From: Pandoraea capi
GTDB taxonomy: Bacteria; Pseudomonadota; Gammaproteobacteria; Burkholderiales; Burkholderiaceae
Direction: 5' to 3'
Assembly: GCF_902459735.1 (NCBI RefSeq)
Contig: NZ_CABPRV010000009.1
Coordinates: 1 to 64,000 of the forward strand
DNA: 64,000 nt
The translations under genes and the position numbers were made by a program. How positions within the stretch are numbered: position 1 is the first letter of the stretch; each line of letters opens with the position of its first letter. Below, piece by piece: positions 1-64,000 of the stretch. Below the pieces are notes generated by a model, which was given only the letters and a program-made list of their open reading frames with translations, ran no database searches and was not told where the DNA came from.

Positions 1-319
1 TCGCTGCATCAGCAGCAGAGAAGTGAGATTATGTCGCAGCTTCTCGTCGTCGTCAACAGTTTTTTTCGCTCTTTTCGCTCGTCGCCGTAGCGACTCACAA
101 GCTCCAAAACCACTAACCACCGGGCTTTTCAGCCCGTCGCTTCAACCTCGTCGCTGCTTTCGCTGCGTCGCTGTCGTTGCGAGAGACGAGATATTAGTGA
201 AAACCCCGAACCTTGGCAACCCCTTTGTGAAAATAATTTGAAAACCCATGAAAAAGCCCCGTCGCGACGGGGCTTTTTCATTTCACACGGCACCTGCCGG
301 TGCCGTGTCGCGCCTGAAA
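1..319. other. Non-coding left edge of the window
   Basis: I find no convincing gene here. The stretch is T-rich and lower in GC than the rest of the window. It holds a 6-bp hairpin (CGGGCT/AGCCCG, 121-136) with no U-tract after it, and the terminator at 251-278. Short open frames across it have a composition unlike the neighbouring genes, so I treat them as chance. Confidence 0.6.
251..278. terminator. Rho-independent terminator, bidirectional in form
   Basis: A perfect inverted repeat of AAAAAGCCCCGTCG type is flanked by A5 and T5, so it can act on either strand. It lies 41 bp past the stop of the minus-strand amino-acid-binding protein gene and most likely ends that transcript. Confidence 0.85.
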
Positions 320-1126
320 TCAGGACTTCTTCTTACCGAAGTAACGCTCGTAGATCGCATCGTAGGTGCCGTCAGTCTTGACCGCCTCGATGCCCTTGTT
401 GATCTTGGCAAGCAGTTCCGCATCACCCTTGCGAACGGCGATGCCGTAATACTCCTTCGGGAAGTTGCTATCCGCGACCGTGCGCAGCTTGGCATTCGGA
501 TTATTCGCAATGAAGTTCACCACGACACCGTTATCTGCGACCACCGCATCCACGCCACCGGCTTCCAGCTCCTTCATGGCCAGCGGCGTGCCTTCGAAGC
601 GCTTCACCGACGGATTATTCTTGCCCATCAGCTTCTGAACCACTTCGTCGCCCGTCGTCGCCGTTTGCACACCGACCTTCAGCGACTTCAGATCGTCGAA
701 TTTCTGCACCGTCGAGTTCGACGGCACGGCGATCAGCTGCGACGCCTCGAAGTAAGGCGTCGAGAAGTCCATCTGCTTGCTGCGCTCATCCGTAATCGTG
801 ATCGCCGAAATGAGGATGTCGCGATCGCCCTGCACGAGCGAGTTGAAGATGCCCTCGAACGGCGTATTGATGAATCGAATGGAGATGCCCGCCTTGTCGG
901 CGACAGCCTTCATCACATCGATATCGAAGCCGGCGATCTGGCGATTATCGGTTTCATATTCGAACGGCGCATAGGCGGCGTCCGAGCCGACGACGTACAC
1001 AGGTTGCGAGCCATCCGGCCCGACAGAACGGCCCGCAGCCGTTTCTTCCTTCTTCCCGCAGGCACTCAACAGCAGCCCCGAGGCCACCACCAGGGCCAGC
1101 GCAAATGCACGTCGTTTCATCGACAT
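320..1126 (-). CDS. Amino-acid ABC transporter substrate-binding lipoprotein
   Basis: Extracytoplasmic solute-binding protein of family 3, which captures a polar amino acid in the periplasm and hands it to an ABC permease. The 268-residue product begins with a lipoprotein signal (MKRRAF, then a hydrophobic run ending LLLSAC). The mature part has family features: a YAPFEY motif near residue 55, a GFDIDVMKA segment, and a DILIS...R segment matching the ligand-binding core. ATG at 1126 is preceded by an AGGGAC ribosome site; a second ATG lies two codons in. No permease or ATPase gene is adjacent in the window, so partners are elsewhere or just outside. The ligand cannot be read from the sequence; basic or polar amino acids are usual for the family. 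Confidence 0.93.
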   Translation of the reverse strand: MSMKRRAFALALVVASGLLLSACGKKEETAAGRSVGPDGSQPVYVVGSDAAYAPFEYETDNRQIAGFDIDVMKAVADKAGISIRFINTPFEGIFNSLVQGDRDILISAITITDERSKQMDFSTPYFEASQLIAVPSNSTVQKFDDLKSLKVGVQTATTGDEVVQKLMGKNNPSVKRFEGTPLAMKELEAGGVDAVVADNGVVVNFIANNPNAKLRTVADSNFPKEYYGIAVRKGDAELLAKINKGIEAVKTDGTYDAIYERYFGKKKS

Positions 1127-1210
1127 CGTTTCGTCCCTTGCTGAAAAAACCGGCAGACTATCATAGGACGACCGCCTCTCGGCAGGCCGTCCCGGCTTTT
1201 CACAACAGTT

Positions 1211-1987
1211 TCAACGATGCTTGAAAACCGGCTTGCGCTTCTCCACGAACGCTGCCATGCCTTCCTTCTGATCTTCCAGAGCGAACAGCGAATGGAACAT
1301 CCGGCGCTCGAATTGCACACCCTCGTCGAGCGTCGACTCGAACGCGCGATTGACGGATTCCTTGGCCGCCATGACGACCGGCAGCGAGAATTCGCAGATG
1401 GTGTTGGCCGCACCGATCGCCTCGTCGAGCAGCTTCTCGAACGGCACGATGCGCGACACGAGACCCGCGCGCTCGGCTTCGGCGGCATCCATGAAGCGCG
1501 CCGTCAGACACATGTCCATCGCCTTGGCCTTCGACACCGCGCGCGTCAGACGCTGCGTGCCGCCCGCGCCCGGAATCACACCGAGCTTGATTTCCGGCTG
1601 ACCGAACTTCGCGTTGTCGGCCGCGATGATGAAGTCGCACATCATCGCCAGCTCGCACCCGCCGCCGAGGGCAAAACCCGACACGGCAGCAATCACCGGC
1701 TTGCGGATGCGGCGTACCGTCTCCCAGTTGCGCGTGATGTAGTCGCCCTTGAAAACGTCGGCGAAGGTGTACTTCGACATCATGCCGATGTCCGCCCCTG
1801 CGGCGAACGCCTTCTCGCTCCCGGTGATCACCATGCAACCGATGGCCTCGTCCGCATCGAATGCGGTGAGCGCGGCGCCCAGTTCGTCCATCAGCGCATC
1901 GTTCAGCGCATTGAGCGCTTTCGGACGATTCAGCGTGATCAGACCGACGCGGCCGCGCGTCTCCACCAGAATGTTCTCGTACGTCAT
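1211..1987 (-). CDS. paaF: Enoyl-CoA hydratase (crotonase), PaaF-type
   Basis: A 258-residue crotonase-family enzyme that adds water to 2-enoyl-CoA. It carries the two catalytic glutamates of true hydratases, one in GGGCELAMM (about residue 112) and one in FGQPEIKLG (about residue 132), followed by the GAGGTQRL segment. An in-frame ATG lies further upstream, but I place the start at 1987 because GGAGGAGTAAGAGG directly precedes it and the family N-terminus (MTYENI) begins there. It is divergent from paaN and shares a 595-bp regulatory region with it. That location suggests the 2,3-dehydroadipyl-CoA hydration step of phenylacetate breakdown. A general fatty-acid hydratase remains possible, so the symbol is tentative. 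Confidence 0.88.
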
Positions 1988-2582
1988 CCTCTTACTCCTC
2001 CAGTCAAAGTCTCGTCTTGTGGTTCGGGGGCAGGCGCTTGTCCGGGCACGAAGACATCGCACGCGGACAACCGCCGAAAACGGTTAAGGCGATGGACACG
2101 CCATTGGTTCGCAACGGCGCTGCGCCGCACACGGCGGGCCAGGGTTGGCAGCCTGCCGGGCGTCGACTGCAGTGGTTAGGCATGATGCCATCGATCCCCA
2201 GGCCACGCATCAGTCATTCCGCCACGCAGATCGGCCACCGCAGCGCACGTCAAGACACCATCCCGGCGGCGATATGGCGCGTAGCGGCTCGGAACATTCC
2301 TATATATAGAAGGCCGCCGACCGACTCGTCGCCCTCCCCCTCCTGTTACCGATCTCCTGCGCGCCCACCCGTCGGGGAAAACCCGGCGTCATCGTGCGCC
2401 ACGCCCGGAAGATTTGGTGCTATATTAACAAACCAACCGGTCGGTCAATTAATGTTGACGAGAAACATGATTGAGACGAACCGGTGCCGTCCCCTGCGTC
2501 TTGCCGCGCGAGCCACAAACTTGCCCGCAGGCACAGACAGCGAATCCGCCAGCCGCATCCCGACACGGACAGATCCACGACC
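1988..2582. promoter_or_regulatory. Divergent control region between paaF-type hydratase and paaN
   Basis: This 595-bp stretch carries no convincing gene. It is more AT-rich towards paaN and holds two notable sites: a CTATATATAG palindrome (2300-2309) and an imperfect 28-bp palindrome centred on ACCGGT (2425-2452). Open frames crossing it look like chance frames. Confidence 0.6.
2425..2452. promoter_or_regulatory. Candidate PaaR (TetR-family) operator
   Basis: The core ACCAACCGGTCGGT (2432-2445) is a near-perfect palindrome, flanked symmetrically by TTAA on both sides; 10 of 14 base pairs match over 28 bp. PaaR-type repressors of phenylacetate genes are known to bind GC-core palindromes of this kind and to be released by phenylacetyl-CoA. 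The position, about 130-160 bp upstream of paaN, fits an operator. The protein that binds it is not encoded in the window. Confidence 0.6.
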
Positions 2583-4277
2583 ATGACTCATCCCCTCTTC
2601 GCCAAACACCAAGAGACTCTCGAGCGCGCCCTTCAGGCCATCGCCACGCGTGGTTACTGGAGCCCGTTCACGGAAATGCCGAGCCCGCGTGCTTATGGCG
2701 AGACGGCCGCAGCCGACGGCGAAGCCGCCTTCAAACAATATCTGAACGCTGCTTTCCCGCTGGAACAGCGCGGCAGCACGGGCAGCGCGGGCCAGGAAGT
2801 CTCGCCGTTCGGCTTCGCGCTCGGCACCACCTATCCCGGTTTCGAGATCGACACCCTGCTCGCCCGCGTGAGCGACGCCCACAAGTCGTGGCGCGCTGCC
2901 ACCCCGGACGCCTGGGTCGGTGTCTCGCTCGAAATCCTCAAGCGCCTGAACGCCCGCAGCTTCGAGATGGCCAACGCCGTGATGCACACGACCGGTCAGG
3001 CGTTCATGATGGCCTTCCAGGCCGGCGGCCCGCACGCACAGGATCGCGGCCTCGAAGCCGTGGCCTACGCCTGGGACGAACTGCGCCGCATTCCCGCCAA
3101 CGCCTACTGGGAAAAGCCGCAGGGCAAGAACCCGGCACTGGCGATGGAAAAGCGTTACACCGTCGTGCCGCGCGGCGTGGCGCTGGTGCTCGGCTGCTGC
3201 ACGTTCCCGACGTGGAACGGCTACCCCGGCCTGTTCGCCAGCCTCGCGACCGGCAATGCCGTGATCGTCAAGCCGCACCCGGGCGCCATCCTGCCGCTCG
3301 CCATCACCGTGAAGATCGCGCGTGACGTTTTGAAGGACGCCGGTTTCGATCCGGACGTCGTCACGCTCGCCGCCACCCATCCGAACGACGGCGAGATCGT
3401 CCAGCAACTGGCCAAGCGCGGCGAAGTGCGCGTGATCGACTTCACCGGCAGCACCGCCAACGGCGACTGGCTCGAAACCAATGCCCGTCAGGCGCAGGTC
3501 TACACCGAGAAGGCCGGCGTGAACCAGATCGTGATCGATTCGACGGACGATCTGAAGGGCATGGCCCGCAACATCGGCTTCTCGCTCGCGCTGTATTCGG
3601 GCCAGATGTGCACCGCGCCCCAGAACATCTACATTCCGCGTGACGGCATTCAGACGCCGGAAGGTAACGTGTCGTTCGACGAAGTCGTCGCCGCCATTGC
3701 CGGCAGCGTGCAAAAGACGTGCAGCGACCCGGCCAAGGCCGTCGAACTGCTCGGCGCGATCCAGAACGAAGGCGTGCTCGCCCGTATCGACGAAGCCCGC
3801 AAGGTCGGCCGCGTGGTGCTCGACAGCCAGACGCTCCAACACCCGGCTTTCGCGAACGCCCGCGTGCGCACCCCGCTGATCGTGGCACTGGATGTTGCCG
3901 ACGAAGCCACCTACACCCGCGAATGGTTCGGCCCGGTCACGTTCGTGATCGCCGTCGACAACAGCGCGCAAGCCTTTGCTCTGGCCGGACGCACCGCCGC
4001 CGAGCACGGCGCCCTCACGTTGTCGGCTTACACCACGACCGCAGAAGGCGAAGCCCAGGCGCTCGACGCCGCCATCGAAGGCCGTGTCGCGCTGTCGCTC
4101 AACCTGACCGGCGGCGTGTTCGTCAACCAGTCGGCGGCCTACTCCGACTACCACGGCACGGGCGGCAACCCGGCTGCGAACGCCAGTCTGGCGGATGCTG
4201 CTTTCGTTGCGAACCGTTTCCGCGTCGTGCAAAGCCGTCACCACGTGCCGGCCAGGTCCGAAGCCGGCGCCGCTTGA
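2583..4277 (+). CDS. paaN: Phenylacetic acid degradation protein PaaN (aldehyde dehydrogenase)
   Basis: A 564-residue aldehyde-dehydrogenase-superfamily protein of the PaaN type, predicted to oxidise the semialdehyde formed on opening of the oxepin-CoA ring in phenylacetate catabolism. Visible features are an FTGSTANGDW coenzyme-binding segment, a QMCTAPQN segment containing the likely catalytic cysteine (after codon 340) and an EWFGPVTFV motif near residue 450. The start is the ATG at 2583, where the family N-terminus (MTHPLFAKH) begins; no strong ribosome site is visible. It is first in a run of paa genes on the plus strand. There is no MaoC-like hydratase domain at the C-terminus, unlike fused PaaZ, so ring hydrolysis must come from another gene. 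Confidence 0.92.
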   Translation: MTHPLFAKHQETLERALQAIATRGYWSPFTEMPSPRAYGETAAADGEAAFKQYLNAAFPLEQRGSTGSAGQEVSPFGFALGTTYPGFEIDTLLARVSDAHKSWRAATPDAWVGVSLEILKRLNARSFEMANAVMHTTGQAFMMAFQAGGPHAQDRGLEAVAYAWDELRRIPANAYWEKPQGKNPALAMEKRYTVVPRGVALVLGCCTFPTWNGYPGLFASLATGNAVIVKPHPGAILPLAITVKIARDVLKDAGFDPDVVTLAATHPNDGEIVQQLAKRGEVRVIDFTGSTANGDWLETNARQAQVYTEKAGVNQIVIDSTDDLKGMARNIGFSLALYSGQMCTAPQNIYIPRDGIQTPEGNVSFDEVVAAIAGSVQKTCSDPAKAVELLGAIQNEGVLARIDEARKVGRVVLDSQTLQHPAFANARVRTPLIVALDVADEATYTREWFGPVTFVIAVDNSAQAFALAGRTAAEHGALTLSAYTTTAEGEAQALDAAIEGRVALSLNLTGGVFVNQSAAYSDYHGTGGNPAANASLADAAFVANRFRVVQSRHHVPARSEAGAA

Positions 4278-4469
4278 GTCTGATCAAGTCTTAAGTCACA
4301 TCTATATATAGAGAGAGGACGGGAATCTCCTCACGCCAGCGCGACGGTAAGTCACTACCATAGTCACTCACCGTCGCCCGTCGTCCCCATCGTCGCACTG
4401 CGGCCTGCGCGCCACTCGACGACGGCAGCGACCTTCCCGCCCAAAAAGCCAAGACAGGAAAGAGACACC
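4278..4469. promoter_or_regulatory. paaN-paaJ intergenic region with second CTATATATAGA element
   Basis: This 192-bp gap separates paaN from the thiolase gene. The 11-mer CTATATATAGA at 4302-4312 also occurs at 2300-2310 upstream of paaN. In a GC-rich chromosome this AT palindrome could be a promoter -10 region or a binding site, and the gap is long enough for an independent promoter for paaJ and the genes after it. Confidence 0.4.
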
Positions 4470-5672
4470 ATGACCGAAGCCTTCATCTGCGACGCGATCC
4501 GCACCCCCATCGGCCGTTACGGCGGTGCACTGAAAGACGTGCGCGCCGACAACCTCGGGGCGATTCCCCTCAAGGCGCTGATGGCGCGCAACCCGAACGT
4601 GGACTGGACGCTGATCGACGACGTCATCTACGGCTGCGCGAATCAGGCAGGTGAAGACAACCGCAACGTCGCCCGCATGGCCTCGCTGCTCGCCGAGCTG
4701 CCGATCGACGTGCCGGGCGCCACGCTCAACCGCCTGTGCGGCTCGGGCATGGACGCCATCGGCACCGCCGCGCGCGCCATCAAGGCAGGCGAAGCCGGTC
4801 TGATGATCGCCGGCGGCGTAGAGTCGATGACGCGCGCGCCGTTCGTGATGGGCAAAGCCGACAGCGCGTTCTCGCGTCAGGCCGCGATCTTCGACACGAC
4901 CATCGGCTGGCGTTTCATCAACCCGCTGATGAAGGCGCAGTACGGCGTGGACTCGATGCCGGAGACGGCCGAGAACGTGGCGGACGACTTCAAGATCAAC
5001 CGCGAAGATCAGGATCGTTTCGCGCTGCGCAGTCAGGAAAAGGCTGCCCGCGCGCAGGCCGACGGCACGCTCGCTCAGGAAATCACGCCGGTGTCCATCG
5101 CCCAGAAGAAGGGTGACGCGATCATCGTCGAGCATGACGAGCACCCGCGCGCCACGAGCATGGAAGCGTTAGGCAAGCTCAAGGGCGTGGTCCGCCCGGA
5201 TGGCACGGTCACCGCAGGCAACGCTTCGGGCGTGAACGACGGCTCGTGCGCCCTGCTGCTCGCGAGCGAAAGCGCCGCCAGGCTGCACGGTCTTACCCCG
5301 CGTGCCCGCGTGCTCGGCATGGCCACGGCCGGTGTCGCCCCGCGCATCATGGGCATCGGCCCGGCCCCGGCCACCGTCAAGCTGCTCAAGCAACTGAACA
5401 TGACGCTCGACCAGTTCGACGTCATCGAACTGAACGAAGCCTTCGCCAGCCAGGGGTTGGCCGTGCTGCGTCAACTCGGCATTGCCGACGACGATGCGCG
5501 CGTGAACCCGAATGGCGGCGCGATCGCGCTGGGCCACCCGCTGGGCGCGTCGGGCGCTCGTCTGGTGACCACGGCGATGTATCAGTTGCACCGCACCGGC
5601 GGACGCTTCGCGTTGTGCACGATGTGCATCGGCGTGGGCCAAGGTATCGCCATCGCCATCGAACGCGTCTGA
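4470..5672 (+). CDS. paaJ: 3-oxoadipyl-CoA / 3-oxo-5,6-dehydrosuberyl-CoA thiolase
   Basis: A 400-residue thiolase of the PaaJ/PcaF type, which cleaves 3-oxoadipyl-CoA to succinyl-CoA and acetyl-CoA. The N-terminal half has the acyl-accepting cysteine in LNRLCGSGMDA (about residue 90). The C-terminal half has NEAFASQ, the GHPLGASGARL histidine motif (about residue 350) and the second cysteine in CTMCIGVGQG (about residue 386). The start ATG follows AGGAAAGAGACACC. It lies 28 bp before paaG and belongs to the paa operon, which favours PaaJ over the protocatechuate enzyme PcaF; the two are very similar and sequence alone does not separate them. Confidence 0.92.
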   Translation: MTEAFICDAIRTPIGRYGGALKDVRADNLGAIPLKALMARNPNVDWTLIDDVIYGCANQAGEDNRNVARMASLLAELPIDVPGATLNRLCGSGMDAIGTAARAIKAGEAGLMIAGGVESMTRAPFVMGKADSAFSRQAAIFDTTIGWRFINPLMKAQYGVDSMPETAENVADDFKINREDQDRFALRSQEKAARAQADGTLAQEITPVSIAQKKGDAIIVEHDEHPRATSMEALGKLKGVVRPDGTVTAGNASGVNDGSCALLLASESAARLHGLTPRARVLGMATAGVAPRIMGIGPAPATVKLLKQLNMTLDQFDVIELNEAFASQGLAVLRQLGIADDDARVNPNGGAIALGHPLGASGARLVTTAMYQLHRTGGRFALCTMCIGVGQGIAIAIERV

Positions 5673-5700
5673 TTCCACATCCCCGAAGGAAGCCCTCGCC

Positions 5701-6489
5701 ATGACGACCACCGCCACGGTTCAACTGACGCTCAAAGACAACGTCGCGACGATCACGCTCAACCGCCCCGAGAAGCTCAACAGCTTCACACGGCAAATGC
5801 ATGCGGAACTGCGCGACGCCCTCGACGCCGCGCAATCCCAAGGCGCCCGCGCCATCGTGCTCACGGGTGCCGGACGCGGCTTCTGCGCCGGTCAGGATCT
5901 GGCGGATCTCGATTTCACGCCGGGCGCCTCGACGGATCTCGGCGCGCTGATCGACGAGAACTTCAATCCGCTTGTGCGCAAGCTGCGCGCCCTGCCGATG
6001 CCGGTGATCGCGGCCGTGAACGGTATCGCCGCCGGCGCAGGCGCGAATCTGGCGCTCGCGTGCGACATCGTGCTCGCCGGGGCCTCCGTCAACTTCATCC
6101 AGGCATTCGTGAAGATCGGCCTCGTGCCCGACACCGGCGGCACGTGGTTCCTGCCGCAACGCGTGGGCATGGCCCGCGCGATGGGGCTGGCCATGCTCGG
6201 CGACAAGCTCTCGGCCGAGCAAGCCGAGCAGTGGGGCCTGATCTGGCGCTGCGTCGACGACGACGCCCTGCTGCCCGAAGCCCAGAAGCTCGCCACGCAA
6301 CTGGCCGCGCAACCGACGAAGGCGCTGGCGACCATCAAGCACGCGCTCTACGCGTCTACGACCCACACGCTCGACCAGCAACTCGACCTCGAACGTGATG
6401 GACAGCGCTCGCTGGGGGCGTCTTACGACTACGCGGAAGGCGTGAACGCATTTCTGGAAAAGCGGGCACCGAAGTTCGAAGGACGCTGA
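5701..6489 (+). CDS. paaG: 2-(1,2-epoxy-1,2-dihydrophenyl)acetyl-CoA isomerase PaaG
   Basis: A 262-residue crotonase-fold isomerase that converts the ring epoxide of phenylacetyl-CoA to the oxepin. The oxyanion-hole segment ITLNRPEKLNS opens the protein, and IAAGAGANLALACD lies near residue 115. Where hydratases have a glutamate, this protein has VPDTGGTW, whose aspartate (about residue 143) is the catalytic residue of PaaG-type isomerases; this distinguishes it from the hydratase at 1211-1987. The ribosome site GAAGGAAG precedes the ATG. It is followed after 161 bp by paaI. Confidence 0.93.
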   Translation: MTTTATVQLTLKDNVATITLNRPEKLNSFTRQMHAELRDALDAAQSQGARAIVLTGAGRGFCAGQDLADLDFTPGASTDLGALIDENFNPLVRKLRALPMPVIAAVNGIAAGAGANLALACDIVLAGASVNFIQAFVKIGLVPDTGGTWFLPQRVGMARAMGLAMLGDKLSAEQAEQWGLIWRCVDDDALLPEAQKLATQLAAQPTKALATIKHALYASTTHTLDQQLDLERDGQRSLGASYDYAEGVNAFLEKRAPKFEGR

Positions 6490-6650
6490 TCGCAGCACCT
6501 GACCGGCAACGCCCGGCACGCAACACGCACCGAAAGCAGGACCAGGGAAAAAGCAGAACAACGCAGCGACGACGCACATCAGATGCCAAAACCACGCGCT
6601 GCGCGAGAGACCGACGACATAACAAGACAAGAGACAACGAGGAGCCCCCG

Positions 6651-7109
6651 ATGAGCCAGACCTCCACTGCTGCCAAGGCCGTCAGCGAGATGACCCCGGA
6701 AGAACTTGCCCACGCCACGGGCGTGGCCATGTACAGCACAGACCGCGCAAGCCAGTGGCTGGGCATGGAGTTGCAGGAAGTGCGCCCGGGCTACGCCCGC
6801 ATGACGATGCGCATTCGCGATGAATTCCTCAACGGCCATGCCATTTGCCATGGCGGTCTGATGTTCACGCTGGCGGATTCGACCTTCGCGTTCGCGTGTA
6901 ACAGCTACAACGTCGTTACCGTCGCCGCCGGTTGCAGCATCGAATTCCTCAAACCGGTGTCGGGCGGCGACACGCTCACCGCCGAAGCGCAGGAGCAGGT
7001 GCTCTCGGGGCGCCACGGCATTTACGACATCCGTTTGACGAACAATGCCGGCGAAGTGGTGGCGATGTTCCGCGGCAAGTCCGCGCAGATCAAGGGCAGC
7101 GTTGTCTGA
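6651..7109 (+). CDS. paaI: Hydroxyphenylacetyl-CoA thioesterase PaaI
   Basis: A 152-residue hotdog-fold thioesterase. It hydrolyses stalled (hydroxy)phenylacetyl-CoA and related thioesters, so relieving CoA sequestration in the paa pathway. The family motif ICHGGLMFTLADSTFAF is present at about residues 65-80 with its catalytic aspartate, followed by the short-chain hotdog strand EFLKPVSGGDTL. The GAGGAG ribosome site gives a clear ATG. Position between paaG and paaK supports the assignment over a generic thioesterase. Confidence 0.92.
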   Translation: MSQTSTAAKAVSEMTPEELAHATGVAMYSTDRASQWLGMELQEVRPGYARMTMRIRDEFLNGHAICHGGLMFTLADSTFAFACNSYNVVTVAAGCSIEFLKPVSGGDTLTAEAQEQVLSGRHGIYDIRLTNNAGEVVAMFRGKSAQIKGSVV

Positions 7110-7208
7110 TATGCCCGGCAACACGCGCGTCCGGGCACGGACATGCGGGAAACAACCGTAACAAGCCAAACGTAACAAGCGTAAGAAGCAAGACCCAAGG
7201 AGACAGTC

Positions 7209-8504
7209 ATGACCACCGCCCTGCCGCTCGAGCCGATCGAGAAAGCGAGCCTCGACGAACTGCGCGCCCTTCAGCTCGACCGTCTGAAGACGACGTTGCG
7301 GCATGCCTATGAGAACTCGCCGGTGTACCGCCGGAAGTTCGAAGAAGCCGGCGTCCATCCGGACGATCTGACTTCGCTGGCCGACCTGGCCAAGTTCCCG
7401 TTCACGACGAAGAAGGATCTGCGCGACAGCTATCCCTTCGGCATGTTCGCGGTGCCGATGGAGCAGGTCTCGCGTGTGCATGCATCCTCGGGTACGACGG
7501 GCAAGCCGACGGTCGTGGGCTACACCGCCAACGACATCAGCACATGGGCCGATCTGGTCGCCCGCTCGATCCGCGCTTCGGGCGCGCGTCGCGGCGACAA
7601 GGTACACATCAGCTACGGGTACGGGCTGTTCACGGGCGGTCTCGGGGCGCATTACGGCGCCGAGCGCGCGGGCCTGACGGTCATTCCGTTCGGTGGCGGT
7701 CAGACCGAGAAGCAGGTCCAGTTGATTCAGGACTTCAAGCCGGACATCATCATGGTCACGCCGAGCTACATGCTCGCGATTGCGGACGAGCTTGAGCGTC
7801 AGGGCATCGTGGCGGCCGAGTCGTCGCTGCGCATCGGCATCTTCGGCGCGGAGCCGTGGACGAACGACATGCGCACGGCCATCGAGAAGCGCATGGGCAT
7901 CGACGCCGTCGACATCTACGGTCTGTCGGAAGTGATGGGCCCGGGCGTGGCGTGCGAATGCGCCGAGACGAAGGACGGCCCGACCATCTGGGAAGATCAC
8001 TTCTATCCCGAAATCATCGATCCGGAGACCGGCGAAGTGCTGCCCGACGGCGAATTCGGCGAACTGGTGTTCACCTCGCTCACGAAGGAAGCGCTGCCGA
8101 TCATCCGCTACCGCACGCGCGATCTCACGCGTCTGCTGCCGGGTACGGCGCGCACGATGCGTCGCATGGAGAAGATCACCGGCCGCTCGGACGACATGAT
8201 GATCATTCGCGGCGTGAACGTCTTCCCCTCGCAGATCGAAGAGTTGCTGCTGCGTCAGTCGGTGCTCTCCCCGCACTACCAGATCATTCTGGACAAGGAA
8301 GGCCCGATGGATACGATGGCAGTGGACGTTGAAGCCGCCGTCGGCTGCGACGACGCCGCAGCGTTGCAATCGGCCGGCAGCGAACTCAAGCGCGACATCA
8401 AGACGCTCATCGGCGTGTCGTGCGCCGTGCGCGTGAAGCCCGTCGGTGGCATCGAGCGTTCGGTCGGCAAGGCGCGTCGGGTAGTGGACAAGCGTCCGCG
8501 CTGA
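7209..8504 (+). CDS. paaK: Phenylacetate-CoA ligase PaaK
   Basis: A 431-residue adenylate-forming ligase that activates phenylacetate to phenylacetyl-CoA, the first step of the pathway and the source of the PaaR inducer. Motifs in order: the phosphate loop SSGTTGKPTVVGY (about residues 95-107), IFGAEPWTNDMR (about 215), the DIYGLSEVMGPGVACEC acceptor region (about 235-250), the hinge aspartate in RTRDLTRLLPG (about 304) and the C-terminal segment DDMMIIRGVNVFPSQIE with an invariant basic residue. Ribosome site AAGGAGA precedes the ATG. It is last in the plus-strand paa run and ends 30 bp before a strong terminator. The paaABCDE epoxidase genes are not in the window. Confidence 0.95.
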   Translation: MTTALPLEPIEKASLDELRALQLDRLKTTLRHAYENSPVYRRKFEEAGVHPDDLTSLADLAKFPFTTKKDLRDSYPFGMFAVPMEQVSRVHASSGTTGKPTVVGYTANDISTWADLVARSIRASGARRGDKVHISYGYGLFTGGLGAHYGAERAGLTVIPFGGGQTEKQVQLIQDFKPDIIMVTPSYMLAIADELERQGIVAAESSLRIGIFGAEPWTNDMRTAIEKRMGIDAVDIYGLSEVMGPGVACECAETKDGPTIWEDHFYPEIIDPETGEVLPDGEFGELVFTSLTKEALPIIRYRTRDLTRLLPGTARTMRRMEKITGRSDDMMIIRGVNVFPSQIEELLLRQSVLSPHYQIILDKEGPMDTMAVDVEAAVGCDDAAALQSAGSELKRDIKTLIGVSCAVRVKPVGGIERSVGKARRVVDKRPR

Positions 8505-8534
8505 GCCATCGCCACACGCTAAGCCGCCGTATGA

Positions 8535-8562
8535 AAAAAGCCCGCGAATTCGCGGGCTTTTT
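8535..8562. terminator. Bidirectional terminator between paaK and SDR gene
   Basis: A perfect hairpin, AAAAAGCCCGCG/CGCGGGCTTTTT with loop AATT, sits between converging genes. T5 is present on either strand, so it can end both the paa operon and the minus-strand SDR transcript. Confidence 0.88.
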
Positions 8563-8622
8563 CGTTGCCATCCGGGCCGATCGTGACGTCCATGCTCACC
8601 CGGCGCCGCAACATCGTCGACG

Positions 8623-9408
8623 TCAGAGGCTCGTGCCGCCATCGACCTTCATGTTCGCGCCGGTAATGAACTTGGCCTCGGGCCCGGCGAGAAACGCGGC
8701 CAGCGACGCCACGTCCTCCACTTCGCCATAGTGCCCCAGCGCAATGGACGCGCTGAGGCGTCCGGCCATCGGACCATCGGCGGGATTCATGTCGGTGTCG
8801 ATTCGACCGGGCTGAATGTTGTTGACGGTGATGCCTCGCGTGCCGAGGTCTCGTGCCAACGCGCGCGTCATGCTCGCCAGCGCGCCTTTGGTCGTGGCGT
8901 ACACGCTCGCGCCAGCGATCGGCACGTAGTCGCTGGTAATGCTGCCGATATTGATCACACGCCCACCGTCGGGCATGAAGCGCATCGATTCCTGAATCGC
9001 GACGAATACGCCCGCGACATTCACGGCCAGCATGCGCTGCATCGTTTCGACAGGGAATTTGTCGATGGTGTCGACGTGCAACATGCCTGCATTGTTCACC
9101 AGAACGTCGATCTTGCCGAAGTGTTCCGCGGCGGCGCGAATCGCGGTCTGGATCGCTTGCATGTCGGCGCCTTCCGCCTGCAACGCCATTGCCCGACCGC
9201 CCTCGCGCTCGATATCGGCGACTAGCGACGCCGCCTCCTGTGCGGACGTCACATAGGTAATGCACACCGCAGCACCCTCGCGCGCGAAGCGACGGGCGAT
9301 GGCCGCGCCGATACCTCGACCGCCTCCGGTGATGAACGCCACCTTCCCCGACAGCGAGGGCAGCGACACGGCATGGGCGTCAGCATTGTGACGGGAAACT
9401 TCGCGCAT
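8623..9408 (-). CDS. SDR-family NAD(P)-dependent oxidoreductase
   Basis: Classical short-chain dehydrogenase of about 250 core residues. It shows the Rossmann motif TGGGRGIG near the N-terminus, the VNNAG segment, a serine in IGSITSDY and the catalytic YATTK motif. The substrate is unknown; relatives are annotated as 3-oxoacyl-ACP-reductase-like but act on varied carbonyls. The start is uncertain: the ATG at 9408 gives 261 residues and no clear ribosome site, while a GTG at 9444 would add 12 residues. It faces paaK across a terminator and has no operon partner. Confidence 0.85.
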   Translation of the reverse strand: MREVSRHNADAHAVSLPSLSGKVAFITGGGRGIGAAIARRFAREGAAVCITYVTSAQEAASLVADIEREGGRAMALQAEGADMQAIQTAIRAAAEHFGKIDVLVNNAGMLHVDTIDKFPVETMQRMLAVNVAGVFVAIQESMRFMPDGGRVINIGSITSDYVPIAGASVYATTKGALASMTRALARDLGTRGITVNNIQPGRIDTDMNPADGPMAGRLSASIALGHYGEVEDVASLAAFLAGPEAKFITGANMKVDGGTSL

Positions 9409-9588
9409 TACCGGCGTTCGATGCCACACCTCATTCAGGCGCACCTTCGCTGCGGCGCATGAACGCGTAACGAAACCTCAACTGATCGGCGGCGGGCCGG
9501 TCGTCAGCATCACCAGACAAAACCGAAAAGCTCGTGTGAAGTCGCACGCAATACGACGTTGAGGCAATTCGCGGCGCGCGACACGAAC

Positions 9589-9632
9589 AAAAAAAGCGCG
9601 ACCGCAGGAAGACACTGCGATCGCGCTTTTCA
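9589..9632 (-). terminator. Terminator downstream of mltA
   Basis: A GC-rich hairpin (AAAAGCGCGA-CGCAG / CTGCG-TCGCGCTTTT with one mismatch) ends in a T-tract when read on the minus strand. It lies just after the mltA stop codon. Confidence 0.8.
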
Positions 9633-9658
9633 CCGGATGCCGACGTTTCGCCGAGGTG

Positions 9659-10801
9659 TTACTGGTTCGGCAAGAACACCCACATCTTGCCGCTCTGACG
9701 CATGCGTCCGGCCAGATCGCCGGCGTCGTCGCCCAGCCCCCAGAAGAAGTCGGCGCGCACGCCGCCCTTGATCGCGCTGCCGGTGTCCTGCGCGAACATC
9801 AGACGGTTGATCGGCGAATTGGCTTGCGGGCCGAACGGCGGGCGGGTCGTCGACAGAAACACCGGGCTGCCCAGCGGAATCGATGCCGGATCGACGGCAA
9901 TCGAGCGTTCCGCCGTGAGCGGCACGCCCAACGCGCCGATCGGCCCTTCGATACCGCCGACACCGTGGTTGGGCATCTCGCGGAAGAAGACGAAGCGCGG
10001 ATTTACGTCGAGCAGCGCATCGACACGCGACGGATTGGCACGCGCCCATGCGCGAATGCCCTGCATCGTCGCTTGCGCGGCCGTGATCTCGCCGCGATCG
10101 ATCAGCCAGCGGCCAATCGACTTGTACGGCTGATCGTTGTTGCCGGCGTAGCCCACGCGCATGACGGTGCCATCGTCGAGCAACACCTGCCCCGAGCCCT
10201 GCACTTGCAGGAAGAACGCCTCGATGGGGTCGTCCACATAAACCAGTTCGTATCCGCGCAACATGCCGCTGCGCATCAATTCCGAACGCGCGGGCAACGA
10301 TCCGGCCTTGCGCCCGGCGGGCCATTTGTAGAGCGGTGTCTGGTAGATGCCGCTACGCACGCGCGAGCCATGCAGCAGCGGCTCGTAGTAACCGGTGATC
10401 AGGCCTGTCTGCGTGCCGTCGGAGTTCGCGATACGGAACGGCGTAAAGTACTGTTCGAAGAACTGACGCACCGACGCGGCATCGAGGTCGTCAAGCTGTT
10501 CCGACGCGCGACAGGCCGGTTGCCACTTGGTCTGGCGGCCGAGTTTCACGCAGGTTTGCGCAAACGCCAGACGAGCGCCGATCAGGGAGTCATCCTGCCA
10601 GCCGTCGACGTCGCCCCAAGCAACGGCCTGCATGCGCCCCGCCCCCGACGGCGGCGTTGCCACATTCGACGGCGGTACCCCTGGACGCGACGGGGTCGAC
10701 GGAGGCACACTCGAACAACCATAGAGCAGTGCGGCAAACGCGGCGAGCGCCAGGCCCCGGCCGGCGCGCCACCGCCCGAACACATTCAGGAAGAGCGTCA
10801 T
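9659..10801 (-). CDS. mltA: Membrane-bound lytic murein transglycosylase A
   Basis: A 380-residue outer-membrane lipoprotein that cuts glycan strands of peptidoglycan, leaving 1,6-anhydromuramyl ends. The signal peptide (MTLFLNVFGRWRAGR plus a hydrophobic run) ends at the lipobox LLYGC, and a Pro/Ser linker follows. The catalytic barrel contains GYYEPLLHGS and the C-terminal 3D domain motif FAQDTGSAIKGGVRADFFWG, which holds the catalytic aspartate. I chose the ATG at 10801 because the signal peptide starts exactly there, although no ribosome site is visible before it and the frame stays open far upstream. Its start codon overlaps that of the divergent 85-residue gene by two bases. Confidence 0.93.
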   Translation of the reverse strand: MTLFLNVFGRWRAGRGLALAAFAALLYGCSSVPPSTPSRPGVPPSNVATPPSGAGRMQAVAWGDVDGWQDDSLIGARLAFAQTCVKLGRQTKWQPACRASEQLDDLDAASVRQFFEQYFTPFRIANSDGTQTGLITGYYEPLLHGSRVRSGIYQTPLYKWPAGRKAGSLPARSELMRSGMLRGYELVYVDDPIEAFFLQVQGSGQVLLDDGTVMRVGYAGNNDQPYKSIGRWLIDRGEITAAQATMQGIRAWARANPSRVDALLDVNPRFVFFREMPNHGVGGIEGPIGALGVPLTAERSIAVDPASIPLGSPVFLSTTRPPFGPQANSPINRLMFAQDTGSAIKGGVRADFFWGLGDDAGDLAGRMRQSGKMWVFLPNQ

Positions 10802-11057
10802 GAGTAATCTGTTCGATGAATATCCGGCGTTGCTGGTCTTGCCGGAGGTGTTGCTGGCGATCGTGATCGTCGCCGCTATCGTCATCATGCGACGCAGGCC
10901 GTCGCCCACGCGCCGTGTCCGCCAGATGCGCGCGATCCGCCCGATGCCGAGCGATACCGTCGATTCGATCCCTCCGATCGACGGTTCCGATGCGCGGCAG
11001 CCGGAGGCCGCCGACGATCCGCTCAAGCGGGAAGACTGGTCGGACGACCGGCGCTGA
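10800..11057 (+). CDS. Small single-pass membrane protein, unknown function
   Basis: An 85-residue product with one predicted membrane helix (LPEVLLAIVIVAAIVIM, about residues 14-30). An arginine-rich stretch follows, then an acidic tail rich in Asp, Pro and Ser; by the positive-inside rule the C-terminus would be cytoplasmic. Evidence that it is real: strong G/C preference at third codon positions throughout, and an AGGAAGAG ribosome site six to seven bases before the ATG. I recognise no family. It is divergent from mltA with overlapping start codons and converges on apaG. Confidence 0.65.
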   Translation: MSNLFDEYPALLVLPEVLLAIVIVAAIVIMRRRPSPTRRVRQMRAIRPMPSDTVDSIPPIDGSDARQPEAADDPLKREDWSDDRR

Positions 11058-11085
11058 CCTTCCGACGTTACGCGCATGCCCGGAC

Positions 11086-11460
11086 TCAATGCAGCGTGCG
11101 CGGCATGGTGAGCGCAAATTCGGCGATCGGCGCTTCGAAGCGCGTGCCGTCTTCGGCCACACAGAAGTATTCGCCACGCATGGTGCCCACCGGGGTGGCA
11201 ACCATCGCCCAGCTCGTGTACTCGAACTGTTCGCCGGGCTGAAGGAACGGTTGATGACCGACGACACCCAGCCCGTTCACTTCCTGCACCTTGTTGTCGC
11301 CGTCGGTAATCACCCAATGGCGCGAAATCAACTGCGCCGGCACCTCGCCGCTGTTGCGGATCGTGATCGTGTAAGCGAACGCAAACTGCCGCCGGTCCGG
11401 TTCCGATTGTTCCGGGAGGTATTGCGGGCGCACGGTCACGGTAAATTCGTACTGGCTCAT
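11086..11460 (-). CDS. apaG: ApaG domain protein (Co2+/Mg2+ efflux-associated)
   Basis: A 124-residue protein matching full-length ApaG, a fibronectin-III-like beta-sandwich linked to divalent-cation tolerance; its biochemical role is not settled. The family core is seen in YTITIRNSG, LISRHWVITDGD and the glycine-rich EVNGLGVVGHQPFLQPGE, followed by YTSWAMVATPVGTMRGEY. The frame remains open well upstream, but the family N-terminus (MSQYEF) begins at 11460. It is transcribed away from rpe. Confidence 0.93.
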   Translation of the reverse strand: MSQYEFTVTVRPQYLPEQSEPDRRQFAFAYTITIRNSGEVPAQLISRHWVITDGDNKVQEVNGLGVVGHQPFLQPGEQFEYTSWAMVATPVGTMRGEYFCVAEDGTRFEAPIAEFALTMPRTLH

Positions 11461-11826
11461 CGGATGTTCCTGTAGCGCATGCTGGCTCTCTGATGTCTTT
11501 CTGGTCTGTTGATGGTCGGCGCCCGGCCCGAGACTGGCGGGATCACGGCGCGCTCCGGCATGGTGACAGGCGTAAAACACAAGCGTTGTCCCGTTTTGCA
11601 AGGCATTCTGCGGCAAGTCGCCCCAGGTCGCAACCGGCAAACGGCCCCCGAATCGCTGACGGCATGCGGTATTCCGACGCCCGGACGACATCGGCGACAC
11701 AGCGCCGTCAGGTACGCGCGCGGGAAGACGGAAAGGCTTGCCACCAGGTCAATCCGACAGACTGCGGGCAGGCGTCATGTGAAAGCTTTAAAATAACGCT
11801 TTTGACGCTTTCCCCCTGCCCCTGCC
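11461..11826. promoter_or_regulatory. Divergent apaG-rpe intergenic region
   Basis: No gene is supported in this 366-bp gap, although frames remain open through it. Close to rpe, TAAAAT at 11789-11794 could be a -10 element, about 33 bp before the rpe start, with no good -35 box. I see no other structure. Confidence 0.4.
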
Positions 11827-12507
11827 ATGACGCAATTCTGTATCGCCCCCAGCATCCTGTCCGCCGACTTTGCCCGGCTGGGCGAAGAAGTCCGTAACGT
11901 CGTGGCGGCAGGCGCCGACTGGATTCACTTCGACGTGATGGACAACCATTACGTTCCCAACCTGACGATCGGCCCAATGGTCTGCGAGGCGATCCGCCCG
12001 CACGTGGACGTGCCCATCGACGTGCACCTGATGGTGCGCCCGGTCGACCGCATCGTGCCCGATTTCGCCAAGGCCGGCGCAAACCTCATTACGTTCCACC
12101 CGGAAGCCTCGGAACACGTGGACCGCACGCTCAGCCTGATTCGCGACAACGGCTGCAAGGCCGGTCTCGTCTTCAACCCGGGCACCCCGCTGCACTACCT
12201 GGATCACGTGATGGACCGTCTCGACATGGTGCTGATCATGTCCGTCAACCCGGGTTTCGGCGGCCAGTCGTTCATTCCTGAAGCGCTCAACAAGCTGCGC
12301 GCCGTGCGTGCCCGTATCGACGCTTATACCGCCGAGACCGGCCGTGAGATCCGCCTGGAAATCGACGGCGGCGTGAAGGTCGACAACATCGCGGAAATCG
12401 CGGCGGCCGGTGCCGACACGTTCGTGGCCGGTTCGGCCATCTTCGGCAAACCCGACTACAAGGCGGTAATCGACCAGATGCGCGCCCAACTCGCGAGCGT
12501 CGCATGA
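11827..12507 (+). CDS. rpe: Ribulose-phosphate 3-epimerase
   Basis: A 226-residue TIM-barrel enzyme interconverting ribulose 5-phosphate and xylulose 5-phosphate in the pentose phosphate pathway. Characteristic segments are [15 protein letters not shown] at the N-terminus, [14 protein letters not shown] with metal-binding His and Asp (about residues 36-43), DVHLMV with the next His, [10 protein letters not shown] (about 143-152) and EIDGGV with the second catalytic Asp (about residue 179). The length is typical. It overlaps gph by four bases (ATGA), so the two are translationally coupled. Confidence 0.96.
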
Positions 12508-13220
12508 TCCAGAACCCGCATCTCCAACTGGACGGCATCCGCGCGGTGCTGATCGACCTCGACGGCACGCTCGTCGATACGGCAGGCGACTTCGGTGTGG
12601 CGTTGAACGCCATGCTGGCCGACCTCGGCACCGAGCCCGTGCCGGTCGAGCGCCTGATGACGTTCGTGGGCAAGGGCACCGCCAATCTGGTGCGCAAGAC
12701 GCTGGCCGAGCGCTTCCCCGAAAGCGAGATCGACGCGCTATTCGATCGCGCGCAGGACAAGTACGAAGCCGTCTACACATCGGTCAATGGCGAGAACACG
12801 GCGCTCTACCCGGAAGTGCGCGAGGGCCTCGCCGCCTTGCGTGAAGCGGGCCTGCCGGTCGCGTGCATCACCAACAAGCAGCATCGCTTCGCCGTGGCAT
12901 TGCTCGAACACTACGGTCTCACCGATCAGTTCGATCTGGTGTACGGCGGCGATTCGTGGCCGAAGCGCAAGCCTGACCCGATGCCGCTCGTCAAAGCCTG
13001 CGAAGCGTTCGGCGTGACGCCGGCGCAAACGGTGCTCGTCGGCGACTCGGGCAACGACGCGCAGGCCGCCCGCGCCGCGGGCTGCCGCTCGCTCACCGTG
13101 CCCTACGGCTACAACCATGGCGAATCTATACAAACGATCGACACGGATGGTATAGTCGCCTCAATTCTGGGCGCTGCCCGGGCGATCCTGCCCAAGGCGA
13201 CGTCCGCACTGGCGAACTGA
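12504..13220 (+). CDS. gph: Phosphoglycolate phosphatase
   Basis: A 238-residue HAD-superfamily hydrolase that removes phosphate from 2-phosphoglycolate, a product of DNA repair and oxygenation chemistry. The nucleophile motif DLDGTLVDT is near residue 20, followed by an alpha-helical cap ([14 protein letters not shown]). Motif II threonine lies in VACITNK, the motif III lysine in KRKPDPMPL and the acidic pair in [11 protein letters not shown]. The last 35 codons include an AT-rich run with two ATA codons, unusual for this chromosome, which may hold a promoter for the downstream trp leader. rpe-gph-trpE is a conserved Burkholderiaceae order. Confidence 0.95.
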
Positions 13221-13609
13221 ATTCGCCGTCTTCCACACTGCATTCAAGCGCAATGTTCCTGAACAAGAAACGGAGTCTTAGCGTGATCGACCGGGGGGCC
13301 TGGCCCTGGCGACGCTGGTCCTGCTGAACCCTTCCCAAAGGGGTGGCCGGGACCGCTGGAGTTCGTCTTCAGCAACCCGTTTCTTGCATCGTTGTTGTTC
13401 CCAAGAAGTCATATATCGGCGCGTCGTCTCGTACGGCGTGCGGATTCGTCGAGACGCAGGGTCGCCGTCGCCTCCGGGTGCGCGCGCTCGCTGCGGCCCG
13501 ACGTGGGTCAGCACATCCACCCCCGACATGACTCAGGTATTCTCAACGCCAATCCACGCCGATTCTGCGGGACCGCCCGCCGGCAACCAACTTGCAGGCA
13601 GAGTGCAAC
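13221..13609 (+). promoter_or_regulatory. trpE leader region with attenuator
   Basis: This 389-bp gap contains a Trp-codon leader peptide (13283-13327) and mutually exclusive RNA pairings. GGTCC (13317-13321, overlapping the third Trp codon) can pair with GGACC (13350-13354). Alternatively, GGG...GCTG (13349-13358) can pair with CAGC...CCC (13370-13378), followed by U-rich GTTTCTTGC. The second pairing would be the terminator and the first the antiterminator, as in ribosome-mediated trp attenuation. I see nothing clear in the remaining 200 bp before trpE. Confidence 0.7.
13283..13327 (+). CDS. trpL: trp operon leader peptide TrpL (upstream of trpE)
   Basis: A 14-codon GTG-started frame with sequence M-I-D-R-G-A-W-P-W-R-R-W-S-C holds three Trp codons among six consecutive residues (7, 9 and 12). 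A GGAG ribosome site lies seven bases upstream. Trp makes up about 1% of average proteins, so this density, immediately downstream of gph and upstream of trpE, is characteristic of an attenuation leader. Ribosome stalling at the Trp codons when charged tRNA-Trp is scarce would favour the antiterminator and raise trpE expression. Confidence 0.8.
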   Translation: MIDRGAWPWRRWSC

Positions 13610-15115
13610 ATGACCGAACTCGAATTCAAATCGCTGGCCAACCAAGGCTTTAACCGCATTCCGCTGATCGCAGAAGCCTTTGCCGATCTCGACACGCCGC
13701 TCTCGCTCTATCTGAAGCTCGCGCTGGGCGACCGCCGTGGGGCCAACACCTTCCTGCTCGAATCCGTCGTCGGCGGGGAACGCTTCGGCCGCTACTCGTT
13801 CATCGGCCTCTCGGCCCACACGCTGCTGCGCAGCTTCGGCCCGAAGACCGAAGTTGTGCGCGACGGCACCGTCGTCGAGACACACGAAGGCGACCCGCTC
13901 GAATTCATCACCGCGTTCCAGGCGCGTTTCAAGGTCGCACTGCGCCCGGGCATGCCGCGTTTCTGCGGCGGTCTCGCCGGCTACTTCGGCTACGACGCCG
14001 TGCGTTACATCGAGAAGAAGCTCGCGCACACCACGCCGCGCGACGATCTGAACCTGCCGGACATCCAGTTGCTGCTCACGGAAGAACTCGCCGTGATCGA
14101 CAACCTGACCGGCAAGCTCTACCTCATCATCTACGCCGACCCCACGCAGCCGGAAGCCTATTCGAAGGCGCGCCTGCGTCTGCGCGAACTGCGCGCCCGC
14201 CTGAAAGCACCGGTCGACGCCCCGGTCACCTCGGGCAGCGTGCGCACCGAGACCTTCCGCGAATTTGCCAAGCCGGACTATCTGGCTGCCGTCGCCAAGG
14301 CCAAGGAAGCCATCGAGGCCGGCGAACTGATGCAGGTGCAGGTCGGCCAGCGTCTCATCAAGCCGTATCGCGACGCCCCGCTCTCGCTCTACCGCGCGCT
14401 GCGCTCGCTCAATCCGTCGCCGTACATGTACTTCTACAATTTCGGCGATTTCCAGGTCGTGGGCGCGTCGCCGGAGATCCTCGTGCGTCAGGAGCGTCGT
14501 CAGACGCCGGACGGCGAGCATGAAATCGTGACGATTCGTCCGCTGGCAGGTACGCGTCCGCGCGGCGCCACGCCAGAGCGCGACGCAGAGCTGGCGAAGG
14601 AATTGCTTGGCGATCCGAAGGAAATTGCCGAGCACGTGATGCTGATCGATCTGGCGCGCAACGACGTGGGCCGCATCGCACAGACCGGCACCGTCGAAGT
14701 CACCGACAAGATGATCATCGAGAAGTACTCGCACGTGCAGCACATCGTCAGCTCGGTCGAAGGTCGCCTGCAACCCGGCCTGTCGAACATCGACGTGCTG
14801 CGTGCCACCTTCCCGGCCGGCACGCTCACCGGCGCACCGAAGGTTCGCGCCATGGAGCTGATCGACGAACTCGAACCGGTCAAGCGCGGCCTGTACGGCG
14901 GCGCCGTCGGTTATCTCTCGTTCGGTGGGGAAATGGACGTGGCCATCGCGATTCGCACCGGCGTCGTGAAGGACGGCAACCTCTACGTGCAAGCCGCTGC
15001 CGGTATCGTTGCCGACTCGGTGCCCGAATCCGAATGGCAAGAGACGGAAAACAAGGCCCGCGCCGTGCTGCGCGCCGCCGAACAGGTGCAGGACGGACTC
15101 GATGCCGAGTACTGA
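13610..15115 (+). CDS. trpE: Anthranilate synthase component I
   Basis: A 501-residue chorismate-binding enzyme that, with the TrpG amidotransferase, makes anthranilate for tryptophan synthesis. The N-terminal regulatory domain includes LLESVVGGERFGRYSFIG, close to the known Trp feedback site. The catalytic half has RPLAGTRPRG (about residue 311), LIDLARNDVGRIA, FPAGTLTGAPKVRAMELID and the GGAVGYLSF motif. The frame has an upstream in-frame ATG, but the family N-terminus MTELEF gives the start at 13610. It is alone: trpG, trpD and trpC lie about 16 kb downstream, whereas in many Burkholderiaceae they follow trpE directly. Confidence 0.96.
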   Translation: MTELEFKSLANQGFNRIPLIAEAFADLDTPLSLYLKLALGDRRGANTFLLESVVGGERFGRYSFIGLSAHTLLRSFGPKTEVVRDGTVVETHEGDPLEFITAFQARFKVALRPGMPRFCGGLAGYFGYDAVRYIEKKLAHTTPRDDLNLPDIQLLLTEELAVIDNLTGKLYLIIYADPTQPEAYSKARLRLRELRARLKAPVDAPVTSGSVRTETFREFAKPDYLAAVAKAKEAIEAGELMQVQVGQRLIKPYRDAPLSLYRALRSLNPSPYMYFYNFGDFQVVGASPEILVRQERRQTPDGEHEIVTIRPLAGTRPRGATPERDAELAKELLGDPKEIAEHVMLIDLARNDVGRIAQTGTVEVTDKMIIEKYSHVQHIVSSVEGRLQPGLSNIDVLRATFPAGTLTGAPKVRAMELIDELEPVKRGLYGGAVGYLSFGGEMDVAIAIRTGVVKDGNLYVQAAAGIVADSVPESEWQETENKARAVLRAAEQVQDGLDAEY

Positions 15116-15235
15116 TCCACGCGGTGCGTCGTTGCCCTTTGACGACAGACGCACCCGTTGCACCAATGTGAAGCGCATGGCGGTTTAGAGCGCAATCGCC
15201 TCACGTGGATTGCCGGCGAATCTTGCCACATCATG

Positions 15236-15280
15236 AAAGGCCCTGAGTCGATGCTCTAGCCGATTCGGGACCTTTGTTGA
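15236..15280 (+). terminator. Terminator after trpE
   Basis: A 15-bp stem (15236-15250 with 15261-15275) has one mismatch and two G-U pairs around a 10-base loop, and is followed by GTTGATTT. It lies about 120 bp past trpE, so trpE is probably a single-gene transcript cut off from the efflux operon. Confidence 0.65.
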
Positions 15281-15377
15281 TTTAGCACAACCGTTCGCTT
15301 TTTTCGTCTCCTCCGGTATACGCCGATTGACGTCACCCAAGATATAGTTAGGTGTCCGTCGGGAGGTCGAAGCTTCT

Positions 15378-17006
15378 ATGGCGAAACCATGCAATCCACG
15401 TATGCGTTCCGGCGTCGCGAATATCCTTGCGATGCCCCCAACGTCCATCAGGTCCATTAGGTCCATCAGGCCCGTCACCATCGCGGCCGTGTTGACTGTC
15501 ACGGTACTGAGCGGCTGTCTATCGATGGCGCCCACTTACGAGCGCCCTGCCGCCCCTGTCCCCAATGTGTGGACACCGGATGTCAGCGCCTCTCCCGCCA
15601 CCGCCACCGCCACCGCTACCGCGCAACCCGCATCCGCGCTCGACTGGCGTGAGTATTTCGCCGATCCACAGCTACGCAGCCTCATCGACACCGCGCTCGC
15701 CAACAACCGCGATCTGCGCGTGGCACTCGCCCGCGTCGAGCAGTCTCGTGCGGTGTATGGCATTCAGCGTGCCGATCTCTTTCCTGCATTGGGCGTCGGC
15801 GCCAGCGGAACACGTCAGCGTCTGCCCGGCGATCTGAGCCTCACCGGCAATCCCTACATCAGCAGTCAGTATCAGGTCGGCCTTGGTCTGTCGACGTGGG
15901 AGCTCGACTTCTGGGGCCGCATCCGCAACCTCAAGGATGCGGCGCTCGACGATTATCTGGCGTCCGATGCCTCACGCCGCGCGCTCGAACTGAGTCTGAT
16001 CTCACAAGTGGCGCAAACGTGGCTGAGTCTGCGTGAATTCGACGAACGCATTGCGCTCGCGCAACAGACCGTGGACAGCCGCGCCGAGTCGCTGCGGATT
16101 TTCACGCGACGCGAGCAAGTCGGCTCGACATCGAAGCTCGATCTCACCGAAGTCACCACGCTCTGGCAGCAGGCACGCGCGCTGGTGACGCAACTCGAAC
16201 AGCAACGCGCCACGCAGGCGCACGCCTTGCAGGTGCTCGTCGGCGAGCCGATCGACACCTCGCCGCAAGCGCTCGACCGCTTGGCCGACGATGCCAGCCT
16301 GATGCGCGATCTGGAACCCGGCTTGCCGTCGTCGTTGCTGGAAGACCGCCCGGACATCATCGCGGCCGAGTATCAACTGCGCGCCGCACACGCGAACATC
16401 GGCGCCGCGCGCGCGGCGTTCCTCCCGCAGATCACGCTGACCGGCTCCGTCGGCACCGCCAGCAGTGCACTCGACGGTCTGTTCAAGGCCGGCAGCGCCG
16501 CGTGGACATTCACCCCGAGCATCAACATCCCGATCTTTCAGGGCGGACGTCTCGTGAACAACCTCGATCTGGCCGAAGCGCGCCGGGTCGAATCGGTCGC
16601 GAACTACGAGAAGACGATTCAGGGCGCGTTTCGCGATGTGGCCGACGCGCTGAGCGCACGTCGCTGGCTGGCCGATCAGGTCACGATTCTGCAAGCGACG
16701 CAGGACGCGCAGGCCGAGCGCGCACGTCTTGCCAAGCTGCGCTACGACCACGGCGCCGCGGCCTTCCTCGAAGTGCTCGACGCCCAACGCGATCTCCTCG
16801 CCATCGAACAACAAACGGTCCAGACGCGCCGCGCCTTGCTCTCCGCGCGCGTGTCGCTCTACACGGCGCTCGGCGGCGGCAGTCGCCTCATGCCCGCAGC
16901 CGATACCCCCGGCGGTGCGTTCGCCCGCACGCCACGGGTGATCGAGCCGGTCGCGCCGGTATTGCCGGCGTCGCCCGCGACAGCGCCGACGCAGACCGCC
17001 CAATAA
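15378..17006 (+). CDS. Efflux outer-membrane factor lipoprotein (NodT/OprM type)
   Basis: A 542-residue TolC-like channel that forms the outer-membrane exit duct of a tripartite exporter. The lipoprotein signal ends at VLSGC (Cys47), and the conserved start [15 protein letters not shown] follows. Two OEP repeats occupy about residues 90-280 and 300-500; the motif [25 protein letters not shown] is typical of the family. GGGAGG eleven bases before the ATG supports this start. The signal-peptide region contains a threefold 9-bp direct repeat (15443-15469, Ser-Ile-Arg three times). It is followed by genes for the matching HlyD and ABC components. Confidence 0.93.
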
Positions 17007-17025
17007 ATCCAAGAGGTCACAGAAA

Positions 17026-18099
17026 ATGACGCTTCCCAATGCCAAAAATCTGATTCCCGCGCTGATCGTGCTCGTCGTGATCGGGCTGGCATGGTACGGA
17101 TGGAAGACGTACAGCAACACCGGCCCCGGCGACGGTTTCGCCAGCGGCAACGGTCGCATCGAAGCGACCGAAGTCGATATCGCGACGAAGATGGCCGGGC
17201 GCGTCGAAGCCATCTACGTGCGCGAGGGCGACTTCGTGAAGGCAGGTCAGGTGCTCGCCAAGATGCAGATAGACACGCTCTCCGCGCAACGCGACGAAGC
17301 CCGCGCCCAGTATCAGCAAGCCGTGACCAACGTTGCGGCGATTCAAGCGCAGGCCGCCGCGCGCCTGTCGGACAAAGCCACCGCCGAGGCCAACGTCGCC
17401 GCGCGCGAAGCCGAACTCGACGCCGCCCAGCGACGTCTCTCCCGCTCGGAAACGCTCTCGAAAGAAGGCGCCTCATCGGTGCAGGAACTGGACGACGACC
17501 GCGCCCGCGTGCGCAGCACTCGCGCGGCCGTAACGGCCGCTCGCGCGCAAGTCGCCGCCGCGCAATCGGCCGTCGAAGCGGCCAACGCGCAGGTCACCGG
17601 TTCGAAGTCGACGGTCGAGGCCGCGCAGGCCACCATCAACCGCATCGAGGCAGACATCACCGACAGCGAACTGAAAGCCCCGCGCGACGGACGCGTGCAG
17701 TATCGCGTCGCGCAACCGGGGGAGGTGCTTGCCGCCGGCGGCAAAGTGCTCAACCTCGTCGACCTGTCGGACGTGTACATGACGTTCTTCCTGCCCGAAG
17801 CCGTCGCAGGCCGCCTCGCAATGGGCGCCGAGGCCCGCATCGTGCTCGACGCTGCGCCGCAGTTCGTTATCCCGGCCAGCATCTCGTTCGTCTCCAGTAC
17901 GGCGCAATTCACGCCGAAGACGGTCGAGACGGAGAGCGAGCGTCAGAAGCTGATGTTCCGCGTGCGCGCGCAGATCGCGCCCGAATTACTGCAACAGCAT
18001 CTGAAGCTCGTGAAGACCGGCCTGCCCGGTGTGGCATGGGTCAAGACCGACAGCAAGGCCGAATGGCCGGCCCAGTTGCAGACGAAGCTGCCGCAGTGA
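17026..18099 (+). CDS. HlyD-family periplasmic adaptor protein
   Basis: A 357-residue membrane-fusion protein with one N-terminal membrane helix ([18 protein letters not shown], about residues 7-24). It has a split lipoyl domain ([28 protein letters not shown], and later [21 protein letters not shown]), with a long coiled-coil hairpin between about residues 85 and 210 and beta-barrel segments after it. It bridges the inner-membrane ABC protein and the outer-membrane channel. Gene order and domain type match the E. coli yhiI-rbbA-yhhJ group, so YhiI is the closest named relative. The transported substrate is not evident. Confidence 0.92.
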
Positions 18100-18109
18100 G
18101 TCCCGCATC

Positions 18110-20872
18110 ATGACGGCGACCTCTCCTCCTCCCGATCGCAACGCCGCGCCGCCTGTCGTGCATGTGGTCGACGTCACGCTGACGTATGGCCGCAAGACCG
18201 TCGCGCTCGACAACGTCTCGATCGACATTCCGGCGAACTGCATGGTCGGCCTGATCGGGCCGGACGGTGTCGGCAAGTCGACGCTGCTCTCGCTGATCGC
18301 CGGCGCGCGTGCCGTGCAGACGGGTGCCGTCGAGGCGTTGGGCGGCGACATGGCGAGCAAGGCGCACCGCGACCTCGTATGTCCGCGCATCGCCTACATG
18401 CCGCAGGGACTGGGCAAGAACCTCTATCCGACGCTCTCCGTCGAAGAAAACCTGCAATTCTTCGCGCGCCTGTTCGGTCACGACGCCGTCGAGCGACGCC
18501 GTCGCATCGACGACCTCACACGCAGCACCGGACTTCACCCGTTCCTTGATCGTCCGGCGGGCAAGCTCTCGGGCGGCATGAAGCAAAAGCTCGGCCTGTG
18601 CTGTGCGCTGATCCACGACCCGGACCTGCTGATTCTCGACGAGCCCACCACCGGCGTGGACCCGCTCGCCCGCGCGCAATTCTGGGATCTGATCGCGCGC
18701 ATCCGGCGCGAACGGCCGGGCATGAGCGTGATCGTCGCCACGGCGTACATGGACGAAGCGCAGCGCTTCGACTGGCTCGTCGCCATGGACGCGGGCAAGG
18801 TGCTCGCCACCGGCACGCCGGCCCAACTGCTTGAGCGCACCGGACGCGACAACCTCGAAGCGGCCTTCATCGATCTGCTGCCAGACGAGAAGAAGCGCGG
18901 CTACGAGCCGGTCGTGATCCCGCCGCTGCACATCGACGAACACACGGAGATCGCCATCGAAGCCAAGGGGCTGACGATGCGCTTCGGCAATTTCGTTGCC
19001 GTCGACCACGTGGACTTCCGCATTCGTCGCGGCGAAATCTTCGGCTTTCTCGGCTCGAACGGCTGCGGCAAGTCGACCACGATGAAGATGCTCACCGGCC
19101 TGCTTCAGGCCAGCGAAGGGCAAGCGTGGCTGTTCGGCCACGAGGTCGATCCGAAAGACATCGACACCCGGCGCCGCGTGGGCTACATGTCGCAGGCGTT
19201 CTCGCTCTACACCGAACTGACGGTGCACCAGAATCTCGTGCTGCATGCGCGTCTGTTCCACGTGCCGGAAGCGGAAGTCGAATCGCGCGTCGCGGAGATG
19301 GTGCAGCGCTTCGATCTCGCGGAGGTCGTTGACTCGCTGCCCGACAGCATTCCGCTCGGCATGCGCCAGCGCCTGTCGCTCGCGGTCGCGATGGTGCACA
19401 AGCCCGAACTGCTGATTCTCGACGAGCCGACCTCGGGCGTCGATCCGGTGGCGCGCGACAACTTCTGGCGTCTGCTGGTCGAGCTCTCACGTCGCGACCG
19501 TGTGACGATCTTCATCTCCACCCACTTCATGAACGAGGCCGACCGCTGCGACCGCATCTCGCTGATGCACGCCGGCCGCGTACTCGTTTCCGATCCGCCC
19601 GCGAAGATCACACGAGACAAGGGTGCCGACACCCTCGAACAGGCGTTCATCGAATACCTCGTGGAAGCGGGCGGCGGAACGCCCGAAGCGCCGGAGACGC
19701 CCAAATCGGAAGCCCCGCCGGTCGAAGCGGTACACGCGAAACACAAGGGGTTCTCGCTCAGCCGCATGATCAGCTATCTCTGGCGCGAGACGCTGGAGTT
19801 GCAGCGCGACCCGGTGCGCGCCACGCTCGCGCTCGTCGGCTCGCTCGTGCTCATGCTGGTGATGGGCTACGGCATCAGCATGGACGTGGAGGACCTGCGT
19901 TACGCCGTGCTCGATCGCGACCAGACGACCCTGAGCCAGAACTACGCGCTGAACATCGCCGGCTCGCGTTACTTCATCGAACAGCCGCCTATCACCGATT
20001 ACGACGACATGGACCGTCGGCTGCGCGACGGCGAACTGGCGCTGGCGATCGAGATTCCACCGGGCTTCGCCCGTGACGTCTCGCGCGGCAAAGCCGTGCA
20101 GATCGGCGCCTGGATCGACGGCGCCATGCCGATGCGTGCAGAGACGGTGCAAGGCTACGTGCAGGGGATGCATCAGAACTGGCTGGCCGATCAGTCGTTG
20201 CGACGGCTCGGCGTGAGGCCCACGGCGTCGCTCGACATCGAGACACGCTATCGCTACAACCCCGATGTCAAGAGTCTGCCGGCGATGGTCCCGGCCGTGA
20301 TCCCGCTGCTCCTGCTCATGCTGCCCGCCATGCTCACCGCGCTGTCCGTCGTGCGCGAGAAGGAGCTGGGGTCGATCCTGAACCTGTACGTCACGCCCGT
20401 CACCCGCACGGAATTCCTGATCGGCAAGCAGATTCCGTATGTCGCGCTCGCGATGCTCAACTTCCTGCTCATGGCGCTGATCGCCGTGACGCTGTTCGGC
20501 GTTCCCATCAAGGGGAGCTTCTTGACGCTGATCACCGCCGTCTTCATTTTCAACGTGGTCGCCACCGGCATTGGCCTGCTCGCGTCCACCTTTACCCGCA
20601 GCCAGATCGCGGCCCTGTTCTTCACGATGATCGGCACGATGATTCCGGCGATCCAGTTCTCCGGGATGATCACGCCGGTGCCGTCGATGGAGGGCTCGGG
20701 CCGGTTCATCGGCGAGATCTATCCGGCGACTTACATGCTGATCATCAGCCGGGGCGTCTTCAACAAGGCGCTCGGCTTCGGCGATCTCGGCAACGCCTTC
20801 TGGCCGATGCTCATCGCCGTGCCCGTGATTCTGGGCGCCACGATCCTGCTGCTCAAGAAACAGGACAAGTGA
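18110..20872 (+). CDS. Double-ATPase ABC transporter fused to permease (RbbA/YhiH-like)
   Basis: A 920-residue protein with two ATP-binding domains and an ABC-2-type membrane domain. The first ATPase has Walker A lysine 56 (GPDGVGKST), signature LSGGMKQK and Walker [13 protein letters not shown]. The second has Walker A lysine 321 (GSNGCGKST) and Walker [13 protein letters not shown], but its signature is the degenerate IPLGMRQR. The last third (about residues 560-920) has about six membrane helices. The start is ATG 18110, where the family N-terminus begins. E. coli RbbA has this architecture; it was described as ribosome-associated, but here the operon argues for efflux. Its stop codon overlaps the permease start (TGATG). 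Confidence 0.93.
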
Positions 20873-22113
20873 TGGCCAGCCCGAGCACACCGCAAGTGGA
20901 ATCGCCTACCCCGCCTGATTCGCCACCAACGCCACCAACGCCACCGTCAACGGCGAGCGTCGCGCCACCGCGCCGCAAGCATCCGTGGTTGCGACATCTC
21001 GCGAACATCTACCGGCTCGGCGTGAAGGAGTTGTGGAGTCTCGTGCGCGATCCGATGATGCTCGTGCTCATCATCTACACGTTCACGGCGTCGGTATATT
21101 CGGCCGCCACCGCGCAACCCGACACGCTGCATCTGGCGCCCATCGCGATCGTGGACGAAGACGTCTCGCCGCTCTCGCAGCGCATCGTCTCGGCGTTCTA
21201 TCCGCCGCAGTTCACCACGCCGCAAATGATCACGGCAGATGCCGTCGACCGGGGCATGGACGCGGGCGCCTACACGTTCGCGCTCAACATTCCGCCGAAT
21301 TTCCAGCGCGACGTTCTGGCCGGACGCGCCGCCGAAGTGCAGCTCAACGTCGACGCCACGCGCATGAGTCAGGCCTTCTCCGGCAGCGGTTACGTGCAGC
21401 AGATCGTGTCGTCGGAGGTGCGCGAATTCCTTCAGCGATACCGGGCGACGCCCGAGCTACCCGTCGATCTCGCGCTGCGCGTGCGCTTCAATCCGACGCT
21501 GGAGCGCGCGTGGTTCGGCTCGCTCATGCAGATCATCAACAACATCACCATGTTGTCGATCATTCTCACCGGTGCGGCGCTCATTCGCGAGCGCGAGCAC
21601 GGCACCATCGAGCACTTGCTCGTCATGCCGGTGACACCGACCGAGATCATGCTGGCGAAAGTCTGGTCGATGGGACTGGTGGTGCTGATCGCTGCGGCGA
21701 TGTCGTTATGGCTGATCGTGAGCGGCGCGCTGCACGTGCCGATAGGCGGCTCGGTGGCCCTGTTCCTGCTCGGCGCGACGTTGCATCTGTTTGCGACCAC
21801 GTCGATGGGGATTTTTCTCGCCACGCTGGCGCGCTCGATGCCGCAGTTCGGCATGTTGCTGATTCTGGTGCTGCTGCCGCTGCAAATGCTCTCCGGCGGG
21901 AACACGCCGCGCGAGAGCATGCCGAAGCTGGTGCAGGACGTGATGCTCGCCGCGCCCACGACGCACTTCGTCGAGTTGGGTCAGGCAATTCTGTTCCGTG
22001 GCGCCGGGATCGGCGTCGTGTGGGTGCAGTTCCTGGCGCTCGCCGTCATCGGCGCCGTGTTCTTCACCGTCTCGCTGCGGCGCTTTCGCCGCACGCTCAG
22101 TTCGATGGCGTAA
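20872..22113 (+). CDS. ABC-2-type transporter permease (YhhJ-like)
   Basis: A 413-residue permease, the partner subunit of the preceding ABC protein. After a Pro/Thr-rich cytoplasmic tail comes one helix (LVLIIYTFTASVYSAA, about residues 62-77), a long periplasmic domain, then five helices between about residues 215 and 405. The ERE motif before the core helices (LIREREHGTIEHLLVMPVTP) is typical of ABC-2 exporters of the drug/antibiotic class. The frame also offers GTG one codon earlier, but the ATG overlapping the previous stop is preferred. This is the last gene of the four-gene efflux operon. Confidence 0.92.
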   Translation: MASPSTPQVESPTPPDSPPTPPTPPSTASVAPPRRKHPWLRHLANIYRLGVKELWSLVRDPMMLVLIIYTFTASVYSAATAQPDTLHLAPIAIVDEDVSPLSQRIVSAFYPPQFTTPQMITADAVDRGMDAGAYTFALNIPPNFQRDVLAGRAAEVQLNVDATRMSQAFSGSGYVQQIVSSEVREFLQRYRATPELPVDLALRVRFNPTLERAWFGSLMQIINNITMLSIILTGAALIREREHGTIEHLLVMPVTPTEIMLAKVWSMGLVVLIAAAMSLWLIVSGALHVPIGGSVALFLLGATLHLFATTSMGIFLATLARSMPQFGMLLILVLLPLQMLSGGNTPRESMPKLVQDVMLAAPTTHFVELGQAILFRGAGIGVVWVQFLALAVIGAVFFTVSLRRFRRTLSSMA

Positions 22114-22251
22114 CGTCTCATTGCGTCTGCCGCGCGCAGTGGATTGGCCGGGTTCCGGCGCATCCGGCGATTCCCCGCCCGGCGCTTGCAGCACTCGCGA
22201 TCTTTGCGGCGTTCGCCCGCCCTGTCATGCCGGATTTGTGAGGTCATTGCC

Positions 22252-24699
22252 ATGCCCGCCAAGTCGTCAGCTCCGTCCGTCGCACTCGAACGCAACGCTT
22301 CGCGTCGCGCCACCGCCAGCACCGCCGCTACAGCCTCAAGCATCGGCAACACCCCGTGGCTCGCCGCCAATCCGTGGCTAAACCACCTGCCGTGGATGGC
22401 CGCTGCCGCCGAGTACGCCGTCGATGCCTGGCAGCGCAGCGTCCTGTTCGCGGATGTCATGCGCCAGCGCGGCAATCAGTATCAGGAACATCTGGCCGAG
22501 TCGGCCCCCAACGTGCTCGACTTCGCTGCGGAAGTGATTCTCGACGGGCACGAACTGCCGCGCCCCTGCAACTACAGCCTGATGCGCATCGTGCCGCCCA
22601 AGGACACGCCCACGCTGCCCAACGCACGTCCGTTCGTGGTTGTCGATCCGCGCGCCGGGCATGGCCCGGGCATCGGCGGCTTCAAGCCCGACAGCGAGAT
22701 CGGCGCCGCCCTGCGCGCCGGACATCCCTGCTATTTCGTCGGCTTCCTGCCCGACCCCGTGCCGGGGCAAACGGTGGAAGACGTCATGCGAGCGGAAGCG
22801 GCCTTCCTGGAGAAGGTGATTTCGCTGCACCCGGAGAGCGCGGGCAAACCGGCGGTGATCGGCAACTGTCAGGCGGGGTGGCAGATCTTGATGACCGCCG
22901 CGATGCGACCGGAACTGTTCGGCCCGATCATCGTGGCGGGCGCGCCGCTGTCTTACTGGGCCGGCTGGCGCGGACGCAACCCCATGCGCTACTCGGGCGG
23001 CCTGCTCGGCGGCAGTTGGCTCACGGCGCTCACGAGCGATCTGGGCGACGGCCGCTTCGACGGCGCGTGGCTCGTCGAGAACTTCGAAAACCTCGATCCG
23101 GCGAACACGCTGTGGCGCAAGAAGTATCACCTGTATGCCAACGTCGACAGCGAAGCGCCGCGCTATCTCGGCTTCGAAAAGTATTGGGGCGGCCATGTCT
23201 TCCTGAACGCGCAGGAGATGCAGTACATCGTCGACAATCTTTTCGTGGGCAACCGGCTCACGAGCGCGGAGCTGATCACGAGCGACGGCATCCGACTCGA
23301 CCTGCGCAACATTCGCTCGCCCATCGTCGTGTTCTGCTCCTACGGCGACAACATCACGCCACCGCCGCAAGCCCTCGGCTTTGTCACCGACATGTATCGC
23401 GACGATGCGGAAGTCCTCAGTCACGACCAGACCATCGTGTACGCAACGCACGACAGCATCGGACACCTCGGCATCTTCGTCTCGGGTAGCACGGGTCGTA
23501 AGGAGCACCGCAAGTTCGTCAACAACATCGATCTGATCGACGTGCTGCCCGCCGGGATCTATCAGGCGCAGATCGCAGACAAGACCGACGACACGCTGCA
23601 CGGTGAACTGGCGGACGGCGATTACGTGATGTCGATCCAGCGGCGCAGCGTCGACGATGTCCACGCCATCGTGCAGCCGGATACGGAGAGCGATAAGCGG
23701 TTTGCCGCGGTAGCGCATCTGTCCGACATCCACCTCGGGCTTTACCGCAGCCTCGTCCAGCCGTGGGTGCGCGCCATGGTCACGCCGACCTCGGCTTACT
23801 GGATGCGGGTGCTGCATCCGCTGCGCGTGAGCTATGAGCTGTGGTCGGATCGCAATCCGTTCGCCGTGCCGTTTGCGGACAATGCCGAGCGTGTGCGGGA
23901 CGCGCGCCATCCCGTATCTCCCGATAATCCGTTCCTCGCACTGGAGACGGCGGTATCTAGCGCCATCGAACAATCGCTGAACTTCTATCGCGACGTGCGC
24001 GACGACGGTTACGAGAAGGCGTTCGAGCTGATCTACGGCCAGCCGTGGGTGCAGGCGCTCGCTGGCCTGCATGGCAGCGACGGCACGGCGGTGCGTGTGC
24101 ATCCGGGGACATCGCCGGAGCACGTGGCGTTCGTGAAGGAGGCACTGGCGCGGCGGCGTCACGAACTGCATCAGGGCGGTGTGCTCGAAGCCGGTATACG
24201 CGCGCTGCTCTGGGTGCACCGTCTGCATGGCGAAGCCGACGAGCGTCAGTTCAACCTCGCGCGGTCGTTGCCGCGCGGCGACGCGCGGATATCCATCGAG
24301 CGTTTCCGCGAGATCATCCGCCGTCAGGCCGGGTTGCTGCGCATGGCGCCCGATGCCGCGATGGAAGCGATTCCGGGGATGCTCGCGCAGGCGTCACCCG
24401 AGCACATCCGTCTGGTGGCGAAGGCCGTGCGGGATCTGAGTTTCGCCGTGCCGTTGCAGGACGGCGAGCAAAGCGATCTGGAACGCGTGCTGGACGTGTT
24501 CGAGCACGCGGCGCAGAAGCGGGAAGCGGAAACGGGGGTAACCACGAAGACGCGCACGAAGCCGCACACGAAGCCCCGCGCGACGCGGGGTGCGGCAAGC
24601 CGCGAGGCTTCGGCGACCGCGACGCCTGCCGCGAGGAAAACCGTGAGTGCCACGAAAACGGCTGGGCCGAAGCGGGCGAAGGCGAAGTCCACGACCTGA
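22252..24699 (+). CDS. DUF3141 / PhaC-like alpha/beta hydrolase protein
   Basis: An 815-residue cytoplasmic protein. The first half is an alpha/beta-hydrolase fold related to PHA synthases. It has a PhaC-like nucleophile elbow G-N-C-Q-A-G-W with Cys206, an aspartate in SYGDNITPP (Asp366) and a histidine in SIGHLG (His405), giving a candidate Cys-Asp-His triad. The second half is specific to DUF3141 proteins and has no known role. The last 60 residues are a Lys/Thr/Ala tail resembling histone-like or phasin-associated tails. Start ATG 22252 follows GTGAGG. No phasin or phaA/phaB gene is nearby, so polyester synthesis should not be assumed. Confidence 0.8.
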   Translation: MPAKSSAPSVALERNASRRATASTAATASSIGNTPWLAANPWLNHLPWMAAAAEYAVDAWQRSVLFADVMRQRGNQYQEHLAESAPNVLDFAAEVILDGHELPRPCNYSLMRIVPPKDTPTLPNARPFVVVDPRAGHGPGIGGFKPDSEIGAALRAGHPCYFVGFLPDPVPGQTVEDVMRAEAAFLEKVISLHPESAGKPAVIGNCQAGWQILMTAAMRPELFGPIIVAGAPLSYWAGWRGRNPMRYSGGLLGGSWLTALTSDLGDGRFDGAWLVENFENLDPANTLWRKKYHLYANVDSEAPRYLGFEKYWGGHVFLNAQEMQYIVDNLFVGNRLTSAELITSDGIRLDLRNIRSPIVVFCSYGDNITPPPQALGFVTDMYRDDAEVLSHDQTIVYATHDSIGHLGIFVSGSTGRKEHRKFVNNIDLIDVLPAGIYQAQIADKTDDTLHGELADGDYVMSIQRRSVDDVHAIVQPDTESDKRFAAVAHLSDIHLGLYRSLVQPWVRAMVTPTSAYWMRVLHPLRVSYELWSDRNPFAVPFADNAERVRDARHPVSPDNPFLALETAVSSAIEQSLNFYRDVRDDGYEKAFELIYGQPWVQALAGLHGSDGTAVRVHPGTSPEHVAFVKEALARRRHELHQGGVLEAGIRALLWVHRLHGEADERQFNLARSLPRGDARISIERFREIIRRQAGLLRMAPDAAMEAIPGMLAQASPEHIRLVAKAVRDLSFAVPLQDGEQSDLERVLDVFEHAAQKREAETGVTTKTRTKPHTKPRATRGAASREASATATPAARKTVSATKTAGPKRAKAKSTT

Positions 24700-24751
24700 A
24701 CGCCTGAATGCGACGTGATGGTGGCCGTCCCGTCGCCGCCGTCACGTCACA

Positions 24752-26080
24752 TCATCCGCCCGTTGGCACATACAACCGTGCCAGCAAGCCGCCTCCCTCA
24801 CGTGGCGTGAACTCCAGCGTCGCATCGAATCGTCTCGCGATGGCTTGTACGATGGAGATACCCAACCCCGCGCCCTCGCCCCGCTGACGCCCCTGATCCC
24901 CGCGCCAGAATCGCTGCCCGAGCCTGAGCGTCTGCTCGGGGGCGAGCCCCGGCCCCCGGTCGCCCACTTCGATGCAGTAGCGACGGTGGACCTCGTCGGC
25001 GTGCACCGTCAACGTGATTTCGCTGCCTTCGGGCGAGTACCGAATGGCGTTGTCCACGATGTTTCTGAGCGCCGTGCCGAGCATCGAGCGTGGCAACGCC
25101 GAGCCGCTGTCCACACCCGCCATCCGGAAGACGAAGCGGTCCGTCGCCCCCCACTCGCTGAGCACGTCGTCGATCACGCTGCCGACCGACTCGCACTTGT
25201 CGTGCGCGTGCACCGGCGCTTCGGTCTGCGCGAGCGTCATCAACTGATCCAGCGTATGCCGCAGTCGTCGCACACCGGCACTTGCCTGTTGCAACGCCAG
25301 CTTCGAAGCATGCCCTTGCGTCATCTGCGCCACCTGCAAGTGCGTGTCGACGGCCGTGAGCGGGGTGCGCAGTTCGTGCGCGGCGCCATCGGTGAATGCA
25401 CGCTGTCCCGCCAGCGTCGTCGCCAGACGATCCAGCCACGCGTTCAATGCCGTGACGACCGGCTTCAGCTCGGTCGGCGCCCGCCCGATATCCACGGGCG
25501 TCGTATCGTCGGTGCGCTTATGCTTGAGCGCAACGCGCAACGCGTTCAACGGCTGGAGCCCGCGTCCGATGCCGATCCACAGCGCGAGCAGACCGCCCAC
25601 GACCGCGATCAGGAACGGCACGCCCGCAGCACGCAGCATGTCGCGCGTGAGCACGGCGCGCCGGTCGACGAGATCCGCCGTCATGACCTGATAGCCGCCC
25701 GCGTCCTGCAACACGTAGATGCGCCACTGGCGGCCATCGATCTCGCGTGTGCTGAAACCGGTCGGTAGCGAAAGCGACGACGATTGCGGGCCGCCTTCGG
25801 TATGCGCCAGCACCGCGCCCTGCAACGAACGGATTTCGCAGGCAATACCATCGCCCGCTCCCGCACGGATCACGTCGCCCCAGTCCCGGCCTTCCGTGTG
25901 CGGCGAGAACGCGGCGCGTGCCATCAATCCCGAGACCATCGTCGCCGACATCGCGAGACGTTCGTCGAGCGCATCGTCGAGGCTCGCGCGCACGCCGCGC
26001 ATCATCCAGCCCGCTGCCGCCATCCACAGCACGATCAATGCCACCCCGGCGATCAGTACCGCCCTTAGCCGAAGACTCAT
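24752..26080 (-). CDS. Sensor histidine kinase
   Basis: A 442-residue two-component sensor. It has an N-terminal helix (about residues 6-26), a periplasmic sensing region, a second helix (about 150-170), a short HAMP-like linker, the phospho-acceptor His235 in AAHELRTPLTAV, and an ATPase domain with NIVDNAIRYSPEG and GDRGPGLAPEQ (about residues 335-395). The start ATG overlaps the response-regulator stop (ATGA), so the pair is co-translated. It is divergent from dsbD-tlpA-dsbG and probably controls them; P. aeruginosa has, as I recall, a similar regulator/sensor pair beside dsbD2-dsbG. The signal may be metal or thiol stress, which is inference. Confidence 0.92.
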   Translation of the reverse strand: MSLRLRAVLIAGVALIVLWMAAAGWMMRGVRASLDDALDERLAMSATMVSGLMARAAFSPHTEGRDWGDVIRAGAGDGIACEIRSLQGAVLAHTEGGPQSSSLSLPTGFSTREIDGRQWRIYVLQDAGGYQVMTADLVDRRAVLTRDMLRAAGVPFLIAVVGGLLALWIGIGRGLQPLNALRVALKHKRTDDTTPVDIGRAPTELKPVVTALNAWLDRLATTLAGQRAFTDGAAHELRTPLTAVDTHLQVAQMTQGHASKLALQQASAGVRRLRHTLDQLMTLAQTEAPVHAHDKCESVGSVIDDVLSEWGATDRFVFRMAGVDSGSALPRSMLGTALRNIVDNAIRYSPEGSEITLTVHADEVHRRYCIEVGDRGPGLAPEQTLRLGQRFWRGDQGRQRGEGAGLGISIVQAIARRFDATLEFTPREGGGLLARLYVPTGG

Positions 26081-26742
26081 GACAAGCTCCATCCCAGCCG
26101 GTAGCCGAGGCCGCGCGCGGTCTGGATCGCGTCGCCGCCGAGCTTGCGGCGCACATTGTGAATGTGAACGTTCAGCACGTTGCTGTTGACGCGCTCCGAC
26201 ATGCCGTACAAGCGCACGTGCAGCATGTCGGGCGACAGCCAGCGCCCCCGGCTGCTGGCGAGATAGGCGAGCAGGTCGACTTCGCGGCGGGAGAGTTCGA
26301 CGGGCGCGCCGTCGAGCCACGCGAGGCCGCTCGCCGGATCAAGACGCAAGGGTCCAGCTTCGATGACATGCGCCGCGCGACCCTGCGTACGCCGCACCAA
26401 TGCATGCAGACGCGCCGCCAGTTCACGCAGATCGAATGGCTTGACCATGTAGTCGTCGGCCCCGGCATTGAGACCGGCGATGCGATGCTCGATACCATCT
26501 CGCGCAGTGAGGATGAGCACGGGGACATCCGGCTCCACGGCGCGCACGCTGGCGATGATGTCGAGACCGTCGCCATCGGGCAGGCCGAGGTCGAGCACGA
26601 GCGCGTCGAACGTGTTTTCCGCATGCGCTGCGATGGCCGCTTCGCCACAGACACTCGCCTCGACGTGAATTCCCAAAGTCGAGAGGCCGGCAACGATGCC
26701 GCTCGCGATCAGAGAATCGTCCTCTACCAACAGTACTCGCAT
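26077..26742 (-). CDS. OmpR-family response regulator
   Basis: A 221-residue regulator with a receiver domain (acidic pair Glu7, Asp8/Asp9; phospho-acceptor Asp51 in LDLGLPDGDG; switch Thr in LILTARD; Lys in VKPFDL) and a winged-helix DNA-binding domain (LSRREVDLLAYL to the C-terminal ARGLGYRLGW). The start is MRVLLVEDD at 26742; a longer frame upstream is not supported by homology. It precedes and overlaps the sensor kinase gene. A GTTAA direct repeat in the adjoining dsbD promoter is a plausible target. Confidence 0.93.
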   Translation of the reverse strand: MRVLLVEDDSLIASGIVAGLSTLGIHVEASVCGEAAIAAHAENTFDALVLDLGLPDGDGLDIIASVRAVEPDVPVLILTARDGIEHRIAGLNAGADDYMVKPFDLRELAARLHALVRRTQGRAAHVIEAGPLRLDPASGLAWLDGAPVELSRREVDLLAYLASSRGRWLSPDMLHVRLYGMSERVNSNVLNVHIHNVRRKLGGDAIQTARGLGYRLGWSLS

Positions 26743-26846
26743 GGATTCACGCCTCTCGTCGGCCGCTTTGCGACCTTTTGTCAGCACCGCGACATGTTAC
26801 GTATTTCGTGTATTCGGGGGATATGGCGTTTCGCACCGGGCCGCCC

Positions 26847-26862
26847 GTTAACTCTCAGTTAA
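26847..26862 (+). promoter_or_regulatory. GTTAA-N6-GTTAA direct repeat upstream of dsbD
   Basis: Two GTTAA half-sites lie eleven bases apart, 50-65 bp before the dsbD start. QseB/PmrA-type OmpR regulators are known to bind tandem (C/G)TTAA-like half-sites with one-turn spacing. The site lies in the intergenic region shared with the response-regulator gene and is a candidate autoregulatory and dsbD operator. Confidence 0.45.
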
Positions 26863-26911
26863 TCGTCCTCCGCCACGCTCTGTCTCGCTTCGACTGTTTA
26901 GGGAGGACAGA

Positions 26912-28912
26912 TTGTTTCGTCGAATCGTTTTCATCTTTGTGATTTTGCTCGGCGCGCTCGGTGCGCTTCGCGTCACGCCGGCCACTGCCGCTTTTCCGTG
27001 GCAGTCCGGCACGCAGGCGTTAGAAGCGTCGCAGGTGCTGCGTCTCGATGCACCAAGGTACGAAGATGGTGGCATCTCCATTGGCAGCCGCATTGCTAAG
27101 GATCACTACGTTTATCGTCATTCGCTGCGCGTGGAGGATGCCCATGGCAAGCCCGTCGCATTCACGCTCTCCGACGGCAAGCCTCACACCGACGAGTTCT
27201 TCGGCAAATCGGAGATCTACTATGACGACGATCTGCGGCTGAAGTTGCCGGTGCAGACGTCGGACTATGTCGTGCTTCATTGGCAAGGCTGCGCGCAGGC
27301 GGGGATCTGCTATCCGCCGCAGATCTTCCGGATACTGTTGCCCAAAGCCGTCCCGTCGACAGGTTCAGGTGACGCCTCGCAGGCGCTCGTCACGACGAAG
27401 GCAGCGATCGAGTCGGCCGCATCGTTCCCGTCGTCCGGTGCGCTCTCGGCACACGACACCCCCGAAGCCGATGCCGATGCGACGGCGGCCGCCGTGGCGG
27501 CGTCCACGGCCACGACCGCAGCGGCGGCGGCCGCGCTGGACGACGACACCCACGCCGAGTCGCTGGCGGCCGATCAGGAAACGGCGCGTCAGCTCGCGAC
27601 GCTCGACCCCATTGCGGCCAAGCTGCTGTTCTTCGGTCTCGGGCTGATGCTGGCCTTCACGCCGTGCGTGCTGCCGATGATCCCTATCGTCTCGACCATG
27701 ATCGTGGGCAATCGCCCCTCGCCGGTGCGCGCGTTGGGGCTGTCGTCGGTATACGTCGTGGCGATGGCCCTCACGTACGCCAGCGTTGGCGTGGCCGCCG
27801 CGCTCGCGGGGGCCAATCTGCAAGCGACGCTGCAATCGCCCTGGCTGCTCACGGCCTTCGCGGCGCTGTTTCTGGTGCTGGCGGCGTCGTTGTTCGGTCT
27901 GTTCGAGATTCGCCTGCCGTCGTTCATCGTGAACCGGCTCGACGCCGCCGGACGCCACCGCCCGGGCGGCAGTCTCGTGAGCGCCGCCGCGCTGGGCTTT
28001 CTCTCGGCGTTGCTCGTCGGTCCCTGCATGACGGCGCCCCTCGCGGGCGCACTGCTTTACATCGGCCAGACCGGCAACGCGTGGATGGGAGGCGGTGCAC
28101 TCTTCGCGATGGGGCTCGGCATGGGCATGCCGTTGCTGGCCATCGCGCTGTTCGGCGCGCGCATTCTGCCGCGCCCCGGACCGTGGATGGTGCGCGTGCG
28201 TATCGCGTTCGCTTACGTCATGGTCGGCATGGCCGTCATGATGCTGAACCGCTTTCTGCCGGGGTACATCGGTCTGGCGCTGTGGGGTGCGCTCGGCCTT
28301 GGGCTGGCCGTCGGTCTCGCGGGCTGGGCTTGGGCGATCCGTGGCAAGACGGCTTGCTGGGCATTGGTCTTCCTTGGCATGCTGAGCGGCCTCTGGTCCG
28401 TGATGGTGCTCGTGGGCGCCGCGGCCGGTAGCGAGTCGCTTGTGCGACCGCTGGCGCAGGCGCGCACGGCCGGATACGCTGCCGACGGCGCCAATGCCAG
28501 CGGCCTCGCTGGTCAGCACGCCGGGGCGGTCGAGTACGTCGGGGTCAAGTCCGTGCAGGACGTCGATGCCCGCATCGCGCAGGCAGCCGCACAGGGGCAA
28601 TGGACCCTCATCGACTTCTATGCCGACTGGTGCGTGAGTTGCCACGTCATCGAACGAAACGTCTTCGCTAACCCGACGGTGTCGGCGCGTCTGGCGCAGA
28701 TGCAGGTGCTCCGCCCGGACGTGACGAAGAACGACGCCATCGATCAGGCGTTGATGAAGCGCTGGGGCGTGTTGGGCCCGCCCACGCTGATCCTCATCGA
28801 CGCGACGGGCCAGGAAGTGCGCGAGCACCGCATGGTCGGCGAGATGAGCGTGAACACGTTCCTGAGCCGTCTCGATGCGGCACAGCGCGCGAACCCGGCG
28901 CGGGCGTCATGA
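26912..28912 (+). CDS. dsbD: Thiol:disulfide interchange protein DsbD
   Basis: A 666-residue inner-membrane reductase that moves electrons from cytoplasmic thioredoxin to periplasmic isomerases. After a signal peptide (ending ATAAFPW) comes the nDsbD immunoglobulin-like domain with a Cys in GCAQAGICYPPQ. A long Ala/Thr linker follows, then eight membrane helices with key cysteines in AFTPCVLPM and GPCMTAPLAG. The C-terminal thioredoxin domain carries C574-V-S-C577. I take the TTG at 26912 as start because GGGAGG lies at ideal distance and the signal peptide begins there. It overlaps the TlpA-fusion gene by four bases. Confidence 0.94.
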   Translation: MFRRIVFIFVILLGALGALRVTPATAAFPWQSGTQALEASQVLRLDAPRYEDGGISIGSRIAKDHYVYRHSLRVEDAHGKPVAFTLSDGKPHTDEFFGKSEIYYDDDLRLKLPVQTSDYVVLHWQGCAQAGICYPPQIFRILLPKAVPSTGSGDASQALVTTKAAIESAASFPSSGALSAHDTPEADADATAAAVAASTATTAAAAAALDDDTHAESLAADQETARQLATLDPIAAKLLFFGLGLMLAFTPCVLPMIPIVSTMIVGNRPSPVRALGLSSVYVVAMALTYASVGVAAALAGANLQATLQSPWLLTAFAALFLVLAASLFGLFEIRLPSFIVNRLDAAGRHRPGGSLVSAAALGFLSALLVGPCMTAPLAGALLYIGQTGNAWMGGGALFAMGLGMGMPLLAIALFGARILPRPGPWMVRVRIAFAYVMVGMAVMMLNRFLPGYIGLALWGALGLGLAVGLAGWAWAIRGKTACWALVFLGMLSGLWSVMVLVGAAAGSESLVRPLAQARTAGYAADGANASGLAGQHAGAVEYVGVKSVQDVDARIAQAAAQGQWTLIDFYADWCVSCHVIERNVFANPTVSARLAQMQVLRPDVTKNDAIDQALMKRWGVLGPPTLILIDATGQEVREHRMVGEMSVNTFLSRLDAAQRANPARAS

Positions 28913-29790
28913 TCGGCATCGGTCCCTTCCCGATGAAGACCGCAGCCGTGATAACCGCGGCGGTGCTCGCGCGGATCGTCGCGCGATATGCGCTGCGCGC
29001 CAGCGACGTCACTTCGCGGCGCGCGGGCGCCGGCGTGCTGCTCGACGCGCTGGCCGTCGGTCTGTTCACCGCGCGGGCGGTATATGTGGTGCGCTGGTGG
29101 CCGGATTACGCGGTATCGCCAGCGTCGATGATCGCGCTCGGCGATGGCGGCTTCGATGTCTGGGCCGGCGTCGGCGCCGCGTTCGCGTGGGCACTCTGGC
29201 GCACACGCCGACACCGGACACAGCGACGGCCGATGGTCGCCGGCATGGCGGCCGGACTGGCGATATGGGGTGTCATGCACGTCGGCCTGACGTTCATGCT
29301 GCGCGAAGCGCCGCCGTTACCGGCCCTGACACTCATGGACGTCGCGGGTCGACCGGTTTCGCTGGATACGCATCGCGGCAAACCCATCGTGATGAATCTC
29401 TGGGCGAGCTGGTGTCCGCCCTGCCGTCGCGAAATGCCGGTACTGGCGCAGGCCCAGGCGGACTATCCGGACGTGCGCTTCCTGATGATCAATCAGGGCG
29501 AGACGGCGAACACGGTCGAGGCGTTCGTGACGTCGCAGGGCCTCACGTTCGATCATCTGCTGCTCGATCCCGAGTCGCAGGCCATGCGAGCGGTCGAGAC
29601 GCGCGCGCTTCCCACCACGCTGTACTTCGATGCCCACGGCCGTCTGGTCGACGCCCATCTGGGCGAACTCACTGCCGCGCGTCTGCGCGACGCGCTGGAC
29701 GACCTGCGCCGGCAAACCTCCCGATCCACCCCACCTGCCGCTGTTTCAACATCTCAGGCGTCTCCGGCGTCGTCCCCATCCAAGGAGTAA
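28909..29790 (+). CDS. TlpA-family thiol oxidoreductase with Lgt-like membrane domain
   Basis: A 293-residue fusion. The C-terminal half (from about residue 140) is a TlpA/ResA thioredoxin-like domain with the active site W-C169-P-P-C172 and the cis-proline segment ALPTTLYF. The N-terminal half has four hydrophobic segments and resembles prolipoprotein diacylglyceryl transferase (Lgt): IGPFPMK near the start, TARAVYVV in place of GGRIGYVL, and GGFDVWAG in place of GGMSFHGG. The Lgt active-site histidine is missing, so only a structural or docking role is likely. It lies between dsbD and dsbG and probably passes electrons from DsbD. Confidence 0.85.
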   Translation: MIGIGPFPMKTAAVITAAVLARIVARYALRASDVTSRRAGAGVLLDALAVGLFTARAVYVVRWWPDYAVSPASMIALGDGGFDVWAGVGAAFAWALWRTRRHRTQRRPMVAGMAAGLAIWGVMHVGLTFMLREAPPLPALTLMDVAGRPVSLDTHRGKPIVMNLWASWCPPCRREMPVLAQAQADYPDVRFLMINQGETANTVEAFVTSQGLTFDHLLLDPESQAMRAVETRALPTTLYFDAHGRLVDAHLGELTAARLRDALDDLRRQTSRSTPPAAVSTSQASPASSPSKE

Positions 29791-29793
29791 CCC

Positions 29794-30627
29794 ATGTCGG
29801 TTCGCAAGACTCTCGCTTTCATTGCCGGCCCCTCGCTTGCCGGACTCATCGCGCTCGGCTTCCCGACGACCGGCATGTCGGCCGATACAGCCGCTGCCGC
29901 CCCCGCTGCGACAGTCGCCACGCCCGGCGCAATGCCGAAGCCCGCCATATTGCAGGCGCTGGAGCGCGAGGGCGTGACAGCGCTGCAACCGTTCGATACG
30001 GGAGTCAAGGACCTGAGCGGCTTCGCGGGCCTTGCCGGTCAGCAGCCCATGGCCGTCTATTTGCTCCCGGACGGCAACGGCATCGTCGGCACCCGCATCG
30101 GCGCAGACGCCAGGCCGCTGGACGTCGAACGGGTCACGAAGCTCATCGAAAAGCCGCTGGGCGACGCGGTCTGGTCGAAGCTCTCGTCGTCTCACTGGGT
30201 GCAGGACGGCAAGAAGGACGCGCCGCGCATCGTCTACACGTTCAGCGACCCGAACTGCCCCTACTGCAACCGCTTCTGGGAGTCGGCACGTCCGTGGGTC
30301 GACGCAGGCAAAGTGCAGTTGAGGCACGTGCTCGTGGGCGTGATCAAGGCGGATAGCGTGACGAAGGCGGCGGCCATTTTCGGTGCACCGAATCCGTCGG
30401 CGGCACTCACGCAGAACGAGCAGAAATTCAGGCAAGGCGGGATCAAACCGGCTCGCGATGTCACGAAAGCCATCGCCCAGAAGCTGGAGGCCAATCAGAG
30501 GCTCATGGCCGAACTCGGTTTCCGTGGCACGCCCGGTATCGTCTATCGCAACGACAAGGGGATCGTGGAACGCGCCAACGGCATGCCGCCGCCCGACGCG
30601 CTCACCACCGTTCTCGGCGCGCGCTGA
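29794..30627 (+). CDS. dsbG: Thiol:disulfide interchange protein DsbG
   Basis: A 277-residue periplasmic protein with a cleavable signal peptide (SLAGLIALGFPTTGMSA), an N-terminal dimerisation domain (about residues 40-125) and a thioredoxin domain with C155-P-Y-C158 in FSDPNCPYCNRFW and the FRGTPGIVY cis-proline loop. DsbG-type proteins keep single cysteines reduced or isomerise disulfides, using DsbD electrons; dsbD and the TlpA fusion immediately upstream fit this. A shorter DsbC-like protein is encoded at 45410-46171, so the strain has at least two such isomerases. Confidence 0.9.
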   Translation: MSVRKTLAFIAGPSLAGLIALGFPTTGMSADTAAAAPAATVATPGAMPKPAILQALEREGVTALQPFDTGVKDLSGFAGLAGQQPMAVYLLPDGNGIVGTRIGADARPLDVERVTKLIEKPLGDAVWSKLSSSHWVQDGKKDAPRIVYTFSDPNCPYCNRFWESARPWVDAGKVQLRHVLVGVIKADSVTKAAAIFGAPNPSAALTQNEQKFRQGGIKPARDVTKAIAQKLEANQRLMAELGFRGTPGIVYRNDKGIVERANGMPPPDALTTVLGAR

Positions 30628-31040
30628 GAACGCACCGAGACGGTCCTGCGGCGGCCCATCGGAGGTCGCCCAGAAGCCTCGCGTCGGTCGGGCGACGTAG
30701 CAGAATCGTCGAACGATCGACGCCGTCAGGCGCAAATTCTTGCAGAAAACGCGCGGATGACGCATGAAACGCGTTGAATGGCCGCTTTTTGCGACACCCG
30801 CCCACGACCCGGCGCAGATGCTGCTACAATCGCCTCACTATGAAGTCGCATCAGTCGTCCTCCCTCCTCTGGTCGCCCCTGACCGCTGCCCTGCGCTGGT
30901 GGCGGTAACCCGCCACGTCTATCTCATCCCCATAGCGCCCTCCCCCGCGGACCGCGAAGTCAATGTGGGGGCACGCTCAGGGGACACTCGCAAATTCCAC
31001 GCGTTCGACAATCTTTGTCACCAGACGAACAGGGACCATC
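30628..31040 (+). promoter_or_regulatory. trpGDC leader region with attenuator-like structure
   Basis: This 413-bp gap contains TACAAT (30825-30830, candidate -10), the Trp-rich leader at 30840-30908, and RNA structure. A 7-bp hairpin GTGGCGG/CCGCCAC (30899-30916) covers the two adjacent Trp codons and the stop. A longer hairpin (30928-30983) pairs CCCC, AGCG and CCCCC with GGGGG, CGCT and GGGG. I see no U-tract after the second hairpin, so it may act by transcript cleavage, RBS access or Rho rather than as a simple terminator. Confidence 0.65.
30840..30908 (+). CDS. trpL: trp leader peptide TrpL (upstream of trpGDC)
   Basis: A 22-codon ATG-started frame, M-K-S-H-Q-S-S-S-L-L-W-S-P-L-T-A-A-L-R-W-W-R then TAA, has three Trp codons, two of them adjacent immediately before the stop. 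The ending R-W-W-R is typical of known trp leader peptides. It sits about 130 bp before trpG and directly upstream of a hairpin that includes its Trp codons. It differs in sequence from the trpE leader at 13283-13327. Its Shine-Dalgarno is weak, which lowers certainty slightly. Confidence 0.78.
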   Translation: MKSHQSSSLLWSPLTAALRWWR

Positions 31041-31628
31041 ATGCTGCTGATGATCGACAACTACGACTCGTTTACCTACAACATCGTCCAGTACTTCGGT
31101 GAGCTGGGCGAAGACGTACGGGTCTTCCGCAACGACGAAATCACGCTCGACGACATCGCCGGGCTTGCCCCTGAACGCATTTGTCTCTCCCCCGGCCCGA
31201 GCTGCCCGGTCAATGCGGGCATCACCCTCGACGTGCTCAAGCGCTTCGCCGGCGAGATCCCGATTCTTGGCGTGTGCCTCGGCCATCAGGCCATCGGCGA
31301 AGCCTTCGGCGGGAATGTCGTTCGGGCGCAGCAGATCATGCACGGCAAGGTGAGCGAGATCGAAACCACGCAACAGGGCGTATTCGCGAACCTGCCCAAG
31401 CGCTTCACCGTCACCCGGTACCACTCGCTCGCCATCGAGCGCGCGTCGCTGCCCGACTGCCTCGAAGTCACCGCCTGGACGGACGACGGCGAGATCATGG
31501 GCGTGCGCCACAAGACGCTCGACGTCGAAGGCGTGCAATTCCACCCCGAGTCGATTCTGTCGGAGCATGGCCACGCCGTGCTGCGCAACTTCCTGCAAGC
31601 TGCGCCGCGCAACGCCATCGCTGCCTGA
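31041..31628 (+). CDS. trpG: Anthranilate synthase component II (glutamine amidotransferase)
   Basis: A 195-residue class-I amidotransferase that supplies ammonia from glutamine to TrpE. It shows the N-terminal [14 protein letters not shown], the oxyanion segment [11 protein letters not shown], the catalytic cysteine in [11 protein letters not shown] (about residue 79) and the His-Glu pair in [10 protein letters not shown] (about residues 169-171). Start ATG 31041 follows AGGGA. In some bacteria the same subunit also serves p-aminobenzoate synthesis (PabA), which its separate promoter here would allow. It leads the trpG-trpD-trpC unit. Confidence 0.95.
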
Positions 31629-31707
31629 TGTCGCCCGCCGCCGTGTGTAGCGTCGTGTCTGCGGTCATGACGGAATCCATCCCTACCGACAGAGGAGAAG
31701 ACAACCA

Positions 31708-32736
31708 ATGATTACCCCGCAAGAAGCGCTTCAGCGCACCATCGAACACCGCGAAATCTTCCACGACGAGATGCTGCATCTGATGCGTCTCATCATGAAG
31801 GGCGAGATCTCGCCGGTCATGTCGGCCGCCATCATCACCGGCCTGCGCGTGAAGAAGGAAACCATCGGCGAGATCGCCGCTGCCGCGCAGGTCATGCGCG
31901 AGTTCGCCAATCATGTCGATGCGCCGTCGGACGAGCATTTCGTCGACATCGTGGGCACCGGCGGCGATGTGTCGCACACGTTCAACATCTCCACGGCATC
32001 GATGTTCGTTGCCGCCGGCGCAGGCGCGAAGGTCGCCAAGCACGGCAATCGCGGCGTCAGCTCGAAGTCCGGCAGTGCAGACGTGCTTGAAGCGCTCGGC
32101 GTGAACATCATGCTCAACCCCGAGCAGGTTGCGCAGTGTCTGGGCGAGGTCGGCATCGGCTTCATGTTCGCCCCGAATCATCATCCGGCCATGAAGAACG
32201 TCGCCGCCATCCGCAAAGAGATGGGCGTGCGCACGATCTTCAACATTCTCGGGCCGCTCACCAACCCGGCGGGCGCACCGAATCAGCTCATGGGGGTGTT
32301 CCACCCGGATCTGGTCGGGATTCAGGTGCGCGTGATGGAGCGTCTCGGCGCGGAACACGTGCTCGTCGTCTACGGCAAAGATGGCATGGACGAAGTCTCG
32401 CTCGGCGCCGCCACGCTTGTCGGCGAACTGAAGGACGGCAAGGTCACGGAGTATGAGATTCACCCCGAGGACTTCGGCTTGCAGATGGTCAGCAACCGCA
32501 GCCTGAAGGTCGGCAGCGCGGAAGAATCGAAGACGATGCTCATCGAGGCGCTCGACAATACGCCGGGCGTCGCGCGCGAGATCGTCACGCTCAATGCCGG
32601 TACCGCGCTGTATGCGGCCAACCGTGCAGCGACGATCGGCGACGGCATCAAGATGGCGCGCGAGTCTATCGCGAGCGGTGCGGCGCGCGACAAGCTCCAC
32701 GAATTCGTCACATTCACGCAACGCTTCAAGGCGTAA
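31708..32736 (+). CDS. trpD: Anthranilate phosphoribosyltransferase
   Basis: A 342-residue homodimeric enzyme joining anthranilate to PRPP. Landmarks are the GTGGD motif ([16 protein letters not shown], about residues 79-94), [21 protein letters not shown] (about 111-131), and the acidic metal-binding pair in GMDEVSLGA (Asp and Glu, about 229-230). The AGAGGAGAAG ribosome site gives a confident ATG. It follows trpG by 79 bp and precedes trpC. Confidence 0.96.
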
Positions 32737-32844
32737 GTTTTCGCATGAAGCGCGGCGATGTCGCGCCTCATGCGCAAGAATCACGATGACGACGGACCAC
32801 TCGCCCGCGAGCTCCGTCACTTTCAGTGGCACCGGAATATCCCT

Positions 32845-33657
32845 ATGTCTACCGTTCTCGACAAGATCCTGGCCGTGAAGGCCGAAGAAGTCGCCGCCGC
32901 CAGGCGCGTGCGCGACCTCGCAAGTCTGCGCCGCGACGCCGAAGCGACCGTTGGCGACAGCGCACTTCGCACGCGCGACTTCGTGGGCGCCCTGCGCACG
33001 AAGATCGATGGCGGCCTGTCCGGCGTGATCGCCGAAATCAAGAAGGCCAGCCCGTCCAAGGGCGTGATTCGCGAGAACTTCGTGCCGCCGCAGATCGCCG
33101 AGTCGTATCAGCAAGGTGGCGCGGCCTGCCTGTCGGTGTTGACCGACGTCCAGTTCTTTCAGGGCTCGGCAGAGTATCTGAAAGCGGCGCGCGCGGCCTG
33201 CGATCTGCCGGTGCTGCGCAAGGACTTCATGATCGACGCGTATCAGGTCTATGAAGCCCGCGACATGGGCGCCGATTGCATTTTGCTGATCGCCGCCGCG
33301 CTGGAGCTTTCGCAGATGCGCGATCTCGAAGCGCTCGCGCACGAGCTCGGCATGGCGGTGCTCGTCGAAGTCCATAACGGTCAGGAACTGGATGCCGGTC
33401 TGGAACTGCGCACACCGCTGCTGGGCATCAACAATCGCAACCTGCACAACTTCGAAGTCACGCTCGACACCACCCTCGGCCTGCTCAAGCACATTCCGCA
33501 GGATCGTCTGGTCGTGACGGAGTCGGGTATCCTGTCGCGTGACGACGTGGCGCGCATGCGCGCAGCCAACGTCAACGCCTTTCTCGTCGGCGAAGCCTTC
33601 ATGCGCGCGCCCGAGCCGGGCGATGCGCTCGCCACGCTGTTCGACATGCCCCGCTGA
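32845..33657 (+). CDS. trpC: Indole-3-glycerol phosphate synthase
   Basis: A 270-residue TIM-barrel enzyme that cyclises carboxyphenylaminodeoxyribulose phosphate. Catalytic residues are visible in [12 protein letters not shown] (Glu and Lys, about residues 62-68), [14 protein letters not shown] (Lys, about 130), a VLVEVHN Glu, GINNRNL and VTESGI. Length and order are normal; no fused TrpF is present. The frame has an upstream ATG, but the family N-terminus MSTVLDKIL sets the start at 32845. It ends the trpGDC block. Confidence 0.96.
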
Positions 33658-33813
33658 TCGCCGATTCGTCTCGCAACGCGTCGCGCAGGCGCGTTCTGAC
33701 GAGCGATGGCGCGGTGTCCTTCACTGGACACCGCCCGGCCTCCGGCGGGACGCGTCGCTTCTGCACGGGTGGCGACACCGGCTCGCCCGGCGTCCCCTTA
33801 AAGGAGCGGCCCC

Positions 33814-34509
33814 ATGGCCATCGAACGCGAACTCAAGCTTGCCCTTCCCGGCGACCTCCCCGCCTCGCGCGTCAACGCGCTGATTGCCCATCTCGATCGT
33901 CTGCCCGGCGCCGAAGCCCGTGGCGAGCGTCATCTCGTCAATCGTTATTTCGACACGCCGGACCTCGCGCTCGCACGCGCCAAGGCCGCATTGCGTCTGC
34001 GTTTCGTCGCGCGCGACGGGCATCCCGGACAATGGCTGCAAACGCTCAAGTCGGTCGGTGAGGCGCGCAACGGATTGCACGTGCGTCACGAGTGGGAGCA
34101 GGCCGTGCACGGCGAAGCGCTCGAACTCGGGCCGTTGATCGCCGCGTGCGATATGCCGGCAACGGCCGCGTTATTGCGTGACGAAGGCACCAGGGTCGTG
34201 GCGCAGTTCGAGACGAATTTCGTGCGACGCCTGTGGCGCTACATCGCGGGCGACGGCACGGCCGTGGAGATCGCGTTCGACCGTGGCGAAGTCGCGGTGG
34301 AGGCGGCAGGTGTGCGTCATACGGAACCGCTGATGGAAGTGGAACTGGAACTGCTCGACGCTCCCGACGACGACCGCAGCGCTCAGGGAGAACGCATCCT
34401 CAACGCGCTCGCGCAGGATCTGCGCACGGTACTGCCGGAACTGCACGCCGACGACGTGAGCAAGGCGCAGCGCGGCTATCGTCTGCGACAGAAAGTGCTG
34501 GGCGGCTGA
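33814..34509 (+). CDS. CYTH-domain protein (triphosphate tunnel metalloenzyme)
   Basis: A 231-residue protein carrying the CYTH signature ExExK at its very N-terminus (MAIERELKLAL, residues 4-8). This fold forms a tunnel lined with acidic and basic residues that binds triphosphates; bacterial members include inorganic triphosphatases and class IV adenylate cyclases. Further family strands include RYFDTPDLAL and ALRLRFV with paired arginines, and VEVELELLDAPDD near residue 175. The CHAD domain found in YgiF-type relatives is absent. AAAGGAG precedes the start. Activity cannot be assigned; triphosphatase is the commoner outcome. Confidence 0.85.
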   Translation: MAIERELKLALPGDLPASRVNALIAHLDRLPGAEARGERHLVNRYFDTPDLALARAKAALRLRFVARDGHPGQWLQTLKSVGEARNGLHVRHEWEQAVHGEALELGPLIAACDMPATAALLRDEGTRVVAQFETNFVRRLWRYIAGDGTAVEIAFDRGEVAVEAAGVRHTEPLMEVELELLDAPDDDRSAQGERILNALAQDLRTVLPELHADDVSKAQRGYRLRQKVLGG

Positions 34510-34607
34510 GCGGTACGCCGGTCCTGCCCGACCTTTCTCTGACGCTTCTCTGACGCGCTTCCGACTTTTCCGACGTCGCATTCCTGCACATCCAACCGAC
34601 TCGACGC

Positions 34608-35525
34608 ATGGCATCACGCTCACGCAAGGCATCACCCTCCGCATCCGCGCACCCCGCGACGACCGCTACGTCTCACGACGATCCGCAACGGTCGCTGTTC
34701 GACGCTGCCGACGATCTGGCCCCCACTGCTCCCACTGCACCCGCGATGGCCGGGGACGGCCCGCGCGTGACCGGCATGACGGTCGGCGATTCCGACGTCG
34801 CAGGGCCACTGAAGGGGCACGTCGAGGATCAGTTCAAGGCGCTGCCCGACGCGTGGAAAGCGCTGGTGACGCCGTTCGTGCAGAGCGATGCGTATGCACC
34901 GCTGTGCCGGTATGTCGACGCCGAAGTCGACGCCGGCAAGACGGTCTATCCGGCGGACATCTTTCACGCGCTGCGCATGACGTCGCCGAAGGACGTCAAG
35001 GTCGTCATCCTCGGACAGGACCCGTACCACGGCGACGATCACGGCATTGCGCAGGCGCACGGCATGGCCTTCTCCGTGCAGCGTGGCGTGCGTGTGCCGC
35101 CCTCGCTGCGCAACATCTACAAAGAGATCGAGCGCGATCTGGGCATTGCCCCGCCCGCGCACGGCAATCTCGACGCCTGGGCGAAGCAGGGGGTGCTGCT
35201 GCTGAACACGACGCTGACGGTGGAAGCAGGCAACGCCGCGAGCCACGCGAAGCCATTCAGGAAAGGCGGATGGCAGGCGTGTACGGACACGCTGCTCTCA
35301 GGGCTGGCCGCACAACAGGGGCCGCTGGTGTTCCTGCTGTGGGGCAGTCATGCGCAAGCTAAAGCACCGTTGCTCTCGGGCCACGGCCATCTGCTACTCG
35401 AAGCGCCGCACCCGTCGCCGCTGTCCGCCCATCGCGGCTTCCTCGGCTGTGGCCATTTCAGCGCCGCCAACGCGTTCCTGACGACGCACGGCAAACCCCC
35501 GATCGACTGGCGGCTGCCGGCGTAG
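34608..35525 (+). CDS. ung: Uracil-DNA glycosylase
   Basis: A 305-residue family-1 glycosylase that removes uracil from DNA in base-excision repair. The water-activating loop GQDPYHG (Asp138) and the C-terminal minor-groove loop HPSPLSAHRGF (His268) are intact, with a LLNTTLTVE segment between. The first 75 residues are a low-complexity extension not needed for the fold. Within it, Q27-R-S-L-F31 matches the QxxLF pentapeptide used by many proteins to bind the DNA polymerase sliding clamp. The position downstream of trpC matches Burkholderia gene order. Confidence 0.95.
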   Translation: MASRSRKASPSASAHPATTATSHDDPQRSLFDAADDLAPTAPTAPAMAGDGPRVTGMTVGDSDVAGPLKGHVEDQFKALPDAWKALVTPFVQSDAYAPLCRYVDAEVDAGKTVYPADIFHALRMTSPKDVKVVILGQDPYHGDDHGIAQAHGMAFSVQRGVRVPPSLRNIYKEIERDLGIAPPAHGNLDAWAKQGVLLLNTTLTVEAGNAASHAKPFRKGGWQACTDTLLSGLAAQQGPLVFLLWGSHAQAKAPLLSGHGHLLLEAPHPSPLSAHRGFLGCGHFSAANAFLTTHGKPPIDWRLPA

Positions 35526-35851
35526 TCAGGGATTCAAGCGCCTATTCGACCGCAAGGCGCTGTAGCCTGCCGCCCCCGGGAAATGTATGTTTTGGCATAC
35601 ATTTCTACCGTTATCGGGTGTTTTTGTGTGTCTTAGCAGACATTTTTCACCTCAGACGCAGCCGCAACGAGCGTTTCGCCAATCAAAATATATGGGCGCG
35701 TACACGGTGTTAAGCGTTTACATGCAAATCGGCAGACATTAAACTTCCAGACCGTAATGAGAATCCCTATCACTCTCATTATTAATAACTAAACCATGCG
35801 TTGCCCGGCTGGGGGAAGTGGCCGATGGTGACGCCATTGCCGGAAACACGT
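35526..35851. promoter_or_regulatory. AT-rich regulatory region upstream of the TonB receptor
   Basis: No gene is seen in this 326-bp stretch. It holds a perfect 9-bp inverted repeat AAATGTATG-N6-CATACATTT (35581-35604), two direct copies of GCAGACATT (35636-35644 and 35732-35740), and a Fur-box-like element (35756-35780). The region is strikingly AT-rich compared with its neighbours, as expected for a tightly controlled promoter. Confidence 0.6.
35756..35780 (+). promoter_or_regulatory. Fur box
   Basis: Inverted heptamers AATGAGA and TCTCATT flank an 11-base centre with ATCCCTATC. The element resembles the 19-bp Fur consensus (GATAATGATAATCATTATC) in its NATGAGAAT-like half-sites. It lies about 70-95 bp before the siderophore-receptor start and predicts repression by ferric uptake regulator when iron is plentiful. 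Confidence 0.75.
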
Positions 35852-38131
35852 ATGTCTACCGCTATTCAGACGCGCCAGCGTCTGCTCGCCACCGCCTGCG
35901 CGCTTGTCGTCGCCGGCAGCGTTACCACCCTCTCCGCTCACGCACAATCGTCTCAGGCAACGCCCGGCGCATCGCCAAGCGCCTCTGACGCCGCGGGCAC
36001 GCCCGCCACCAACGGCAATGCCGCACGCGCGGTCGCCCTGCCGACCACGCAGGTGAACGACAGCGCCGTGCCGTCACCGATGCAGACGAAAACGCTGCCG
36101 TCGTACAAGTTCGTCGCGCCCCTGCGCGACACGCCGCGCTCGATCACCGTCATTCCCGAAGAGCTGATCAAGCAGACGAACGCCACGACCTTCGCCGACG
36201 CACTCAAGACCGTGCCCGGCATCACCTTCCTCGGGGGTGACGCCGCCGCCAACCCGTCTGCCGATCGTCCGGTCATTCGCGGCTTCGAATCGCGCAATTC
36301 GATCTTCGTCGACGGCATGCGTGACTCCGGCGTGCAGAATCGCGAGACGTTCGACATCGAAAACATCAGCGTCATCAAGGGCCCGGACTCGGTCTATGCC
36401 GGACGTGGCGCCGTGGGCGGCAGTATCGACATCACCACCAAGACGCCGCGTCTCGAAGACTTCACGAACGCGGGCCTCGGCTTCGGTACCAACAGCTACA
36501 AACGCCTGACGTTGGACGTGAACCGTCAGGTCAACGATCAGACCGCCGTGCGCCTGAACGTGATGGGCCACGATGCCGATCAGGCCGGCCGCAACAACGT
36601 CTACAGCAAACGCTGGGGGATCGCGCCCTCGGTGGCATTCGGCCTGAACAGCCCGACCACCGTCACGGTCAGCTACTATCACCTGAATTCGTACGACATG
36701 CCGGACTTCAGCGCGCCGTTCCGCTCGGCGGGCGGTACGCCGGACGGCGGCTTCCAGCGCAATCAGTTCTACGGCCTGAACAATCGCGATTACCGTCGCG
36801 GCCAGACCGATACCGGCGAAATCAAGGTCGAGCACCGCATCAACGACACGTGGAAGATCAAGAACACCACGATGGTCGGACGCTCCACGCTCGATTACGT
36901 AGCCACCAATCCGCAATTCCAGTCGGCCAGCTCGAACATCATCTCGCTGCAAGCGAAGAGCGGGAAGTACGCGACCAACAGCATCGCGAACCAGACCGAA
37001 CTGACGGGCAAGGCGACGTTGTTCGGCTTCGAGCACACGCTGACCGGCGGCGTCGAGTTCAGCAACGAGCAAAGCCGCTACGAGGGCTATCTCGTGCGGG
37101 ACCGCGCGGGCAACAACATCCGGTCGGGCGGCCCGTGCTCGGTGGCATACAACTGCACGACCATCGGCAACTGGAACCCGGACAACCCCTGGACCGGCAG
37201 CCTCGTGCTCAACGGCGACAAGAGCTTCCCCGGCGCCGCGACCAACACCCGCACGAACGTTGCATCGGCCTACCTGTTCGACAGCGTGAAGCTCTCCGAG
37301 CGCTGGCTCCTCAACGCCGGCGCGCGTTTCGACCGCTTCGACGTGCACGCCGTGCAGGCCGGTGCGCCGGATCTAAACAACCTCTCGAACCTCTTCAGCT
37401 TCCAGTTGGGCGTGGTCTACAAGGTCCTGCCGTCGCTGAGTCTGTATGCGTCGTACGGCACGTCGGCGAACCCGCCGGGGGCGAATAGCGGTCTGGGCGG
37501 CGGTACGGATCAGATCACCACGACGAACAACAACCTCGCGCCCGAACGCAGCCGCAACATCGAAGTCGGGGCGAAGTGGGACGTGATCGAGCAGCGCCTG
37601 TCACTCACCGCCGCACTGTTCCAGACCGACAAAACCAACGCTCGCGTGTCGGACGGCCTGGGCGGCACGATCAACGCCGGCAGCCAGCGCGTGCGCGGTG
37701 CCGAACTCGGCTGGGCCGGCAGCCTGACCAACCACTGGCGCGTGTTCGGCGGTTATTCGTACCTGAACGCGATCACGACCGACGCCGGTCCTGCGGCCGC
37801 ACCGGGGTCGAGCGGCCTGCCGATGGTCATGGTGCCCAAGCACAACCTGACGCTGTGGACCGACTACGAAGTGATGCCGAAGCTCACGCTCGGCGCAGGC
37901 ATGACGCTCTCGAGCCTCACCTACGCGTCGGTCTCGTCGACGGTGCGCAAGTGGACGCCGGGCTACGCACGCTTCGACGCCATGGCGACCTATCGCGTGT
38001 CGCGCACCGTCGATGTGCAACTGAACGTGCAGAACATCTTCGATAAGAAGTACTACGCGAGCGCTTACCCGATCTACGCCTCGTGGGCCCCGGGTCGTAC
38101 CGCCATGCTGACGCTGAACTTCCATCAGTGA
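35852..38131 (+). CDS. TonB-dependent siderophore receptor (Fiu-like catecholate type)
   Basis: A 759-residue outer-membrane receptor. A cleavable signal peptide (about residues 1-32, ending LSAHAQ) is followed by the plug domain with a TonB-box-proximal region, VPGITFLGGD, RPVIRGFESRNSIFVDGMRD and KGPDSVYAGRGAVGGSIDITTK. A 22-strand barrel follows, ending in the aromatic C-terminal strand (LTLNFHQ). Plug sequence resembles Fiu/CirA-group receptors for catecholates, but the ligand is not proven. Start at 35852 gives a standard signal peptide; ATG at 35825 with a GGGGGAAG site is an alternative. A Fur box lies upstream. No siderophore synthesis or ABC uptake genes are adjacent. Confidence 0.92.
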   Translation: MSTAIQTRQRLLATACALVVAGSVTTLSAHAQSSQATPGASPSASDAAGTPATNGNAARAVALPTTQVNDSAVPSPMQTKTLPSYKFVAPLRDTPRSITVIPEELIKQTNATTFADALKTVPGITFLGGDAAANPSADRPVIRGFESRNSIFVDGMRDSGVQNRETFDIENISVIKGPDSVYAGRGAVGGSIDITTKTPRLEDFTNAGLGFGTNSYKRLTLDVNRQVNDQTAVRLNVMGHDADQAGRNNVYSKRWGIAPSVAFGLNSPTTVTVSYYHLNSYDMPDFSAPFRSAGGTPDGGFQRNQFYGLNNRDYRRGQTDTGEIKVEHRINDTWKIKNTTMVGRSTLDYVATNPQFQSASSNIISLQAKSGKYATNSIANQTELTGKATLFGFEHTLTGGVEFSNEQSRYEGYLVRDRAGNNIRSGGPCSVAYNCTTIGNWNPDNPWTGSLVLNGDKSFPGAATNTRTNVASAYLFDSVKLSERWLLNAGARFDRFDVHAVQAGAPDLNNLSNLFSFQLGVVYKVLPSLSLYASYGTSANPPGANSGLGGGTDQITTTNNNLAPERSRNIEVGAKWDVIEQRLSLTAALFQTDKTNARVSDGLGGTINAGSQRVRGAELGWAGSLTNHWRVFGGYSYLNAITTDAGPAAAPGSSGLPMVMVPKHNLTLWTDYEVMPKLTLGAGMTLSSLTYASVSSTVRKWTPGYARFDAMATYRVSRTVDVQLNVQNIFDKKYYASAYPIYASWAPGRTAMLTLNFHQ

Positions 38132-38379
38132 CATTGCATTGAGACATCAGTGAGGAGGCCTGTGCCAGCCCCGGTTGGCGCAGGCGCCCTTCGCGCTGTA
38201 GCGAAGCCTGATTTCAAACATCCGCTTCATTTCCCCCGCTTCATTGTCTGGCCGCTGTGCGCGTGCCATGATGGCGCCGCGCCACAGATTGGACACCGAT
38301 CAAGTGTTCACACCGCGCATCACAATTATCAGAAGACGTTCGTCATAACGCAGTTTGCCTGTTCGTACGGGGGTTCGAG

Positions 38380-39522
38380 ATGGCAAATCGGGGAGTCGCT
38401 GTCACCGCGTGTGCTGCCGCCACGCGGTCTTTTGTTGTCGTCCTGGCCATCGCCGCGCTTGCGGGATGTTCTGCCATCCAGTTCCGCAGTAAAGACACGC
38501 TGCAAAGCGCCGCCGACGGATTCGACGCGGCGGTCAAGGCGTCCGCAGGCGCTTTCGACACCGAACTGAAATCCCGCCCGCGCGTGCGGCGCATCGAAGC
38601 TGTCGAGTACTACGTGCAGACGCATCGGATCAAGCCCGGCGAAATTCGCATCTTCGACATCGACGCCGACGACCCGCTCGGCTCCTTCTCCCGCTTCGTC
38701 TGCGCCGGCACCGACGACTTCGTCCGCGAGCGCGCCGCCATAGCGTTCGACACCGCATACTCCGGCGGCCTCAAGCAGGTGCTCGCCGAGGGCGATGACT
38801 CCATTGGCGGCCAATGGTCGAGATTCCAGGCGCTTCGCAAACCCCTCAAGGTGCCCGGCCTGCCCGACGGCACGATTCCCAAGAATGCGGTGAAGGCGTG
38901 CGCTGACGATTTGAAACAGCGCCTGATCGCGTGGGATAAGGGTCGTCCGTCGACGGAAGTGTCGTCCGAGGCGATTGCCGCGGCGATCCCGGCGGCAGTC
39001 GCGGCATACAAAGCGCTCGCTGCGCTGTTCCAGACGGGACTGACCGCCTACAACGACATGGCGGCAAAGGAGCGCTTCGGCAAGTATGTGCAGGAGTTCC
39101 ATCCCAAGTTCGAAGAGGTGATGAACAACGACTTCAGGGAGTCGACCATCGCCAGCGCGTGGAATCGGCGTCAGATCGCCTCGCTGCAACGCCCGCTTGC
39201 GACCTTCCGCAAACTGCTGCTCACGCCCGCGGGCATCAAGGCAGCAGACGACGACATCCGCATCCGCGAACTTGGCATGCTCGCGAACGAGCAACTCGCG
39301 GAATACGACGCCCTGCATGCCAGCCCGTCACCCGTGGAATTGCGCGCCAAACTCGTCGACGCCGAAGCGCAGTTGGTCACACTCGTGAACGACAAGCATG
39401 TGTCGATTTCGGATCTCGTTGAATTCTTCAAGGAACTCAAGGAAGACTTCGACAAGGCCAAGACGCAATACGCCGCAGCCGACGCGGCGGTGCGCGCCGT
39501 TCCGGGGGCCTGGAAACAATGA
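38380..39522 (+). CDS. Predicted lipoprotein, unknown function
   Basis: A 380-residue protein with a lipoprotein signal peptide ending IAALAGC (Cys30), so it is probably anchored in an envelope membrane. The rest is mostly helical and charged, with heptad-like segments near residues 45-70 and 320-380, and no motif I recognise. It overlaps the downstream trypsin-like protease by four bases (ATGA), which makes a joint function likely; it might be a partner, substrate-presenting or inhibitor protein of that protease. This is inference from context only. Confidence 0.7.
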   Translation: MANRGVAVTACAAATRSFVVVLAIAALAGCSAIQFRSKDTLQSAADGFDAAVKASAGAFDTELKSRPRVRRIEAVEYYVQTHRIKPGEIRIFDIDADDPLGSFSRFVCAGTDDFVRERAAIAFDTAYSGGLKQVLAEGDDSIGGQWSRFQALRKPLKVPGLPDGTIPKNAVKACADDLKQRLIAWDKGRPSTEVSSEAIAAAIPAAVAAYKALAALFQTGLTAYNDMAAKERFGKYVQEFHPKFEEVMNNDFRESTIASAWNRRQIASLQRPLATFRKLLLTPAGIKAADDDIRIRELGMLANEQLAEYDALHASPSPVELRAKLVDAEAQLVTLVNDKHVSISDLVEFFKELKEDFDKAKTQYAAADAAVRAVPGAWKQ

Positions 39523-40736
39523 AACGAACCGCCTTTTTGATCGTGGCGAGCACGCTGCTGGCGAGCTATGCCGTATCGGTCACGGCGCAGTCGCAGGCGA
39601 TCAACACCGCCACGCCGGTCGTCACGCAGGCGTTGCAGGAAGCCGAGTCGCTTAACGTCAGAGCGCAGTTGAAACAGCAGGATCTGGCGCTGCAAAAAGA
39701 ACAGGCCGCGTGGATGAGGAATGCCCAGTCGACGGCCGTCTCGGCGAAGGTGCAGGACATCGGACAGGCGCGGGACAACATTGCCGCCGCCACGCGCGCA
39801 TTGAACGGCGACACGCCCATATCGCTTCAGGCGCTGAAGACAACGGCAGAAACCATTCGTGCCGTGACACGTCCCGTCTACGGTCTGTGCTCGGGCAGGC
39901 CGTGGGCAGACGACAAGATGACGGCCTGGAACAGCTGGCGCGACTACATCACCGACGTGGCGTCTCCACTCGTCACGGTCGCACGCAGTGTCGGCGTGAT
40001 CTTCCAGTATTACCAGCCGACGTCTGACGCCAAACCGCAATACATGAGCGTCGGCGCGACCGCGTTCGTCGTGGGCAAGTCGCACATTCTGACGAATCGG
40101 CACGTACTGCAAAAGTACGCGTACATCGACAATCAGGGGAAGTGGCGGCTGTATGACAAGCAGTTGCTTCGCGTCTCGTTTCCGCTGGAGTATTCGAGTT
40201 GCACTGTGCGCACGCCGCCGCACGATGTGCGCATCGTGGCCATCGAAGCGGTGGGTGAAGACGGGGAAAACAACGATTACGCGATCCTGCGCACCGAAGA
40301 CAATGCGCTCCCGCCCGCAGCCCCGATGGCGCCGAACTTCAATCTGACCGAAGGCTCCCGCGTGGCCGTAATCGGCTATCCGGCACGTCCCGTGAGTTGT
40401 GCCGGGGCTGAAGCGGGCGAGGATTGTACTTACCTGTCAGATAAGCAGATCGACACGATGTTCAAGCTCCCGGACAGCCAGGTGCCCTTTCCGGCAGAGC
40501 GCATCGCGCCGGGCATGCTGCTCGTCAATCCCAGCCTCGATCCGCAGCAATTCTCGTATGACTCGTCGACTTGGGGGGGCAATTCAGGCTCACCCATCGT
40601 GCGCCTGTCGGACGGCATGATCGTCGGGCTGCATTACGGCGGTGTGGGCGGCGATACGGAGAAAGCGACGTACAACAACGCCATCAAGATCGACCGCATC
40701 CGCAAGGCACTTGCCGACGCCGGTGTCACGCAGTGA
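39519..40736 (+). CDS. Secreted trypsin-like serine peptidase
   Basis: A 405-residue protein with an N-terminal signal peptide (about residues 1-24, ending SVTAQ), a helical region (about 30-110) and a chymotrypsin-fold peptidase domain. The triad is complete: His195 in ILTNRHVL, Asp253 in NNDYAIL and Ser356 in WGGNSGSPIV. There is no PDZ domain, so it is not a standard DegP/HtrA. Two cysteines in CAGAEAGEDC may form a disulfide. It is translationally coupled to the upstream lipoprotein. The target is unknown. Confidence 0.8.
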   Translation: MKRTAFLIVASTLLASYAVSVTAQSQAINTATPVVTQALQEAESLNVRAQLKQQDLALQKEQAAWMRNAQSTAVSAKVQDIGQARDNIAAATRALNGDTPISLQALKTTAETIRAVTRPVYGLCSGRPWADDKMTAWNSWRDYITDVASPLVTVARSVGVIFQYYQPTSDAKPQYMSVGATAFVVGKSHILTNRHVLQKYAYIDNQGKWRLYDKQLLRVSFPLEYSSCTVRTPPHDVRIVAIEAVGEDGENNDYAILRTEDNALPPAAPMAPNFNLTEGSRVAVIGYPARPVSCAGAEAGEDCTYLSDKQIDTMFKLPDSQVPFPAERIAPGMLLVNPSLDPQQFSYDSSTWGGNSGSPIVRLSDGMIVGLHYGGVGGDTEKATYNNAIKIDRIRKALADAGVTQ

Positions 40737-40737
40737 C

Positions 40738-41655
40738 TTACCCTTCCCCGTCGCACAGCGGGGCCAATGCCCCCATCGAGCCTTGCTGATAGCGACGTGT
40801 CAGCGCGACGAGATCCGCCTCGTCGCGCGCGGCGAAGTTGCCGCGATACACCACCGGTTCGCCTAGCGGCTCACCGCCGGCGAGCACCAGCCGCGCACCG
40901 CTGCGTCCGGCCAGTTGCCAGACGCCCGGGGGCAGCGACAACGCTTCGGTACCGCCGCCTTCCGCGCGCATCGCGTGGCCGGCGACTGCCGCTTCACCTT
41001 GCGCAATCAGTGCCACCCAGCGACGACCGTCGCAGGGAATCTCGAGCGTGCGCAACGCATCGGCCTGCCAGTCGAGTTGCAGCAACGTAATGCGTCCGTC
41101 AGCGTCGCGGTCCTCGCGCGCTACCCGACGCTCACCCCATTGCCCGCAAATCAGCGTCAGCTCGACATCGCCCTCGCGCCAGTGCGGCATCGCCTCGGCA
41201 CGGATTAATGTCTGCACCGGCGCCCCATGCGGATGACATCCCGCACGGTTGACGACCATCCGCACACCGCGCACCGATGCCCGGGCACTTCCGGGCACCT
41301 CTTCATGCACCGTGCCGCAGTTGGTTTCGAGCCAGAGCAGATCGCCGGGGCGTACCGTGTCATCGCCACCGTGGGCGTGACGGCAACGCAGCGAGGTCGT
41401 GGAATCGGGAAAGAGATACGTCGCCACCACACACCCGGCATGCGGATGCGCAGGAATACACGCGCCGTGACGACGGAAGATGTCGAGCGAGAGGAACGGA
41501 TCCGTGTGCTCGACCTGATCGAAAACGCCCGCTCCCGCGGCGGCCGCACATCGGCCGGGACGGGAGACGGGAAGCACGCGCGGGATGGCACTCGCGTTGG
41601 CAGACATCGCCGGACGCTTCGTCGGACGCGGATGCAGCGGCGTCGGATGGGCCAT
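40738..41655 (-). CDS. Pirin-like cupin protein
   Basis: A 305-residue two-cupin protein. The N-terminal cupin carries the pirin metal-site pattern with HPHAGCVVATYLF (two histidines), HAHGGDD and a later Glu (VHEEVPGS), consistent with a bound Fe or similar metal; the C-terminal cupin is more divergent. Some pirins act as quercetin dioxygenases and others as redox-sensing regulators; which applies is not clear. The N-terminal 25 residues are low in complexity, and ATG at 41607 is an alternative start. It lies 35 bp after azoR on the same strand and is probably co-transcribed. Confidence 0.78.
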   Translation of the reverse strand: MAHPTPLHPRPTKRPAMSANASAIPRVLPVSRPGRCAAAAGAGVFDQVEHTDPFLSLDIFRRHGACIPAHPHAGCVVATYLFPDSTTSLRCRHAHGGDDTVRPGDLLWLETNCGTVHEEVPGSARASVRGVRMVVNRAGCHPHGAPVQTLIRAEAMPHWREGDVELTLICGQWGERRVAREDRDADGRITLLQLDWQADALRTLEIPCDGRRWVALIAQGEAAVAGHAMRAEGGGTEALSLPPGVWQLAGRSGARLVLAGGEPLGEPVVYRGNFAARDEADLVALTRRYQQGSMGALAPLCDGEG

Positions 41656-41690
41656 GGGGGGCCTGCGCGTGCGAGAGACGACTTGAACGA

Positions 41691-42290
41691 TTACAGCGCA
41701 GCGATGGCTTCGCGAGCGCCGGCGAAAGCGGCCGCAGCCGATTCCGGACCACGCGACAGGCCTTCGGCGAAGATGAACGTCACGTCCGTCATGCCGAGGA
41801 AGCCAAGAATCGTCTTGAGGTACGGCGTCTGGCTGTCAGCCGGCGTGTCCTTGTAGTTGCCGCCACGGGCGAAGGCAACGATCACCTTCTTGCCCTGGAT
41901 CAGGCCTTCCACGCTGCCGTCTTCGCGATAACGGAAGGTCACGCGGGCACGGGCGATCCAGTCGAAGTACGACTTCAGTTGCGTCGGCACCTGGAAGTTG
42001 TAGAGCGGCACGCCGAACACGATGTAGTCGGCCGCCTGAATTTCGGCGATCAGTTCGTCGCTACGGGCGATGATGGCCTTCTGCGCGTCCGAGCGTTGCT
42101 CTTCCGGCGTGAAGAATGCGCCGATCACGGCTTCGTCGAGGTGCGGCACGCCATCGGCCAGCAGATCGCGCACGACAACCTTTGCGCCGGGGTTCTTGGC
42201 GACCAATTGCGCCACCGATTCGTTGGCGAGCGTGGTCGAATTGGCGCCTTGCGAGCGGGCGGCGGAATTGATTTGCAGAATCGTGGTCAT
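41691..42290 (-). CDS. azoR: FMN-dependent NADH-azoreductase
   Basis: A 199-residue flavodoxin-fold quinone/azo reductase. Family features include the FMN phosphate-binding start [18 protein letters not shown], the flavin-contact motif [17 protein letters not shown] (about residues 95-111) and FARGGNY. These enzymes reduce quinones, azo compounds and nitroaromatics by two-electron transfer and are commonly regulated by a divergent LysR protein, as here. The next gene on the strand encodes a pirin-like protein, a frequent neighbour in electrophile-response loci. Confidence 0.93.
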
Positions 42291-42442
42291 TTCACTGGCT
42301 CCAGAGCCGGGGGTGGGTCCCGAAAGTTCGAAAATGCGTCCGCGCCAGGCCCCCCGATTCGGGGTTGCCGTGAATTACGCGTCGGCTTGGGATGAATTCT
42401 AGTTACCCCTAAAAATGAAACAAGCCGGTAAAATCGAATTGT

Positions 42443-42462
42443 TTGTTCCCTTTTTGGAACAA
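42443..42462. promoter_or_regulatory. Inverted repeat TTGTTCC-N6-GGAACAA
   Basis: A perfect 7-bp inverted repeat separated by six bases lies in the azoR-lysR divergent intergenic region, about 54 bp before the regulator start. LysR proteins bind such dyads near the promoter of the gene they control, so this is a good candidate recognition site. Confidence 0.55.
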
Positions 42463-42515
42463 TGCCCGTCGACTGTGATTTTGATGAATGACCGCGTCAC
42501 CGAGGAGCGCGCGCG

Positions 42516-43454
42516 ATGATTGACGATCTGAATGACATGCTGATCTTCGCGGAAGTCGTGCGCTCGGGCAGCATTACACGGGCGGGCGAACGCCTCGACT
42601 TGCCCAAGGCGACGGTCAGCCGCCGTCTGTCGCGGCTGGAGTCGCGCCTCGGCACGAAGCTGTTGCACAAGACGACGCGGCGGCTCGAACTGACCGAAGT
42701 CGGCGAAGCGTATTACGAGCGCTGCCTGCCGATTCTCGAAGAGGTGGAAGAAACGCGCGACTTCGCGTCGCAAATGTCGAGCAAGCCGCGCGGACGCCTG
42801 CGCATCACCGCCCCCGCCGACTTTGCCGCGCAGTGGCTGGCCGTGCCGCTCGCCACTTTCTGCGCCGCGTTTCCCGAAATCACCGTGGACGTGGATCTGA
42901 GTTCACGCCACGTCGATCTCATTGCCGAGCGGGTGGACGTTGCCATTCGTGCCGGCCAGCTCTCCGACTCCACGCTCGTCGCGCGTCCGCTTCTGAAGCT
43001 CACGCGTAGCCTGTACGCGAGTCCGCTGTACCTGAGCGCAACGGGCTTGCCCGCCACGCCCGACGAACTGGCAGGGCACCGCTTCATCATCCTGCAAGGC
43101 GCGCGACGGCTGTTCAACTCCGACACGCTGCACAAGGGACGTCAGCGCATGGACATCACCATGCACGGCGCGATTCAGGTCAACAGCATGGGGATGGTCA
43201 AGGAGATGGCGCTGGCGGGCAGTGGCATCGCCGCGCTCACGGATATTCTGGCCGAAGATGCGCTGCGCTCCGGACGCCTGGTCAAGGTGCTGCCCGACTG
43301 GTCGCTGCCGGAGAGTCCGGTGCATCTGGTCACGCCGTCCCGGCGCTTTCTCCCCCGCAAGACGCAGGCGTTCATCGAGCACATGCTCGCCGTCGCCCGG
43401 ACTTGCCCGGAAGAGAACCGTGACCCGTCGGTGCCGGGTCCGGCGGAGGGCTAA
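42516..43454 (+). CDS. LysR-family transcriptional regulator
   Basis: A 312-residue regulator. It has a standard winged-helix N-terminus (about residues 1-60: MLIFAEVVRSGSITRAGERLDLPKATVSRRLSRLE) and a periplasmic-binding-like effector domain (about 90-295). It is divergent from azoR and most likely controls it in response to a quinone or azo electrophile, as for other azoR-linked LysR proteins. The start ATG is preceded by GAGGAG. It is followed immediately by a 12-bp-stem terminator. Confidence 0.92.
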   Translation: MIDDLNDMLIFAEVVRSGSITRAGERLDLPKATVSRRLSRLESRLGTKLLHKTTRRLELTEVGEAYYERCLPILEEVEETRDFASQMSSKPRGRLRITAPADFAAQWLAVPLATFCAAFPEITVDVDLSSRHVDLIAERVDVAIRAGQLSDSTLVARPLLKLTRSLYASPLYLSATGLPATPDELAGHRFIILQGARRLFNSDTLHKGRQRMDITMHGAIQVNSMGMVKEMALAGSGIAALTDILAEDALRSGRLVKVLPDWSLPESPVHLVTPSRRFLPRKTQAFIEHMLAVARTCPEENRDPSVPGPAEG

Positions 43455-43486
43455 AACCTCGCGCCCGGCGTGAGCGCGAGGTTTTT
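43453..43486. terminator. Terminator between lysR and M61 peptidase genes
   Basis: A perfect 12-bp stem (AAAACCTCGCGC/GCGCGAGGTTTT) with a 9-base loop is followed by further T. It lies between converging genes and can serve both strands. Confidence 0.87.
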
Positions 43487-43503
43487 CATTCACGCTGACG
43501 ACT

Positions 43504-45318
43504 TCAGGCCGTCAGCCATTTCTCGCGACGTTGTGCGGCGGCCCGATCACGCGTCTCGGCGATGCGGTACTGCGAGATCTCCGGCGTGTCGAGCGTGAGC
43601 GACGTCTCGCGCAACTCGTCGCGACGGAAGGCATGCACCGTCACCCGATCGCCCGGGCGATAGCGTTCGAGCAACTTGTCGAGATTGCCCGACGTCACAC
43701 GCAACCCGTCGATGGCGACCAGCGAGTCACCCGCCGACAACCCCGCCGCTTGCGCCGCGCCACCATCGAGCACCTGCGCGAGCGTGACCTCGTCACCGCG
43801 CTTGCCCGTCTTGGCGCCCAGCGCCGGGCGTCCGTTCTCGGGCGTGACCGGTGCGAGCGTCAGTCCGACACGTTCGAGCAACGCAGCGAGCGGAAGATCG
43901 CGCGTACCGTGAATCGCCGTGGCGAAGAATTCCGACAGATCGAGCCCGGAGACCTCTTCGAAGAGCGGCTGGACCGCATCTTCCGCCATGCCCACCGGCG
44001 TGCCGCGATAGAAATCGCGACCGTAGCGTTGCCACAGCGCGCGCATGACATCGTCGAGCGACTTCTGACCGCGCGTTTGCGCGCGAATCGTCAGGTCCAG
44101 CGCGAGCGCGACGAGCGAGCCCTTCGTGTAATAGCTGACGATGGCGTTGGGTGCGTTTTCGTCCTGACGGTAATACTTCGTCCACGCGTCGAACGAGCTT
44201 TCGGCCACCGTCTGCTTGAGACGTCCGCTACCGCGCAAGACGCTCGCGACCGTCTTGGCGACGAGGTCGTAATAGGCCGCCGGGGTGATCACGCCACTGC
44301 GCACGAGCATCAGATCGTCGTAATAGGACGTGAAGCCTTCGAACAGCCACAGCAGACGCGTGTAATTCTCCTGATCGAGCGTGTACGGCGCGAACACCGC
44401 CGGCTTGATCCGCTTGACGTTCCACGTGTGGAAGTACTCGTGGCTCACCAGACCGAGGAAGCCACGATAGGCATCGCTCATACGCGCCTGCCCCTGCACC
44501 GGCAGGTCGTTGCGGCTGGCCAGGAGCGCGGTCGACGCGCGGTGCTCCAGACCGCCGTAGCCGTCGCCGACCGTCATGAGCAGGAAGACGTAGCGCGACA
44601 TCGGCACCCGCGAGCGCGAGCTGGCGCCCGGCTCGAAAAGACGGATCTGCGCTTCACAGATCTTCTTCATGTCTCGCAGCAGGCGATCCAGATCGAGATT
44701 CGGCACCGGCCCCGTGATGGCGACTTCATGCGTCACACCACACGCCTTGAACGTACCGTGCACGAACGTTCCCATCTCGACCGGCGAATCGATCAGCTCG
44801 TCGTAATCGACGGCCAGATAGCGTCCGAAATCGAGCGCCGCCGTGCCTTCTGCCGGTGCCAGCGCGGTGGCTACACGCCACGCCTTGAATGCAGCGCCGC
44901 GCGGACGCAACACGTCCACTTCGCACGGCGCGTGCTCCTGTCCTTCCACGCGAAGAAACACGCTGGTGCCGTTGAAGAAGCCGTGAGTGTCGTCCAGATG
45001 AGCGGCGCGCACTGACAGATCCCACGCATAGACCTCATAGGTCACGATCAGCGTGCCCTTGCACGGCGCGGCCTGCCACGTGTGCTTGTCGAGCTTGTCG
45101 AGTGCGATCTTGCGGCCTCGGCACGTCGCACCGATCGTCACGATATTGCGGGCGAACTCGCGCACCATGTAGCTGCCCGGAATCCAGGCCGGCAGCGTGA
45201 AACGCTGGCCTTCCGGTGCGGGATTCGAGACCGTGACGGTCACTTCGAACAGATGGGCGGCGGGCGATTTCGGAACGATCGCGTACCGGACGGCAGATGG
45301 GGCGGACGTGGCTTTCAT
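43504..45318 (-). CDS. M61-family peptidase with PDZ domain
   Basis: A 604-residue glycyl-aminopeptidase-family metallopeptidase. The N-terminal beta domain starts VRYAIVPKS and has the family segment LPAWIPGSYMVREFARN. The zinc-binding H293-E-Y-F-H297 follows in the centre, with the family downstream Glu in WLFEGFTSYYDD. A PDZ domain occupies about residues 480-575 (GGAAQAAGLSAGDSLVAIDGLRV). M61 enzymes remove N-terminal Gly or Ala or act as endopeptidases. No signal peptide is evident, so a cytoplasmic location is likely. The frame is open upstream, but the family N-terminus begins at the ATG at 45318. Confidence 0.92.
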   Translation of the reverse strand: MKATSAPSAVRYAIVPKSPAAHLFEVTVTVSNPAPEGQRFTLPAWIPGSYMVREFARNIVTIGATCRGRKIALDKLDKHTWQAAPCKGTLIVTYEVYAWDLSVRAAHLDDTHGFFNGTSVFLRVEGQEHAPCEVDVLRPRGAAFKAWRVATALAPAEGTAALDFGRYLAVDYDELIDSPVEMGTFVHGTFKACGVTHEVAITGPVPNLDLDRLLRDMKKICEAQIRLFEPGASSRSRVPMSRYVFLLMTVGDGYGGLEHRASTALLASRNDLPVQGQARMSDAYRGFLGLVSHEYFHTWNVKRIKPAVFAPYTLDQENYTRLLWLFEGFTSYYDDLMLVRSGVITPAAYYDLVAKTVASVLRGSGRLKQTVAESSFDAWTKYYRQDENAPNAIVSYYTKGSLVALALDLTIRAQTRGQKSLDDVMRALWQRYGRDFYRGTPVGMAEDAVQPLFEEVSGLDLSEFFATAIHGTRDLPLAALLERVGLTLAPVTPENGRPALGAKTGKRGDEVTLAQVLDGGAAQAAGLSAGDSLVAIDGLRVTSGNLDKLLERYRPGDRVTVHAFRRDELRETSLTLDTPEISQYRIAETRDRAAAQRREKWLTA

Positions 45319-45409
45319 GAGATGACGGCGTCTTGTGTTCGTCGGGTGTTCGTCTTGCGTTCGTCTTGTCGTGGGCCGGGTCAGGCCTCGGCCCGACCCG
45401 GTCCAGCGA

Positions 45410-46171
45410 TTACTTGACGGTGGCGAGCGCCTTTTCGAGTTCTTCGGCAGGCACGGCGCCCGGCAGACGACGGCCATCCGACAGAATGATGGTCGGCGTG
45501 CCCGTGATGTTGAGCTGGTGACCCAGCGCGAAGTTGTCCTTGACCGGCTTGTCGTCACACTTGGCCGTCGGAGTCGGCGGCGCCTTCTTGACGAGCATCC
45601 AGTCATGCCATGCCTTGAGACGGTCCGGCGCGCACCAGATCGCTTTCGACTTCGCGTCCGAATCCGGGCCGAGCACCGGGTACAGGAAGGTGTAGACGGT
45701 GATGTTATCGACCGAATTCTTCAGCGTTTCTTCGAAGCGCTGGCAGTACGGGCAGTTCGGGTCCGAGAAGACGGCGATCTTGCGGCTGCCGTTGCCCTTC
45801 ACATACTTGAACGCGCGATCGAACGGCAGCTTGGCGAAGTCGATCTTGTTGAGTTCCGATTGACGCGCTTCGGTCAGGTTCTGACGCGTTTTCGTATCGA
45901 TCAGGTTACCGCCGAGAATCACGTACTGCGCCTTCTCGTCGGCATACATGATCGCGCCGCCGACCGACACTTCGAACAGGCCCGGGATCGGCGTACGCGC
46001 GACCGACTTGACCGGGGCATCCGTACCGAGCGTGGTCTGTACAGCGCTCTTCACGCGGTCGAGCGTGGCGTCGGACTTGCTTTGTGCGAGGGCAGACGTC
46101 GAGAAAGTCGCTGCACAAACGGTGGCGAGGGCCAGTCCGGCGAGCGCCGCGGCGCGAAAACGTTGCAACAT
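45410..46171 (-). CDS. dsbC: DsbC-family disulfide isomerase
   Basis: A 253-residue periplasmic protein with signal peptide (about residues 1-27, ending TSALAQ), a DsbC N-terminal dimerisation domain (about 35-95) and a thioredoxin domain with C140-P-Y-C143 in FSDPNCPYCQRF and the NITGTPTIIL cis-proline loop. The family repairs wrong disulfides in secreted proteins, kept reduced by DsbD. The gene neighbours M61 peptidase and UbiH-type hydroxylase, as in other Burkholderiaceae. It is separate from the dsbG copy at 29794-30627. Confidence 0.92.
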   Translation of the reverse strand: MLQRFRAAALAGLALATVCAATFSTSALAQSKSDATLDRVKSAVQTTLGTDAPVKSVARTPIPGLFEVSVGGAIMYADEKAQYVILGGNLIDTKTRQNLTEARQSELNKIDFAKLPFDRAFKYVKGNGSRKIAVFSDPNCPYCQRFEETLKNSVDNITVYTFLYPVLGPDSDAKSKAIWCAPDRLKAWHDWMLVKKAPPTPTAKCDDKPVKDNFALGHQLNITGTPTIILSDGRRLPGAVPAEELEKALATVK

Positions 46172-46258
46172 CGAAAATCTCCAGAAGTGTGTCGATCGAG
46201 AGGCGCGGCCGGTGCTTCCGGTCATGACCGGAGACGTCGGTGTTTGCGCCCGAAGGGG

Positions 46259-47446
46259 TCAGCCCAGGGCGCGGCCGATCAGGAATTTCTTGACGAAGGG
46301 CAGCATGTTCACGCTGTCGAGGCCCGCATTGCGGGCGAACTTCGCGAGCGGGCTGCTCGTGGCGAACAGCTTGTGCAGGCCGTCCGTCGTGAACGCCATG
46401 CTGCCGATATCTTCCTTGCGAGCGCGTTCATAGCGACGCAGCACCGCAGCGTCGCCGCAATCGCGGAACGATTCACGACCTGCGAGCGCGTCGCCGAGCG
46501 ACGCCACATCGCGAAGTCCGAGATTCATGCCTTGCCCGGCGAGCGGGTGCACCACGTGCGCCGCGTCGCCGACCAGCGCCACGCGCTGCGCGATCAGGCG
46601 CTTGGCCTGCGCGAGCACGAGCGGGAATCCCTGGGCGCGGGCTGAGACCGGTGTCAGACGTCCGAGTTCACCGTGCGAGAACGTGCCGATGCGTTCGGCG
46701 AGATCCTTGGGGTCGAGCGTCAGCAGATGCTTCGCGTGATCGTTGGCGGCGGACCAGACGAGCGAGACGTGCTGGTCGGGCAGCGGCAGCAGCGCGATGA
46801 TCTCGCCGTCATGGAACCATTGGAACGCCGTGTCGCGATGGGGACGCTCCGCGCGGAAGTTGCACACCACGCCGAGTTGTTCGTACGGACGCACCGAGCC
46901 GTCCAGCCCGGCAGTGCTGCGCACCCAGGAATTCGCGCCGTCCGCGCCCACGACGAGCGAGGCGCGCAGCGTCTTGCCGTCCGACAGACGGACCGACGCG
47001 GCTGCGGCATCGACTTCGAGCGCTTCGGCGCGTGCGTCGAGCCATTGGACTTGCGGGGAGAAGCGCAGCGCGGCGTCGAGCGCGCGCTCGAGATTCGACG
47101 ATTCCGCGATCCAGGCCAGTTGCGGCACCGACGCCTGATAGGCGGAGAAGTGCAGACTGCCGCGCTCGTCGCCGAACACTTCCATGTCGTAGACCGGATT
47201 CACCCGTGCGGGATCGACCGCCTGCCACACACGCATGCGTTCGAAAAGCGCCTGCGAGCTTGATGACAGGGAGTAGATGCGGGCGTCCCACAGGTCGCCC
47301 GAAGCCAGCGACGATGCCGCGGGCTGAGCGAGCAAGGCGACGGACAGACGTGCCTGCGAGAGCAGCAAGGCGGCGGCCTTGCCGACCAGACCGCCACCGA
47401 CGACGACGACATCGTGCGTTTGGCTGGAGGTATGCGTTAGAGACAT
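46259..47446 (-). CDS. UbiH/UbiF-family FAD-dependent hydroxylase
   Basis: A 395-residue flavoprotein monooxygenase. It has the GxGxxG dinucleotide-binding motif at the N-terminus (VVVVGGGLVGKAAAL), the DG motif (GADGANSWVR, about residues 155-164) and the GDAAHVVHPLAGQGMNLGLRD second FAD motif (about residues 290-310). Members hydroxylate ring carbons during ubiquinone synthesis; which position this one acts on is not decided by sequence. It lies just upstream of dsbC on the same strand. Confidence 0.9.
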   Translation of the reverse strand: MSLTHTSSQTHDVVVVGGGLVGKAAALLLSQARLSVALLAQPAASSLASGDLWDARIYSLSSSSQALFERMRVWQAVDPARVNPVYDMEVFGDERGSLHFSAYQASVPQLAWIAESSNLERALDAALRFSPQVQWLDARAEALEVDAAAASVRLSDGKTLRASLVVGADGANSWVRSTAGLDGSVRPYEQLGVVCNFRAERPHRDTAFQWFHDGEIIALLPLPDQHVSLVWSAANDHAKHLLTLDPKDLAERIGTFSHGELGRLTPVSARAQGFPLVLAQAKRLIAQRVALVGDAAHVVHPLAGQGMNLGLRDVASLGDALAGRESFRDCGDAAVLRRYERARKEDIGSMAFTTDGLHKLFATSSPLAKFARNAGLDSVNMLPFVKKFLIGRALG

Positions 47447-47671
47447 GCGGCGAATGCAGCGCCAGCGCCTGAATCGCGCGAGCCGACTGGTTCAGAAAAC
47501 GAGATGACGTATTGTCGCACGGCGGCCGCACGAGCGATGCCCTGCCCCACGAGCGCCCATGGGACACAGCGTCGCACTTCGTTTGCGGGCGCTATACTTC
47601 GGCGCATATCGGTCGTCGCAACATCAGGCACCACCACGCAACATCACGCACCATCAGACAGGGAGCCCCCC

Positions 47672-48541
47672 ATGCGCCTCGATAACGAACAGGATAGCCA
47701 GAACGTCGAAGACCGCCGGGGCAGCGGATTTGGCGGACGCACGACCATCGGCATCGGCACGATCGTCGTGGCGCTCGCCGCCTCGTATTTCTTCGGGATC
47801 GACCCGCGCGTCATCATCCAGGGTTCGCAAATGATTCAGGGGCAGACGCAGCAACAGCCCCACGCCAACCCGAATGCCGCCCCCGCCAATGATCCGAACG
47901 CGGTCTTTACCCGCAAGGTGCTCGGCAACATCGAGCGCACCTGGACGACGGTGTTCCCGCAGCAGATCAACCGTCAGTATGTCGCGCCGAAACTCGTGCT
48001 GTTCTCAGGCGCGACGCCCACGGCCTGCGGCACCGGGCAGACGGCAATGGGCCCGTTCTACTGCCCGGGCGACAGCAAGGTGTACATCGACCTCCAGTTC
48101 TACGACGAGTTGCGTCAACGCTTCGGCGCGGGCGGCGACTTCGCCCAGGCGTATGTCATCGCGCACGAAGTGGGCCATCACATCCAGAATCTGCTCGGCA
48201 TTTCCCAGAAGTTCGACGAAACGCGACGCCGCGTAAGCGAAGCACAGGCCAATGCGCTGTCGGTGCGGCTGGAGTTGCAGGCCGACTGTTTCGCGGGGGT
48301 CTGGGCGAACAATGCGGCCAAGGCCAACGACCAGTTGCTGGAGCCGGGGGACGTCGAGCAGGGCTTGCGAGCAGCGGCGGCCATTGGCGACGACCGCTTG
48401 CAGCAGCAGTCGCAGGGCCGCGTGGTGCCGGAGTCGTTCACGCACGGCACGAGCGCCCAGCGGGTGTACTGGCTGCGTCAGGGGTTGCAAACGGGCGACA
48501 TGCGCAAGTGCGACACCTTTTCGGCGAAGCAGTTGAGCTGA
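47672..48541 (+). CDS. Neutral zinc metallopeptidase family (YpfJ-type) protein
   Basis: A 289-residue membrane-anchored protein. One helix (TIGIGTIVVALAASYFFG, about residues 23-40) is followed by a Gln/Pro/Asn linker and a domain with the zincin motif H165-E-V-G-H169-H. FYCPGDSKVYIDLQF just before it, and the acidic ELQADCFAG segment after it, match YpfJ/DUF2342-like zinc peptidases. The family is conserved but its substrate is not known to me. CAGGGAG before the ATG fixes the start. It is divergent from ubiH-type gene. Confidence 0.85.
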   Translation: MRLDNEQDSQNVEDRRGSGFGGRTTIGIGTIVVALAASYFFGIDPRVIIQGSQMIQGQTQQQPHANPNAAPANDPNAVFTRKVLGNIERTWTTVFPQQINRQYVAPKLVLFSGATPTACGTGQTAMGPFYCPGDSKVYIDLQFYDELRQRFGAGGDFAQAYVIAHEVGHHIQNLLGISQKFDETRRRVSEAQANALSVRLELQADCFAGVWANNAAKANDQLLEPGDVEQGLRAAAAIGDDRLQQQSQGRVVPESFTHGTSAQRVYWLRQGLQTGDMRKCDTFSAKQLS

Positions 48542-48776
48542 GGCGCCCCGGGCGCGCGAGCGGCGACGCCGCTGCCGGTCTCCGAAGCCGCGCGAGCCGA
48601 CGGCCGACGCGCCGACCGCTGGCTGGCCGACGGCGCCCCGCCACAGACCGATAACGGCGCTGTTGGGGGCAGAACGGGTACAATAGCGGACTTTCCGCGA
48701 CGCAAACACTGGCCCGTTCGAGGGCGCCCACGGTGCATTTGTCGGCGCGCACTTTTCAAGCCAGACAGGATTTAGC

Positions 48777-49871
48777 ATGAGCCTCAAATGCGGCATCGTC
48801 GGTTTGCCCAACGTCGGCAAGTCGACCCTTTTCAACGCGCTGACCAAAGCGGGCATTGCTGCCGAGAACTATCCGTTCTGCACCATCGAGCCGAACGTCG
48901 GCGTGGTGGAAGTGCCGGACCCGCGTCTGGGCAAGCTGGCCGAGATCGTCAAGCCTGAGCGCATCATGCCGGCGACGGTCGAATTCGTGGACATCGCCGG
49001 TCTGGTGGCCGGTGCCTCGAAGGGTGAAGGGCTCGGCAACCAGTTCCTCGCCAACATCCGCGAAACGGACGCCATCACGCACGTGGTGCGTTGCTTCGAA
49101 GACGAGAACGTCATCCACGTGGCCGGCAAGGTGAATCCGATTTCGGACATCGAGGTGATCAACACCGAACTGGCGCTGGCCGATCTGGGCACTGTCGAGA
49201 AGGCGCTGCAACGCTATACGAAGGCGGCCAGGTCGGGCAACGACAAGGAAGCGGCGAAGCTGGTGGCAGTGCTGGAGAAGGTGGTGCCGGTGCTGAACGA
49301 AGCGCGTCCGGTGCGCTCGCTCAAGCTGACGGAAGACGAACTCGCGCTGATCAAGCCGTTCTGCCTGATCACGGCCAAGCCGACGATGTATGTCGCGAAC
49401 GTGAAGGACGACGGTTTCGAGAACAACCCGCATCTGGACGCCGTTCGCAAGTACGCCGAAGCCGAGAATGCGCCGGTCGTGGCCGTGTGCGCGGCTATCG
49501 AGGCGGAAATTGCGGATATGGAAGATGCCGACAAGGCGGAATTCCTGGCCGACATGGGCATGGACGAACCGGGCCTGGACCGCGTGATTCGCGCGGGCTT
49601 CAAGCTGCTGGGCTTGCAGACGTACTTCACGGCAGGCGTGAAGGAAGTGCGCGCATGGACGATCCACGTGGGCGACACCGCCCCGCAAGCGGCCGGCGTA
49701 ATCCACACGGACTTCGAGCGCGGCTTCATCCGCGCGCAGACCATCGCGTTCGACGACTACATCCAGTACAAGGGTGAGCAGGGCGCGAAGGAAGCCGGCA
49801 AGATGCGCGCCGAAGGCAAGGAATACGTGGTGCACGACGGCGACGTGATGAACTTCCTGTTCAACGTCTGA
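48777..49871 (+). CDS. ychF: Redox-responsive ATPase/GTPase YchF
   Basis: A 364-residue Obg-family P-loop NTPase that prefers ATP. The G1 loop GLPNVGKST is at the N-terminus, switch regions and [20 protein letters not shown] lie near residues 67-85, and NxxD-like base-contact segment appears as YVANVKDD (about residue 208). A C-terminal TGS domain ([19 protein letters not shown]) includes the [16 protein letters not shown] hallmark. It associates with ribosomes and modulates oxidative-stress response. A TACAAT -10-like element is about 100 bp upstream. It ends at a strong terminator. Confidence 0.96.
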
Positions 49872-49885
49872 CACGCGCTTCCGCA

Positions 49886-49925
49886 AACAAAACACCCCGG
49901 CCACTGCGCCGGGGTGTTTTGTTTT
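49886..49925 (+). terminator. Terminator after ychF
   Basis: A 17-bp perfect stem ending in CGGC/GCCG is flanked by AAACAAAACA and TGTTTTGTTT, followed by extra T. It lies 15 bp past the ychF stop. Confidence 0.92.
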
Positions 49926-50041
49926 TGACGGTCAACTTCGCTTGGCGACATCAAACAGGAGCGCACGGGAAGATTTAATTGCTCGAACTCCCCCTCCTCC
50001 GGCGCCCCGTCGTCTATCACCTGAAATTGGTGGGATCCACA

Positions 50042-50698
50042 TCACCCCGCCCATCCCTCACGAATGATCTGCGCGATCCGCTCGCCGGTCGCCCGGTTAT
50101 GCGCCTCCACTAGCGCGACCGCGCCCGCGTCGTCGCCCGCCTCGCACAGACGCAGCAGTTCGCGGTGCTCTTCGTGTGAACGCGTTGCGTTGTCCGCTTT
50201 TTGCCACGTCAGGAACAGATAGCGCCCGAGGTTCAGACGCGCCGTCGCGACCGCACGCTGGAAGTACGGACGTTCCGCCTTCGCGTACAACATGGCGTGG
50301 AAAGCGGCGTTGCGCGTCACGATGTCCGTCAGGTCGGTCGCCGCCTCCAGCGCTTCGAGCGCCGCCCGCGCTCGCGCAATGTCCGCGCGCGACAGATTCG
50401 GCAACGCCAACGCCATCAAACGCCCCTCCAGCAACGCCCGGTAGTCCGCCAGCTCGATGGCGTCGTCCTCGGTGAGCGCCGTCACCACGGTGCCGCGATT
50501 CGTTCGGCTCACGGCCAGCCCGTCCGCCGCCAGCATCGTCAACGCCTCGCGCACCGGCACATGGCTCACGCCCAACGCCGCCGCGAGATGGTCCTGACGC
50601 AAGGCCTCGCCCGGCTTCAGTTCGCCACGCCCGATCTGCTCGCGCAGCGCTTCGTATGTCCGCTCCACCGCCGTTCCGGTCCCGGATTCCTGACGCAT
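50042..50698 (-). CDS. GntR/FadR-subfamily transcriptional regulator
   Basis: A 218-residue regulator with a winged-helix domain (about residues 12-75, EALRQDHLAAALGVSHVPVREALTML) and an all-helical FCD effector domain. The FCD metal-binding pattern (Asp and His residues in ELADYRALLEGR, NAAFHAMLY and SHEEHRELL) is present, suggesting a carboxylate ligand. It is divergent from a DASS-type anion transporter and probably represses it. A 26-bp inverted repeat in their shared intergenic region fits an operator. Confidence 0.92.
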   Translation of the reverse strand: MRQESGTGTAVERTYEALREQIGRGELKPGEALRQDHLAAALGVSHVPVREALTMLAADGLAVSRTNRGTVVTALTEDDAIELADYRALLEGRLMALALPNLSRADIARARAALEALEAATDLTDIVTRNAAFHAMLYAKAERPYFQRAVATARLNLGRYLFLTWQKADNATRSHEEHRELLRLCEAGDDAGAVALVEAHNRATGERIAQIIREGWAG

Positions 50699-50720
50699 CG
50701 GCCACCTCTTCGAGTTAACT

Positions 50721-50746
50721 ATATATAATCATGTCAAATTATATAT
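50721..50746. promoter_or_regulatory. Inverted repeat in gntR-DASS intergenic region
   Basis: ATATATAAT and ATTATATAT form a perfect 9-bp inverted repeat with an 8-base centre CATGTCAA, about 22-48 bp upstream of the transporter start. FadR-type regulators bind short dyads with GT...AC cores; this one is AT-rich and could also contain the promoter -10. It is placed ideally to block transcription of both genes. Confidence 0.5.
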
Positions 50747-50768
50747 TATTTGACGAGAGGTGACGCCA

Positions 50769-52307
50769 ATGCCCCCGATCCACTCCGCGCCTTCATCTGC
50801 CGCACCCGCCTCCCCCGCCGCCTCCCCCGCCGCCTCAACCGCCGCCTCACCCGCCGCATCGCCGTCCGAATCACCCATCGCACCGCCCGCCGCGGTGTCC
50901 AACGCAGATGCATTCCGGGCTGATTGCCTATGGCAACACGCGTTGCTCGCGGGATTGAGCGCTACCGCCGGCCTCGGCCTGTATGCTGCGGGGCTGCGCG
51001 GCGACACGTTGACCGTCGCTGTCGCCGTCCTGCTTTGCCTGAGCTACTGGGCCACGGGCTGGTTGCCGGACTTCCTCGTGTCCCTGCTGCTGATGTTCCT
51101 GCTCGCGACGTGCACCTCGCTCGGCGCCGATGTCGTCTTTTCCGGCTTCACGTCGAGCGCGTTCTGGCTCGTCTTCAGCGGGGCCGTGATCGGCATGGCA
51201 TTGAACGTCACCGGACTGGGCGAGCGCGTGGCGTCGCGACTGGCCGATCACTGCGGCCACGCTTATGGCCTCGCCCTCGCCGGTTTCGTCGCCATCGCTT
51301 TCGCCCTCGGCATCGTGATGCCCTCCACGCTCGGCCGGATCGCCATCCTCACACCCATCGTCCTGAGCTTCTGCGAACGCGTCGGTCTCACGCAGGGACG
51401 TCCGGGCCGTCACGGCCTGATGCTCGCCACCGCACTGGCCAGTTGCGAACTGTCGACGGCCATCCTGCCGGCGAACCTGCCGAACCTCGTGATGGCAGGC
51501 ACCGCCGAGACCGTGCTCGGTCTGCGGCTCGGCTACGGGGAATACGCCGTCGCACTCGTCCCCACGCTCGCCGTGGTCCGCGGCATCGTGCTCATCGTCG
51601 TCGCCAAGTGGCTCTTCCCGGATCGCCTGACAGCACGCGACGTCGCTCACAAAGCCGACATCGTCATGTCCGTGACACCGGTGCGCGCGGACGAAAAACG
51701 GCTGCTCGCCGCCCTCGCGCTCATGCTCGTGCTCTGGCTCACGGAACCCTGGCACCACGTCGCCGCCGGCTGGGTCGGTCTGGGCATCGCTTTGCTGTGC
51801 CTCGGACCCCTGCGTCTGGTGAATCCGGACGCCTTCCTCAAGCAGGTCAAGCTCGCGCCGCTGTGGTTCGTTGCCGCCATCATCGGACTGACGGCCGCCG
51901 TCGATCATGCGGGACTGGCCAACGCCCTGCGCCCACTGCTCGCGCGTCTCGATCTGGCACAAATGTCGACGATGCCCGCCTATCTGGTGCTGGTCGCGCT
52001 GTCGATGGCGTTGACGTTCCTCGTCACCTCGAACGCCGCACCCGCGCTCTACACCCCGCTCGTGCCCGCGCTCGCCGCCGGGGCGCCGCTCGGCCTAAAG
52101 GCTGTCTTGTTGACGCAGGCGATCGGCATCTCCACCATCGCATTGCCTTATCAGGCGCCGCCGCTCGTGCTGGCCATGGCGCTCGCAGGCATCGGCATTC
52201 GGGACGCCACCCGCTACTGCCTCGCCACGGCATGCGTGGCACTGCTCACTGTCGTGCCGCTCACGGCGCTCTGGTGGCATGTCACCGGAATGCTTCGGCT
52301 TTTCTAA
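50769..52307 (+). CDS. DASS/SLC13-type anion transporter
   Basis: A 512-residue membrane protein with about 12 helices from residue 60 on, of the divalent-anion:sodium symporter superfamily. Duplicated halves carry the family hairpin and signature stretches (FTSSAFWLVFSGAVIGMALNVTG; GIVMPSTLGRIAILTPIVLSF; and later FLVTSNAAPALYTPLVPAL). The first 45 residues are a Pro/Ala/Ser repeat-like tail. AGAGG before the ATG supports the start; an in-frame GTG three codons earlier is less likely. Likely substrates are C4-dicarboxylates or related anions. Divergent GntR gene probably regulates it. Confidence 0.88.
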   Translation: MPPIHSAPSSAAPASPAASPAASTAASPAASPSESPIAPPAAVSNADAFRADCLWQHALLAGLSATAGLGLYAAGLRGDTLTVAVAVLLCLSYWATGWLPDFLVSLLLMFLLATCTSLGADVVFSGFTSSAFWLVFSGAVIGMALNVTGLGERVASRLADHCGHAYGLALAGFVAIAFALGIVMPSTLGRIAILTPIVLSFCERVGLTQGRPGRHGLMLATALASCELSTAILPANLPNLVMAGTAETVLGLRLGYGEYAVALVPTLAVVRGIVLIVVAKWLFPDRLTARDVAHKADIVMSVTPVRADEKRLLAALALMLVLWLTEPWHHVAAGWVGLGIALLCLGPLRLVNPDAFLKQVKLAPLWFVAAIIGLTAAVDHAGLANALRPLLARLDLAQMSTMPAYLVLVALSMALTFLVTSNAAPALYTPLVPALAAGAPLGLKAVLLTQAIGISTIALPYQAPPLVLAMALAGIGIRDATRYCLATACVALLTVVPLTALWWHVTGMLRLF

Positions 52308-52597
52308 GTTTTCGGCGTCCAACGGCTGCCCCTGTCCGAGACATCATTTCAAACGCTGGTTTGCGATATCCCGGGCGGGATACCATCGGGCGTACACAGC
52401 AGCGGTCGATCCCTGATCTTTTGGCAACGCGTCTCGTCTAATATGAAACCGTATCGGGAATGCCCTGCTTGAGGCCATCGCCCGCGTACCGCGACAATCG
52501 TTAGCAAGACAAGACATCAGACGCGACACACCACACGCCAAATGCAGTCACCGTAGTCGGGCAACGCCGTTTCATGCAGCTAAGGGGAGGGTCTTGC

Positions 52598-53923
52598 ATG
52601 ACATCGAAGTCGTCGGCTGTCACCAAAATCACTCCGGACACGCTGCCCACGCGGCGCCACTGGTCCGACGATCCGGCACGCATTCGTCTGTATAGCGGCG
52701 TCGGCCTCGTGCTGGCTTTCGCCGTGCTGCTCATCTGGGGCTACCGGTACGCGCTGTCCGGCACGCCGACCATCAGCCCCATCGGGCTCGACTTCCTGCC
52801 GTTCTGGGGCGCCTCGCATTTCGTACTGCAAGGACATCCGCTCGACGCCTATAACGTCGATCTGATGTCGAAAGTGCAGATCGCGGAGCAACCGTGGGCC
52901 GACAAGATCGGCGGCGTGTTGCCGTGGTTGTATCCGCCGGTGATGATGGTGTTTCTCGCCCCCGTTGCCCTGCTCTCCTTCACCTATGCGTACACGCTGT
53001 ACGCACTGATCGGGCTGGGTCTGTACTACACCGCACTGCGACGCACCGCCCCCTGGCGCAATGCACGTCTGCCCATACTCGGTTTTCCCGGCGTGCTGCT
53101 CGTCGTCATCGCGGGGCAGATCGCGCTCTATACGACGGCGCTCGCGGGCTTCTCGCTCGTGCTGCTGCGCAAGCGTCCCGTCTGGGCTGGCGTGCTCGCC
53201 GGGCTGCTCTTCGTCAAGCCGCATGTCGCCCTGCTCTTTCCGCTCGCGTTTCTCTGCGCCCGCGAGTGGCGTGCGCTGGCCGCATGCATCGTGACGGTCA
53301 TCGGCACGACGGCACTCGCCGCCGCGGTCTTCGGCATCGACGTCTACGTCACCTTTCTGCACGCCTCCGAGTTCGCGCGGCAGAGCATCGTCAACGGCAC
53401 GGCGCAAATTGCTCGGGTGCCGACGTTTTTCGTCACCGCCCGCATGCTCGGTGCCTCCGTGGAAGTCTCTGCCGTCGTCCATGGCATCGTGGCGTTGGGG
53501 GCGCTCGCCGTGCTGATCGACTTCTGGCGACGTCCGGGGGTGTTCGCGTTACGCGCGGCCACGCTGGTCTGCGCGACCACGCTCATCAGCCCATACCTCT
53601 ACGACTACGACCTCGCGCTCCTCGCGCTCGTGATCGCCTGGTACGTGCGCGACGGCGCAGCGCGCGGCTGGTTGCGCGGCGAACGGGAATGGCTCGTGTT
53701 GCTATGGATCACACCCGCGCTCGGCCTGCTCGGCTCGTTGCAGATCGGCTTCCAGTTTCTGCCGTTCATCACGCTGGGCACGCTTGCCATGCTGTGGCGT
53801 CGTCGGCGCCGTCTGGCGCATGTGCCCGAGGCCGACGTGTTCGACACACCGAACGAGGCGCACCGCGGTGACCTCGCCGCAACACCGAGGAACTCCGTCA
53901 CCACGCCTGCGTTCACGAGGTAA
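52598..53923 (+). CDS. GT87-family membrane glycosyltransferase (DUF2029)
   Basis: A 441-residue polytopic protein of GT-C fold with about ten helices and a first large periplasmic loop starting ISPIGLDFLPFWGASHFVLQGHP. The aspartate there (about residue 62) is the usual GT-C catalytic acid position, used with a polyprenyl-phosphate sugar donor. AAGGGGAGGG seven bases before the ATG fixes the start; an upstream ATG is disfavoured. It is followed by GtrB-like and GtrA-like genes, so it is predicted to transfer a sugar flipped to the periplasm onto an envelope glycan or lipid. Confidence 0.85.
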   Translation: MTSKSSAVTKITPDTLPTRRHWSDDPARIRLYSGVGLVLAFAVLLIWGYRYALSGTPTISPIGLDFLPFWGASHFVLQGHPLDAYNVDLMSKVQIAEQPWADKIGGVLPWLYPPVMMVFLAPVALLSFTYAYTLYALIGLGLYYTALRRTAPWRNARLPILGFPGVLLVVIAGQIALYTTALAGFSLVLLRKRPVWAGVLAGLLFVKPHVALLFPLAFLCAREWRALAACIVTVIGTTALAAAVFGIDVYVTFLHASEFARQSIVNGTAQIARVPTFFVTARMLGASVEVSAVVHGIVALGALAVLIDFWRRPGVFALRAATLVCATTLISPYLYDYDLALLALVIAWYVRDGAARGWLRGEREWLVLLWITPALGLLGSLQIGFQFLPFITLGTLAMLWRRRRRLAHVPEADVFDTPNEAHRGDLAATPRNSVTTPAFTR

Positions 53924-53928
53924 TCGCC

Positions 53929-55104
53929 ATGCCCCGCGCCGCCGCTCGTACCGACACATCCCATACGTCACATACGTCAGATTCGCCTGCGGCTTACCGC
54001 GCGCCGCTGATCTCGCTCGTCGTGCCATGTCACAACGAAGCCCCGGCGCTCGACAAGTTCTACCGCGCCATCGCGCCTGTGCTCGACAGCGTGGCGAACG
54101 TGCGCTTCGAGATGGTCTGCGTGAACGACGGCAGTACGGACGACACCCTGAACGTCCTGCTCGCGTTGCGACGCAAGGACACACGCATCCGCATCATCGA
54201 ATTCACGCGCAACTTCGGCAAGGAAGCCGCCCTGAGCGCAGGCATCGACGAAGCGCAGGGCGACGCCGTCATTCCCATCGACGCCGACTTGCAGGACCCG
54301 CCCGCCCTCATCCCGGTGATGATCGAACGCTGGCGCGACGGCGCGGAAGTCGTGCTCGCCAAACGCACCAATCGCGCGAGCGACAGCGTTGCCAAGCGGG
54401 TGGCGGCAGGCCTGTACTACCGCGTTCACAACCGGTTGTCGGAGGTGAAGCTGCCGGAGAACGTCGGCGATTTCCGGCTGATGGACCGCCGCGTCGTAAC
54501 AGCGATCAAACGACTGCCCGAGCGCCGCCGCTTCATGAAAGGGCTGTTTGCCTGGGTCGGATTCCACACGGAGATCGTGGAGTACGTGCGCGATCCGCGC
54601 AGCGCGGGGGAGTCGAAGTTCTCCGGCTGGCGGCTGTGGAATTTCGCGCTCGAAGGCATTACCAGCTTCAGCACCGTGCCGTTGCGCTGCTGGACCTACA
54701 TCGGGGGTTCGCTGGCGCTGCTCTCGCTGGCCTATGGCAGCTACATTGCGCTACGCACCATCATTCACGGCGTGGACGTGCCCGGCTATGCCTCGCTGCT
54801 CGTCGGCATTCTGTTCCTCGGCGGGATTCAGCTCGTGGGCATCGGGGTGATCGGGGAATACGTCGGACGCATCTATTACGAATCGAAGGGCCGTCCGCTC
54901 TATCTGGTGCGACGCCGCTACCAGTCGAGCGTCAAGGTGAGTCATCTTCCGTCGCGGGCCGGCATGCGTGTGCTCACACGCCTCGATACGTCCAATAGCG
55001 ATGGAGCAGGAAAGTCGTCGGCGGCACGATCAACACGACCGCAGCGATCCCGATCCAATGGTTGCCACCCAGATGCTCGACCGTTCGTGCGACGAACGTC
55101 GTGA
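53929..55104 (+). CDS. GtrB-like polyprenyl-phosphate glycosyltransferase (GT2)
   Basis: A 391-residue GT2 enzyme. The catalytic domain starts at about residue 25 (SLVVPCHNEAPALDKFY) with the donor-binding DGSTDDT, the DADLQDPP metal site and the QxxRW-like region; two C-terminal helices follow (about residues 265-320). Family members load glucose or another sugar onto undecaprenyl phosphate. The last 50 codons (beyond VSHLP) overlap the convergent gtrA gene for 131 bp and have a composition unlike an authentic tail, so the true stop may have been lost. It follows the GT87 gene by five bases. Confidence 0.87.
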   Translation: MPRAAARTDTSHTSHTSDSPAAYRAPLISLVVPCHNEAPALDKFYRAIAPVLDSVANVRFEMVCVNDGSTDDTLNVLLALRRKDTRIRIIEFTRNFGKEAALSAGIDEAQGDAVIPIDADLQDPPALIPVMIERWRDGAEVVLAKRTNRASDSVAKRVAAGLYYRVHNRLSEVKLPENVGDFRLMDRRVVTAIKRLPERRRFMKGLFAWVGFHTEIVEYVRDPRSAGESKFSGWRLWNFALEGITSFSTVPLRCWTYIGGSLALLSLAYGSYIALRTIIHGVDVPGYASLLVGILFLGGIQLVGIGVIGEYVGRIYYESKGRPLYLVRRRYQSSVKVSHLPSRAGMRVLTRLDTSNSDGAGKSSAARSTRPQRSRSNGCHPDARPFVRRTS

Positions 55105-55423
55105 GCAGCAGCCCGAAGATCGACACCGGCAGGAACCTTGCGAGACTCGTGCGATGCACGCGCGCCGAGAAGCTCCATAGCGTGTTGAGCAGGTAAGAGC
55201 ACGGTGTCGCAACGCAGAAAGCGACCGCGTTCGCCAGCACCGACCCCGCACCGAACGCCTCGATGAGCGTGATCGCCACGATCACATGCACCGCCGTCGA
55301 GATCACCCCGGAAACCCCGAAACGCATGAGCGGCACGACGAACGTGCGCACATATGGCGACGCGCGCCAGCGTTGGGCTCGCGTGGTGGAATCTGAGGAG
55401 GACGTCTGACGCAGATCCGGCAT
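54974..55423 (-). CDS. GtrA-family flippase-like membrane protein
   Basis: A 149-residue protein with four helices (about residues 32-52, 56-76, 92-110 and 121-141) and the family pattern FGVSGVISTAVHVIV near the first helix. GtrA proteins are thought to flip undecaprenyl-phosphate-linked sugars to the periplasm. Gene order GT87, GtrB, GtrA makes a complete surface-glycosylation cassette, although gtrA is on the opposite strand. Its 3' end overlaps the GT2 gene by 131 bp. An 11-bp tandem repeat lies 42 bp upstream of its start. Confidence 0.87.
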   Translation of the reverse strand: MPDLRQTSSSDSTTRAQRWRASPYVRTFVVPLMRFGVSGVISTAVHVIVAITLIEAFGAGSVLANAVAFCVATPCSYLLNTLWSFSARVHRTSLARFLPVSIFGLLLTTFVARTVEHLGGNHWIGIAAVVLIVPPTTFLLHRYWTYRGV

Positions 55424-55826
55424 CGGTTCGGTGGCCGCGACGAATGAAGTCGAGGCAGGTTATTGGGTCGGTTGTGGGTCGGTTGTGGGTCGGTTGTGGG
55501 TCGGTTGTGGGTCGGTTGTGGGTCGGTGATGGGTCGGTGATGGGTCGGTGATGGGTCGGTCAAGCAATCGAGGCTATCGGCGCAAGGCTACGGGTTCGCC
55601 TGACGATACGGGCACCGGCAACGATATCCGGAAAACGTGTGCAGTGCAGCATCGCTGCCTCTCCCCGTCAGCGCTGGACGAATAAGAATTTATGCCATTT
55701 TCGCGGCGCATGGGTTGCATGCCTGAGCGAGACGTCTAGGATTGCGAGGTACTTTGCGATGAGAGCATCAAGCCCAAGACAAACGCAAGACAAGAGACGA
55801 CGTCCGACATCCACAGGAGGAAGCCG
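55424..55826. promoter_or_regulatory. gtrA-penicillin acylase divergent region
   Basis: This 403-bp gap holds the 11-bp tandem repeat (55465-55560) on the gtrA side. The rest has no gene; frames over it are short. The acylase start is preceded by AGGAGGAAGCCG. No clear promoter hexamers can be named. Confidence 0.5.
55465..55560. repeat. 11-bp tandem repeat, 8.7 copies
   Basis: Five units GGGTCGGTTGT are followed by three GGGTCGGTGAT units and a partial GGGTCGGT. Eleven is not a multiple of three and the array lies outside the genes, between 42 and 137 bp upstream of gtrA, so any change in copy number would alter promoter spacing rather than frame. Two unit types in blocks suggest recent expansion. 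Confidence 0.92.
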
Positions 55827-58295
55827 ATGCACCGCCCCAATGCCATCCACGCCGCCAGCGTTCTGGTCTTTGCCGTCTTTTCCGTGATGACGTGGAGTGT
55901 GTCACTGCATGCTGCCGAGACTAACACCTCAACCTCGTCCGCCGCGCCCGCCCCCGCCGCGCAAACGCTCACCGTCGAAGGATTGTCGCAACCGGCCGAC
56001 ATTCTCATCGACCACAACGGCGTGCCGCACATTTTCGCGGCCAACGAGCGCGACGGTTTCTTCGTTCAGGGCTTCAACGCCGCGCGCGATCGTCTGTTCC
56101 AGATCGATCTCTGGCGACGCCGGGGACTCGGCCAGTTATCCGAAGTGTTCGGACGCGCGTATGTCGCGCAGGACGATGCCGCGCGCCGCTTCGTCTACCG
56201 GGGCGACATGGCCACGGAATGGCGGCGGTACGGCCCCGACGCGAAGCCTGCCGCCGAGGCATTCGCCGCGGGCGTGAACGCCTACATCGACTGGCTGGCA
56301 AGGCATCCCGATCAGATGCCGTACGAGTTCCGCAAAGTCGGTTACTGGCCAGCGAAGTGGTCCGCCGAAGACATCGTGCGCATTCGCAGCCACGGCCTGA
56401 CCCGCAACCTGAAAAGCGAGGTGGCGCGCGCCAAGGTCGTATGCCGTGCGTCGCTCGATGCAGATAGCGTGCGTGTGGGCCTGCAACCGACATGGAAGAC
56501 GCAGGTGCCCGACGGGCTCGATCCCTGCCTGCCCGACGATCTGCTCAAGGTCTTCGATCTCGCGACGCAAGGCGTGAAGATCACGAAAGACTCCCTGCAA
56601 CACGCCAACGCGGACATCGTGCAACTGGCGGAGAACGGGCCTTACGATGTCTCCACCGAATCGGCGGAAGGCAGCAACAACTGGGTCATCTCGCCGCAAA
56701 AATCGACGACGGGCCGCGCCATCATGGCCAACGATCCGCACCGCGCTTACGCGGCACCGAGCCTGCGCTACATCGTGCAGGTCAGCACGCCCACGCTCAA
56801 CCTGATCGGTGCGGGTGAGCCTGCCATTCCGGGCGTTGCCATCGGGCACAACGGCACCATCGCCTTCGGCCTCACGATCTTCAACATCGATCAGGAAGAC
56901 CTGTACGTCTACGACCTGAATCCGGCCAACCCCGACCAGTATCGCTACCGGGGCAAATGGGTGCCGATGCGAACCGTCCACGAGACGATCGACGTGCGCG
57001 ACGGCGCGCCGGTGCAGACCGACCTCAAATTTACGAAGCATGGACCGGTGATTTACGTCGACGCGGCCAAACATCGCGCCTATGCAGTGCGCACGGCATG
57101 GCTGGAACCGGGCATGTCGCCGTACTTCGACGCCATGCGCTACATGCGCGCGAAAACCTACGCGCAATTCCAGACGGCACTCGACACGTGGGGCGCCCCG
57201 ACCGTCAATCAGGTCTATGCGGACGCTTCCGGCAACATCGGCTGGGTGCCGAGCGGCATGGCGCCGATCCGTCCCAACTGGGATGGTCTGATGCCGGTAC
57301 CGGGCGACGGACGCTACGAGTGGGCCGGCTTCTGGCGTCGCGATCAGTTGCCCTCGGCGTACAACCCGGCAAGCGGCTATTTCACGACGTCCAACGAAAT
57401 GAACATGCCGGCGGGCTATCCGTACGCCCAACGCAAGCTCGGCTTCGAATGGACCAACGGCTCGCGTCACGCCCGCATCGACGAGGTGTTGAAGGCGAAG
57501 GACAAGGTCTCGCTGGAGGATTCGGAGCGTTTGCAAAACGACATCGTGTCGATACCGGCGCGGCGTCTGATGGCGCTCCTCGCGCCGCTGTCGAGCGACG
57601 ATCCGCAGACGTCGGCTGCGCTCAGACTTCTCAAGGGTTGGGACGCCCACATGGGGGCCGACTCGGCGCAAGCCGCGCTCGAGGAAGTCTGGTTCAGCCG
57701 CCATCTTGGGCGCGCCTACAAGAATGCCGTGCTGCCCAAATCGGCGGCAGACACCTTCGGTGCCCCGGACCCGGCCCCTATGCTCGATGCGCTGGAACAG
57801 CCTGCGGCACGCTTCGGCGAGAATGCCAACGCAAAACGCGATGCCGTCCTGCTATCGAGTCTGGGCGAAGCGTGGGGCGAGATGGTCAAGTTACAGGGGG
57901 CCGACCCCGGCGCATGGCAGTGGGGCAAGCTCCAGACCAACCTGAACGCTCATCCGCTCGCCGATGCCGTCGACGCCGAGATGCGCGCCAAGCTCAATGT
58001 CGGTCCGCTCCCGAAAGGCGGCAGCCCGTTCACGCCGAACCAGTCGACCTATCGCGTGAGCGATTTCCGTCAGACGAATGGCCCGTCGTTCCGCATCGTG
58101 GTCGACGTCGGCAACTGGGACAACACCCGCGCGATGAACCTCCCGGGCGAATCGGGCAATCCCGACAGTCCGCACTATCGCGATCTGGCGCAGAAATGGC
58201 TCGACGGCGAATACTTCACGCTGCCCTACTCCCGGGCTGCGGTGGAGGCGGCCACGGAGTCTCGGCTGCATCTGGTACCGGCGGCGTCGCGTTGA
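55827..58295 (+). CDS. Penicillin acylase family protein (Ntn hydrolase)
   Basis: An 822-residue secreted enzyme with a signal peptide (about residues 1-31, ending LHAAETN). The alpha part reaches to the autocleavage site, where Gly282 precedes the N-terminal nucleophile Ser283 (EGSNNWV), followed by the beta chain with NDPHRAYAAPSLRY and a conserved Asn-containing oxyanion region. The family includes penicillin G acylases and acyl-homoserine-lactone acylases; PvdQ-like function in quorum signal breakdown is possible but not shown. The AGGAGGAAG site fixes the start. It faces an MFS exporter gene convergent to it. Confidence 0.9.
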   Translation: MHRPNAIHAASVLVFAVFSVMTWSVSLHAAETNTSTSSAAPAPAAQTLTVEGLSQPADILIDHNGVPHIFAANERDGFFVQGFNAARDRLFQIDLWRRRGLGQLSEVFGRAYVAQDDAARRFVYRGDMATEWRRYGPDAKPAAEAFAAGVNAYIDWLARHPDQMPYEFRKVGYWPAKWSAEDIVRIRSHGLTRNLKSEVARAKVVCRASLDADSVRVGLQPTWKTQVPDGLDPCLPDDLLKVFDLATQGVKITKDSLQHANADIVQLAENGPYDVSTESAEGSNNWVISPQKSTTGRAIMANDPHRAYAAPSLRYIVQVSTPTLNLIGAGEPAIPGVAIGHNGTIAFGLTIFNIDQEDLYVYDLNPANPDQYRYRGKWVPMRTVHETIDVRDGAPVQTDLKFTKHGPVIYVDAAKHRAYAVRTAWLEPGMSPYFDAMRYMRAKTYAQFQTALDTWGAPTVNQVYADASGNIGWVPSGMAPIRPNWDGLMPVPGDGRYEWAGFWRRDQLPSAYNPASGYFTTSNEMNMPAGYPYAQRKLGFEWTNGSRHARIDEVLKAKDKVSLEDSERLQNDIVSIPARRLMALLAPLSSDDPQTSAALRLLKGWDAHMGADSAQAALEEVWFSRHLGRAYKNAVLPKSAADTFGAPDPAPMLDALEQPAARFGENANAKRDAVLLSSLGEAWGEMVKLQGADPGAWQWGKLQTNLNAHPLADAVDAEMRAKLNVGPLPKGGSPFTPNQSTYRVSDFRQTNGPSFRIVVDVGNWDNTRAMNLPGESGNPDSPHYRDLAQKWLDGEYFTLPYSRAAVEAATESRLHLVPAASR

Positions 58296-58352
58296 GTGTG
58301 GCGGCGGTGCGCGTGTGACGCGCGCATCGCTTGCAGCCCCCCGAAACGAAAA

Positions 58353-58379
58353 CAGCCGGTTGGAATACCCAACCGGCTG
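58353..58379. terminator. Terminator between acylase and MFS genes
   Basis: An 11-bp perfect stem (CAGCCGGTTGG/CCAACCGGCTG) with loop AATAC lies between converging genes. On the minus strand it is followed by TGTTTTCG, giving a short T-tract; on the plus strand the tract is weak. Confidence 0.75.
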
Positions 58380-58447
58380 CTTCGAAGGCAACGTTGCCCG
58401 TCGGCGGCATGAAAGCGCGCGCCGCGGATACTTCACCGCCGCATCGG

Positions 58448-59944
58448 TCAATGCCCGCCGGGCACGAACTCCGCTTTATCGCGCTTGATCGTGCGCGAGT
58501 CCACGGCGTTGGTCGGCACCAGCAGAAGCAGCAGCACGACACCGATGGAGATTGCCAGGATCGACAGGAACGTGAGGTGCAGCGAATGTTGCAGCACCGC
58601 GCGAATCGCCTGATCGGCAATCGTCGACACGCCGCGATCTTCGAGCACGTGACGCAGTTGATCGGACGTAACCGGCGCGAGACCGCTCGAATGCGTGAGG
58701 CCGAAGTTGAGTACCGCGCCGAAGAGCGTCGCCCCGAGCGTGCTGCCGAGGTTACGCGAGAAAATGTTCGATGCCGTAGCGCTGCCGCGTTGCGACGGAT
58801 CGACGATTTCCTGAATCAGCACGAGCGCACTCACGCTGCCGGTGCCCATCGAGAAGCCCATCAGCAAGGAGCCAAAGCCCGCGAGCAGCGGCGAGCTGCT
58901 CGGCCCAAGCAAGGCGAAGACGATACCGCCCACGGGCATGATCAAACTCCCGCCCACGAGAATGCGGCGCAGACCAAAACGCGTGAACGTCTTGGCGGCG
59001 AGCGTCGCGCCAATCGGCCAGCCGACCATGATCATGGTGAGCGCCATACCGGCGACGACCGGCGTCTGACGCAGCACACCCTGCGCATACATCGGCAGGA
59101 ACGTCGTCAGGCCCATGAGCACCATGCCCGAGAGCAGCGTCGCCGCATTGGCAGCCGCAATGGGACGGCGGCTCCACAGCGCAAACGAGATCATCGGATC
59201 CTTGGCACGACGCTCCTGCCAGACGAACAGCACGCACGCGAATGCGCAGGCGAGCACACCACCCCAGACATGGGTATCGGTAAGCGAGTTCGCGTCGGTC
59301 AGCGCGATCATCAGCCCGGCCACCGCGATGGTGAAGTACACCGCGCCCATCACGTCGATGCTCGGACGCTGACGCGGCGCTTCTTCATGCAAGTAGGCGA
59401 TGAAACCCGCAGCGGCCAGCAGGCCGATCGGAATATTGATCCAGAAGATCCACGACCACGACAGATCGCGAATGATGAGACCGCCCAGCATCGGGCCGAG
59501 CACGGCCGAAATGGCCCACACGCTCGCCAGATAGCCCTGCACCTTGCCACGCTCGCTGATCGGGTAGTGATCGGCAATGATCACCAGACTGACCGGCTGG
59601 ATACATGCCGCCCCCACGCCCTGCAACAGACGGAAGACGATCATGGCCGGCATCGACCACGCAAGCCCGCCGCCGATCGAGGCAATCAGGAAGACGGCAA
59701 TACCGACGAGGATGACCGGCTTGCGGCCATAGATGTCGGCAAGCTTGCCGAACACCACGGTCATCGCCGTCTGGGCGAGCAGAAACGCGGAAAAGACCCA
59801 GCTGTAGAGATTCAGGCCGCCCAGTTGGGCGACGATTTGCGGCATGGCCGTCGAGATGATCGTCGCTTCGATGGCCACCATAGACGTTGCCGCCATGACG
59901 GAAGCCACGATCAATGGCCGCATGGAATTGCGTGTCGCAGACAT
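58448..59944 (-). CDS. MFS drug/metabolite exporter (DHA2-like, EmrB type)
   Basis: A 498-residue antiporter with 14 predicted helices. Family motifs are FGKLADIYGRKPVIL (motif A, about residues 60-75), a GWxxVAG-like segment replaced by GLNLYSWVFSAFLLAQTAM, and VLGPMLGGLIIRDLSWSWIFWINIPIG (motif C, about residues 145-170). Such transporters expel toxic compounds or secreted metabolites using the proton gradient. No EmrA-like adaptor or TetR regulator is adjacent. Confidence 0.9.
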   Translation of the reverse strand: MSATRNSMRPLIVASVMAATSMVAIEATIISTAMPQIVAQLGGLNLYSWVFSAFLLAQTAMTVVFGKLADIYGRKPVILVGIAVFLIASIGGGLAWSMPAMIVFRLLQGVGAACIQPVSLVIIADHYPISERGKVQGYLASVWAISAVLGPMLGGLIIRDLSWSWIFWINIPIGLLAAAGFIAYLHEEAPRQRPSIDVMGAVYFTIAVAGLMIALTDANSLTDTHVWGGVLACAFACVLFVWQERRAKDPMISFALWSRRPIAAANAATLLSGMVLMGLTTFLPMYAQGVLRQTPVVAGMALTMIMVGWPIGATLAAKTFTRFGLRRILVGGSLIMPVGGIVFALLGPSSSPLLAGFGSLLMGFSMGTGSVSALVLIQEIVDPSQRGSATASNIFSRNLGSTLGATLFGAVLNFGLTHSSGLAPVTSDQLRHVLEDRGVSTIADQAIRAVLQHSLHLTFLSILAISIGVVLLLLLVPTNAVDSRTIKRDKAEFVPGGH

Positions 59945-60367
59945 GTGTTTTTTGAAGTGGGGGTGCTTAACAACTTAAGAGAGGGGCGCTGCGACCTGTC
60001 GGGTGCAACAGCCACACCAGATGGCGGAAGACGGGGATCGAACGTGGCGGCGGCGCCGCACGCGTCGTCAAGACGACTAGGGCCTGGCGATGGCGTCAAG
60101 CATAGCCGAATGCGGCCAAACGCGTATGACGCTCACCGTCGGCCATCACGGTCTTCAACGAAGCCTTGCCGGGCGTGACTTTCGCCGAACAAAACCCTGC
60201 GGCCCTCCAGGTTTTGGAAGGTTTTGAGGCGATGAAATCGCGGGCAATCCACCGCATCGCGTCGGCGTTGCACCGGCGCGACGTTCAATGTCCCGAAATC
60301 CGATACGGTCTTGCGGCCGATCGTCGCAGCCTCACGGGCGGCGGTGCCGATGCGCCGCCGACGCGTC
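59945..60367. other. Intergenic region upstream of the MFS gene
   Basis: No gene is supported in these 423 bp. Short frames on both strands span 60133-60516 and 60166-60393, but I recognise no motif in them and they have no ribosome site. The region is a mixture of GC-rich and less GC-rich sequence and may be a decayed gene, though I cannot show this. Confidence 0.4.
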
Positions 60368-60625
60368 CTAAGCCGTACCGCGATTGCGTTTGATGACCCC
60401 GTAGATCGCCAGCAGCACGATCGCGCCGATGATCGAGGCGACCCAGCCGGCCGACTCGCCTTCGGTGTAGAGGTGGAGGAACTGACCGACATATCTGGCG
60501 AGCAGCGCGCCGGCAATGCCGAGGATGATGGTCATGATGATGCCCATGCTGTCCCGCCCAGGATGCAGGGCGCGCGCGACGAGACCGACGATCAGACCGA
60601 CGACGATGGTGCCGATGATGCCCAT
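60368..60625 (-). CDS. GlsB/YeaQ/YmgE-family stress response membrane protein
   Basis: An 85-residue protein with three hydrophobic segments (MGIIGTIVVGLIVGLVA, IIMTIILGIAGALLA and WVASIIGAIVLLAIYGVI). The transglycosylase-associated family signature of small glycine-rich helices and an R-x-x-x-P-G-R turn (ARALHPGRDSM) are present. These proteins are induced by envelope, osmotic or acid stress in several bacteria; the mechanism is not known. It is transcribed alone. Confidence 0.9.
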   Translation of the reverse strand: MGIIGTIVVGLIVGLVARALHPGRDSMGIIMTIILGIAGALLARYVGQFLHLYTEGESAGWVASIIGAIVLLAIYGVIKRNRGTA

Positions 60626-60932
60626 GACGTACCTCCAAGGACGGGAACCCGAACGCAGTATAGCCCCGATTTCCGGCAGTCCACACCCACTCCCCAGCCC
60701 TTGTCGCGCCGGGCCTGTGCCGCCGCCATCTCCCTGAGATGCCAGGGAGAATGTGCGTCCGCCGCGCCGGGCACTGCGTCTCGCTATCCCCGGTATAAGG
60801 GATGACTATTTGTCAAAAGCGGACGGCTGCGCGATGATGGGGCAAGCTGTCCCAACGCACGGGTACGCGGCGCCGATGAAACCGGCATCGCGTCGACGCG
60901 CTATAATCAGGGGCTATCAGATCCCCCACATC
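60626..60932 (+). promoter_or_regulatory. hemA promoter region
   Basis: The 307-bp gap holds no gene. TATAAT at 60902-60907 is a near-perfect -10 element, about 25 bp before the hemA start, so the mRNA leader would be very short. No -35 consensus is seen at 17 bp spacing. Confidence 0.5.
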
Positions 60933-62219
60933 ATGCAACTGCTCGCTCTCGGCCTGAACCACCACACGGCGCCCGTCTCGCTGCGCGAACGGGTGGCGTT
61001 TCCGTTCGAGCGCATCGAGCCGGCGCTGGCGGGCCTGAAGAGTCTGTGGACCGGCAACGGCAAGTTGAGCGCCCCCGAGGCCGCCATTCTGTCGACGTGC
61101 AATCGCACCGAAATCTACTGCGTGACCGACGATGCCGCCGCCCGTGAGCGCGCAGTGCACTGGCTCTCGCAGTTCCACAACATTCCGGCCAGCGATCTCG
61201 CCCCCCATCTGTATGCCCTGCCGCAGTCCGACGCCGTGCGTCACGCCTTCCGCGTGGCGAGCGGTCTGGACTCGATGGTGCTCGGCGAAACGCAGATCCT
61301 CGGACAGTTGAAGGATGCCGTGCGCACCGCCGCCGAGGCCGGCGCCCTGGGCACCTATCTGAATCAGCTTTTCCAGCGCACGTTCGCGGTCGCCAAGGAA
61401 GTGCGCGGCCAGACCGAGATCGGTGCGCATTCGGTATCGATGGCCGCCGCGGCGGTACGTCTGGCACAACGCATTTTCGAAAGCATCAGCACGCAAAAGG
61501 TGCTGTTCATCGGCGCAGGCGAGATGATCGACCTGTGCGCCACGCACTTCGCTGCACAGAATCCGAAAGCCCTCTACATCGCCAACCGGACGGCCGAGCG
61601 CGGCGAGAAGCTTGCCGAGCGTCTGGGCGGCACGGCGATCCGCCTGTCGGAGTTGCCGCAACGTCTGCATGAGTTCGACATCGTCGTGTCGTGCACGGCG
61701 AGTACGCTGCCGCTGATCGGTCTGGGCGCCGTCGAGCGCGCCATCAAGGCGCGCAAGCACAAGCCGATGTTCATGGTCGATCTGGCCGTGCCGCGCGATA
61801 TCGAACCGGAAGTCGGTCGTCTGGCCGACGTCTTCCTGTACACCGTCGACGATCTCGGTGCTGTCGTGCGCGAGGGCAATGCCCTGCGTCAGGCAGCCGT
61901 CGCACAGGCCGAGGCGATCATCGAGACGCGCGTGCAGCACTTCATGCAATGGCTCGACGCCCGCAGCGTTGTGCCGGTCATTCGCGATATCCACGGCACC
62001 GCCGAGGCCATGCGCGTGGCCGAACTCGAGCGTGCGCAGCGCATGCTCGCGCGTGGCGACGACCCTGCCGCCGTGCTCGAAGCCCTGTCCCAGTCCCTCA
62101 CCAAGAAATTCCTGCACGGCCCGACCCACGCGCTGAATACGGCGCGCGGCGATTCGCGCGAGCAAATCATTCACCTCATTCCCGAACTGTTCCGCACCTC
62201 GGGATCCGCCGACAAATAG
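60933..62219 (+). CDS. hemA: Glutamyl-tRNA reductase
   Basis: A 428-residue enzyme that reduces glutamyl-tRNA to glutamate-1-semialdehyde, the first committed step of haem synthesis in most bacteria. The catalytic cysteine lies in [13 protein letters not shown] (about residue 55), with the conserved [16 protein letters not shown] region, the NADPH-binding [12 protein letters not shown] (about 190) and the C-terminal dimerisation helix. The start is [15 protein letters not shown]. It is immediately followed by prfA with no gap, a common gammaproteobacterial and betaproteobacterial arrangement. Confidence 0.96.
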
Positions 62220-63302
62220 ATGAAAGCGAGCATGCAAGCCAAGCTCGACCAATTGACGCAACGTCTGGTCGAGCTTGATGGCCTATTGAGCCAGGGCGAC
62301 GTTACCCGCGACCTGGACAACTACCGCAAGCTCACGCGCGAACACGCCGAGCTGGCGCCGGTCGTCGCGCAATATCAACAGTATCGTCAGGCGCAGAACG
62401 ATGTCACGGCAGCGCAGGAAATGGCGGCCGATCCGGAAATGCGCGAGTTCGCCGAAGACGAGGCCATGAATGCCCGCGCCCGCATGGACGACATGGAAGG
62501 CACGTTGCAGCGCATGCTGCTGCCGCGCGACCCGAACGACGATCGCAACATCTATCTGGAAATCCGTGCCGGCACCGGCGGCGACGAATCGGCGCTGTTC
62601 GCGGGCGATCTGCTGCGCATGTACACGCGCTACGCGGAGCGCCAACGCTGGCAGGTGGAGATCATGTCGGCCAGCGAGTCGGATCTGGGCGGTTACAAGG
62701 AAGTGATCGTCCGGCTGATCGGTCAGGGCGCGTATTCGCGGCTGAAGTTCGAATCGGGAGGGCATCGCGTGCAGCGCGTGCCCGCCACGGAAACGCAGGG
62801 GCGTATTCATACGTCCGCCTGTACCGTGGCCGTGATGCCCGAAGCCGACGATGTCGCCGACGTCGAAATCAACCCGGCAGACATCCGCATCGACACGTTC
62901 CGTGCGTCGGGGGCGGGCGGCCAGCACGTCAACAAGACGGACTCGGCCGTGCGCATCACGCACTTGCCCACGGGCATCGTCGTGGAATGTCAGGACGACC
63001 GCTCGCAGCATCGCAACAAGGACAAGGCGCTCAAGGTGCTCGCGGCGCGTATCAAGGACGCCCAGCTCCGTGCCCAGCAAGCCAAGGAAGCGGCCACGCG
63101 CAAGAGCCTGATCGGCTCGGGCGACCGCTCCGAGCGCATTCGCACGTACAACTTCCCGCAGGGGCGGATGACGGATCACCGCATCAACCTCACGCTCTAC
63201 AAGCTCGAATACATCATGGACGGGGATCTCGACGAGATGATCAACGCGCTGGTGACCGAGCATCAGGCGGAATTGCTGGCGTCGCTGGGCGAGGCGGCCT
63301 GA
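62220..63302 (+). CDS. prfA: Peptide chain release factor 1
   Basis: A 360-residue factor that recognises UAA and UAG. The codon-recognition anticodon-like [18 protein letters not shown] segment holds the P-x-T motif (about residues 188-190), and the peptidyl-release motif is G233-G-Q235 in [12 protein letters not shown]. The start codon directly abuts the hemA stop, and the stop overlaps the prmC start (TGATG), so hemA-prfA-prmC is one translationally linked unit. PrmC methylates Q235. Confidence 0.97.
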
Positions 63303-64000
63303 TGGCGTCGGGCGCGGCTGAAGCGACCGACGCAAACGTTGGCGAGAACGGTCAGACAGGCATTGCCACGGTCGCGTCGCTGCTGCGTGAGCCGGGGCTT
63401 CCGCCGGCGGAGTCGCGCATTCTGCTCTCCCACGTGCTCGGCTGGACCCGCACCCAACTGATCACCCGCGACCGCGAGCCGCTCGCCCCCGAGACGGTCG
63501 CCGTCTACCGGGCGCTGCACATGCGTCGCGTGGCAGGCGAACCCATCGCCTACCTCACCGGCACACGGGAATTCTTCGGGCTGACGCTGACGGTGAGTCC
63601 GTCAGTGCTCATCCCCCGGCCGGAAACGGAACTGCTCGTGGAACTGGCGCTCTCGCGCATCGAATCGCGCCGCGCACCGCGCGTGCTCGATCTGGGGACC
63701 GGCAGCGGCGCCATCGCGTTGGCCATTGCGCATCGCCGTCCGGATGCGCAGGTCACTGCCGTCGACCGCTCGGGCGATGCCCTCGATGTCGCCCGGGAGA
63801 ACGCCCGGCAGCTCGGGCTGGAGACGCGCGTCGAGTTTCTCGAAAGCGACTGGTACGCGGCGCTGCCTGCGGATGGCGACGGGTATGCACCGTTCGACAT
63901 CATCGTCTCCAATCCGCCTTATATCGTGTCGGGCGACGAACATCTCTCACAGGGCGACCTGCGCTTCGAACCGGTCGACGCCCTCACCGATCATGCCGAT
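63302..64000 (+). CDS. prmC: Release-factor glutamine methyltransferase, truncated by window end
   Basis: The first 233 codons of the gene are present; it continues past 64000. Visible are the N-terminal helical domain (about residues 20-90), the SAM-binding LDLGTGSGAIALAIA (about residues 138-152), an acidic loop end in AVDRSGDAL and the catalytic NPPY motif (SNPPYIV, about residue 205). PrmC methylates the GGQ glutamine of release factors, matching its place after prfA. The ATG overlaps the prfA stop. Confidence 0.95.
   Translation, partial: MASGAAEATDANVGENGQTGIATVASLLREPGLPPAESRILLSHVLGWTRTQLITRDREPLAPETVAVYRALHMRRVAGEPIAYLTGTREFFGLTLTVSPSVLIPRPETELLVELALSRIESRRAPRVLDLGTGSGAIALAIAHRRPDAQVTAVDRSGDALDVARENARQLGLETRVEFLESDWYAALPADGDGYAPFDIIVSNPPYIVSGDEHLSQGDLRFEPVDALTDHAD

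What the first reader, a model, noticed from the sequence alone, without database searches (positions are those of the whole stretch)
30840..30983. Second, different Trp-rich leader upstream of trpGDC
A 22-codon frame ending R-W-W-R-stop lies 130 bp before trpG. A 7-bp hairpin covers its tandem Trp codons and a large hairpin follows. It shares no evident sequence with the trpE leader, so both halves of the pathway seem to be controlled by attenuation separately. The absence of a U-tract suggests that the downstream hairpin does not work as a simple intrinsic terminator.
Basis: partly seen in the sequence, partly recalled or inferred. Interest (0 to 1): 0.72.

Follow-up and report, generated by a model that had tools for sequence, protein, structure and literature searches.

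The report
Own tryptophan leader for severed trpGDC
In Pandoraea bacteria, half of the tryptophan-making gene set has been cut off from its first gene and carries its own small tryptophan-rich "sensor" reading frame, and something similar seems to have happened separately in related bacteria.

Summary
In detail: a 22-codon frame (30840-30908, ending RWWR), a 7-bp hairpin on its last Trp codon with the stop in the loop, and a large hairpin (30928-30983) without U-tract. The frame is under selection: intact with the same three Trp codons in 26 of 32 Pandoraea genomes. Five early-branching species have trpE 5-88 bp from trpG and no leader; one carries an unrelated leader. In 60 other Burkholderiaceae genomes, 6 of 6 with trpE away from trpG have a Trp-ended leader before trpG, against 1 of 54 with trpE near. 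Three leader families show no sequence similarity to each other; the six stand for about two origins.

Most likely this is Trp-codon-dependent, ribosome-mediated control of trpGDC; no expression data exist here. The classical terminator/antiterminator version is not supported: no U-tract, and the large hairpin persists in modelled stalled states. Rho acting on the C-rich stretch after the stop codon is an open alternative. Separate attenuation of trpE and trpGDC is already reported for Pseudomonas putida. New here are the leaders, their tie to the operon split within Burkholderiaceae, and peptide-level constraint in one family.

The parts
30822..30830 (+). extended -10 promoter element TGCTACAAT, 9 nt before the leader ATG; predicted transcript start about 30837-30840
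   Evidence: TGCTACAAT lies 9 or 10 nt before the leader ATG in 26 of 26 type-A genomes. TGNTANAAT ending 5-12 nt before an ATG occurs at 1 of 1866 ATGs of the window, and that one is this leader's ATG. The start site itself is inferred.
30840..30908 (+). leader ORF, 22 codons, MKSHQSSSLLWSPLTAALRWWR-stop, Trp at 11, 20, 21
30899..30916 (+). stop-codon-loop hairpin (30899-30905 with 30910-30916), analogous to a 1:2 pause hairpin
   Evidence: 7 of 7 pairs invariant in 25 distinct sequences, so no covariation can be seen
30907..30948 (+). C-rich, G-poor stretch that begins within the stop codon (23 C, 5 G in 42 nt), rut-like in composition
   Evidence: 0.1% of the 42-nt windows of the 64-kb window, both strands, are at least as C-over-G
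30928..30983 (+). large GC-rich hairpin without U-tract
   Evidence: -30.7 kcal/mol; all 14 stem pairs kept in 25 of 25 distinct sequences, 2 of the 14 vary, by G-C to G-U only
31031..31035 (+). trpG Shine-Dalgarno (AGGGA)
   Evidence: sequence
31041..31628 (+). trpG (anthranilate synthase component II)
31708..32736 (+). trpD, second gene of the controlled operon (name from position and operon knowledge)
   Evidence: ORF; used as TrpD; name not tested by a family search
32845..33657 (+). trpC, third gene of the controlled operon (ORF listed from 32758; the ATG at 32845 is my choice of start; name from position)
   Evidence: name not tested by a family search
13253..13327 (+). separate trpE leader ORF MFLNKKRSLSVIDRGAWPWRRWSC-stop, shared with other Burkholderiaceae
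13610..15115 (+). trpE, 15.9 kb upstream of trpG

Best explanation
The stretch is a tryptophan-codon leader that controls trpGDC separately from trpE. A transcript starts at or 3-4 nt before the leader AUG (inferred from the promoter), so the leader is translated as a nearly leaderless mRNA. When charged tRNA-Trp is plentiful the ribosome runs through W11, W20 and W21 to the stop codon and most transcripts end, or fail to express trpG, before trpG. When it is scarce, the ribosome stalls on the Trp codons, holds open the hairpin whose 5' arm contains W21 and whose loop contains the stop codon, and transcription continues into trpGDC. Shown here: the ORF, its conservation, the conserved potential for the hairpins, and the link to separation from trpE within Burkholderiaceae. 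Inferred: translation, stalling, Trp response. Unresolved: how transcription stops; the first two rivals below are the two main versions of this explanation (Rho at the C-rich stretch after the stop codon, or an unusual U-less terminator hairpin). The leader belongs to the core of the genus Pandoraea and would replace the co-control lost when trpE and trpG were separated.
For: Frame, start, stop and all three Trp codons intact in 26 of 32 Pandoraea genomes. Degenerate codons with invariant amino acid: 11 of 11 codon-invariant in the leader against 35 of 150 in trpG of the same genomes. Chance of such an ORF small. Promoter at fixed distance in 26 of 26. The 5 early-branching Pandoraea have trpE 5-88 bp from trpG and no leader; the split between them and the other Pandoraea has 99% support (31 of the 32 Pandoraea). 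Association outside the genus: with one criterion for all 60 genomes, a Trp-ended ATG frame before trpG in 6 of 6 with trpE apart, 1 of 5 with a gap of 227-603 bp and 0 of 49 with a gap up to 200 bp. Type B lies before trpG in 10 of 10 genomes that have it, with trpE 1.7-28 kb away in 9 and on another contig in 1. Families A, B and C show no sequence similarity to each other (P 0.59-0.61). The stop codon lies in a hairpin loop in 18 of 19 leader loci tested (5 of 6 families) against 123 of 524 control frames of the window.
Against: No U-tract; no terminator-like site. No base pair with changes on both sides among the 25 distinct type-A sequences, so the hairpins rest on conservation alone. With the ribosome modelled at W20 or W21 the large hairpin still forms (mean probability 0.86-0.90), so no antiterminator wins; a possible 9-bp helix between the post-stop segment and the hairpin's 3' arm (-13.0 kcal/mol, one bulge) is weaker than the hairpin (-30.7) and loses a pair in 4 of 26 genomes. 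G013 and G016 keep the leader although trpE abuts (about 370 bp), so separation is not required for keeping it. Outside Burkholderiaceae the association is not supported: an ORF with two Trp among its last nine residues was found in 5 of 24 loci with trpE apart, but also in 8 of 43 with trpE adjacent (those 8 lie inside trpE), with 0.8 and 1.9 expected from shuffles. The six 'apart' genomes represent about two leader origins. No expression data.
Confidence: 0.72

Rival explanations
1. Rho-dependent version. After a completed leader peptide, the C-rich, G-poor RNA directly behind the stop codon is free for Rho, which terminates before trpG. A ribosome held on W20/W21, or the large hairpin folding over the C-rich strand, keeps Rho off. 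The large hairpin would then protect, not terminate.
For: 42-nt stretch beginning in the stop codon with 23 C and 5 G; 0.1% of all 42-nt windows of the 64-kb window (both strands) are as extreme; C minus G of 17-20 at the same place in 26 of 26 type-A genomes. No terminator-like T-run between leader and trpG. In the fold model the large hairpin is favoured with a ribosome at W11 (0.86-0.94) over the free RNA (0.55-0.64).
Against: The same C-rich strand is the 5' arm of the hairpin, which explains its composition without Rho. The stretch was picked as the best of about 90 windows. In 10 type-B leaders the best window reaches only the top 0.1-8% per window, and in 4 type-C leaders it lies 120-178 nt behind the stop codon. 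A ribosome at W21 covers only the first few bases of the stretch.
Confidence: 0.35
2. Classical intrinsic version: hairpin 1:2 with the Trp codons, a 2:3 antiterminator between CCCGCCACGU and AUGUGGGGG, and the large hairpin as a terminator that works without a U-tract.
For: Right order of parts; a 9-bp helix with one bulge is possible (-13.0 kcal/mol); strong hairpin (-30.7).
Against: No U-tract; the antiterminator loses against the hairpin in the model; one of its pairs is broken in 4 of 26 genomes.
Confidence: 0.3
3. Nascent-peptide arrest: the leader peptide itself, not only slow Trp codons, stalls the ribosome (as TnaC does, recalled), so it senses Trp or another signal through the peptide exit tunnel.
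For: In the type-B trpG leader the residues RFPSVLL(F/L)FGWR are kept across 5 genera while synonymous sites change (codons 6-17: pS 0.44, pN 0.018, ratio 0.04) with a single Trp codon; that is peptide-level constraint. Type A codons 9-22 ratio 0.25.
Against: In type A, the leader of this window, synonymous sites are nearly frozen too (pS 0.057), so RNA and peptide constraint cannot be told apart; type A has three Trp codons with a tandem pair, as a codon counter would. The trpE leader peptide, a presumed ordinary attenuator, is also conserved (ratio 0.20).
Confidence: 0.15
4. Translational control: pyrimidine-rich leader codons pair with the trpG Shine-Dalgarno and a ribosome stalled at W11 releases it.
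For: In the minimum-free-energy fold of the free leader the early ORF pairs with the trpG start region; Shine-Dalgarno unpaired 0.15 free, 0.27 with a ribosome at W11.
Against: Small change, and 0.13-0.14 at W20/W21. The longest perfect ORF-to-hairpin complement (7 nt) is expected in 25% of shuffles.
Confidence: 0.08
5. The ORF is a chance frame in a conserved promoter region.
For: The region upstream of the ORF also holds conserved motifs.
Against: Shuffle odds of 0.13% or less; no indel in the frame in 26 genomes while indels occur on both sides; C-terminal half conserved and N-terminal half drifting; same position occupied by other Trp-ended frames in other genera.
Confidence: 0.03

Closest known systems
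trpE and trpGDC attenuators of Pseudomonas putida (Olekhnovich and Gussin 2001; only the title seen, in the reference list of PMC8297930; paper not held)
   Same: By its title, the trpE and trpGDC operons are each regulated by attenuation. A supporting-figure legend of PMC8297930 (passage read) reports premature 3' ends in the P. aeruginosa trpGDC leader beside a potential uORF
   Different: No Pseudomonas sequence was compared here. The type-A leader was found only in Pandoraea (1 of 300 order genomes, the window's own, strict filters) and lacks a U-tract
Escherichia coli trp leader (trpL), recalled
   Same: Short peptide with tandem Trp codons near the stop, hairpin that holds Trp codons with the stop codon in its loop, second hairpin downstream
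   Different: No U-tract, no convincing antiterminator, probably a nearly leaderless start, no Rfam hit
trpL / rnTrpL / peTrpL of Sinorhizobium meliloti (PMC7298713, passages read)
   Same: Small leader whose RNA starts at the ATG of the leader ORF; Trp codons close to the stop
   Different: Controls trpE(G); terminates to a known sRNA. No sequence compared. The start site in Pandoraea is only predicted
tnaC leader of the tna operon (recalled)
   Same: Candidate Rho site directly behind the leader stop codon
   Different: tnaC serves Trp degradation and responds to high Trp

Membership tests
Classical ribosome-mediated trp attenuator (E. coli type) | Short ORF with clustered Trp codons ahead of Trp biosynthesis genes | tested here: met
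   W11, W20, W21 in 22 codons, 132 nt before trpG, conserved in 26 genomes
Classical ribosome-mediated trp attenuator (E. coli type) | Hairpin 1:2 overlapping the Trp codons | tested here: met
   30899-30905 with 30910-30916, invariant; predicted, no covariation
Classical ribosome-mediated trp attenuator (E. coli type) | Antiterminator 2:3 that excludes the terminator when the ribosome stalls | tested here: inconclusive
   Possible helix of -13.0 kcal/mol, but the large hairpin stays at 0.86-0.90 in modelled stalled states
Classical ribosome-mediated trp attenuator (E. coli type) | Intrinsic terminator hairpin with U-tract | tested here: not met
   0 terminator-like sites in 30600-31100; no T-run after the hairpin in the 26 aligned genomes. 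The trpE leader region 13150-13650 also scored 0 by the same scan, although it has a TTTCTT after its last hairpin, so the scan is strict
Classical ribosome-mediated trp attenuator (E. coli type) | Trp-dependent premature termination | not testable with these tools
   no expression data
Rfam-described leader RNA | Match to a curated covariance model | tested here: not met
   0 matches at gathering score in 64 kb; at E up to 10 in 30700-31100 one unrelated match on the other strand, E 7.6
Leaderless trpL as in Sinorhizobium | Transcript begins at the leader AUG | tested here: inconclusive
   Extended -10 fixed 9-10 nt before the ATG in 26 of 26; start site not mapped
Rho-dependent leader of tnaC type | C-rich, G-poor rut-like RNA next to the leader stop codon | tested here: met
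   30907-30948, 23 C and 5 G; composition only
Rho-dependent leader of tnaC type | Rho dependence and ribosome arrest at the leader end | not testable with these tools
   needs experiment

The most novel reading that the evidence does not exclude
Breaking the trp operon between trpE and trpG repeatedly leads the severed trpGDC to gain its own Trp leader. At least three unrelated leader families (Pandoraea RWWR, the GWR family of several Burkholderiaceae, Cupriavidus RWWRFH) converge on one design: last Trp codon and stop codon tied into one hairpin, a nearly leaderless start in the two families examined for it (A and B), no classical terminator. Some of these leaders (family B clearly under peptide-level constraint) work as nascent-peptide sensors with Rho rather than as simple codon counters.
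Probability: 0.25. Interest if true: 0.85.

Novelty: new variant of a known kind. Interest (0 to 1): 0.6.

Why it matters
Operon break-up should uncouple genes whose products form one enzyme (TrpE and TrpG are the two halves of anthranilate synthase). Here one genus holds the unsplit state, the split state, a state with the leader present though trpE abuts, and a leader swap, so it can show how co-regulation is restored. It makes the question of how new attenuators arise directly testable. The lack of a U-tract makes the locus a good test for Rho-based or peptide-based amino acid attenuation.

Tried and rejected
Long-range pairing CCCCUGA (leader codons 13-15) with UCAGGGG (3' arm of the large hairpin): kept in 25 of 25 distinct sequences, but a 7-nt complement arises in 25% of shuffles, so not claimed.

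Homology of the trpG leader to the trpE leader: rejected. Homology between leader families: the type-A model gave no match at E up to 1 in the type-B, type-C and other leader loci searched with it (L014, L164, L165, L168, L226, L064, L196, L081, L091, L123, L180), only one chance match in the window, E 0.2; pairwise A-B, A-C and B-C scores equal shuffled ones (one representative each).

Covariation support for the hairpins: none obtainable in type A, 0 pairs with changes on both sides. Type B gave 2 of 15 predicted pairs with such changes, too little to build on.

The shared stop-codon-in-loop design is only moderately rare: 123 of 524 control frames of the window have it. Type D (L180) does not have it.

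A first scan for ORFs with two or more Trp missed the type-B leaders, which have one Trp; they were found because one Pandoraea (G004, L014) did not fit. Of the 20 of 398 genomes matched, 10 match the leader and 10 only an unrelated stretch of 26-42 nt upstream of it. In one search frames were looked for only where the gap exceeded 200 bp; one search repeated the scan with one criterion for all 60. The 60 genomes were picked by me from the roughly 150 best rows listed (240 genomes had a match), not at random; two of them (G079, G084) I already knew to carry type B. The 6 'apart' genomes are L177, L186 and L226 (type B or its diverged relative) and L196, L198, L206 (type C), so about two origins, not six.

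Literature: nothing on a trpG leader in Pandoraea, Burkholderia or Cupriavidus was seen in the listings of the searches; the library holds open-licence papers only, so this is no proof of absence.

Full report
What is there. trpE lies at 13610-15115 and trpG at 31041-31628, 15.9 kb apart. Before trpG sits a 22-codon ORF, 30840-30908, MKSHQSSSLLWSPLTAALRWWR. An extended -10 element TGCTACAAT ends 9 nt before the ATG. A 7-bp hairpin (30899-30905 with 30910-30916) carries W21 in its 5' arm and the stop codon in its loop. A large hairpin (30928-30983, -30.7 kcal/mol) follows without any T-run.

It is selected. The ORF is present, unshifted and with W11, W20 and W21 in 26 of the 32 Pandoraea genomes examined (G026 and G003 fetched). 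One further genome (G004) has an unrelated leader and five have none. Among leader codons whose amino acid never changes and which could vary silently, 11 of 11 are invariant, against 35 of 150 in trpG of the same genomes; four-fold site identity is 0.95 in the leader and 0.76 in trpG. The start of trpG is also locally frozen (13 codons other than Met/Trp in the best 14-codon window), so such freezing is not unique to the leader. In the large hairpin the stems vary only by G-C to G-U at 2 of 14 pairs, while about half of the loop columns vary. There is no covariation: the sequences are too alike.

The start. TGCTACAAT lies 9 nt (5 genomes) or 10 nt (21 genomes) before the leader ATG in 26 of 26. 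Such an element (TGNTANAAT ending 5-12 nt before an ATG) occurs at one of 1866 ATGs of the window, and that one is this leader. I infer a transcript that begins 0-4 nt before the AUG, as reported for trpL of Sinorhizobium meliloti (PMC7298713, passages read).

How it arose. Five Pandoraea (G015, G024, G026, G030, G003) have trpE 5-88 bp before trpG and no leader, as do most other Burkholderiaceae seen. The split between these and the leader carriers (with G004) has 99% support in a tree of trpE, trpG and trpD (G030 left out because its trpE was only partly matched). In 23 of the 26 carriers trpE is 6-16 kb away; in one (G017) the two genes lie on different contigs; in G013 and G016 trpE abuts at about 370 bp with promoter and leader in between. 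The tree does not settle whether G013 and G016 are an early in-between state or lost the inserted genes later. In G004 the leader is replaced by MRNSTRFPSVLLFFGWR, whose relatives stand before trpG in four other genera, although its trpE, trpG and trpD group with Pandoraea. That points to a swap of the leader by recombination.

A recurring pattern within the family. For 60 further Burkholderiaceae genomes (chosen by me from the listing) one criterion was applied: an ATG frame of 10-36 codons with Trp in its last seven residues, ending 60-300 nt before trpG. It was met by 6 of 6 genomes with trpE apart, 1 of 5 with a gap of 227-603 bp (L180, MRAEPHLLLPAADAWAWRRPRRH) and 0 of 49 with a gap up to 200 bp. 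A frame with Trp near its end arises in about 6% of shuffles of the window's region. Type B by pattern occurs in 10 of 398 Burkholderiaceae genomes in 5 genera; in all 10 it lies before trpG, and trpE is 1.7-28 kb away in 9 and on another contig in 1. The type-A model finds only the window's own genome among 300 genomes of the order (strict filters).

Outside the family the pattern is not supported: an ORF with two Trp among its last nine residues occurs in 5 of 24 loci with trpE apart, and in 8 of 43 with trpE adjacent, those 8 lying inside trpE. Single candidates remain worth a look: L091 (MTCAPTFTTQWWRFQ, Verticiella, resembling type C), L081 (MAHYSQAIDLRWRRWR) and L123 (...LLPGRWWR).

Shared design. 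In 18 of 19 leader loci (types A, B, C and L091, L081, L123; not L180) the start of the stop codon sits in the loop of a hairpin, against 123 of 524 control frames of the window; in those printed the 5' arm holds or directly follows the last Trp codons. Type B also starts 6-10 nt behind a -10 element: TGNTANAAT in 9 of 10, TAGAAT without the TG spacing in the tenth.

Mechanism. The layout says ribosome position on Trp codons is read out. How transcription stops is open. I modelled the ribosome as an unpaired footprint in 25 distinct sequences. The two parts of the large hairpin form with mean probability 0.55-0.64 in the free RNA, 0.86-0.94 with a ribosome at W11, 0.86-0.90 at W20 or W21 and 0.80-0.82 at the stop. 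A classical attenuator should lose its terminator in the stalled state; this one does not. A possible antiterminator (-13.0 kcal/mol) exists but is weaker. The C-rich stretch behind the stop (30907-30948) is in the top 0.1% of the window for C over G, which makes Rho a real candidate, though it was the best of about 90 windows and also forms the 5' arm of the hairpin. Both readings keep the biological logic: more trpGDC when Trp is scarce.

A surprise beside the question. The type-B leader has one Trp codon, yet RFPSVLL(F/L)FGWR is kept across five genera with free synonymous change (pN/pS 0.04 over codons 6-17; 0.16 over the whole frame; trpE leader 0.20). A plain codon counter needs no fixed peptide. 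This looks like an arrest peptide. Type A cannot be judged in this way, because its silent sites are nearly frozen.

Known and new. By the title of a 2001 paper by Olekhnovich and Gussin, trpE and trpGDC of Pseudomonas putida are each regulated by attenuation (seen in the reference list of PMC8297930; paper not held). Ribosome-mediated attenuation of trp operons is textbook. New, as far as the searches named under Tried and rejected go, are these leaders, their link with the broken operon in Burkholderiaceae, their recurrence with unrelated sequence, and the lack of a canonical terminator. I therefore call it a new variant of a known kind and do not file it as a classical attenuator, because the U-tract was tested and is absent.

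Noticed in passing
L165-L173, L164 (type-B trpG leaders): Leader MR..RFPSVLL(F/L)FGWR with one Trp codon, pN/pS 0.04 over codons 6-17 across five genera: looks like a conserved arrest peptide in front of trpG.
   Followed up: partly
window 13253-13400 and trpE leaders of other Burkholderiaceae: The trpE leader starts at ATG 13253 (24 codons). Its first codons (AACAAGAAACGG, in relatives AAUAAAAAACGG) are complementary to the U-rich tail after the last hairpin (CCGUUUCUUG, in relatives CCGUUUUUU) over about 9-10 nt in many aligned sequences. The start of the leader may pair with the terminator's U-tract; no statistical test was made.
   Followed up: partly
window 30700-30750: Motifs upstream of the trpG leader promoter, GCAGAATCGTCGAACGA and near-palindromic TTCTTGCRAGAA, recur with some changes in the 11 split and unsplit leader carriers printed: a possible operator for a transcription factor.
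   Followed up: no
L014 / L164 (G004): One Pandoraea has the type-B leader of other genera before a Pandoraea trpG, with trpE 28 kb away: leader swap by recombination.
   Followed up: partly
L023, L030 (G013, G016): Leader and promoter sit between abutting trpE and trpG: an in-between state or a later loss of the inserted genes.
   Followed up: partly
L180 (G061): Another leader candidate, MRAEPHLLLPAADAWAWRRPRRH, in a 227-bp gap between trpE and trpG, with a strong hairpin over its Trp codons but the stop codon not in a loop.
   Followed up: partly
window 31053-31094: Codons 5-18 of trpG are almost invariant also at silent sites across the genus (13 codons other than Met/Trp in the best 14-codon window).
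   Followed up: no
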